Origin: Sneathiellales bacterium
Lineage (GTDB): Bacteria > Pseudomonadota > Alphaproteobacteria > JANQFL01
Direction of reading: 5' to 3'
Length of the DNA stretch: 36,223 nucleotides
Assembly: GCA_028277845.1 (NCBI GenBank)
Contig: JANQFL010000041.1
Coordinates: 1-36,223, forward strand
Shown here: piece after piece, positions 1 to 36,223 of the stretch
Position numbering within the stretch: the first letter of the stretch is position 1
Layout of the letters: each line of letters starts with the position of its first letter
Position numbers and translations under genes: made by a program
Notes under the pieces: generated by a model
Told to the model about the DNA's origin: nothing
Database searches by the model: none
What the model saw: the letters and a program-made list of their open reading frames with translations, nothing else

Positions 1-1035
<1,035 letters not shown>

Positions 1036-1055
1036 CCGGCGATAAAAACAGTCAA

Positions 1056-1091
1056 GGACGCCGCCATCGCTTATCGTGGACGGCGGCGTTC
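1056..1091. terminator. Bidirectional terminator hairpin between acs and the cupin gene
   Basis: Arms 1056-1065 and 1082-1091 pair over 10 positions (one G-U), with core ACGCCGCC/GGCGGCGT and a 16-nt loop. An A-run (1044-1048) lies on the left and TT/ATTT on the right, so the hairpin could end transcription from either of the two convergent genes. Confidence 0.6.
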
Positions 1092-1095
1092 GTAT

Positions 1096-1455
1096 TTACA
1101 GGGTTTCGATAGCCGCCGTCATGTCGCCGCCGGCGTCGCCGGTGTTGACCACGTCGGAGGGTTCCAGCAGCAGCACCAGGCACTCTTCGTCGGCGACGGG
1201 CCGGTGTTCGACGCCGCGCGGCACCACGTACATCTCACCCTGTTCCAACTCGACGGCGCCGTCTCGCAATTCGATGCGCAACCGGCCCTGCCAGACCAGG
1301 AACAACTCGTCGGTGTCGTCGTGTTTGTGCCAGACGAATTCGCCTTGCACCTTGACGATGCGGACATCGTAATCGTTCAGCCGCGCGATGCGCTTGGGTT
1401 GCCACTGATCGGTGAAGCCGGCGAATTTTTCATCGACGTTGATCGGTTGCGGCAT
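1096..1455 (-). CDS. Small single-domain cupin protein
   Basis: This 119-residue protein is one cupin beta-barrel. Cupin motif 1 is visible as WHKHDDTDELFLVWQGRL (metal-binding H-x-H and E), and motif 2 as PRGVEHRPVADEE. The size and the ELRDGAVELEQGEMYVVPRG stretch match the common alphaproteobacterial 'cupin domain-containing protein' of about 115 residues. The substrate is unknown; such proteins may be small-molecule isomerases, dioxygenase relatives or sensors. It is convergent with acs and follows the PAS gene on the same strand after 21 nt, so the two may be co-transcribed. The start ATG at 1455 is the only sensible one. Confidence 0.8.
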   Translation of the reverse strand: MPQPINVDEKFAGFTDQWQPKRIARLNDYDVRIVKVQGEFVWHKHDDTDELFLVWQGRLRIELRDGAVELEQGEMYVVPRGVEHRPVADEECLVLLLEPSDVVNTGDAGGDMTAAIETL

Positions 1456-1476
1456 GACGTCTCCAGAAAGTCCGTG

Positions 1477-2013
1477 TCAATACGTGTGTTCGCGGATAGC
1501 GGCGCCGGAGATCGCGTCGAACAAATGGAACCGGTTGACCATGGTGTCGGCCCTAAGCTCGATCACCTCGTTGCGCGCCACATAGGCCGTGCAACCGAAG
1601 ACGCACCAAGCGTCGCCGCGGGTGACCGGCGCGTAAATGCGTTCGCCGTACCATCCGGTGTCATTGGCGGTGGGTGTCTTGCCGACGGCCAGGCCGCGCT
1701 CGCGGATGACGGTATCCATATTTTGCATCATGAGGCGGCTGACCGCGGGGTCGACGAATTCCGTAAATCGCCGCCGCAGCATCTTGCGATTCCAGCGTTG
1801 AATGATCTCGTCGCCGGCCAGGCGGCAGAGGTAATCGTTTTCGGCGTCGAGCCGTTCGTAGAGCCAGATGTCGGGCAGGATTCTGGCGATAACGGACGGG
1901 TCGATATCGGTCCACTCGGGTATGGCGCCCTTGTCGGAGACCACGCGCTCCCAATTGTCGAGAAAGGTCCGGGTTTTGTCGGTCGTTAAAAGGCTGCGGG
2001 TACTGTCGAACAT
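1477..2013 (-). CDS. PAS_5-family (PF07310-like) protein
   Basis: This 178-residue protein has the pattern of the PAS_5 family, a single PAS-like domain common in Rhodospirillales and related alphaproteobacteria. The pattern includes W(T/R)DIDP near the N-terminus, ILPDIWLYERLDAENDYLCRLAGDEI, a W/R-rich stretch near residue 75, and a closing beta-strand GCTAYVARNEVIEL. No effector domain is attached, so it may bind a small ligand or act through a partner; in this family the function is mostly unassigned. There is no signal peptide or membrane segment. It lies upstream of the cupin gene on the same strand. Confidence 0.7.
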   Translation of the reverse strand: MFDSTRSLLTTDKTRTFLDNWERVVSDKGAIPEWTDIDPSVIARILPDIWLYERLDAENDYLCRLAGDEIIQRWNRKMLRRRFTEFVDPAVSRLMMQNMDTVIRERGLAVGKTPTANDTGWYGERIYAPVTRGDAWCVFGCTAYVARNEVIELRADTMVNRFHLFDAISGAAIREHTY

Positions 2014-2111
2014 GATGGGCCGATTATGGCGGGCTTATGGTGCGTGCTCCACCAATTCGTGCGTGTCCGTGTCGTGTCCTGTTGTCCGGTGGCGGCCAGC
2101 CGGTGGCCGAA

Positions 2112-2288
2112 CTAGAAGTCGACGCAGATACCCTTGCGTTCCCAGTCACCGAACCGGGTCGGCTCGGGTCCCTTGCGGCCCCCGACCTCCTTTTTGTGTT
2201 CGCCGGAATCGGTCCGCTCCGGCGGCTTCGACACATCGCTCTGATCCGTCGTTTTTTGCCGTTTTGGCGGGTTTTCAGCGTCGGGCAT
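2112..2288 (-). CDS. DUF1674 / SDHAF4-like protein
   Basis: A 58-residue protein starts at ATG 2288 and ends at TAG 2112-2114. The N-terminal two thirds are low-complexity and charged (K, D, E, P rich). The C-terminus reads GRKGPEPTRFGDWERKG then ICVDF and stop, the hallmark of DUF1674. The eukaryotic relative SDHAF4 assists assembly of flavinylated succinate dehydrogenase subunit A; the bacterial role is inferred from that. It is divergent from htpX, an arrangement I recall from other alphaproteobacteria. Confidence 0.85.
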   Translation of the reverse strand: MPDAENPPKRQKTTDQSDVSKPPERTDSGEHKKEVGGRKGPEPTRFGDWERKGICVDF

Positions 2289-2303
2289 GGTGTCGGCTCG
2301 CTG

Positions 2304-2331
2304 CTTGAAGGGGACCGGTCAAGTCATACAT
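2304..2331 (+). promoter_or_regulatory. Candidate heat-shock (sigma-32-like) promoter of htpX
   Basis: CTTGAA (2304-2309) is followed, 17 nt after its CTTG core, by CATACAT (2325-2331). The alphaproteobacterial heat-shock consensus is CTTG-N17/18-CYTATNTNNG; the -35 core and spacing fit, but the -10 is imperfect. The htpX start is 40 nt downstream, after a GGAAAG ribosome site (2359-2364). Confidence 0.35.
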
Positions 2332-2371
2332 AAAGGCAGCGAGTTACAGCTGACAAGCGGAAAGAATCTGC

Positions 2372-3235
2372 ATGAATTATGCGCGTACCGCATTGCTACT
2401 GGCGGGTCTGACCGCCCTGTTCGTCGGCGCCGGCTTCCTGCTGGGCGGCGAAGCGGGCATGGCCATAGCCCTGCTGTTCGCCATCGGCATGAACGCGTTC
2501 GCCTATTGGAATGCGGACAAGATGGTGCTGCGCATGTATGGCGCGCGCGAGGTGGACAGGCGCTCGGCGCCGGATCTGGTCGGCATGGTGGAGCAGTTGG
2601 CGCACAACGCCGGCCTGCCCATGCCCAAGGTCTATGTCGTGGACAGCGACCAGCCCAATGCCTTCGCCACCGGCCGGAACCCGGAAAACGCCGCCGTCGC
2701 CGCGACCACGGGGCTTTTGCGCCGTTTGAGCCACGAGGAAGTGGCCGGCGTCATGGCCCACGAACTGGCCCATGTGCGCAACCGGGATACGCTGATCATG
2801 ACCATCACCGCCACCATCGCCGGCGCACTCGGCATGTTGGCCAATTTCGCCTTGTTTTTCGGCGGCAACCGCAACAATCCGCTGGGGCTGATCGGCACGT
2901 TGCTGGTGATGTTCCTGGCGCCCGTGGCGGCCGCGTTGGTGCAAATGGCGATCAGCCGGACCCGGGAATACGAGGCCGACCGCGTCGGCGCGGAGATCTG
3001 CGGCCGGCCGCTCTGGCTGGCCTCGGCGCTTGAAAAACTGGAACGCGGCGCCGGCGCCATCGACAACGATCAGGCGGAAGCCAATCCGGCGACGGCCCAT
3101 ATGTTCATCGTCAACCCGTTGCACGCGCGCAGCGTCGACGGCCTGTTCTCGACCCATCCGAACACCGCGAACAGGGTGCAGCGGCTGCGCGAGATGGCGG
3201 GCGCGGGCCGGGCGCAAAGCGGGCCGTGGGGATGA
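2372..3235 (+). CDS. htpX: Membrane zinc metalloprotease HtpX
   Basis: This 287-residue M48 peptidase takes part in quality control of damaged membrane proteins, with its active site on the cytoplasmic face. Two hydrophobic hairpin segments open the protein (about residues 5-22 and 29-46). The zinc motif HELAH is at 130-134, and the downstream acidic ligand lies in [10 protein letters not shown] (196-205). Two further membrane segments occur around residues 145-165 and 172-193. The C-terminal [14 protein letters not shown] is the usual HtpX ending. The start ATG 2372 has GGAAAG ahead of it. Its stop overlaps the rsmB start (ATGA), so translation is coupled. The full length equals the family norm. 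Confidence 0.95.
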
Positions 3236-4542
3236 GCGTTCGACCGCCGCGACGGGTGGAGGCATCGGCGCGGGGCGCGGCGGCGGCCATCGTCGCGTCC
3301 GTGCTCGACCAGGGGATGCTGCTGGACGACGTGTTCCATGAATGCGTCGACGGACTCGACGCGCGCGACCGCGCGTTTGCCCGATTGCTGGCGACGACGA
3401 CACTGCGCCGGCTCGGTCAGATCGATGACCTGCTCAATCGTTTTCTCAGCAAACCGGTTGGGACGAAGGCGCGCTTCGTCATGCACGCCCTGCGGCTCGG
3501 CGCGGCACAATGGTTGTTTCTCGATACCCCGGCCCACGCGGCCGTCAATCATTCGGTCGAACTGGTCGGCCGCAACCGTGCCTACCGTGGCCTGGCCAAT
3601 GCGGTGCTGCGCCGTATCGTCCGTGAAGGCAAGCTGATCGTCGAAAACCAGGATACCGAACGCCTCAACATGCCCGATTGGATGTGGTCGCGGCTGAACG
3701 CCGACTACGGCGAGACACTGACGCGGGCCATGGCACGCGCCCATATGGCGGAGCCGCCCCTCGACCTGTCGGTCAAGGACGATCCGCAGGCATGCGCCGA
3801 GGCGGTGGATGGCGAGGTTCTGCCATGGAACAGCGTGCGTCGCTGGGGCGGCGGTTCGGTCGCCGACCTGCCCGGATACGCGGAGGGACATTGGTGGGTG
3901 CAGGATGCCGCGGCTGCCCTGCCGGCGCGGTTGATGATATCCGCATTGGCGGGCGACACGACGGGACGGATCGCCGATTTGTGTGCCGCGCCGGGCGGCA
4001 AGACCGCCCAACTGGCGCATGCGGGATTTCGGGTTTCGGCCGTCGACCGTTCCGCCAAACGTTTGCAGCGGCTGAACGACAACATGGCGCGGCTCGGGTT
4101 TGCCGTGGAAACGGTCGCGTCCGATATCAGGAAATGGCAGCCGGGTTCGCGCTTCGACGGCGTCCTGCTGGATGCGCCGTGCACCGCGTCGGGCACGCTG
4201 CGCCGCCACCCCGATGCGGCCTTCGTCAAGCGTGCGCAGGATGTCGATTCCCTGGCGGGCGTTCAGTCGGCTCTGCTGGGCCGGGCCGTCGACATGCTTC
4301 AGCCGGGCGGGATATTGGTGTACTGCACCTGTTCGCTTTTCCATCACGAGGGCGAACGGCAAATCGAAGCCCTGCTGGACAATGACAACCGTCTGCAACG
4401 CGTGCCGGTCACCGCTCCCGAAGTGGGCGGCGTGGAAGAGCTGATCAACCGTCACGGCGACCTGCGCACCCTGCCGTGCCACCTGCCCGATGCCGGCGGA
4501 CTGGACGGGTTCTACGCCGCCCGATTGCGCCGGATGGCGTGA
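3232..4542 (+). CDS. rsmB: 16S rRNA (cytosine-C5) methyltransferase, RsmB/Fmu family
   Basis: This 436-residue protein has a NusB-like N-terminal RNA-binding domain (about 8-140; [20 protein letters not shown]) and a class I SAM-dependent methyltransferase domain. SAM motif I is [10 protein letters not shown] (249-258). Motif IV is [15 protein letters not shown] with C317, and motif VI is YCTCS with C367; these two cysteines serve catalysis and product release in m5C methyltransferases. E. coli RsmB makes m5C967 in helix 31 of 16S rRNA. I chose ATG 3232, which overlaps the htpX stop as ATGA. An in-frame GTG at 3226 would add two residues and cannot be excluded. rpe follows after 45 nt. Confidence 0.92.
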
Positions 4543-4587
4543 CGGATAGGCGCGAACCTGCTAGTTAAGGAAAAACAGGAAAGCGCC

Positions 4588-5253
4588 ATGACCAGCCGTG
4601 TAAAGATCGCCCCGTCCATTCTGTCCGCCGACTTCGCCAGACTGGGCGAGGAGGTGCGCGCCATCACCGACGCCGGGGCCGACTACATCCATGTCGACAT
4701 CATGGACGGTCATTTCGTTCCCAATCTGACAATCGGTCCGGGTGTGGTCAAAGCCTTGCGTCCGCACAGCGACCGGCCGTTCGATGTGCACCTGATGATC
4801 TCGCCCGTCGATCCCTACGTACCGGCCTTTGCCGACGCCGGCGCCGACATCGTCACCGTGCATCCCGAGGCGGGCGCCCATCTGCATCGTACCGTGCAAC
4901 TGATCAAGGGGCTGGGAAAGAAGGCCGGCGTATCGCTCAACCCGGCGACACCGGTCGACGCGGTTCGCCACGTAATGGACGACGTGGACCTGATCCTGGT
5001 GATGAGCGTCAATCCCGGTTTCGGCGGCCAGAGTTTCATTGAAAGCCAGCTCGAGAAAATCGCCTTGCTCAGGCAGATGATTACCGACAGTGGCCGGGAG
5101 ATCGAGCTGGAAGTGGACGGTGGCATCAACTTCGATACCGCGCCGCGGGCGATCGCCGCCGGCGCCGACGTGCTCGTGGCCGGAACGGCGACGTTCACCG
5201 GCGGTCCGGCTTCCTATGCCGACAATATCGCCCGCCTGCGCGGGTCGGACTGA
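4588..5253 (+). CDS. rpe: Ribulose-phosphate 3-epimerase
   Basis: This 221-residue TIM-barrel enzyme interconverts D-ribulose 5-phosphate and D-xylulose 5-phosphate in the pentose phosphate pathway or Calvin cycle. Family signatures are all present: [14 protein letters not shown] (9-22), [12 protein letters not shown] with metal-binding H35 and D37, H68 in FDVHLM, the phosphate-binding loop [12 protein letters not shown] (139-150), and EVDGGI with the catalytic D177. The length is typical. A ribosome site AGGAAAG lies just before ATG 4588. It is co-directional with rsmB and the following heparinase-like gene. Confidence 0.96.
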
Positions 5254-5282
5254 CGCCGTCGCCGGACGTGCGGGGCGGAACG

Positions 5283-6962
5283 GTGCAGAGACCGCAAATT
5301 CTCGGCAGCCTGGGTGAAGGCACGAATGCCGCCATGAAACGGCTGTTCTACGGCAGCCGTTTTTACGCTTATCTGCTCAAGGGACGTCATCCGCACGGTT
5401 TGGAAACCGTGTCCTCGGACCCCTGGCCGGGCGAGGCCGATACCGCCGACGCCTTGTTCCAGGGGCGCTACGGTTTTCAAGGATGGGAAACCGTGTCCCC
5501 CGGCCTGGTGCCCTGGATCCGGGATGACCGGCCGCTCGCCTGGCATGCCGAACTGCACGGCTTCACCTGGGTCCGACACTTTACCGCCCGTGGTGGCGAC
5601 GCGGCGCAACGCCATGTGCGTGCCATGGTCAATGACTGGGCCGGGACCTTTACCGACTGGCACCCGCTGGCCTGGCGGGCGGACATTCTGGGCCGGCGGA
5701 TCGTGTCATGGGTCAGCCATGGGCAGTATCTGATCCACCACGCCGAACTGACCTACCGGTCGCGGGTGTTGGACAGCCTGGCCCGCCAGGCCCGGCATCT
5801 GTCGCGGGCCGCCGCCGGCGCGCCGGCCGGACAGCCGCGGATCACGGCGGCTCTGGGCTTGGTATATGCCGGGCTTGGATTGCCCGACGGGCGGCGTCGT
5901 TTGTCCCATGGGCTGAACCGGCTCGAATCCGAATTGGCCAATCAAATTCTCGGCGACGGTGGTCACGTATCGCGAAACCCCGGCATTCAAATGGCCATCC
6001 TGCGCGACCTGATCGCCGTGCGGGCCGCCCTGGCCTCCGCGGGCAGGGATGTGCCGGTCGGCCTGCAGAACGCGATCGACCGCATGGCGCCGATGCTGCG
6101 GTTCTACCGGCATGGCGACGGCGCGTTGGCCCTGTTCGGCGGCGGCGGCGAAACATCCGAAGGGGCCGTCGACCTCACCCTGGCGCGTTCCGGATCGGCG
6201 GGCAAACCCCTGGACAGCGCGCCCCATTCCGGTTTCGAGCGCATGACCTGCAGGAAGGCCGTGGTCCTGTTCGACGCCGGATATCCGATCGTCCGGTCCG
6301 CCACCGATGCCGGATCAGCCGGGTCCCTGGCCTTCGAATTCAGTATCGGCCGCCGGCGGATGGTTGCCGGTGCCGGACGATGTTTGGGCCCGGACCGGGA
6401 CGGCCTGGATGACGGCGCCTGTTCGGCGCTGACCGTGGACGGGGCGGTGGCGATCACGCCGGATGTACTGCGCCGCCAACCGGCTGACCGCCCCATCGTG
6501 ACGTGCACGCGCAATGAAGGCGACGACGGCATCTGGCTGGATGCGGAACATGGCGGCTATGTGTCGCGTTACGGTTTGCGCCATTGCCGGCGGTTGTATC
6601 TCAATGCCGGCGGCGACGATTTGCGTGGCGAGGATCGATTGGAACCGGCCGGAAACAAACGGTCGAAAGACGTTCCGTTCGCCATCGTGTTCTATCTGGC
6701 GCCCGGCGTGCAGGCGGTACCGGTCCAGGGAGGCGGCGCGTTACTGCGGCTCGAAGACGGCTCGGGATGGCGCGTGCGGGTCGGCGGCGGCGAGATGTCC
6801 GTCGAAGACGGCCACTATTGCGGCAAGGGCTGGCCGGAACGGGCCAGCAAGCTGGTCTTGCGTGGCCGCACCGCCGGAAAAGAAACCGTGATCAAATGGG
6901 CCTTCCGCCGGGACGAGCAGGCCGATGAAACGCCCGAACCGGTCGAGGGTACGCTGCTGTAG
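5283..6962 (+). CDS. Heparinase II/III family protein
   Basis: A protein of about 560 residues with an N-terminal alpha/alpha-toroid-like part (WHPLAWRADILGRRIVSW; HVSRNPGIQMAILRDL) and a C-terminal beta-sandwich-rich part (from about residue 350) typical of the heparinase II/III-like domain. Alphaproteobacteria commonly carry such a protein just upstream of purH; its polysaccharide substrate is not established. No signal peptide is obvious. The start is uncertain: GTG 5283 follows GGGGCGGA and fits best, GTG 5268 would add five residues, and ATG 5334 would remove 17 residues but has no well-spaced ribosome site. The stop overlaps a small hairpin, and the next gene is convergent. Confidence 0.8.
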   Translation: MQRPQILGSLGEGTNAAMKRLFYGSRFYAYLLKGRHPHGLETVSSDPWPGEADTADALFQGRYGFQGWETVSPGLVPWIRDDRPLAWHAELHGFTWVRHFTARGGDAAQRHVRAMVNDWAGTFTDWHPLAWRADILGRRIVSWVSHGQYLIHHAELTYRSRVLDSLARQARHLSRAAAGAPAGQPRITAALGLVYAGLGLPDGRRRLSHGLNRLESELANQILGDGGHVSRNPGIQMAILRDLIAVRAALASAGRDVPVGLQNAIDRMAPMLRFYRHGDGALALFGGGGETSEGAVDLTLARSGSAGKPLDSAPHSGFERMTCRKAVVLFDAGYPIVRSATDAGSAGSLAFEFSIGRRRMVAGAGRCLGPDRDGLDDGACSALTVDGAVAITPDVLRRQPADRPIVTCTRNEGDDGIWLDAEHGGYVSRYGLRHCRRLYLNAGGDDLRGEDRLEPAGNKRSKDVPFAIVFYLAPGVQAVPVQGGGALLRLEDGSGWRVRVGGGEMSVEDGHYCGKGWPERASKLVLRGRTAGKETVIKWAFRRDEQADETPEPVEGTLL

Positions 6963-6967
6963 CAGCG
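6952..6967. terminator. Short palindrome at the heparinase gene stop
   Basis: CGCTGCTGTAGCAGCG is a 16-bp perfect palindrome spanning the stop codon (6960-6962) between two convergent genes. It has no T-run, so terminator function is only possible. Confidence 0.3.
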
Positions 6968-6976
6968 CTGTCCGAA

Positions 6977-8245
6977 TTAGAGCTGCCAGCGGCGGATCGA
7001 ATCGGGCAGGTCCGTATCCCGCCACATGCCTTTGATGTCCGCGACCAGCCCGCCGGGCTTGAGAAATCCGGCGAACGTGTCGGTGCGGAAATCCTTGTAG
7101 ACGTCATGGGGCACGGCGCCGACCACGGCGTCCAGGTCCTTGAAGCCGTCCAATCGGGGTGTCAGGTCGACGGAGTAGAACTGGCGTGCCTCATCGGGGT
7201 CGGCGAACGGGTCATGCACCGTCACGTTGTGGCCGCGGGCCAGCAGGCCGGTGATCACGTCGATGACCTTGGAATTGCGCAGGTCCGGCACGTTTTCCTT
7301 GAACGTCAGCCCCAGCAGCAGAATGTTGGCGTTCTCGCCCAGTTGGTCGGCGATGCGCTCGGCGATGAACTCGCCCATGGAATCGTTGGTGCGGCGGCCG
7401 GACAGGATGATGGCCGGGTCATGCCCGACCTGTTGCGCCCGGAAGGCCAGATAGAACGGGTCGACGCCGATGCAGTGGCCGCCGACGAGGCCCGGGCTGA
7501 ATTTCAGGAAATTCCATTTGGTGCCGGCGGCTTCCAATACGTCGTAAGCCGACAGTCCCAGCTTCTGGAAAATCATCGCCACTTCGTTGACGAAGGCGAT
7601 GTTGATGTCGCGCTGGGCGTTTTCGATGACCTTGGCGGCCTCGGCGGTTTTGATGTCACGGGCCGGGAACACGCCGCCCGTCGTGACGGCGCCGTAAATC
7701 TCGGCCAGCAGGGCGGTGACGTCCGGCGTCTGACCGGCGATGACCTTGGTGATGCGGTCGACGGTATGTTCGCGATCACCCGGGTTGATACGCTCCGGCG
7801 AATACCCCAGGAAGAAATCTTCACCGCAGGTGAGGCCGGATGTCTTTTCCAGATCGGGCCCGCAAATGTCTTCGGTCACGCCCGGGTAGACCGTACTCTC
7901 ATAGACGACGACGTTGCCTTTTTTCAGATGGCGTCCGACCGTGGTGGAAGCGCCGCGAACCGGCCGCAAGTCCGGCTGGTTGTCGCCATCGACCGGCGTC
8001 GGAACGGTGACGATGAAAACATCGGTGCCGTCCAGTTCGGTTTCGTCCGAGGTTAGGCGCAGCGACGACGCCCGCATCCGGGTTGCGTCGATTTCGCCCG
8101 TACGGTCAAAGCCGGATTCGAGTTCGGTGACCCGGTCCTCGTCGATATCGAAGCCGATGACCGGAAAGTGCTTGGCCAGTGCCACCGCCAGGGGAAGGCC
8201 GACATAACCCAGGCCGATAACCGAAATGCGCTTTGAACTCGTCAT
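6977..8245 (-). CDS. Nucleotide-sugar dehydrogenase (UDP-GalNAc/UDP-GlcNAc 6-dehydrogenase, TviB/WbpO-like)
   Basis: This 422-residue enzyme has the three-domain UDP-sugar dehydrogenase layout: NAD-binding Rossmann GLGYVGLPLAVALA (from residue 11), a central helix, and a C-terminal UDP-binding domain. The catalytic cysteine is C258 in GGHCIGVDPFYLAF. GYSPERINPGD and AAGTKWNFLKFSPG point to the TviB/WbpO branch, which oxidises UDP-N-acetylhexosamines to uronic acids for surface polysaccharides, rather than UDP-glucose dehydrogenase. I chose ATG 8245, where the protein starts MTSSKRISVIGLG; an earlier in-frame start at 8323 would add 26 unrelated residues. It stands alone, without glycosyltransferases, next to an EPS-type regulator pair. 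Confidence 0.9.
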   Translation of the reverse strand: MTSSKRISVIGLGYVGLPLAVALAKHFPVIGFDIDEDRVTELESGFDRTGEIDATRMRASSLRLTSDETELDGTDVFIVTVPTPVDGDNQPDLRPVRGASTTVGRHLKKGNVVVYESTVYPGVTEDICGPDLEKTSGLTCGEDFFLGYSPERINPGDREHTVDRITKVIAGQTPDVTALLAEIYGAVTTGGVFPARDIKTAEAAKVIENAQRDINIAFVNEVAMIFQKLGLSAYDVLEAAGTKWNFLKFSPGLVGGHCIGVDPFYLAFRAQQVGHDPAIILSGRRTNDSMGEFIAERIADQLGENANILLLGLTFKENVPDLRNSKVIDVITGLLARGHNVTVHDPFADPDEARQFYSVDLTPRLDGFKDLDAVVGAVPHDVYKDFRTDTFAGFLKPGGLVADIKGMWRDTDLPDSIRRWQL

Positions 8246-8469
8246 AACGAAATCCGAAAAATGTGAGTTGCCATGAAATACGAAGGTGCTGTAAACGGCG
8301 GGCGGGACGGTGTCAACGGACACCGCGCCGAAACCCGGTCCCTGCTTACGCGAAATCCCTTACGCGATTGTTAAATCAGGGAAATTCTCGCAGTTTTTGG
8401 ATGGGTTCTCGCCTGTGGCCGACAGTCCGGGGCCGTGGAAGGGCGGCACCGAACCAGCCGAGACATGAC

Positions 8470-8499
8470 TTGACGTTCACAACGTGAACGCTCTATTGT
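8470..8499 (+). promoter_or_regulatory. Promoter of the MarR-type EPS regulator
   Basis: TTGACG (8470-8475) and TATTGT (8494-8499) are separated by 18 nt, giving a predicted start of transcription near 8506. The regulator starts at TTG 8565. Both palindromes lie on this promoter, one in the spacer and one over the start site. Confidence 0.5.
8475..8489. promoter_or_regulatory. Operator palindrome 1
   Basis: GTTCACAACGTGAAC has perfect 6-bp arms (GTTCAC/GTGAAC) around a 3-bp centre and lies in the -35/-10 spacer. A regulator bound here would block RNA polymerase. Confidence 0.65.
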
Positions 8500-8512
8500 T
8501 CACGCCGTGAAC
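8498..8512. promoter_or_regulatory. Operator palindrome 2
   Basis: GTTCACGCCGTGAAC has the same arms as palindrome 1 and is centred 23 bp from it, about two helical turns. It overlaps the end of the -10 and the expected transcription start. Confidence 0.65.
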
Positions 8513-8564
8513 GCGGGGCCGTCCGGTTTCGGGCCCCCATCCTCGATCTAGGCGGGACATTCCT

Positions 8565-9224
8565 TTGTCAGACGATTCCTCTGCACGCGGGCCGGCGGTC
8601 CCCAGTGAAGGCGAAATCACGCTGGGCATGCTCGACGCGGTCCACGAGAACGGCGACGTTACGCAGCGGACATTGTCGCGTGAACTCGGTATCGCGCTGG
8701 GCCTGACGAACGCCTATCTGAAGCGGTGCATGCGCAAGGGCCTGATCAAGGTGCGCACGGTGCCGGCCAACCGGTATTTCTACTACCTGACGCCGAAGGG
8801 ATTTGCCGAGAAAAGCCGGCTGACGGCCGAGTATCTCTCCCATTCCTTCCACTTTTATGGCCGCGCGCGGGATCAGATGGACGGCTGTTTCGCCGATTGT
8901 GCCGAACGGGGCTGGTCGTCGATCGTCTTGTACGGCGCCGGAGAACTGGCGGAAATCGCTCTCCTGTGCGCCATGCGCCACTCGATCCGGTTGGTCGCAG
9001 TGATCGACCCGGCGGTGACCGAGGACGATTTTTTAGGACTCCGAGTGCACCGATCGTTGGACGACGCCGATTTCCACGATGCGGTGCTGATCACCGATCT
9101 CAAACAGCCGCAGCAATCGTTCGATGCTGTCAGCCGGATCGTCACGCCGGCCAGAACCTTGACCCTGGAATTGTCCCGCATCTCGCGCACCGGGGTTCAG
9201 GACGGACGGGGGGCGGCGACATGA
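8565..9224 (+). CDS. MarR-type winged-helix EPS regulator with Rossmann-like C-terminal domain
   Basis: 219 residues. The winged helix at about 18-92 (QRTLSRELGIALGLTNAYLK; wing with YFYYLTPKGFAEKSRLT) matches the EPS-associated MarR-family regulator type (TIGR04176-like, about 105 residues). A second domain (about 115-205) opens with SSIVLYGAGELAEIALL, a nucleotide-binding-like glycine loop at 124-126, followed by LVAVID; it resembles the N-terminal domain of sugar-acyltransferase or CoA-binding proteins and could sense a nucleotide sugar (inference). TTG 8565 is used, with GGCGGGA 7 nt ahead. The stop overlaps the next start as ATGA. The twin palindromes in the promoter suggest autoregulation. 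Confidence 0.75.
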   Translation: MSDDSSARGPAVPSEGEITLGMLDAVHENGDVTQRTLSRELGIALGLTNAYLKRCMRKGLIKVRTVPANRYFYYLTPKGFAEKSRLTAEYLSHSFHFYGRARDQMDGCFADCAERGWSSIVLYGAGELAEIALLCAMRHSIRLVAVIDPAVTEDDFLGLRVHRSLDDADFHDAVLITDLKQPQQSFDAVSRIVTPARTLTLELSRISRTGVQDGRGAAT

Positions 9225-9721
9225 TGCGCTGGTACGCCGTCTATACCCATAACCGCATGGAAAAGTGGGCCCGCGCCAATCTGTGGGAACGCGGCTTCGA
9301 CGTTTACCTGCCGCAGTATCTCAAGCGCCGCCGGCATGCGCGGCGAACGGACTGGATTTCGTCGCCGCTGTTTCCGCGCTATCTGTTTGTCCGCGCCAAT
9401 CTTGAAGAAGGCGCACGGCGTGCCGTCCGCACGGCCCGTGGTGTTGTCGACATGGTGGCCTTCGGGGATTCGCCGGCGGCCTTGTCGGATGGCGTGATCG
9501 AGGAACTGCGGGCGCGCGAAGACGACGCGGGCCTGGTCAGCATGGACAGCGTCGCGTCCCATTACGACGTCGGTGAGAAACTCCGCATCAATCACGGTCC
9601 GTTCGCGGACCAGTACGGATTTTTCGGCGGCCTGGACGACAAGAACCGGGTTCTGTTGTTACTGGATCTGCTGGGTCGCCAGGTTCAAGTGCGCCTGGGC
9701 GCGGCAGACGTTTGCCGCTGA
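9221..9721 (+). CDS. NusG paralogue, RfaH-like transcription antitermination factor
   Basis: 166 residues. The NGN domain (about 1-105) begins WYAVYTHNRMEKWARANLWE and contains SPLFPRYLFV, the signature of NusG/RfaH proteins. The C-terminal KOW domain is at about 115-160 (VGEKLRINHGPFADQYG). Specialised NusG paralogues bind RNA polymerase at an ops-type site and suppress termination in long polysaccharide operons. ATG 9221 overlaps the regulator stop; ATG 9224 is equally possible. The canonical E. coli ops sequence was not seen nearby. Unusually, the next gene downstream is purH rather than glycan biosynthesis, so the target operon probably lies elsewhere. Confidence 0.88.
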   Translation: MMRWYAVYTHNRMEKWARANLWERGFDVYLPQYLKRRRHARRTDWISSPLFPRYLFVRANLEEGARRAVRTARGVVDMVAFGDSPAALSDGVIEELRAREDDAGLVSMDSVASHYDVGEKLRINHGPFADQYGFFGGLDDKNRVLLLLDLLGRQVQVRLGAADVCR

Positions 9722-9845
9722 ACACCCAGCGTTGCATGAGGCATAACGGCGCACGGCATTCCGCCTGCGGCCGATATCTGTTATCACCCCGACGACCGCG
9801 GGCCGCACCCGCAGCGATACCGTATTGTTGACCAGAGAGACCGCC

Positions 9846-11450
9846 GTGACCGATACCGCCAACCCGCCCATCCGCCGTGCCCTGTTGTCCGTGTCCGACA
9901 AGTCCGGATTGATCGAGTTCGGTCAGGCCCTGGCGGCGCATGACGTGGAAATTCTCTCGACCGGCGGATCGGCCAAGGCACTGCGCGATGCCGGCGTGCC
10001 GGTACGCGAAGTCGCCGACTACACCGGATTTCCGGAAATGCTGGACGGCCGGGTCAAGACGCTGCATCCGAAGGTTCACGGTGGCATCCTCGGCATCCGT
10101 AGCAATGACGCCCATGCCGCGGCCATGTCGGAGCATGGCATCGGCGGGATCGACCTGGTCGCCGTCAACCTCTATCCGTTCGAGGATACCGTGGCCAAGG
10201 GCGCGGACTTCGCCACCTGTATCGAGAACATCGATATCGGCGGCCCGGCCATGATCCGTTCGGCGGCCAAGAATCACACCTTCGTCACCGTGGTGGTCGA
10301 TCCGGCGGACTACGGCGCGGTGGTCTCGGCGATGGCGGACAACAATGGCGCGTCAACGCCCACCCTTCGCCGGAACCTGGCCGCCAAGGCCTATGCCCGC
10401 ACGGCGGCCTACGACGCGGCGATCGCCAACTGGTTCACGGCACAGAACGACGCTGGCGACGGGTTTCCCGAACGCCTCCTGGTGTCGGGCGTGCGTTCCC
10501 AGGTCCTGCGCTATGGCGAGAACCCGCACCAGCAGGCGGCGTTCTATACCGGCGGCCCGGCCCGGCCCGGTGTCGCCACGGCCGTGCAGGTCCAGGGCAA
10601 GGACCTCAGCTATAACAACCTCAACGATACCGACGCGGCCTATGAACTGGTGGCGGAATTCGATCCCCAGTCCGCCGGCCCCGCGGTGGCCATCATCAAG
10701 CACGCCAATCCCTGCGGCGTCGGTACCGCGTCGACCTTGGTCGAGGCCTACAGGAAAGCGCTGGCGTGCGATCCGGTGAGCGCGTTCGGCGGCATCGTCG
10801 CCCTCAATCAAAGTATCGACGCGGAAACTGCCAAGGCCATTGTCGACGTCTTCACCGAAGTGATCATCGCCCCCGACGCGGATGACGCCGCCAGGCAAGT
10901 GATTGCGTCGAAGAAGAACCTGCGGCTGTTGCTGGCGGGATCACTGCCGGATGCATCCGCTCCCGGCACCGTGATGAAGGCTCTGTCGGGCGGCTACCTG
11001 GTGCAGGGCCGGGATGCGGGGCAGATTGGCGAAGCGGATCTCAGGGTCGTCACCGAGCGGGCGCCCAGCGACACGGAAATGGCCGACCTGCTGTTCGCCT
11101 TCCGGGTCGCCAAGCACGTCAAATCCAACGCCATTGTCTATGTCCGTGACGGCGCCACCGTGGGCGTCGGCGCCGGACAGATGAGCCGGGTCGACTCGGC
11201 CCGCATAGCCGCCCGCAAGTCGGCGGACGCCGCCGAGGCGGCGGGGGAGACGGCGCCATGGGCCCGGGGTTCCGTGGTGGCGTCCGATGCCTTCTTTCCC
11301 TTTGCCGACGGTTTGATGGCGGCGGTCGAGGCCGGCGCCACCGCGGTCATCCAGCCGGGCGGCAGCATGCGCGACGACGAGGTGATCGCCGCCGCCAATG
11401 AAGCCGGCATCGCCATGGTGATGACCGGGATGCGCCATTTCCGGCATTAG
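9846..11450 (+). CDS. purH: Bifunctional AICAR formyltransferase / IMP cyclohydrolase
   Basis: This 534-residue cytoplasmic enzyme catalyses the last two steps of de novo IMP synthesis. The N-terminal MGS-like cyclohydrolase domain (about 8-150) shows [34 protein letters not shown] and [15 protein letters not shown]. The AICAR transformylase domain carries [10 protein letters not shown] with the catalytic pair K285-H286, and ends in [23 protein letters not shown] 9846 was chosen: AGAGAG lies 7 nt upstream and the protein then starts [16 protein letters not shown]. An earlier TTG at 9825 is in frame but lacks a site. Length is normal. Confidence 0.96.
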
Positions 11451-11457
11451 GCCACCG

Positions 11458-11480
11458 CCGCGGAATCTGCGGATTCGCGG
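11458..11480 (+). terminator. Hairpin just after purH
   Basis: CCGC-GAATC (11458-11467, one bulged G) pairs with GATTCGCGG (11472-11480) around a 4-nt loop, starting 8 nt after the purH stop. No T-run follows, so it may be a weak or Rho-assisted terminator or a 3'-end stabiliser. Confidence 0.4.
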
Positions 11481-11506
11481 CAATATTCAGCACTGAAAGG
11501 TTTGTT

Positions 11507-11552
11507 AAGAGAATTGTGGCTGAATGGTTGCGATTCAGCCGGATATTCTCTT
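11507..11552 (+). other. Long interrupted hairpin upstream of the degenerate GGDEF gene
   Basis: Outer arms AAGAGAAT (11507-11514) and ATTCTCTT (11545-11552), and inner arms GGCTGAAT (11518-11525) and ATTCAGCC (11533-11540), are all perfect. They give 16 bp in two blocks with a 3/4-nt internal loop and a 7-nt apical loop. It ends 48 nt before the ATG at 11601. It could be a leader RNA element or a bipartite operator. Confidence 0.5.
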
Positions 11553-11600
11553 CCGGGTGGTGTTTGTGCGTAGAGTATTTCAACGAACAAGAGACCCGAA

Positions 11601-12137
11601 ATGGCCCTGACCGAACCCCGTTTGTACGATCCCATGACCGGACTGGCGTCCACCGCCCTGTTCAAGGACAGGCTCGAAATGGCCTTGGCGCGGGCGCGAC
11701 GGCATTCCTGCTCGGCGGCGTTGATGCTGATCGATCTGGGGTACGACACGTTGGCCGATTCGGGTTATGGCCGGGATGAGGTCAACCGGGTGCATGCCGA
11801 AATCGCCAAGCGCTTGAAACAGTCCCTGCGCACGACGGACACCATCGGCCGGATCTCCCAGGAGCATCTCGGCGTGTTGCTGGAAGACATGCTGGTGCCG
11901 GGAAACGTGGTCGTCGTTGCGGAGAAGCTGATCGGCCAGCTGCAGTTGCCGGTGGCGCTCGCCGGCAGCCAGACGGAACTGAAGGTCAGCATCGGCGTCG
12001 CACTCTACCCGCAGTGCGCCTCGACCATCGAGTCGCTGTTTCAGCGCGCGATGGTGTCGCTCAACGCCGCCAAGAAACGCCGCGGCAACGCCTACGAAAT
12101 CTACGAAGGCGGCGACAACGCTGCGCGCCGGGCTTAA
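11601..12137 (+). CDS. Degenerate GGDEF-domain protein
   Basis: 178 residues, essentially one diguanylate-cyclase fold: DPMTGLASTALFKDRLEMAL (10-29), LMLIDLGYDTL with the conserved metal Asp (D45), and the late VSIGVALYPQCA (129-140). The catalytic half-site is lost: where GRIGGDEF is expected, the sequence is GRISQEHLGVLL, so SQEHL (86-90) replaces GGDEF. Cyclic di-GMP synthesis is therefore unlikely, and a binding or regulatory role is more plausible. There is no attached sensory domain, signal peptide or membrane segment. A long hairpin lies in its leader. Confidence 0.8.
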   Translation: MALTEPRLYDPMTGLASTALFKDRLEMALARARRHSCSAALMLIDLGYDTLADSGYGRDEVNRVHAEIAKRLKQSLRTTDTIGRISQEHLGVLLEDMLVPGNVVVVAEKLIGQLQLPVALAGSQTELKVSIGVALYPQCASTIESLFQRAMVSLNAAKKRRGNAYEIYEGGDNAARRA

Positions 12138-12239
12138 CGCCCATTTATCACCGAATATTCGCAACCGGGCGCTTTGCCTACGCGCCGGGATCGGGTAAGT
12201 CTGTCGCCATCGAACCGAACACCGATGGAGACGGGTCTG

Positions 12240-12560
12240 ATGATCGTGACCACCACCAACACAATCGAGGGCCGCGAGATCGTGGCGTATCACGGCCTGG
12301 TGACGGGCGAGGCGGTCATGGGCGCGAACATTTTCCGTGACCTGTTCGCCAGTATCACCGACATCGTCGGCGGCCGGTCCGGCGCCTATGAAAAAGAACT
12401 GAAAAAAGCGCGTGACGTCGCCATCCAGGAGATGACCGAGGAAGCGGAAAGCCGGGGCTGCAACGCCATCATCGGCGTCGATCTGGATTACGAAACCGTG
12501 GGCGAAAAGGGCAGCATGCTCATGGTCACCGTCGCGGGCACGGCGGTGCAAACGGTCTGA
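12240..12560 (+). CDS. YbjQ/UPF0145-family heavy-metal-binding-domain-like protein
   Basis: This 106-residue protein shows the family pattern: [20 protein letters not shown] (the G-x-V-x-GE core), [30 protein letters not shown], and the [16 protein letters not shown] strand. Known members form pentamers of unclear function. ATG 12240 gives the normal family length, with GGAG 9 nt upstream; in-frame starts at 12225 and 12174 would add unrelated residues. It ends 12 nt from the convergent MFS gene. Confidence 0.85.
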
Positions 12561-12572
12561 TTCGCCAGCCGA

Positions 12573-13859
12573 TCAGTCGACGGCGCTCGACTTCTGCTCC
12601 TTGACCGGTAGCAGCAGCAAAAGCCCGATACCGAAGAAGACGAGAATCACGGACAGGCCAACACGCTGGCTGTCGTAGGCGCTGGTGAAATAGGCGACCA
12701 GGAGCGGGCCGAGGAACGCGGTCGCCTTGCCGGTCAGGGCGAACAGGCCGAAGAACTCCGTCGACAGTTCCGTCGGCGCCATGCGCGCCAGCATGGTTCG
12801 GCTGGCCGCCTGGGCCGGGCCGACGAAGATGCCCAGTGCCGCACCGGCAATCCAGAACCAGAACACGTCATGGGTCAGAATGGCGACCAATGCCGTGCCC
12901 ATCAATCCGATCAGCGAGATGATGATCGTCGGCTTCGACCCGATCCAGTCGTCGATCCAGGCAAAGCATACCGCGCCAAGTCCCGCCGTGACGTTGAGCA
13001 GGATGCCGAATTTGATGACGTCGGCGAATTCCATGTTGAATGCCCCGGCGGCATAGACACCGCCCATGGCGAACACGGTTGCCAGCCCGTCCGCGTAGAG
13101 CATGCGCGCGACCAGGAACAGGGCGATATTGCGGTAGTGCCCGACCTTGCGCAGGGTGTCGGCCAGGGCCGCCAAACCGTTGCGCAGCTTTTCACCGGTG
13201 GATAGCCGGTTGCGTCGCCGGTCGGGCGTAAATGCGAACATCGGCCAGACGAACAATACGAACCAAATGGCGACGATGGGCCCGACCACCCGGATGTTGG
13301 CGGCTTCCTCCTTGCCCAGGCCGAGTAGAGGTGTGTCCGTCTGCACGAAACCGACCAGGGCCAGCACCAGGGCCAGCAATCCACCAAAATAACCGATGCC
13401 CCAAGCCCAGCCCGACCATCGTCCGACGCGTTCCTCGGCGACGATATCGGGCAGCATGGCGTTGTTGAAAACGATGCCGAACTCGAAGGCGATGTTGGCG
13501 ATGATGACGAACACCATGGCCCAGACGATGAATTCCGGGTCCGGCTTGGCGTACCACAGCATGAACGAGCCGACGACACACACCAGGGTGAACACGGCCA
13601 GCCACGGCTTGCGCGGCCCGCCGGCGTCGGCGATCGATCCGAAGATCGGGCTGAAGATGGCGATCACCGCGCCCGAAATCGCAGCGGTGTAGCCCCACAA
13701 GGCCTGGCCCTGGACCTTGTCGCCGACAATGCCTTGCGCGAAATAGGTCGCGAAGACAAACGTGATGATCAGGGTGGTGAACGGCGAATTGGCCCAATCG
13801 TAAAGGGCCCACGACACACGCCCCAGAGTCGAGGATTCCCGGTCATTGTTGTCGGCCAT
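12573..13859 (-). CDS. MFS transporter, UMF1/ATG22-like family
   Basis: This 428-residue membrane protein has about 12 hydrophobic segments. The N-terminal SWALYDWANSPFTTLIITFVFATYFA is the hallmark of the UMF1 (Atg22-like) branch of the major facilitator superfamily, as is the loop FGSIADAGGPRKPWLAVFT. Members are thought to export small solutes such as amino acids; the substrate here is unknown. It follows the glutamate dehydrogenase gene on the same strand after 74 nt, so co-transcription, and a link to amino-acid metabolism, is possible but unproven. Confidence 0.85.
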   Translation of the reverse strand: MADNNDRESSTLGRVSWALYDWANSPFTTLIITFVFATYFAQGIVGDKVQGQALWGYTAAISGAVIAIFSPIFGSIADAGGPRKPWLAVFTLVCVVGSFMLWYAKPDPEFIVWAMVFVIIANIAFEFGIVFNNAMLPDIVAEERVGRWSGWAWGIGYFGGLLALVLALVGFVQTDTPLLGLGKEEAANIRVVGPIVAIWFVLFVWPMFAFTPDRRRNRLSTGEKLRNGLAALADTLRKVGHYRNIALFLVARMLYADGLATVFAMGGVYAAGAFNMEFADVIKFGILLNVTAGLGAVCFAWIDDWIGSKPTIIISLIGLMGTALVAILTHDVFWFWIAGAALGIFVGPAQAASRTMLARMAPTELSTEFFGLFALTGKATAFLGPLLVAYFTSAYDSQRVGLSVILVFFGIGLLLLLPVKEQKSSAVD

Positions 13860-13933
13860 CTGTGCCCCCCAAGCCTTCGGTTCGTGCGCCGAGCCCCGAG
13901 ATTAACGGGCGCATGGCCCGGGCACAGCGTTGA

Positions 13934-16900
13934 TCAATGGGCGATCATACCGCGTATCTGGCCGTTGGCCAGCGCCAGCTTGGCGACGTCCACGTTACCG
14001 GATGCCCGGAACTCGCTGATCAACCGGTTGATCTTGTCGACCGAACTACCATTGTTTTGTGACCAACTGTCGATGGCGTCCGCGCCGGCCTGGCCGTTCG
14101 ATGTTTCCAGCACCGCGTTGGTCAAAGCGCGCTGCTGGCCGAACAGATCGTCGACCATGGCCCCCACCGCCTGGCGCTCCCAGTTGTTTTCCGGAACGAT
14201 GTGTTCGGCGGATGCCCGCAGCCAGTTGAGTCCGAGCTTGTCGCCAACGCCGAAATAGACCCGGCCGACATCTTCGACCGGACGTTTTCCGCCGACTGCG
14301 GCGGCCACGATGTCGAGCGCCGATTCCAGTGCTTCCAGTCCGGCGATGCGTTTGGCAATGTCTTCGGGCACGTCCTGTTCGCTGTACAGCGCATACCGTC
14401 CGGCGAAGCTTTCCGCTTCCAGGTCGCTGAGAACGGTTTCCAGATTGGTCTCCAGCGTTTCGATACCGCCCGCGTAGGCGTCGATCGTCTTCTGAATGTC
14501 CAGCGGTTGCGGCACATTGCGCAGGAACCAGAGCGTCGCCCGCCTGATCAGGTCGTTGCTGGCTGAAATCATCTCGATCTGCAAATCTGAATCGACCTTG
14601 TTGTCCAGGTCCTCGATGGCGGTCCACAGCCGGCGCAAACGGAACACTTCGCGCGCCACCACGTAGGAACGGGTGATATCGGCGACCGACGCTTCGGACT
14701 TGTCGGAGATTTCGTGAATGAACGTCAGACCGGCGCGGTTGACCAGACTGTTGGCGACGATCGTGGCAATGATCTCGCGCCGCAAGCGATGGCCGTGAAT
14801 GACGTCCGTGAACCGGCGGCGCAGCGGACGTGGGAAGTACTTGACCAGGTCGGCCGCCAGGTAGGCATCATCGGGCAGGTCGGATACCAGCAGGTCGGCG
14901 TACAGCCCGTTCTTGGCGTAGGCCATCAGCACCGACAGTTCCGGACGGCTCAGCCCCTGGCCCTTGCCCAGGCGTTCGGCGATGGCGTCGTCGTCGGGCA
15001 GAAATTCGATGACCCGGTCGAGACGGCCGGCCCGTTCAACCGCCCGCATGAAGGCGATCTGCGTTTCCACGTGGGTTTCGGTGCGCCGTTCGGCGATGGT
15101 CAACGCCTGGGTCTGCAGGTAGTTGTCGACCAGCACCAGGTCGGCCACTTCGTCGGTCATGTCGGCCAGCAGTTTGTCGCGTTGCTTGCCGGTCATTTCG
15201 CCGTCGTCGACGATGGCGCCCAACAGGATCTTGATATTGACCTCGTGATCCGAACAATCGACGCCGGCTGAGTTGTCGACGGCGTCGGCATTGACCCGCC
15301 CCCCCTTCAGACCGAATTCGATGCGGGCACGTTGTGTCAGGCCCAGGTTGGCGCCTTCGCCGACCACCAGGCACTTCAGATCCTTGGCGTCGATGCGTAG
15401 CGAATCGTTGGCTCGGTCGCCGACGTCGGCGTTTTTCTCGTCGCTATGCTTGACGTAGGTGCCGATGCCGCCGAACCACAACAGGTCGACCTTGACCTTG
15501 AGAATGGCCTTGATCAGTTCGGCGGGCGTCAGGCTGCTTTCCGAGATGTTCAGCAGTTTCTTGATTTCCGGCGTGACCTTGATCGCCTTGACGGCACGGG
15601 AGAACACACCGCCGCCCTTGGAGATCAGTTTCTTGTCATAGTCGTCCCATGACGACCGGGGCAGGGCGAACATGCGCTCGCGTTCGCTGAAACTTTTCTC
15701 CGGGTCGGGATCGGGATCGATGAACACATGGCGGTGATCGAATGCGGCGATCAGCTTGGTGTGCCGGCTTTGCAGCATGCCGTTGCCGAACACGTCACCC
15801 GACATGTCGCCGACACCGATGGCGGTAAATTCGGATGTCTGGATGTCGCGGTCCATTTCGCGGAAATGGCGCTTGACCGATTCCCAGGCGCCGCGCGCGG
15901 TAATACCCATCTTCTTGTGGTCATAGCCGGCCGACCCGCCCGAGGCAAAGGCATCGCCGAGCCAGAAGCCGTATTCCAGCGACAAGGCGTTGGCGATGTC
16001 GGAAAAGGTCGCCGTGCCCTTGTCGGCGGCGACCACCAGGTATGGGTCGTCGTCATCGCGCCGAACCACGTCATGGGGCGGCGCCACGTCGCCGGCGACC
16101 AGGTTGTCGGTGACGTCCAGCATGCCGCGGATCAGGGTCTGGTAGCACTGCACCACTTCGTCCATGACGGCATCCCGGTCGCCGTCGACGGGCAGCCTTT
16201 TGGCGACGAATCCACCCTTGGCCCCGACCGGCACGATGACCGAATTCTTGACCATCTGGGCCTTCATCAGGCCGAGCACCTCGGTGCGGAAATCCTCGCG
16301 CCGGTCCGACCAGCGGATGCCGCCGCGCGCCACTTCCCCGCCACGCAGGTGCACGCCTTCGACCCGTGGCGAATAGACCCAGATTTCCTTGTAGGGCCGG
16401 GGCAGGGGAAGCTCGTGGATTCTCTGGCTGTCCAGCTTGAAAGAGACGTAAGGCTTCGGATCGCCGTCGGCGGCCGGTTGGAAGAAGTTGGTGCGTAGGG
16501 TCGATTGCACCAGGTTGATGAAGCGCCGCAGGATGCGGTCCTCGTCCAGGCTGGTCACGTCGTCGAGCGACGCCTTCAGGCTTTCCACGGTGACGTCGAT
16601 CCGGGCGTCGCGCTTGCTGCCGCCGGACGGATCGAAGCACAGCTTGAACAGCACCACGATCTGATGGGCGATGTCGGGATTGCAGGCCAGGGTGTCTTCC
16701 ATATAGTCCTGGCTGAAGGTAATGCCGGTCTGCCGCAGGTATTTGCAGTAGGCCCGCAGGATGACCACTTCGCGCCAGTCCAGACCGGCGCGCAGCACAA
16801 GCTGGTTGAAGCCGTCGTCCTCCATGCCGCCGAACCAGACCTTCTCGAAGGCTTCCTCGAATTTCGGTTTGACGGCGACCAGGTCGAGCTCGCCGCCGTT

Positions 16901-18766
16901 CGGGTCGTGCAGCAGGAAATCGTGAATCCAGTATTCCTTGCCCGAGGTTTCGCCGATCGAGAACGGGCTTTCCTCGATCACCTTCAGGCCCATGTGTTCG
17001 AGCATGGGCAGGCAATCGGACAAAGGCACCGGGTCGCCCGGGTGATAGATCTTGAAACGGATGGCGTGGTTGGGATCCTCGATCCGGCGATAGAGGTTCA
17101 GGCCGACCGTTTCCGGACCATCCAGGGCATCGATTTTCTCGATGTCATGCAGCGCGTTGTGCGCGGAGAACACTTCCTTGTACGCGGTGGGGAAGCCTTC
17201 GCTGAAGCGGTGCCAGACCCGGTTGCCGCCTTCCTCGCCCCAGCGTTCGATCAAGGCGTCATAAAGATTGTCGCTCCACGACCGGGCGGCGTCGATGAGG
17301 CGCAGTTCGAGTTGGTCGACGTCCGGCTCCTGTACATCGCCCGGATTGGTGCCGACGATGAAATGCAGCCGGGCCAGGGGCGAGTCGCCGATCAGGGTGT
17401 AGAACGCCGAATCCCGGCCGTTATAGCCCTCGCGCAGGATACGTTGAAAACGCTTGCGCAGGTCGGTGTTGTAGCGCTCGCGCGGCACGTAGACCAAACA
17501 GGAGACGAAGCGCTCGAATTCGTCGCGCCGGGCGAACAGCCGGATGCGTGGCCGCTCCTGCAATTCCAAAATGCCCATCGAGGATTCGGTCAGCTCCTCG
17601 ACCGACACCTGGAACAGCTCGTCGCGCGGATACTGTTCGAGAATATTGAGCAGCGCCTTGCCGTCGTGGCTGGTCAGGCCGATGTCGGCCCTTTCGATGA
17701 CCTGCTGCACCTTACGGCGCAGGAAGGGGATGTCGCGGGGATTGCGGTTGTAGGCGGCGGACGTGAACAGGCCGATGAAGCGGCGCTCGCCCACCACCTT
17801 GCCCTTGGCGTTGAACGTCTTGACGCCGACATAGTCCAGATACACCGGCCGGTGCACCGTCGACTTGACGTTGGCCTTGGTGACGATCAGCGCCTCGGAC
17901 CGGCCGAGAAACTGGCGCACTTCCGGCGACATGGTCACGGGGCCGTGGCGCCCGCCCATGACGCGGGTCTTGTCGTCCTGCAGGATGCCGAGGCCGGAGC
18001 CGTCGACGATCTTCAGTTCCTGCTGGCCCTTGGTGGCTTCGTAGTCGTATTCGCGGTAGCCGAGGAAGGTGAAGTGGTTGTCGCCCATCCACTTCAGCAA
18101 GGCGATGGTTTCGTCGACCTCTTCCTTGTCCAGCGGCAGTTTGCCCTTGGAGATGGCTTTGACGGTGTCGTCGAGCTTGCCCATCATCTTGGGCCAGTCG
18201 TCGACCGCCGCGCGCACGTCGGACAGCACCTTCTCCAGCGATTCCTGGATACCCGACAGGACCTGCGGGTCGGACTGTTCGTTGATCTCGATGTGCATGA
18301 AGGATTCGCACGGGGTGTCGCCGCCGTTGACGTCGGCGATCAATGCCGTGCGGTTGCCTTTGCCGTCGCGCCGGACACCCAGCAGCGGGTGCACGATGAT
18401 GTGCACGGTCAGCGCCAGTTCGCTCAACGCCGCGGTCACCGAATCGACCAGGAACGGCATGTCGTCGTTGACCACTTCGACGACCGTGTGGGACGAGTTC
18501 CAGCCGTGTTCCTCCAGGTTCGGGTTGTAGACCCGGATCTTCGGCGTGCCCGGGTCGCGGTGCTCGGCGTATTTCCACAAGGACAGCGCCGCGCCGTAGA
18601 GGTTCTCGACGGAATAGCTCAGGACGTCTTCCGGCGCGACCCGGTCGTAATACCGGGTGACGAATGCCTCGACATCCTTGGCCGCGTCTTTGTTCAGCCG
18701 CTTCTTCAGGTGGCTGACGACTTTGGCGATGTGATCCTGTTTCTGTTCCTGTGCTTTAGAAGGCAT
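13934..18766 (-). CDS. gdhB: NAD-dependent glutamate dehydrogenase, large (about 180 kDa) class
   Basis: This 1610-residue protein is the full length of the large bacterial NAD-GDH, which oxidatively deaminates glutamate to 2-oxoglutarate and ammonia. It has ACT-like N-terminal regions (from about residue 80, VVEVVNDDMPFLVDSVTAAL), then the catalytic GDH core. The core shows RGGIRWSDRREDFRTEVLGL, VKNSVIVPVGAKGGFVAKR (about 845-860), and the dinucleotide-domain stretches VVGEGANLGLTQRARIEF and GGRVNADAVDNSAGVDCSDH (about 1133-1173). A helical C-terminal part follows. The start ATG 18766 is preceded by GGGAGGG. The large ORFs on the opposite strand are GC-skew shadows. The gene symbol follows Pseudomonas usage. 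Confidence 0.95.
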   Translation of the reverse strand: MPSKAQEQKQDHIAKVVSHLKKRLNKDAAKDVEAFVTRYYDRVAPEDVLSYSVENLYGAALSLWKYAEHRDPGTPKIRVYNPNLEEHGWNSSHTVVEVVNDDMPFLVDSVTAALSELALTVHIIVHPLLGVRRDGKGNRTALIADVNGGDTPCESFMHIEINEQSDPQVLSGIQESLEKVLSDVRAAVDDWPKMMGKLDDTVKAISKGKLPLDKEEVDETIALLKWMGDNHFTFLGYREYDYEATKGQQELKIVDGSGLGILQDDKTRVMGGRHGPVTMSPEVRQFLGRSEALIVTKANVKSTVHRPVYLDYVGVKTFNAKGKVVGERRFIGLFTSAAYNRNPRDIPFLRRKVQQVIERADIGLTSHDGKALLNILEQYPRDELFQVSVEELTESSMGILELQERPRIRLFARRDEFERFVSCLVYVPRERYNTDLRKRFQRILREGYNGRDSAFYTLIGDSPLARLHFIVGTNPGDVQEPDVDQLELRLIDAARSWSDNLYDALIERWGEEGGNRVWHRFSEGFPTAYKEVFSAHNALHDIEKIDALDGPETVGLNLYRRIEDPNHAIRFKIYHPGDPVPLSDCLPMLEHMGLKVIEESPFSIGETSGKEYWIHDFLLHDPNGGELDLVAVKPKFEEAFEKVWFGGMEDDGFNQLVLRAGLDWREVVILRAYCKYLRQTGITFSQDYMEDTLACNPDIAHQIVVLFKLCFDPSGGSKRDARIDVTVESLKASLDDVTSLDEDRILRRFINLVQSTLRTNFFQPAADGDPKPYVSFKLDSQRIHELPLPRPYKEIWVYSPRVEGVHLRGGEVARGGIRWSDRREDFRTEVLGLMKAQMVKNSVIVPVGAKGGFVAKRLPVDGDRDAVMDEVVQCYQTLIRGMLDVTDNLVAGDVAPPHDVVRRDDDDPYLVVAADKGTATFSDIANALSLEYGFWLGDAFASGGSAGYDHKKMGITARGAWESVKRHFREMDRDIQTSEFTAIGVGDMSGDVFGNGMLQSRHTKLIAAFDHRHVFIDPDPDPEKSFSERERMFALPRSSWDDYDKKLISKGGGVFSRAVKAIKVTPEIKKLLNISESSLTPAELIKAILKVKVDLLWFGGIGTYVKHSDEKNADVGDRANDSLRIDAKDLKCLVVGEGANLGLTQRARIEFGLKGGRVNADAVDNSAGVDCSDHEVNIKILLGAIVDDGEMTGKQRDKLLADMTDEVADLVLVDNYLQTQALTIAERRTETHVETQIAFMRAVERAGRLDRVIEFLPDDDAIAERLGKGQGLSRPELSVLMAYAKNGLYADLLVSDLPDDAYLAADLVKYFPRPLRRRFTDVIHGHRLRREIIATIVANSLVNRAGLTFIHEISDKSEASVADITRSYVVAREVFRLRRLWTAIEDLDNKVDSDLQIEMISASNDLIRRATLWFLRNVPQPLDIQKTIDAYAGGIETLETNLETVLSDLEAESFAGRYALYSEQDVPEDIAKRIAGLEALESALDIVAAAVGGKRPVEDVGRVYFGVGDKLGLNWLRASAEHIVPENNWERQAVGAMVDDLFGQQRALTNAVLETSNGQAGADAIDSWSQNNGSSVDKINRLISEFRASGNVDVAKLALANGQIRGMIAH

Positions 18767-18860
18767 GGATGCCCTCCCATCCTGGATTCCCCGACCGGCC
18801 TGGTTTGATAAGCGGCTTCGCCCGCTACTTGCCGATTACTGAATAAAAAACAAGTATGGT

Positions 18861-18896
18861 TTCCAAGTTCTTAGCAAACAGTATTGGAAAGAACTT
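18861..18896. promoter_or_regulatory. Inverted repeat in the AT-rich region upstream of gdhB
   Basis: AAGTTCTT (18865-18872) and AAGAACTT (18889-18896) are perfect arms; TTCCAA (18861-18866) and TTGGAA (18884-18889) also mirror each other. The 180-nt gap 18767-18946 is clearly AT-richer than its surroundings and must hold the gdhB promoter, so this may be an operator. No confident -35/-10 pair was found. Confidence 0.35.
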
Positions 18897-18946
18897 TTCG
18901 GCAAAGATTATTGGGCGCCTTATTACCCGGCTTGTCAAAACAATGT

Positions 18947-19867
18947 TTATGCCGCGGCGCGCAGCCGGCGGACCTGCATTTGCACCACGCCCAATATCAC
19001 CAGCGCCCCGCCGGCCAGTTGCTCCAGGCTGGTCCGCGAACCCATCAGGACGCTGATGGCCACCGCGGCGACGGGCACAAGGTTCAGATAAAGCGACGCC
19101 AAGGGCACGCCCATCACCTGTGATCCGTGGTTCCACCAGACCACGGCCAGACCCGCCGCACCGGCGCCGGCCCACAACAGCAGCATGGCCGATTCACCGT
19201 CGGGCCAGGCGACGTGCTGGTCGTAGCCGCCGGTTACGGCGACGGCCACATAGACCAGCGTCATCCAGAGAATGGCGGCCATGGACGTCAGGGTGGTGGC
19301 GCGGACCGCGTCCCGGGCGGGCCGCCATTCGGTCAGCTTCAGGGAGTACCAGATCCAACTGGCCTGGGCCAAAACCATGAGAACCTCGCCGCCCTGCAGG
19401 CGAAAGCCCTTGCCGGCGTGTTGCGGGTTGCCGTGAATCACGAGCCACGCGCCGACCACGACCAGCACCAGCGACAACCCCATGCCGGCGGGAAAGCGTG
19501 CGCCGTACATGACCCTGGCCATCAGGTTGGCGATGACGGGGCCGGTGGTCAGGAACATGGCCGCGGTCACCGGATCGGACAGGGCGATGCCGACGGTGTA
19601 ACACACGGCGAAACCGGCCATGCCGCCGCCCAGCAGCAGCACCCGGAACCAGTCGGGCGCCGCGGCCGGCAACACCCTTCCATCGCGGAATACCAGAAAA
19701 ACAGCCAAAAACGGCACGGCGATCACATAGCGGATCAAGGCCTGGAACAGGGCGTCGTAGCCCGGCAGCAGATAGGCCGTGACCGGAACCAGCGATCCCC
19801 AGATCAGGATGGTGGCGATCAGGCCGCCGTTGGCCAGGACGAGATTTCGCGATTCAGAGGTCGGCAT
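18947..19867 (-). CDS. EamA/DMT-family transporter
   Basis: This 306-residue inner-membrane protein has about ten hydrophobic segments in two five-helix repeats, typical of drug/metabolite (EamA) exporters: GGLIATILIWGSLVPVTAYL at the N-terminus, PVTAAMFLTTGPVIANLMA, and the second-repeat PLASLYLNLVPVAAVAISVLMG. The substrate cannot be inferred. ATG 19867 was chosen because it gives a short polar N-terminus before the first helix; a GTG at 19894 would add nine residues. The hemerythrin gene lies upstream on the same strand, 54 nt away. Confidence 0.85.
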   Translation of the reverse strand: MPTSESRNLVLANGGLIATILIWGSLVPVTAYLLPGYDALFQALIRYVIAVPFLAVFLVFRDGRVLPAAAPDWFRVLLLGGGMAGFAVCYTVGIALSDPVTAAMFLTTGPVIANLMARVMYGARFPAGMGLSLVLVVVGAWLVIHGNPQHAGKGFRLQGGEVLMVLAQASWIWYSLKLTEWRPARDAVRATTLTSMAAILWMTLVYVAVAVTGGYDQHVAWPDGESAMLLLWAGAGAAGLAVVWWNHGSQVMGVPLASLYLNLVPVAAVAISVLMGSRTSLEQLAGGALVILGVVQMQVRRLRAAA

Positions 19868-19921
19868 AGATGCTCGCGGGCCGGATCGGACCACGAGCGG
19901 GCGGTCGTCTGGCGGGGGGAT

Positions 19922-20314
19922 TTATCCGATCTGGCCGTGCAGCTTCCGGTCCATCGTCCGGAAATGTTCGGAGAACCAGTGATCCAGATGCTTGGCCAGT
20001 TCCTGTTCGTAACTGGCGTAACGGCCTTCGGCGTGATTGTCCATGATTTCCCGGATGTCGTCGAGCAGATGTTCGTGATCTTCCTTGTGCGGCCAGTAGT
20101 CTTCGTAGCCGCTGTCCGACATCTTCTTTTCCTCGAGCGCGAAGTGGGACGAAATCGCGTCGTGGATCTCGCCGAGAATGGCCGCGACGTCGTCCTCGGA
20201 CCCGGTGCCGATTTTGCCGTACAGGCGATTGATCAGGCCGACCAGCTCCTGGTGCTCATGATCGACCGACGCGACGCCGGTCTTGTAGTCGTCTTTCCAT
20301 TCGATCAGGGTCAT
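19922..20314 (-). CDS. Bacteriohemerythrin
   Basis: This 130-residue, four-helix-bundle protein has a full set of candidate di-iron ligands: H21 (DHEHQELV), H57 and E61 (HFALEE), H76 and H80 (HKEDHEHLL), and H117 and D122 (HFRTMD). Bacteriohemerythrins bind O2 reversibly and may store or deliver oxygen, or sense it or iron. There is no fused signalling domain. ATG 20314 was preferred over an upstream start at 20332, because the family typically starts immediately before the IEWKDDYKTGV-type sequence. Confidence 0.92.
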   Translation of the reverse strand: MTLIEWKDDYKTGVASVDHEHQELVGLINRLYGKIGTGSEDDVAAILGEIHDAISSHFALEEKKMSDSGYEDYWPHKEDHEHLLDDIREIMDNHAEGRYASYEQELAKHLDHWFSEHFRTMDRKLHGQIG

Positions 20315-20437
20315 GGTCCCGCGCGCCTTCAAAAGCCTCGAAATCCTGGGAAAACAGCCATATTTGGCGTTTCCGCCATGTTCGTGTCGAGCGCGCGGAG
20401 TGTGGGGGATTCCGCCTGATCACGCAATCCCGGAATG

Positions 20438-20490
20438 TGCGGCCAATGGCCGCGTTGGCCCGGACTTGCGGCCATTGGCCGCGTTGGCGT
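20438..20490. repeat. Two-copy 29-bp tandem repeat built on a 15-bp palindrome
   Basis: GCGGCCAATGGCCGC (20439-20453) and GCGGCCATTGGCCGC (20468-20482) are near-identical palindromes, each followed by GTTGGC. The unit repeats with a 29-bp period, just downstream of the secreted-protein stop at 20496. It could form two successive hairpins in that transcript. Confidence 0.6.
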
Positions 20491-20495
20491 GTGGA

Positions 20496-20843
20496 TTACC
20501 GCGGCGCCGCGCAGGCCCGGTGGCCGGGAAACGCCTCGCACCACCGTACAAAACCCTTCATCCACGGCGCGTTGGCTTCCAGTGCCTGAATGCTGGTGCT
20601 GTGCCGCGCCGGTTGCCGGGCCACGGCCTTGCCGGTCGCGGGCACGGGCAAGGGCGGTACGGCGGTCGCCGGCCTGCCCGGCACGATGTTGTTCTGGCGG
20701 CAATAGGCGGCGTTGGGTGTCTGGGCGCAGATGGTTTCCGCGCTGATGACCATGGTTTGCGCCGGAGGTTCGTTGCCCGCCGCCGGCCAGGACATAAGCG
20801 CGGCGCCAAGCAGGAAAACGGAAAGAGGAAGCGTGTGTTTCAT
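20496..20843 (-). CDS. Small secreted cysteine-containing protein of unknown function
   Basis: This 115-residue protein starts with a clear signal peptide (MKHTLPLSVFLLGAALMSWP, cleavage near AAG-NE at about 23). The mature part has four cysteines (39, 48, 102, 111), which could form two disulfides, a proline/alanine-rich middle and a compact C-terminal segment (WMKGFVRWCEAFPGHRAC). I do not recognise a family. ATG 20843 is the start that gives the signal peptide. It is transcribed away from the phosphatase operon, and its 253-nt upstream gap is shared with that operon. Confidence 0.6.
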   Translation of the reverse strand: MKHTLPLSVFLLGAALMSWPAAGNEPPAQTMVISAETICAQTPNAAYCRQNNIVPGRPATAVPPLPVPATGKAVARQPARHSTSIQALEANAPWMKGFVRWCEAFPGHRACAAPR

Positions 20844-21096
20844 GCTTCGATTCTTCGGCGATGCATGTAACAAACTGTGAACAATTGGATTTGGAACGTC
20901 TTTTGTTTGCATCTATTGTTATCTATTCTTTGTCGGGCAAATGATTCTATTTTTACTTAATTTGATTGCCTCCGCGGACACAGGCCGGAAGTTGAAAAAA
21001 TTCGCCTGAATCGGCCGCCTTGCGCAAGGTGTGGTTAACGAAGTTTCCGTACCCTGACGGCTGACGGACTCACGGAAATTTCGAGCGCGCCCAACA
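20844..21096. promoter_or_regulatory. Divergent promoter region between the secreted protein and the phosphatase-MCE operon
   Basis: This 253-nt gap is AT-rich at 20870-20970, against a GC-rich background, and holds the 12-bp perfect palindrome CCTTGCGCAAGG (21018-21029). I could not assign a convincing -35/-10 pair. It must contain the promoter of the seven-gene operon, whose first ATG (21097) has no strong ribosome site. Confidence 0.45.
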
Positions 21097-22266
21097 ATGA
21101 CTCAGCCCATCCATTCCGGTCGCCGGGGACAGTCTGCGGACAAGGCTCTCGCCTTGATCGCCCGGCTTGGCCGTGACCTGTGCACCTGGGCCGACCCGGA
21201 GCCTTGCCTGCGCGCCGTGCTGCCGGCCATTTCCTTGATGGCGGGCGTCGACGACATTGTTCTGAACCTGGGGTCGGAAGACCTTCATTCCGGGCGGAAG
21301 GACACCGACCAGGTCATCGCCTTTCCGCTCAGCGTCTCCCAACATGAAATCGGGTCCCTCGATGTGGTTCTCGCCGAAGGGCAGTACCTGACCAGCGTGC
21401 AGAGCGACATCGTCCGGACGGTTGCCGACATCGCCGCGCTGGCGGTGGCCAATGTGGGCCTGGTCGACCGGCTGGTCGAACAGGAAAGCATGCGCCGGGA
21501 ACTGGAACTGGCGGCCGAGATTCAGCGCGACCTGCTGCCGCAGTCGGAACCGGGCGTCCTGCCGGTGTTCGGTGTCAACCGTCCCGCCCGGACCGTGTCC
21601 GGAGATTTCTTCGACTATTTCACCTTGCGGGACGGCACCATCCGCTTCGCCCTCGGCGACGTCTCGGGCAAGGGCATCAACGCGGCGTTGCTCATGGCCA
21701 AGACGGCCAGCCTGTTCCGTTGCCTGGGCAAGACCCATAAGGACCCGGTGTCGCTCATGCGGGCCATCAACCGCGAAATTCATGAAACCATGTCCCGTGG
21801 CATGTTCGTCACCATGGTGGCCGGATCATACGATCCGTCGTCCGGGGAAGTGCGCTTCGCCAATGCCGGGCACGAGCCGCCATTGTTCCGGCGCCGGGAC
21901 CGCAGCTACGAAAGCTTTCCCGCGTTCACGCCGCCCCTGGGCATCCTGCCGGAAATCGACTTCGTGCAGACCGTCGTCAATCTGCACAACGGAGAGTTCT
22001 ATGTGTTTTCCGACGGCCTGACCGAATTCATCTACGACGGCGATGAAATGCTCGGTTCGGACGGTCTGATACACCTGATCGAAGCGATGGCCGATCTGCC
22101 GTTGGGCGAGCGCGTACACGGCTTGCTGAACGAACTCGACGCCGCCGGATGGGAGGCGCGCGACGACCTCACCATGCTGGTCATCGACGATTCCTGGACG
22201 GCGCCGGCCGATACCGCCGAGACCGCCGAAGCGGAACCGCAATCGGTGGGGTCCGCCGATGCGTGA
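21097..22266 (+). CDS. PP2C/SpoIIE-type protein serine phosphatase with GAF-like domain (RsbU-like)
   Basis: This 389-residue protein has a GAF-like sensory domain (about 15-125), a linking helix with the family motif LELAAEIQRDLLPQ (136-149), and a PP2C (SpoIIE/RsbU) domain (155-370). Metal-binding residues are visible in SGDFFDYF (168-175), ALGDVSGKGINAALLM (185-200), FSDGLTEF (304-311, D306) and RDDLTML (355-361). Such phosphatases dephosphorylate a STAS-domain anti-anti-sigma protein. The gene overlaps the following kinase gene by 8 nt. The GAF domain presumably senses the signal; its ligand is unknown. No membrane segment is present. Confidence 0.9.
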   Translation: MTQPIHSGRRGQSADKALALIARLGRDLCTWADPEPCLRAVLPAISLMAGVDDIVLNLGSEDLHSGRKDTDQVIAFPLSVSQHEIGSLDVVLAEGQYLTSVQSDIVRTVADIAALAVANVGLVDRLVEQESMRRELELAAEIQRDLLPQSEPGVLPVFGVNRPARTVSGDFFDYFTLRDGTIRFALGDVSGKGINAALLMAKTASLFRCLGKTHKDPVSLMRAINREIHETMSRGMFVTMVAGSYDPSSGEVRFANAGHEPPLFRRRDRSYESFPAFTPPLGILPEIDFVQTVVNLHNGEFYVFSDGLTEFIYDGDEMLGSDGLIHLIEAMADLPLGERVHGLLNELDAAGWEARDDLTMLVIDDSWTAPADTAETAEAEPQSVGSADA

Positions 22267-22720
22267 CGGTTCGACGACGTTGGCCGGCGGCGAATTACTG
22301 GTCCGCCTGAACCTGCCGGCCCGGGCCGACCGCCTCAAGCTCGTGCGCCGCTGCACCGAATCGGCGGCCCTGATGTGCGGCTTGGCGGGACATGACGCCA
22401 AGGACGTGCTGCTGGCCGTCGACGAAGCCTGCCAGAACGTCATCCGCCATGCCTACGGCGAGGAGGGCGGCGGCGAAATCATTCTGGAATTGCGCCGGAC
22501 CGCCGAGGCGCTGGGCATCTACGTGCGTGACTACGGCCCGACGACCGATCCCGCCGACGTCCGGCCGCGCGACCTGGACGATGTCCGTCCCGGCGGCCTC
22601 GGCACCCACTTCATTCGCGAGGTCATGGACCGGGTGACGTTCCTCACCCCGCCCGACGGCCGCGGCAATCTGTTGGAACTGATCAAGTACCTGAAACCGG
22701 AAGGACCCACCCATGCCTGA
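22259..22720 (+). CDS. RsbW/SpoIIAB-type serine kinase (HATPase_c_2)
   Basis: This 153-residue GHKL ATPase-fold protein has the N-box in VDEACQNVIRHAY (54-66; E57, N60), the G1 box RDYGPTTDP (90-98) and the G2 box GGLGTHFIREVMD (112-124). In partner-switching systems this protein phosphorylates a STAS antagonist and sequesters a target, classically a sigma factor. No sigma factor is encoded nearby. The ATG overlaps the phosphatase stop by 8 nt and has GGTGGGG 7 nt ahead; its own stop overlaps the STAS start by 8 nt. Confidence 0.92.
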   Translation: MRDGSTTLAGGELLVRLNLPARADRLKLVRRCTESAALMCGLAGHDAKDVLLAVDEACQNVIRHAYGEEGGGEIILELRRTAEALGIYVRDYGPTTDPADVRPRDLDDVRPGGLGTHFIREVMDRVTFLTPPDGRGNLLELIKYLKPEGPTHA

Positions 22721-23063
22721 TCCCTTGTCCGGAACCGCGTCCGTCGACGACCGCGACGGCGCCTGCATCGTCGCCCTGCACGGTGACGTCGACCTGGAAA
22801 AGGCGCCGTCGCTGCGCAAATTGTTGCTCGACTGCGTCGCCCGCGGCAAGGCCGTGCTGATCGACATGTCGGCCGTCGCCTATATCGACAGTTCGGGCAT
22901 CGCCAGTCTGATCGAAGCCCTGCAGACGTCCATGAGCAAGGGCACCGGCTTCGGCCTGGTGTCGGTCAGCGACCAGGCCATGCGGGTGCTGCAATTGGCG
23001 CGCCTCGACAAGGTGTTCGCCATCCACCCCGACAGCGACAGCGCCATGGCGGCGCTGCAGTAG
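22713..23063 (+). CDS. STAS-domain antagonist protein (SpoIIAA/RsbV-like, in the position of MlaB)
   Basis: This 116-residue STAS domain reads VALHGDVDLEKAPSLRKLL and then AYIDSSGIASLIEAL. S60 in DSSG aligns with the phosphorylated Ser58 of B. subtilis SpoIIAA. It lies between the kinase (8-nt overlap) and an MCE permease gene that starts 11 nt downstream. E. coli mla operons place the STAS protein MlaB with the ABC transporter, where it binds the ATPase MlaF. A dual role, as substrate of the kinase/phosphatase pair and as a transporter subunit, is inferred from this position. Confidence 0.9.
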   Translation: MPDPLSGTASVDDRDGACIVALHGDVDLEKAPSLRKLLLDCVARGKAVLIDMSAVAYIDSSGIASLIEALQTSMSKGTGFGLVSVSDQAMRVLQLARLDKVFAIHPDSDSAMAALQ

Positions 23064-23074
23064 GAGACCGTCCG

Positions 23075-23863
23075 TTGCTGCAATTCGCGGAAGCCCTCGG
23101 CCGGTATTCGGCCCGCGCCTTCGACGGTGTCGGTTACGCCGCGTCGCTGCTGGGCGAATCCGTGTATTGGACATTCGACGGCGCGCGCCGGGGGCAGCCC
23201 GTGCGGTTCGGCGCCGTGGTGTTGCAGATGATGCAGGTCGGTATCCAGGCGGTGCCGATCGTCACCCTGCTGTCGCTTGCTATCGGCGGCATGCTGGCCA
23301 TTCAGAGCCTCTATTCCCTCGGCCTGTTCGGCGCCGAGTCCTACGCTTATGTCGGCATCGCCTTTTCCGTCACCCGCGAGTTTGCGCCGCTGATCACCGG
23401 TATCCTGGTGGCCGGTCGCTCCGGTTCGGCCCTGGCGGCGCGTCTGAGCACCATGACCATCAACCAGGAAGTGGACGCCCTCAACGTCATGGGCATCAAC
23501 CCGGTGCGTTACCTGGTGGCGCCCGCCTTGCTGGCCATGGTCGTCATGGTGCCGGCGTTGACGATCTGGTCCGGCGCCGTGTCCATGCTGGCCGCCGGGC
23601 TTTATGTGTCGGTTTCCCTCGACACCACGCTTGTCGCCTTTGCCACCGACGCCGCCGGTGTGCTGGCGCCGGCCGACTTGCTGCACGGCTTCGGCAAGAG
23701 CGTGCTGTTCGCTGCCCTCATCGCCTTGATCGGCGTGGTCAACGGGTCCCAGGTCAAGGGCGGCGCCGAGGGTGTCGGCAAGGTGACGACCCGCGCCGTC
23801 GTGCAAAGCATCTCCGCCATCGTCATCGCCGACATGGTGTTCGCCTATTTCGCGACGGTGTAA
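23075..23863 (+). CDS. mlaE: MCE-system ABC transporter permease (MlaE family)
   Basis: This 262-residue inner-membrane protein has an N-terminal amphipathic stretch and about five to six membrane helices. The family signature is NQEVDALNVMGINPVRYLV (130-148), with the conserved acidic E132, plus REFAPLITGILVAGRSGSAL upstream. MlaE permeases, with MlaF and MlaD, move phospholipids between inner and outer membranes. The start is TTG 23075, with AGGAG 8 nt upstream (23062-23066) directly after the STAS stop. The ATPase gene follows after 3 nt. Confidence 0.93.
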   Translation: MLQFAEALGRYSARAFDGVGYAASLLGESVYWTFDGARRGQPVRFGAVVLQMMQVGIQAVPIVTLLSLAIGGMLAIQSLYSLGLFGAESYAYVGIAFSVTREFAPLITGILVAGRSGSALAARLSTMTINQEVDALNVMGINPVRYLVAPALLAMVVMVPALTIWSGAVSMLAAGLYVSVSLDTTLVAFATDAAGVLAPADLLHGFGKSVLFAALIALIGVVNGSQVKGGAEGVGKVTTRAVVQSISAIVIADMVFAYFATV

Positions 23864-23866
23864 GCC

Positions 23867-24703
23867 ATGTCCCTGACCGCATCCCACATAGACCAGACCC
23901 CGGCGGCGACGGCACGAGATTGCCCGATCGCCGTCAGCGGCCTGAACACCCACTTCGGCGACACGCAAATCCTGTTCGACGTGGATCTCGACATCGAACG
24001 GGGCGAGATCATGGTCATCATGGGCGGCAGCGGTTCGGGCAAGAGCACGTTGCTGCGTCATCTGGTCGGTCTCGAACGGCCGACCGGCGGCAGCATCCGG
24101 GTGCTCGGCGACGATCTGGCGACCATCGGATCGAACGACCTGATGGCGATCCGCCGCCGGCTCGGTGTCGCCTTTCAGGGCGGCGCGTTGTTCAGCTCCA
24201 TGTCGGTGGTGGAAAACGTCAAGCTGCCGCTCCGCGAACACACCAAGCTGGACGAGCGCACCATGGACATCATGGCGCGGCTCAAGCTCGAGGTGGTCAA
24301 CCTGGCCGGCGCCGCCGACCTCATGCCGTCGCAACTGTCGGGCGGCATGCTCAAGCGCGCCGCGGTGGCGCGGGCCATCGTCATGGATCCGCAGCTCCTG
24401 TTCTTCGACGAACCGTCGGCGGGGCTCGACCCGGTGGTGTCGTCGGCGCTCGATGACCTGATCCTGCGCCTGCGCGACGCCATGGACATGACCATCGTCG
24501 TTGTGACCCATGAACTCGACAGCGCCTTCAAGATCGCCGATCGGATTTGCGTGCTCGACCGCGGGCACGTCCTGGCCGTCGACACCGTCGACGCCATCCG
24601 CGCCAGCGGCAACCAGCGCATTCAGAATTTGTTGAACCGGGAAGCCGAAGATGAAGACCTGGACGCCGAAGCCTATCTGGCCCGGCTGACCGGCACGGCA
24701 TAA
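23867..24703 (+). CDS. mlaF: MCE-system ABC transporter ATPase (MlaF family)
   Basis: This 278-residue nucleotide-binding protein has Walker A GGSGSGKST (53-61), Q-loop Q104 (AFQGGALFSSMSV, the MlaF-type Q-loop context), signature LSGGM (157-161), Walker B LLFFDEPSAGLDP (177-189) and H-loop H215 (VTHEL). GGALF after the Q-loop and LSGGMLKRAAVARA are characteristic of MlaF-like rather than generic importer ATPases. It pairs with the preceding permease. In E. coli this subunit is the one contacted by the STAS protein MlaB. Confidence 0.94.
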   Translation: MSLTASHIDQTPAATARDCPIAVSGLNTHFGDTQILFDVDLDIERGEIMVIMGGSGSGKSTLLRHLVGLERPTGGSIRVLGDDLATIGSNDLMAIRRRLGVAFQGGALFSSMSVVENVKLPLREHTKLDERTMDIMARLKLEVVNLAGAADLMPSQLSGGMLKRAAVARAIVMDPQLLFFDEPSAGLDPVVSSALDDLILRLRDAMDMTIVVVTHELDSAFKIADRICVLDRGHVLAVDTVDAIRASGNQRIQNLLNREAEDEDLDAEAYLARLTGTA

Positions 24704-24765
24704 GGACCGAACGATGTTGAACCATTCAATCCCCGCACGGGACACGGCAAGCTTGGGACACGGCC

Positions 24766-25800
24766 ATGCGTAATTCTCGATGGAACTACATCGCCGTGGG
24801 GCTGTTCGTCATGGCCATGATCGGCGCCGGGCTGGCCGGGCTGGTGGTGGTCGGGGCCCGCACGGGGTCGACCGATTCCTACTTTGTCGTGCTCGACAAC
24901 GTGGCCGATATCAAATTCGGCACCCAGGTCCGTTACGAGGGGTATCCGGTCGGCCAGGTCGAAAACATCACGCCGCGCGAACGGGACGGCGGCATGCGAT
25001 TTCACGTCTCGGTCAGCGTCGAACAGGGCTGGCGCATTCCGTCCGACAGCATCGCCCGGATCGGTTCCACCAGTTTCCTGGCCGCCAAGACCATCGATAT
25101 CGAACGGGGCAGCAGCCCCGAACCTCTCGAGCCGGGCACGCGGATCGCCGGGGCCGCGCCGATAGACGTCTTTTCCGCCATGTCGGAGGTTGCCGGCGAA
25201 ATCAGCGATCTCAGCCGCAACAGCGTGCAGCCGCTGCTGGCCAATATCGACGGTCTGGTCACCGGGCTCGGCGGCACGGTCGAACGGGACGTGACCCGGC
25301 TGCTGGCGACCCTCAACGAACTGGCGGGCACGCTGGGAGGGGACGCGCCGCGCATCACCGCGTCGTTGATGGATTTTTCCGCCCGCCTGAACGACAGCGC
25401 CGACACCGTGGCCACCATCCTGTCGCCGGAAAACGCCGCCGCCATCCAGCGCATCGTCGGCAATGTGGATCGCACCACCGATACCTTCGCCGCCCTCAGT
25501 ATCAGCCTGCAGCTTACGGCGGACCGGGTCGACGGCATCATCGACCAGGTCGATTCGCTGGTCGCCGACAACCGGATCGGCGTTGAGAAATCGCTAACGG
25601 ACCTGCGTTACACTTTGCGCACCGTGGCGCAGAACGTCGACACGATCGTGCACAACATGGAAGGCACCAGCCGCAACATGAACGAATTCAGCCGCCTGAT
25701 CCGCCAAAACCCCGGGCTGTTGCTCGGCGGGACGCCGCGCCAGGAAGTGTCGCCTGAAAACGTGCGCGTGCGGCCGCGCCGGGAAGCGGAAGCCCGCTGA
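24766..25800 (+). CDS. mlaD: MCE-domain lipid-transport protein (MlaD-like, extended)
   Basis: 344 residues. One N-terminal membrane anchor (about 8-30, YIAVGLFVMAMIGAGLAGLV) is followed by a single MCE domain (about 36-115: DSYFVVLDNVADIKFGTQV, YEGYPVGQVENI, and IARIGSTSFLAAKTIDIERG). A long helical periplasmic tail follows (about 130-320), rich in regularly spaced hydrophobics, then a basic end. E. coli MlaD is about 183 residues, so the tail is an extension of about 150 residues that could build a longer coiled-coil channel. The 62-nt gap from mlaF holds no gene. The stop overlaps the lipoprotein start by 1 nt. Confidence 0.92.
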   Translation: MRNSRWNYIAVGLFVMAMIGAGLAGLVVVGARTGSTDSYFVVLDNVADIKFGTQVRYEGYPVGQVENITPRERDGGMRFHVSVSVEQGWRIPSDSIARIGSTSFLAAKTIDIERGSSPEPLEPGTRIAGAAPIDVFSAMSEVAGEISDLSRNSVQPLLANIDGLVTGLGGTVERDVTRLLATLNELAGTLGGDAPRITASLMDFSARLNDSADTVATILSPENAAAIQRIVGNVDRTTDTFAALSISLQLTADRVDGIIDQVDSLVADNRIGVEKSLTDLRYTLRTVAQNVDTIVHNMEGTSRNMNEFSRLIRQNPGLLLGGTPRQEVSPENVRVRPRREAEAR

Positions 25801-26411
25801 TGCGGCACCGTTGGATATACGCCCTGGCCGCGTGCCTCGGGCTGGCCGGCTGTTTCGGTTCGGCGCCGCCGGTGCCGCGCGACCATTTCTACCGCATGGT
25901 CGCGCCGGCGCCCCCGACACCTGAGCAGGTCGAGGACCACATCGCCTACAAGGGCATCATGGCGGTCAACCAGTTGACGGCGGAAGGGCTGCTGCGCGAA
26001 CGGCCGGTGCTGTTCAGCGCATCGGGCCGGTCGCACGAAGTGCAGCAGCACGACTATCATTACTGGAGCGACCCGCCCACCCGCATGGTGCAGGAGGCGC
26101 TGATCTCCTATCTGCGCCGCAGCGGCCTGGCGGAAACCGTGATCAGCCAGGACCTGCGTATCCGGCCGGACTTCGAAGTGGTCGGCCGCATCAAGCGGCT
26201 CGAACGCCTGCTCGGCGGCGGCCCGCCCCGCGTGGTGGCCGAAATCGACCTGACCCTGCTCGACCGCACGGCCGACAAACTGCTGATCAGCCGCACCTAC
26301 ACGGTGGAACTGCCGAGCCGCGACGGCTCGGTCGATGCCTCCGTCATGGCCTTCAACAAGGCCCTGTCGCACATTCTCGAACGTTTCCTGATCGACGCCC
26401 GGCGGGTCTGA
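25800..26411 (+). CDS. ABC-type transport auxiliary lipoprotein (PF03886-like, PqiC/YmbA type)
   Basis: This 203-residue protein has a lipoprotein signal peptide with lipobox LAGC, lipidated cysteine C18. The mature domain shows the auxiliary-lipoprotein pattern (DHFYRMVAP near the start; YWSDPPTRMVQEALISYLR; a FEVVGRIKRLERL strand; TYTVELPS near the end). PqiC-type lipoproteins sit in the outer membrane and complete MCE bridges. The start overlaps the mlaD stop by 1 nt (TGATG), so translation is coupled. No MlaC or MlaA homologue is present in the window, which fits a lipoprotein-ended MCE system. Confidence 0.88.
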   Translation: MRHRWIYALAACLGLAGCFGSAPPVPRDHFYRMVAPAPPTPEQVEDHIAYKGIMAVNQLTAEGLLRERPVLFSASGRSHEVQQHDYHYWSDPPTRMVQEALISYLRRSGLAETVISQDLRIRPDFEVVGRIKRLERLLGGGPPRVVAEIDLTLLDRTADKLLISRTYTVELPSRDGSVDASVMAFNKALSHILERFLIDARRV

Positions 26412-26417
26412 CCGTCA

Positions 26418-26450
26418 TAGAGCAATGGCTCCATCTCAGGAGGAATTGCT

Positions 26451-26453
<3 letters not shown>
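26418..26453. terminator. Hairpin between the lipoprotein gene and convergent tmpB
   Basis: TAGAGCAAT (26418-26426) pairs perfectly with ATTGCTCTA (26445-26453), with an inner CTCC/GGAG pairing. The right arm includes the tmpB stop codon. It can serve as a bidirectional terminator. Similar GAATTGCTCTA-type hairpins are, to my knowledge, a dispersed intergenic repeat in alphaproteobacteria. Confidence 0.5.
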
Positions 26454-29196
<2,743 letters not shown>

Positions 29197-29237
29197 GCAT
29201 TCGCCCACGGATGATCCTGCTGAAATGTAAGAGAAAT

Positions 29238-29312
29238 TGGAGCGGGCGATGAGATTCGAACTCACGACCCTAACCTTGGCAAGGTTATGCTCTACCCCTG
29301 AGCTACGCCCGC
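29238..29312 (-). tRNA. tRNA-Gly (GCC)
   Basis: The minus strand folds as a cloverleaf. Acceptor GCGGGCG (29306-29312) pairs with CGCCCGC (29242-29248), there is a D arm with GAGC/GCTC, and the anticodon loop TTGCCAA carries GCC at 29278-29280. The T arm has the TTCGAAT loop, the discriminator is T, and CCA is encoded (29238-29240). It is complete and intact. Confidence 0.96.
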
Positions 29313-29357
29313 GTCCGTGGGTGGCGCCGCGACCGTGGCGGCACCGAAGGCAGGATG

Positions 29358-29384
29358 TTTATGGCATCCGGCGCATCATTGCAA
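29358..29384 (-). promoter_or_regulatory. Possible tRNA-Gly promoter
   Basis: On the minus strand, TTGCAA (29379-29384) and CATAAA (29358-29363) are separated by 15 nt, which is short. The predicted start lies about 40 nt before the tRNA. Confidence 0.25.
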
Positions 29385-29496
29385 GCCCGATGTTAAGAAA
29401 GCCTTTCCCGCCGTTTCGGTTTCGCTGGGCGGCGCCCGCGGCCTCTGCTATTTTCCCGCGCCGGACAAGACAGGATTGGCGAAGGACCGCATTTCA

Positions 29497-30003
29497 ATGC
29501 CCGCGACCCGTGAACAACTGATGGACAAACTGGCCCAACTGGGCATCGCGGCGCCGACGGTGGACCATGAGGCCGTGTTCACGGTCGAGGAAAGCCGGCG
29601 CCTGCGGGGCGACCTGCCGGGCGGGCATATCAAGAACCTGTTTCTCAAGACCAAGAAAGGCGATCTGTGGCTGGTGGTCTGCCTGGAGGACCGCCGGGTC
29701 GATCTGAAAAAGCTGGAAAAACGGCTGGCGGCGGGCCGGTTCAGCTTCGGCAAACCGGAATTGCTGATGGAGGTTCTGGGTGTCGAGCCCGGGTCGGTCA
29801 CGCCGCTGTCGCTGATCAACGACAGCGAAAAGCGGGTCACCGTGGTGCTGGATGAAGGCCTGTTCGACTTCGACGCCCTGTACTGCCACCCCCTGGTCAA
29901 TACCGCCAGCACCCGGATTTCGCCGGACGAACTGATGACCTTCGTGCGCGATTGCGGCCACGAACCGGTCATCAGCCCGATCGATACCCGCGAAGGGGAC
30001 TGA
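29497..30003 (+). CDS. YbaK/ProX-type aminoacyl-tRNA deacylase
   Basis: 168 residues, a single YbaK domain of the prolyl-tRNA editing (PrdX/ProXp-ala) kind: DHEAVFTVEESRRLRGDLPG, GGHIKNLFLKTKKGDLWLVV (K46 is the conserved lysine), and the C-terminal CHPLVNTASTRISPDEL. These free-standing enzymes hydrolyse mischarged Ala-tRNA(Pro). ATG 29497 has GAAGGA 10 nt upstream. A longer frame from 29317 would run across the tRNA-side spacer and is not supported. Confidence 0.88.
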   Translation: MPATREQLMDKLAQLGIAAPTVDHEAVFTVEESRRLRGDLPGGHIKNLFLKTKKGDLWLVVCLEDRRVDLKKLEKRLAAGRFSFGKPELLMEVLGVEPGSVTPLSLINDSEKRVTVVLDEGLFDFDALYCHPLVNTASTRISPDELMTFVRDCGHEPVISPIDTREGD

Positions 30004-30010
30004 TCGCGTA

Positions 30011-30041
30011 CTTGGAAACCGGCACCGGACGCTCCTATATT
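30011..30041 (+). promoter_or_regulatory. Promoter of the cnoX operon, possibly heat-shock type
   Basis: CTTGGAA (30011-30017) and CCTATATTG (30034-30042) form a good pair, with TTGGAA and TATATT 18 nt apart. CCTATAT fits the alphaproteobacterial heat-shock -10 (CYTATNT), although the spacing from CTTG is 19 rather than 17-18. Confidence 0.5.
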
Positions 30042-30128
30042 GTGTGTCGACGTGTGATCCAAGCCGCGCTTGCGACGTCACATCATTAATCGCCGGCCGA
30101 GCCGGTCGCTGAAAACGGAAAGCAGTCA

Positions 30129-31034
30129 ATGGAACAGATTATCGGCGCCGACACGCCGCCGCCCGCGGACCTGATCAAAGAGTCCGACATGGCGGGATTC
30201 GCCCGCGATGTCATCGAGGAATCCATGAAGGTTCCGGTCATTGTCGATTTCTGGGCGGAGTGGTGCGGCCCGTGCAAGCAGTTGGGCCCGTTGCTGGAGA
30301 AAGTGGTGCGGGCGGCCGGCGGCAAGGTCAAGATGGTCAAGGTCGACGTCGACAAGAACCAGCCCCTGGCGCAGCAGCTTCGCATTCAGTCGATCCCGGC
30401 GGTCTACGCCTTCAAGAACGGCCAGCCGGTCGACGGCTTTACCGGCGCCCTGCCGGAAAGCCAGATCAAATCCTTCGTCGAGCGCCTGGCGGGGGAAATC
30501 GGCCCGTCGCCGGTGGAGCAGGCCATGGAGCACGCCGAGCAGGCCTTGCAGGCCGGCGATACCGCCGGCGCGGCGCAGATTTACGGACAGGTGCTGCAGG
30601 CGGAACCCGGCAACCCGGTCGCGACCGGAAAGCTTGCGCGGATCTACATCGACGAAGGCGAACTCGAGGCGGCCAGGAATATCCTGGCGACGGTGTCGCC
30701 CGACGATGCCAAGAACCCCGAAGTCACCGGCGCCCAGGCCGCGCTGGAACTGGCCGAACAAAGCGGCGAATCGGGCGATCTGGCGCAGTTGCGCGCGGAC
30801 GTCGAGGCCGAGCCGGCGAACCACCAGGCGCGGTTCGATCTGGCGGTGGCGCTCAACGCCTCCGGCGACCGGGAAGGCGCGGTCGACCAGCTTCTGGAAA
30901 TCATCACCCGCGACCGGGCCTGGAACGATGAAGCCGCCCGCAAACAGCTGCTGCAGTTGTTCGAGGCCTTCGGACCGACCGATCCGTTGACGGTCGACTC
31001 GCGGCGCCGGTTGTCGTCGATCCTGTTTTCATGA
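30129..31034 (+). CDS. cnoX: Thioredoxin-TPR co-chaperone CnoX (YbbN family)
   Basis: 301 residues. The thioredoxin domain (about 18-125) has an intact active site FWAEWCGPCK (C46, C49), followed by TPR-like helical repeats (about 130-300; EQALQAGDTAGAAQIYGQVL, ARIYIDEGELEAARNIL). CnoX protects proteins during oxidative stress and hands clients to GroEL. E. coli CnoX lacks the active cysteine pair, but Caulobacter-type proteins keep it, as here. It heads a four-gene set; its stop overlaps the next start as ATGA. Confidence 0.92.
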   Translation: MEQIIGADTPPPADLIKESDMAGFARDVIEESMKVPVIVDFWAEWCGPCKQLGPLLEKVVRAAGGKVKMVKVDVDKNQPLAQQLRIQSIPAVYAFKNGQPVDGFTGALPESQIKSFVERLAGEIGPSPVEQAMEHAEQALQAGDTAGAAQIYGQVLQAEPGNPVATGKLARIYIDEGELEAARNILATVSPDDAKNPEVTGAQAALELAEQSGESGDLAQLRADVEAEPANHQARFDLAVALNASGDREGAVDQLLEIITRDRAWNDEAARKQLLQLFEAFGPTDPLTVDSRRRLSSILFS

Positions 31035-31699
31035 TGGGCGGACCGGAAGACATTCCGAATTTCGAAACCTTGCCGCGGACGCTGCCCCTGTTTCCGCTGG
31101 CGAGCGCGCTGTTGCTGCCTTGCGGCCGGCTTCCGCTCAACATTTTCGAGCCGCGCTATCTGGCCATGACCCGCGATGCCATGGACGGACACCGCATGAT
31201 CGGCATGATTCAGCCGACCGATGCCGACAGCGCCGAAGAGAAGCCCGAGATTTACCGCACCGGCTGTGCCGGAAAGATCGTGTCCTTCTCCGAGACGCCG
31301 GACAACCGCTACCTCATCACCCTGGGCGGTATTTGCCGGTTCAACGTGGTCGAGGAGCTCAGTGCGACGACGGCCTATCGCCAGGCGCTCGTGTCGTTCA
31401 GCCGTTTCCGCCGGGACCTCGAGGAGCCGGACGTGTCGCCGGTCGACATCGAGCGCCTGCTGGTGGCGCTGAAAGCCTATCTGACGGTGAACGAGATCCC
31501 CATCGACTGGGACGCGATCGGCGAGTCGCCGGAAGCCGCGATGATCGATTCGCTGGCCATGATTTGCCCGTTCGAGCCGAGCGAAAAACAGGCATTGATC
31601 GAAGCCGGCGATTTTGAGGAACGCTGCCGGGTCTTGACGGCCCTGTCGGAAATGGCCCTGGTCCAGTACACCCAGGGCAACGATGCCACGCTACAATAG
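31031..31699 (+). CDS. Stand-alone Lon N-terminal (substrate-binding) domain protein
   Basis: This 222-residue protein shows the Lon-N fold: [26 protein letters not shown] (about 17-42), then [24 protein letters not shown] and [11 protein letters not shown]. It lacks the AAA and protease domains of Lon. Such proteins may bind unfolded or specific substrates without degrading them, but the function is not established. Its translation is coupled to cnoX by the ATGA overlap. The neighbourhood (CnoX, Lon-N, Trm112-like, DUF971) is familiar from other alphaproteobacteria. Confidence 0.9.
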
Positions 31700-31734
31700 G
31701 CCTGCCGCCGCTTGCTCGAAGGAACCCTGTCGCC

Positions 31735-31944
31735 ATGTCGCAAACCACCGGCACCGTCGATCCCAAATTGTTGGAATTGCTGGTCTGTCCCGTCACCAAG
31801 GGACCGTTGAGCTACGACCGGCAAGCCCAGGAACTGATTAGCGAACAGGCCGGTCTGGCCTTTCCCATCCGCGACGGCATTCCCATCATGCTGGTGGAAG
31901 AGGCGCGCCGCCTCGACGGCGGGGAAAAAGGGCCGGCGCTGTGA
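31735..31944 (+). CDS. Trm112-like (UPF0434/YcaR) protein
   Basis: 69 residues: [20 protein letters not shown] near the N-terminus and [19 protein letters not shown] near the C-terminus, the conserved YcaR/Trm112p pattern. Only one cysteine remains, so the zinc site of eukaryotic Trm112 is not formed here. Trm112 activates methyltransferases in eukaryotes and archaea; a similar bacterial role is inference. The stop overlaps the next GTG start. Confidence 0.9.
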
Positions 31945-32315
31945 GCTATGTCGGCGCGGGGCGGCCGCAACCCACGGAAATCCGTCTGAAAAAAGTGGAA
32001 AAAACCCTCGAAATCGATTTCGAGAACGGCGCCAGTTTCAAACTGCCGGCGGAACTCCTGCGGGTTGAAAGCCCGTCCGCCGAGGTTCAGGGCCATGGAC
32101 CGGGACAAAAAGTGCTCGTTTCGGGCCGCCGCCATGTCGGCATCATGGAACTGGAACCGGTCGGCCATTACGCCGTTCGTATTAAGTTCGACGACCTGCA
32201 CGACAGCGGAATTTTCTCCTGGGACTATCTCTACGAATTGGGCGAACGCCGGGATGAAACCTGGCAGGAATACTTGGACGCGCTTGCCGAAAACGGACTG
32301 AGCCGCGATCCCTGA
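31941..32315 (+). CDS. DUF971 (GBBH-like N-terminal domain) protein
   Basis: 124 residues with [40 protein letters not shown] and the C-terminal [20 protein letters not shown], all typical of DUF971. The domain is the stand-alone version of the N-terminal domain of gamma-butyrobetaine hydroxylases; eukaryotic and bacterial relatives have been linked to iron-sulfur metabolism. The start is GTG 31941, overlapping the previous stop (GTGA). An ATG alternative is absent nearby. Confidence 0.88.
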
Positions 32316-32336
32316 TCTCGTTCCGGCGAGATTTAT
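32315..32336 (+). terminator. Terminator at the end of the cnoX operon
   Basis: ATCTCG (32315-32320) pairs with CGAGAT (32327-32332) around a 6-nt loop and is followed by TTTAT. It begins at the DUF971 stop codon. The stem is short, so termination may be partial. Confidence 0.45.
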
Positions 32337-32437
32337 GCGTGATTCCATTAGGTTATTTGGAATTCCCGGCCAAGTATCGCGATCGAATTCATTACCGTTC
32401 CAACACCGGTATTTTCCGGCGCCTGTCCCCGCGCCGG

Positions 32438-32467
32438 TTGTCTCTCATATTGCCGGTGGCGTATTAC
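32438..32467 (+). promoter_or_regulatory. Candidate promoter of the binding-protein gene leader
   Basis: TTGTCT (32438-32443) and TATTAC (32462-32467) are 18 nt apart, each matching four of six consensus bases. A transcript from about 32474 would carry the attenuator-like structure. It follows a GC-rich hairpin (CCGGCGC 32416-32422 / GCGCCGG 32431-32437). Confidence 0.35.
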
Positions 32468-32501
32468 TTACTGAGTATCCGCGAATAGTTGCATAACGCG
32501 A

Positions 32502-32594
32502 AGTAAACTCACCTCTTTTACGGGAATGACGCGGTGGTACTAGCCGTAAACGCGTCAGTTCGTCGCGATGTTTACTATTTTTTTCCGTTTTTTT
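32502..32594 (+). promoter_or_regulatory. Four-arm attenuator-like leader with intrinsic terminator
   Basis: Arm 1 is AGTAAAC (32502-32508), arm 2 TTTACGG (32517-32523), arm 3 CCGTAAACGCG (32544-32554), and arm 4 CGCGATGTTTACT (32564-32576). Arms 1:2 (5 bp), 2:3 (7 bp perfect) and 3:4 (9 bp with a 3-nt bulge) are mutually exclusive. Arm 4 is followed by two runs of seven T (32578-32584, 32588-32594), so 3:4 is an intrinsic terminator and 2:3 would be its antiterminator. The binding-protein ATG is 136 nt downstream. The rest of the 414-nt gap 32316-32729 shows no protein gene. Confidence 0.5.
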
Positions 32595-32729
32595 GTCACA
32601 AGCACGTGAACGGTTTGGTCCTGCGCGGGGGAAGAGGGGGACGAAGGACATCTGTGCTTCATCTTCGACGATCGAGTGGGCCTGACGGGAGGCAACTTAC
32701 GCGTTCGAAAAACTATTTGGAGCATGGGG

Positions 32730-33905
32730 ATGAAAAACCTGCGTATCGGAGCTGCTGCGCTCGCGATTTCGACTGTTTTTACGGCTTCGGCCTTGGCCGA
32801 AAACGGCGTTCACGCCGATAGGATCGTTCTTGGCCAGTCGGCCGCGTTCGAAGGGCCCGCCGCCGCGTTGGGCACGGGCATGCGTGAGGGCCTGATGGCC
32901 GCGTTCAACGAAGCCAACGCCGCCGGTGGTGTGCATGGCCGCCGGATCGAGCTCAAGACCTACGACGACGGTTACGAGCCGAACAAGGCGATCGCCAACA
33001 CCAACAAACTGATCGACCAGGACCAGGTCTTCGCCCTGATCGGCGAGGTCGGTACGCCGACGTCCAAGGCGGCCCAGCCGATTTCGACCGAAAAGGGCGT
33101 GCCGTTCATCGGTCCGTTCACCGGCGCCGGTTTTCTGCGCAAGGCGGAAAACAGCAACGTCGTCAATGTGCGTGCGACCTACGACCAGGAAACCGAAGCC
33201 TGGATCAAGCACCTGACCGAAGACCTCGGCGTCAAGAACGTCGCCATCCTGTACCAGGATGACAGCTTCGGCCGCGTCGGCCTGTCCGGCGTCAACAAGG
33301 CCCTGAAAAAGCGCAACATGTCGCTGGTCGCCGAAGGCACCTACCAGCGCAACACCACGGCGGTCAAGTCGGCCCTGCTGAAGATCCGCAAGGCCAAGCC
33401 GGAAGCCGTCGTCATGGTCGGCGCCTACAAGCCGATCGCCGAATTCATCAAGCTGGCCCGCAAGGCCAGGATGGACTCGGTGTTCGTCACCATTTCCTTC
33501 GTCGGTTCCAAGGCCCTGGCCAAGGAGCTGGGCGACGCCGGCAAGGGCGTGGTCATCACCCAGGTGGTGCCGTTCCCGGAAAACACCTCGATCCCGATGG
33601 TGGCCCAGTACCGGAAGGCCCTGAAGGCGGCCAACGCCGACGCCGAGCCGGGCTTCGTGTCGCTCGAAGGCTACATGGTCGGCCGTCTGACCATCCAGGC
33701 TCTCGAAAAAGCCGGCAAGGACGTCACCCGCGAGAACCTGCTCGCGGCCGTGACCAACACCGGGTCCTTCGACCTGGGCGGCGTGACCCTGAACTACGGT
33801 TCCGGTGACAACCAGGGCATGGACGACGTGTACCTGACCGTCATCGACGAGACCGGTGGTTTCAAGGCCGTCGACAAGCTGACGGCCGACGTCGTCAAGA
33901 AATAA
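32730..33905 (+). CDS. Branched-chain amino acid/amide-type ABC transporter substrate-binding protein
   Basis: 391 residues. The signal peptide MKNLRIGAAALAISTVFTAS..ALA precedes a type I periplasmic-binding fold (Peripla_BP_6, LivK-like): IVLGQSAAFEGPAAALGTGM, FNEANAAGGVHGRRIELKTYDDGYEP, and VKNVAILYQDDSFGRVGLSG. The ligand may be a branched-chain amino acid, amide, urea or another small molecule. ATG 32730 is preferred, with GGAG 7 nt upstream; ATG 32724 has too short a spacing. No permease or ATPase gene follows; instead a chemoreceptor gene does, so this may be a solitary binding protein feeding taxis. Confidence 0.88.
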   Translation: MKNLRIGAAALAISTVFTASALAENGVHADRIVLGQSAAFEGPAAALGTGMREGLMAAFNEANAAGGVHGRRIELKTYDDGYEPNKAIANTNKLIDQDQVFALIGEVGTPTSKAAQPISTEKGVPFIGPFTGAGFLRKAENSNVVNVRATYDQETEAWIKHLTEDLGVKNVAILYQDDSFGRVGLSGVNKALKKRNMSLVAEGTYQRNTTAVKSALLKIRKAKPEAVVMVGAYKPIAEFIKLARKARMDSVFVTISFVGSKALAKELGDAGKGVVITQVVPFPENTSIPMVAQYRKALKAANADAEPGFVSLEGYMVGRLTIQALEKAGKDVTRENLLAAVTNTGSFDLGGVTLNYGSGDNQGMDDVYLTVIDETGGFKAVDKLTADVVKK

Positions 33906-33913
33906 GACCGTGA

Positions 33914-33948
33914 GGGACCGGCGGGGAACCCGGTTCCCCGCCGGTCCC
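33914..33948 (+). terminator. Very stable hairpin after the binding-protein gene
   Basis: GGGACCGGCGGGGAACC (33914-33930) and its exact complement (33932-33948) form a 17-bp arm pair, realistically 15 bp with a 5-nt loop, 8 nt after the stop codon. No T-run follows. It probably protects the binding-protein mRNA 3' end or reduces read-through into the chemoreceptor gene. Confidence 0.6.
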
Positions 33949-33995
33949 GTTCGCGGCGATAATAAACTGTTTACGCCCGACGAGGGGAAGTACCG

Positions 33996-36223
33996 ATGGA
34001 TTTCGAGCACATCGAAAACACCGAGAACAATCAGGACACCGAAACCGGACGGACCGGAAAGGCCGGCAGGAAACAGTCGCGTTTCGGCATCGGCGGCCGT
34101 CTGTATGCCGCTTTCGGAGTCGCGGCGGCCGCGACGGTCGTCGCGACGGCGGTGGCTTGGGTGAGTTTCAGCCTCGTCGGACGGACGCTCGACGACATCA
34201 CCGGAATGCACATTCCGGCCATCACCAGTTCCCTCAAGCTGGCGAAGGAAAGCGCCAATCTGGCGGCGGCCGCGCCGACGCTCGCGACGGCACCCGACCA
34301 GGACCGGCGCAGCCAGGTCATGGAGGCGCTGGTCACCCGTTGGGCGGGCATCGAAACGTTGATCGCCAACATCGCCAAGACCGATGAAACGGGTGCGGCG
34401 GATGAAATCAGGATGATCGGCGATCAGTATGCGAGCGCCATCAAGGAACTGAACAAACAGGTTGAAGACCGCCTGACGATCGAACAGAAGCGCCGGCAGA
34501 TGATCACCTTCGTCACCGGTACCCATAACCGTTTGCTGAAGTCGCTGACGCCGTTGATCGACGACGCCAACTTCAATCTTGTCCTGGCCGGCGAGGATGT
34601 TTCGTCGGGTACCAAGGAATCGCTGGAAAAGCTGACCAAGAACGTGGTCCTGACGCTGACCGCGGCCATTTCCGTCAAGAACAAGGTCGACCGTCTGTGG
34701 AGCGAAATGGTTCAGTCCGCCTCGGCGGCCGATTTGGCCGAGCTGGACGCCATGCAGGGCCGGTTCGAACTGTCGCTGCCGGACCTGGAAGTCAATTTGG
34801 GCAATCTGCCCGAGTCCCCGGAAACCGAAGACCTGAAGGCCGTCATCGCGACCCTGCTGCGTCTGGCCGAAGGCGAAAACAGCATTTTCGAGATTCGCCG
34901 CAAGGAGCTGAATGCCGCCAATCTGTCGAAAGAGGAACGCCAGGCTCTGGTGGAGCTGCGCGAGACCGTCGACGATGATCTGAGCTTTTTCGAAGGGGAC
35001 TTCTCCTCCGCGATCATGCCGTACATCAACGACCAGTCCCATAAACTGTTGGGTGGCGGGCATACGATCGCCGAAGGCATGGAAAAGTCGGTGACCAATC
35101 TGCTGGATAGCGGCGTCACCGGATTGCGGTCCATTCTGGAACTGCAGGCGTCGGCCAATCTCGCGGCCGGCCTGTTGACAGCGGTTGCCAACGAACCGAC
35201 GGTTGCGGCAATTCAGCCGCTGCGTGAGAGGTTCACCGCGGCGGCGTCGCACGTGCGGAGCGCACTGAAGGAAATCGGCGACAGCGAAGAAGCCGAAATT
35301 CTGCGCAAGGACGCCAATACGCTGATCGGGTTCGGTGCCGGCGATTCCAGCCTGTTCGACCTGCGGGTCAAGGAACTGACGGTCGTCGCCTCGGTCGCCA
35401 AAACGCTTGAACAGAACCGGTTTTTCGCCGACGCTTTGAGTACCCGTGTCGGCGAGCTTGTCGACGAAGTGGAATGGACCGTCTCCGAGGCCTCCGACGC
35501 GTCCGCCGCCGCCATCGAATTCAACAAAATCCTGTTGATCGCCATCGCGGCCGTTTCGGTCGTGATCGCCGTGCTGATCGCCTGGCTCTATGTCGGCCGC
35601 AAGGTCGTGCGCCGCCTGACCAGCCTGGCGTCCACCATGAACGCCATCACCGACGGTGACCTGGAAACCGAGATCGCGGTTTCCGGCAACGACGAAATCA
35701 CCGCCATGGCGCGCTCGGTCAGCGTGTTCCGCGACAATACCGTGGAAATGCAACGCCTCGAGGACGAACAAAAAGCTGCCGGGGCCCGGGCGGAAGAAGA
35801 AAAACGCGCCGCCATGGATGCCTTGGCGGACGATTTCGAACGCCAGGTGAAAGGCGTGGTCGACGCGGTCTCCGCGTCCGCGACACAGATGCAGTCCACG
35901 GCCCAGTCCATGTCGTCGACGGCGGAAGAGTCCTCGCGTCAGGCGACGGCCGTGGCTTCCGCGTCGGACGAAGCCTCGGCCAATGTGCAGACGGTGGCGT
36001 CGGCGGCGGAGCAGTTGTCCTCGTCGATCTCGGAAATCAGCCGCCAGGTGTCGGACAGCGCCCGCATCGCCAACGAAGCGTCGGTAGAGGCCGAGCGGAC
36101 CAACCAGTCGGTCGAAGGGCTCAACGACGCGGCCCAGAAGATCGGCGACGTGGTCGAACTGATCAACGACATCGCCTCCCAGACCAACCTGCTGGCGCTG
36201 AACGCCACCATCGAGGCGGCCCG
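33996..36223 (+). CDS. Methyl-accepting chemotaxis protein (3' truncated by window)
   Basis: The frame is open from ATG 33996 (GAGGGGAAG just upstream) to the window end, 742 residues without a stop. An acidic 35-residue cytoplasmic tail precedes TM1 (about 36-60, LYAAFGVAAAATVVATAVAW). An unusually long, helical periplasmic domain follows (about 61-508). TM2 (about 510-534, ILLIAIAAVSVVIAVLIAWL) leads into a HAMP domain (535-590, MNAITDGDLETEIAVSGNDEITAM) and the start of the signalling coiled coil, cut at LINDIASQTNLLALNATIEA. It lies 90 nt after the periplasmic binding-protein gene. Confidence 0.93.
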   Translation, partial: MDFEHIENTENNQDTETGRTGKAGRKQSRFGIGGRLYAAFGVAAAATVVATAVAWVSFSLVGRTLDDITGMHIPAITSSLKLAKESANLAAAAPTLATAPDQDRRSQVMEALVTRWAGIETLIANIAKTDETGAADEIRMIGDQYASAIKELNKQVEDRLTIEQKRRQMITFVTGTHNRLLKSLTPLIDDANFNLVLAGEDVSSGTKESLEKLTKNVVLTLTAAISVKNKVDRLWSEMVQSASAADLAELDAMQGRFELSLPDLEVNLGNLPESPETEDLKAVIATLLRLAEGENSIFEIRRKELNAANLSKEERQALVELRETVDDDLSFFEGDFSSAIMPYINDQSHKLLGGGHTIAEGMEKSVTNLLDSGVTGLRSILELQASANLAAGLLTAVANEPTVAAIQPLRERFTAAASHVRSALKEIGDSEEAEILRKDANTLIGFGAGDSSLFDLRVKELTVVASVAKTLEQNRFFADALSTRVGELVDEVEWTVSEASDASAAAIEFNKILLIAIAAVSVVIAVLIAWLYVGRKVVRRLTSLASTMNAITDGDLETEIAVSGNDEITAMARSVSVFRDNTVEMQRLEDEQKAAGARAEEEKRAAMDALADDFERQVKGVVDAVSASATQMQSTAQSMSSTAEESSRQATAVASASDEASANVQTVASAAEQLSSSISEISRQVSDSARIANEASVEAERTNQSVEGLNDAAQKIGDVVELINDIASQTNLLALNATIEAA

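Follow-up and report, generated by a model that had tools for sequence, protein, structure and literature searches.

In Escherichia coli, the MlaFEDB lipid transporter consists of MlaE, MlaF, an MCE protein and a free STAS protein, MlaB. Assembly of MlaF needs MlaB, and residue T52 of MlaB is located at the MlaF interface; the T52E substitution weakens binding, and T52A abolishes ATPase activity (PMC7367683, PMC5016091). MlaB is a minimal STAS protein without the last strand and helix, with Thr52 at the conserved site and no known kinase or phosphatase, and its operon has MlaC and is without a PqiC-like lipoprotein (PMC7367683). Regulation of Mla/MCE transport is an acknowledged open question, and two papers have proposed phosphorylation of the STAS subunit, with no kinase known (PMC5016091, PMC7367683). 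The chimeric Mla-Pqi system of Brucella, Mpc, combines MlaE and MlaF with a long MlaD-like protein and a PqiC-like lipoprotein, and has no MlaC (PMC12436622). The STAS domain of Mpc is fused to the N-terminus of MlaE.

In the RsbU-RsbW-RsbV and SpoIIE-SpoIIAB-SpoIIAA partner switches, a PP2C phosphatase and a HATPase_c_2 kinase are paired with a STAS protein that has a D-S-S-G acceptor, and a sigma factor is the linked output. Rv1364c and SypE-type proteins carry the kinase and the PP2C in one chain; we know of no linkage of these proteins to a lipid transporter. The partner switch RbaVWY of the alphaproteobacterium Rhodobacter capsulatus has no identified sigma target and is reported to affect gene transfer agent production and viability; an ABC transporter is not mentioned in its description (PMC3999984).

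The window analysed here, a stretch of 36,223 nucleotides from a Sneathiellales bacterium (Alphaproteobacteria), has features of both kinds of system. Between positions 21097 and 26411 there are seven ORFs, all on the + strand. The ORF check and Pfam agree with the preliminary description, in which a phosphatase, a kinase and a STAS protein, joined by an 8-nt overlap at each of the two junctions, run across an 11-nt gap into MlaE, MlaF, MlaD and a lipoprotein. The first three genes share their PP2C, kinase and STAS types, and their predicted folds, with the Rsb and SpoII switches, but an ABC lipid transporter stands in the place of the sigma factor. The block resembles RbaVWY in being an alphaproteobacterial switch with no identified sigma target. 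The seven genes probably constitute a self-contained, phosphorylation-gated MCE lipid transporter.

The transporter half is a full MCE/Mla-type set. The MlaE permease (23075..23863, 262 aa; Pfam MlaE PF02405, 7e-64) starts at a TTG codon with AGGAG 9 nt upstream; its MlaE domain begins at residue 49 and, with STAS encoded by a separate gene, it has no fused STAS domain. The MlaF ATPase (23867..24703, 278 aa; ABC_tran, 4e-31) has Walker motifs and a C-terminal tail, LDAEAYLARLTG, that includes Y270, R273 and L274. It is followed by an MlaD-like MCE-domain protein with a long C-terminal region (24766..25800, 344 aa; Pfam MlaD, 7e-13; NCBIfam Mtu_fam_mce, 8e-30) and by a PqiC-like auxiliary lipoprotein (25800..26411, 203 aa; Pfam ABC_trans_aux PF03886, 1e-13), where a lipobox-like LAGC can be read directly near the N-terminus. 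The lipoprotein, the long MlaD-like protein and the lack of MlaC are shared with Mpc, while the free STAS protein is shared with E. coli. A sigma-70 promoter scan found none.

The phosphatase (21097..22266, 389 aa; Pfam SpoIIE PF07228, 2e-41) is of the SpoIIE/RsbU type. Its predicted fold matches the phosphatase domains of RssB and Rv1364c, the latter in the RsbU-RsbW structure 3ke6, and the metal-site residues D170, D173, D188, D306, D356 and D357 are invariant in about 80 relatives. The relatives carry a full GAF domain, whereas the window phosphatase has about 50 residues of the GAF core deleted and gives no Pfam match to this domain, leaving an eroded N-terminal remnant. The adjacent RsbW-like HATPase_c_2 serine kinase (22259..22720, 153 aa; Pfam PF13581, 4e-26; also NCBIfam RsbW-family matches) retains N-box residues E56 and N60, and G-box residues R104, G112 and G115, all invariant in 82 relatives. 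Thus, the kinase and the PP2C attributed to the STAS protein in the preliminary description are borne out, but the GAF part is not intact, and the proposal that the phosphatase senses a signal is weaker for the window copy because of this erosion.

The STAS protein (22713..23063, 116 aa; Pfam STAS PF01740, 7e-20) had been said to keep a phosphorylatable D-S-S-G, and this holds well beyond the window: D59-S60-S61 is invariant in 81/81 kinase-linked proteins, with Ser at the acceptor position in all of them. The predicted phospho-acceptor S60 (codon 22890-22892), the first of the two Ser residues in Y-I-D-S-S-G, lines up with the Ser that is phosphorylated in SpoIIAA; E. coli MlaB also has a hydroxyl residue at this site. 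In an AF2 model (pLDDT 89), S60 is placed at the start of helix 2, which spans residues 60-76. By sequence and by fold the protein is RsbV-like rather than MlaB-like. It scores 75 bits against RsbV/SpoIIAA versus 22 bits against MlaB, and has a C-terminal strand/helix region that MlaB is without. The best PDB match of the model is RsbV in an RsbV/RsbW complex, and VIA-align gives Z 17-18 for RsbV/SpoIIAA-type structures versus 12.2 for Pseudomonas aeruginosa MlaB, with other MlaB structures absent among the 50 matches listed, an absence that alone rules nothing out. Membership of the MlaB family was rejected, since NCBIfam mlaB_1 reaches 25 bits against a cut-off of 90 bits.

Given that the STAS protein and the kinase are of canonical RsbV and RsbW types, the output of the switch might be located elsewhere. 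The kinase would then act in trans, as an anti-sigma factor or by sequestering some other target, the STAS protein would only be its antagonist, and the transporter would merely be co-expressed under the same stress. At least one further STAS/PP2C/kinase set lies beside chemotaxis genes in the genome from which the window comes, and two loci in other genomes (L051 and L052) have kept the switch but no module-type transporter, as this explanation would allow. However, the pattern of linkage speaks against it. A search of 84,980 species genomes with the kinase only gave a best set of 80 loci, 78 of them readable, and in 76 of the 78 STAS and then MlaE are found downstream of the kinase, normally with the whole block. 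The block genes in the best 80 loci are on the same strand, with median gaps of -8 to +9 nt. In 385 genomes of the class, the DNA upstream of module-type MlaE was readable in 11 cases, and all 11 have kinase and STAS genes there. In a second phylum, 7/7 readable kinases and 6/6 module-type MlaE genes are linked. The flanking genes vary: across 81 loci, no family outside the block is common to more than 20, and neither a sigma factor nor another regulator travels with the block among the conserved flanking families. In genome G212, where the switch genes are re-ordered as STAS-phosphatase-kinase and lie convergent to a divergent transporter operon, the switch is still beside the transporter. 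An output elsewhere, against which the distribution of the MlaF tail described below also counts, therefore appears unlikely.

The preliminary description had called for a genome search for PP2C, HATPase_c_2 and STAS genes beside mlaE/mlaF, and held that restriction to one genome would undermine its proposal. The combination recurs in dozens of genomes, and so the linkage is not due to chance. Three loci labelled Stygiobacter (L102), Methylocystaceae (L091) and Halorhodospira (L082) were left out of the evidence for taxonomic spread. The first two, and possibly the third, are probably misbinned or mislabelled contigs, because their MlaE proteins are so close to alphaproteobacterial copies (85% identity to Magnetospirillum, 94% to Terasakiella and 71%, respectively).

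It is also conceivable that the phosphatase-kinase-STAS set once joined the operon and has been carried along without regulating transport. The window phosphatase and kinase are separate proteins, with the GAF domain eroded, while the commonest form is a single GAF-PP2C-kinase protein, and one locus (L146) has lost the linked switch and keeps the transporter, MlaF tail included. Such inert linkage is nevertheless very improbable: the catalytic and acceptor residues do not vary across two phyla and at 45-60% identity, and the linkage persists though the flanks change.

In a tree of MlaE, the window copy falls inside the kinase-linked clade, whose sister clade has STAS fused to MlaE. The acceptor site is Thr in 24/26 of these fused, Brucella Mpc-type STAS domains, and none of 30 fused STAS-MlaE genes, whose single product unites the two functions that are separate proteins in the window, has a kinase or phosphatase nearby. 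The window's own genome also has a fused copy (L022). This arrangement bears on another explanation, in which the kinase itself is the effector: it would bind and inhibit MlaF in the sigma factor's usual place, and dephosphorylated STAS would relieve the inhibition. Such a role would be the direct analogue of RsbW logic, where the kinase sequesters and STAS antagonises, and phosphatase and kinase are one fused protein in 64/80 loci, as in Rv1364c. To our knowledge, an interaction between such a kinase and MlaF has no precedent. The known partner of MlaF is the STAS protein (PMC7367683), and what the sister clade has joined to MlaE is STAS; the kinase as effector is thus even more doubtful than an output elsewhere.

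STAS as the subunit that acts on MlaF is favoured by the MlaF tail. Y270, R273 and L274 (Y-x-x-R-L) are essentially invariant in about 75 relatives, and this tail occurs only with the free-STAS type, being absent from fused-STAS and STAS-less MlaF. The tail resembles Y261-x-x-x-L265 in the tail of E. coli MlaF on which MlaB docks, a comparison made by eye because MAFFT left the E. coli and module tails unaligned. STAS-less MlaE/MlaF systems exist (L021), and a STAS partner is therefore not obligatory. APC-corrected mutual information detected no STAS-MlaF covariation, using a method that had no power here, since STAS-MlaD and STAS-lipoprotein pairs scored like STAS-kinase.

The central claim of the preliminary description, that the STAS protein of an MCE transporter has a Ser kinase and a phosphatase of its own, thus gains from the many genomes, from the lack of a sigma factor that travels with the block and from the MlaB-docking-like MlaF tail, and is weakened by a STAS protein that is not MlaB by sequence and by the two genomes with a switch and no transporter. 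We infer a scheme comprising STAS-MlaF binding, S60 phosphorylation, the sign of its effect and a signal. MlaE, MlaF, the long MlaD-like protein and the lipoprotein would form an Mpc-like lipid transporter from the inner to the outer membrane, in which the free STAS protein would replace MlaB, or the STAS part of the MlaE fusion of Mpc. Unphosphorylated STAS would dock on the helical subdomain and C-terminal Y-x-x-R-L tail of MlaF, stabilising or activating the ATPase. Phosphorylation of S60 by the RsbW-like kinase would uncouple STAS from MlaF and switch transport off, and in its other state the kinase may sequester STAS. The PP2C phosphatase, usually GAF-driven and kinase-fused, would remove the phosphate and restore transport.

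The conservation of the block suggests that lipid transport in these bacteria is switched on and off through phosphorylation of a single serine in a subunit of the transporter. In its more general form, which we consider likely with slightly less confidence, this would be a partner switch with an ABC transporter as its output in at least two phyla, where a GAF-PP2C-kinase protein sets STAS phosphorylation and thereby gates lipid flux between two membranes. Extended to E. coli, this reading would make Thr52 of MlaB the equivalent of a genuine phospho-acceptor site, in a lineage that has no kinase. If confirmed, the switch would take partner switching beyond transcription factors, to a transporter that is controlled directly and fast. 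Kinase, phosphatase, STAS protein and transporter form one conserved block also in cultured strains, and the regulation of Mla/MCE transport is therefore directly testable; strains with the block include Magnetovibrio blakemorei MV-1, Terasakiella pusilla, Magnetospirillum moscoviense and Dongia deserti.

Seven genes, all on the forward strand at window 21097-26411, encode (by Pfam and NCBIfam) a SpoIIE-type PP2C phosphatase, an RsbW-type kinase (HATPase_c_2), a STAS protein, MlaE, an MlaF-like ATPase, an MCE/MlaD protein and a lipoprotein (PF03886). Their spacing, as given in the preliminary description, was borne out when the sequence was re-read. The MlaE gene starts with TTG, and the AGGAG ahead of it overlaps the stop codon of the STAS gene. 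A simple scan of the window found no sigma-70-like promoter, and terminator-like matches there did not exceed chance level. Upstream of the block, a gene for a hemerythrin-like (HHE) protein lies on the opposite strand (19922-20332), and a very large ORF of 1610 aa (13934-18766, minus strand) looks by eye like an NAD-dependent glutamate dehydrogenase.

A search of 58 genomes of the window's class with the kinase retrieved three close relatives, all with phosphatase, kinase, STAS, MlaE, MlaF and MlaD in this order and two of them with the lipoprotein. When the kinase alignment alone was used as a query against 84,980 species genomes, STAS and then MlaE were found downstream of the kinase in 76 of the best 80 loci, which answers positively the question, raised in the preliminary description, of whether the switch (phosphatase, kinase and STAS) recurs beside MlaE and MlaF in other genomes. 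The contigs of L039 and L080 end too early for downstream genes to be read, and L051 and L052 lack an MCE gene. Median intergenic gaps within the block range from -8 to +9 nt at the kinase-search loci. Flanking genes differ between loci (the commonest neighbour family occurs at 20 of 81), and no sigma factor is found among the conserved neighbours of these 81 loci. The block is also present in cultured organisms, among them Magnetovibrio blakemorei MV-1, Terasakiella pusilla DSM 6293, Terasakiella brassicae, Magnetospirillum moscoviense BB-1 and Dongia deserti. Two apparent outlier hosts, labelled Stygiobacter (L102) and Methylocystaceae (L091), were rejected; their copies are 85% and 94% identical to those of Magnetospirillum and Terasakiella, respectively, and the contigs are probably misbinned or mislabelled.

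The kinase-MlaE association holds from whichever gene the search starts. Among 385 genomes of the window's class, MlaE of the kinase-linked type (cut-off >300 bits) is present in 12; one copy begins right at the edge of its contig, and kinase and STAS immediately precede the other 11. In the phylum of a 'Deltaproteobacteria' MAG (189 genomes), the kinase occurs in eight, once at a contig end and seven times followed by STAS and MlaE (MlaF also visible in six), and all six MlaE genes of this type are linked to the switch. Elsewhere in the window's phylum, outside its class, such MlaE genes are linked in L148 and L149 and unlinked in L146; in L147, MlaE lies on a fragmentary contig whose 474 bases of upstream sequence contain no STAS.

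Some 80 relatives, at 45-60% identity, all retain the kinase N-box and G-box residues, the phosphatase acidic residues and STAS D59-S60-S61, and the predicted STAS structure (pLDDT 89) best matches RsbV from the RsbV/RsbW complex. Judged by these residues and this model, the switch looks functional. The preliminary description had noted a phosphorylatable S60, and Ser is indeed retained at the acceptor site in 81 of 81 kinase-linked free STAS proteins; it had also credited the block with a GAF-phosphatase and its own kinase, of which the PP2C phosphatase and kinase stand and an intact GAF domain does not. Phosphatase and kinase are fused in one protein at 64 of the best 80 loci, with an N-terminal GAF domain in those tested; the window differs in having them split, with a GAF domain about 50 residues shorter by loss.

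MlaB, the STAS protein of E. coli, uses its helical face to bind MlaF, and T52 lies close to the interface centre; T52E weakens MlaF binding, T52A abolishes ATPase activity with assembly undisturbed, and both papers propose regulation by phosphorylation, neither naming a kinase (PMC7367683, PMC5016091). Brucella Mpc carries its STAS domain as a fusion with MlaE (PMC12436622), and so does one further copy in the window's genome (L022); another copy (L021) is STAS-less. The acceptor site of fused-STAS loci is Thr in 24 and Ser in two of the 26 readable loci (of 30), and no kinase or phosphatase lies within 1.5 kb of any of the 30. Like the acceptor residue, the MlaF C-terminal tail sorts with the STAS arrangement: L-D-x-x-x-Y-L-x-R-L-T-G in free-STAS blocks, Y-F-H-G-P-R-x-R in fused-STAS systems and F-I-H-G-R-A-[ED]-G-P-I in STAS-less systems. 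The tail of the block's MlaF resembles, by eye (MAFFT left the tails unaligned), the Y261-x-x-x-L265 tail by which E. coli MlaF docks MlaB. Together, these comparisons make the transporter the likely output of the switch.

Several observations fit poorly with the transporter as output, and a simpler Rsb system with its output in trans has a low but real probability. By score, the window STAS protein falls below MlaB membership, so a recruited RsbV-type protein would need to have acquired MlaF binding. In L051 (4948-6008) and L052 (6435-7801), the switch genes are followed by a glutathione-S-transferase-like gene and a CcmA-like ATPase, and MlaE of the kinase-linked type is absent from both draft assemblies; the transporter may have been lost or left out of the assembly, or the switch may act on a different target. 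L146 (1-3271) has the transporter, MlaF tail included, with no adjacent switch; its genome carries an unlinked kinase-STAS pair, followed by a UbiD-like gene, and separately a pair of phosphatase and STAS genes (L189:5788-8065; L192:902-1878). In the MlaE tree, where some supports are modest, kinase-linked proteins form one clade, with fused-STAS MlaE as nearest neighbours, and L146 is nested within it, which suggests secondary loss of its linked switch.

With the transporter as output, the scheme that we infer for STAS-MlaF binding, S60 phosphorylation, the sign of its effect and the signal is as follows. Unphosphorylated STAS would keep MlaF in an active complex, phosphorylation of S60 by the kinase would break the contact, and the phosphatase would restore it, under GAF sensor control where that domain is intact. 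Outputs other than sigma factors are already on record for partner switches; to our knowledge, no such switch has an ABC lipid transporter as output. A full-text search of open-licence papers, which is not proof, found no pairing of MlaE with RsbW or SpoIIE and no description of an MCE transporter under a switch like this one.

The arrangement varies. Tandem STAS genes, both with D-S-S-G, lie between kinase and MlaE in L159 (5340-6040) and L160 (1291-1994). In L154 (3083-5369) and L155 (2480-4799), a kinase and a shorter STAS protein (acceptor Ser and Thr, respectively) adjoin a divergent MlaE/MlaF set, and neither locus has a phosphatase linked to it. One genome, G212 (L190:2466-8429), has the same partners in another order and strand, STAS-phosphatase-kinase being convergent to a divergent MlaE-MlaF-MlaD-lipoprotein operon. 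Lone RsbW-like kinase genes, with no adjoining STAS or transporter gene, occur in genomes of about 1.2 Mb of the window's class (L156:4520-4909, L157:4701-5090), and a second set of STAS, response-regulator-PP2C and kinase genes, this one chemotaxis-linked, is present in the genome from which the window comes (L191:4792-8547).
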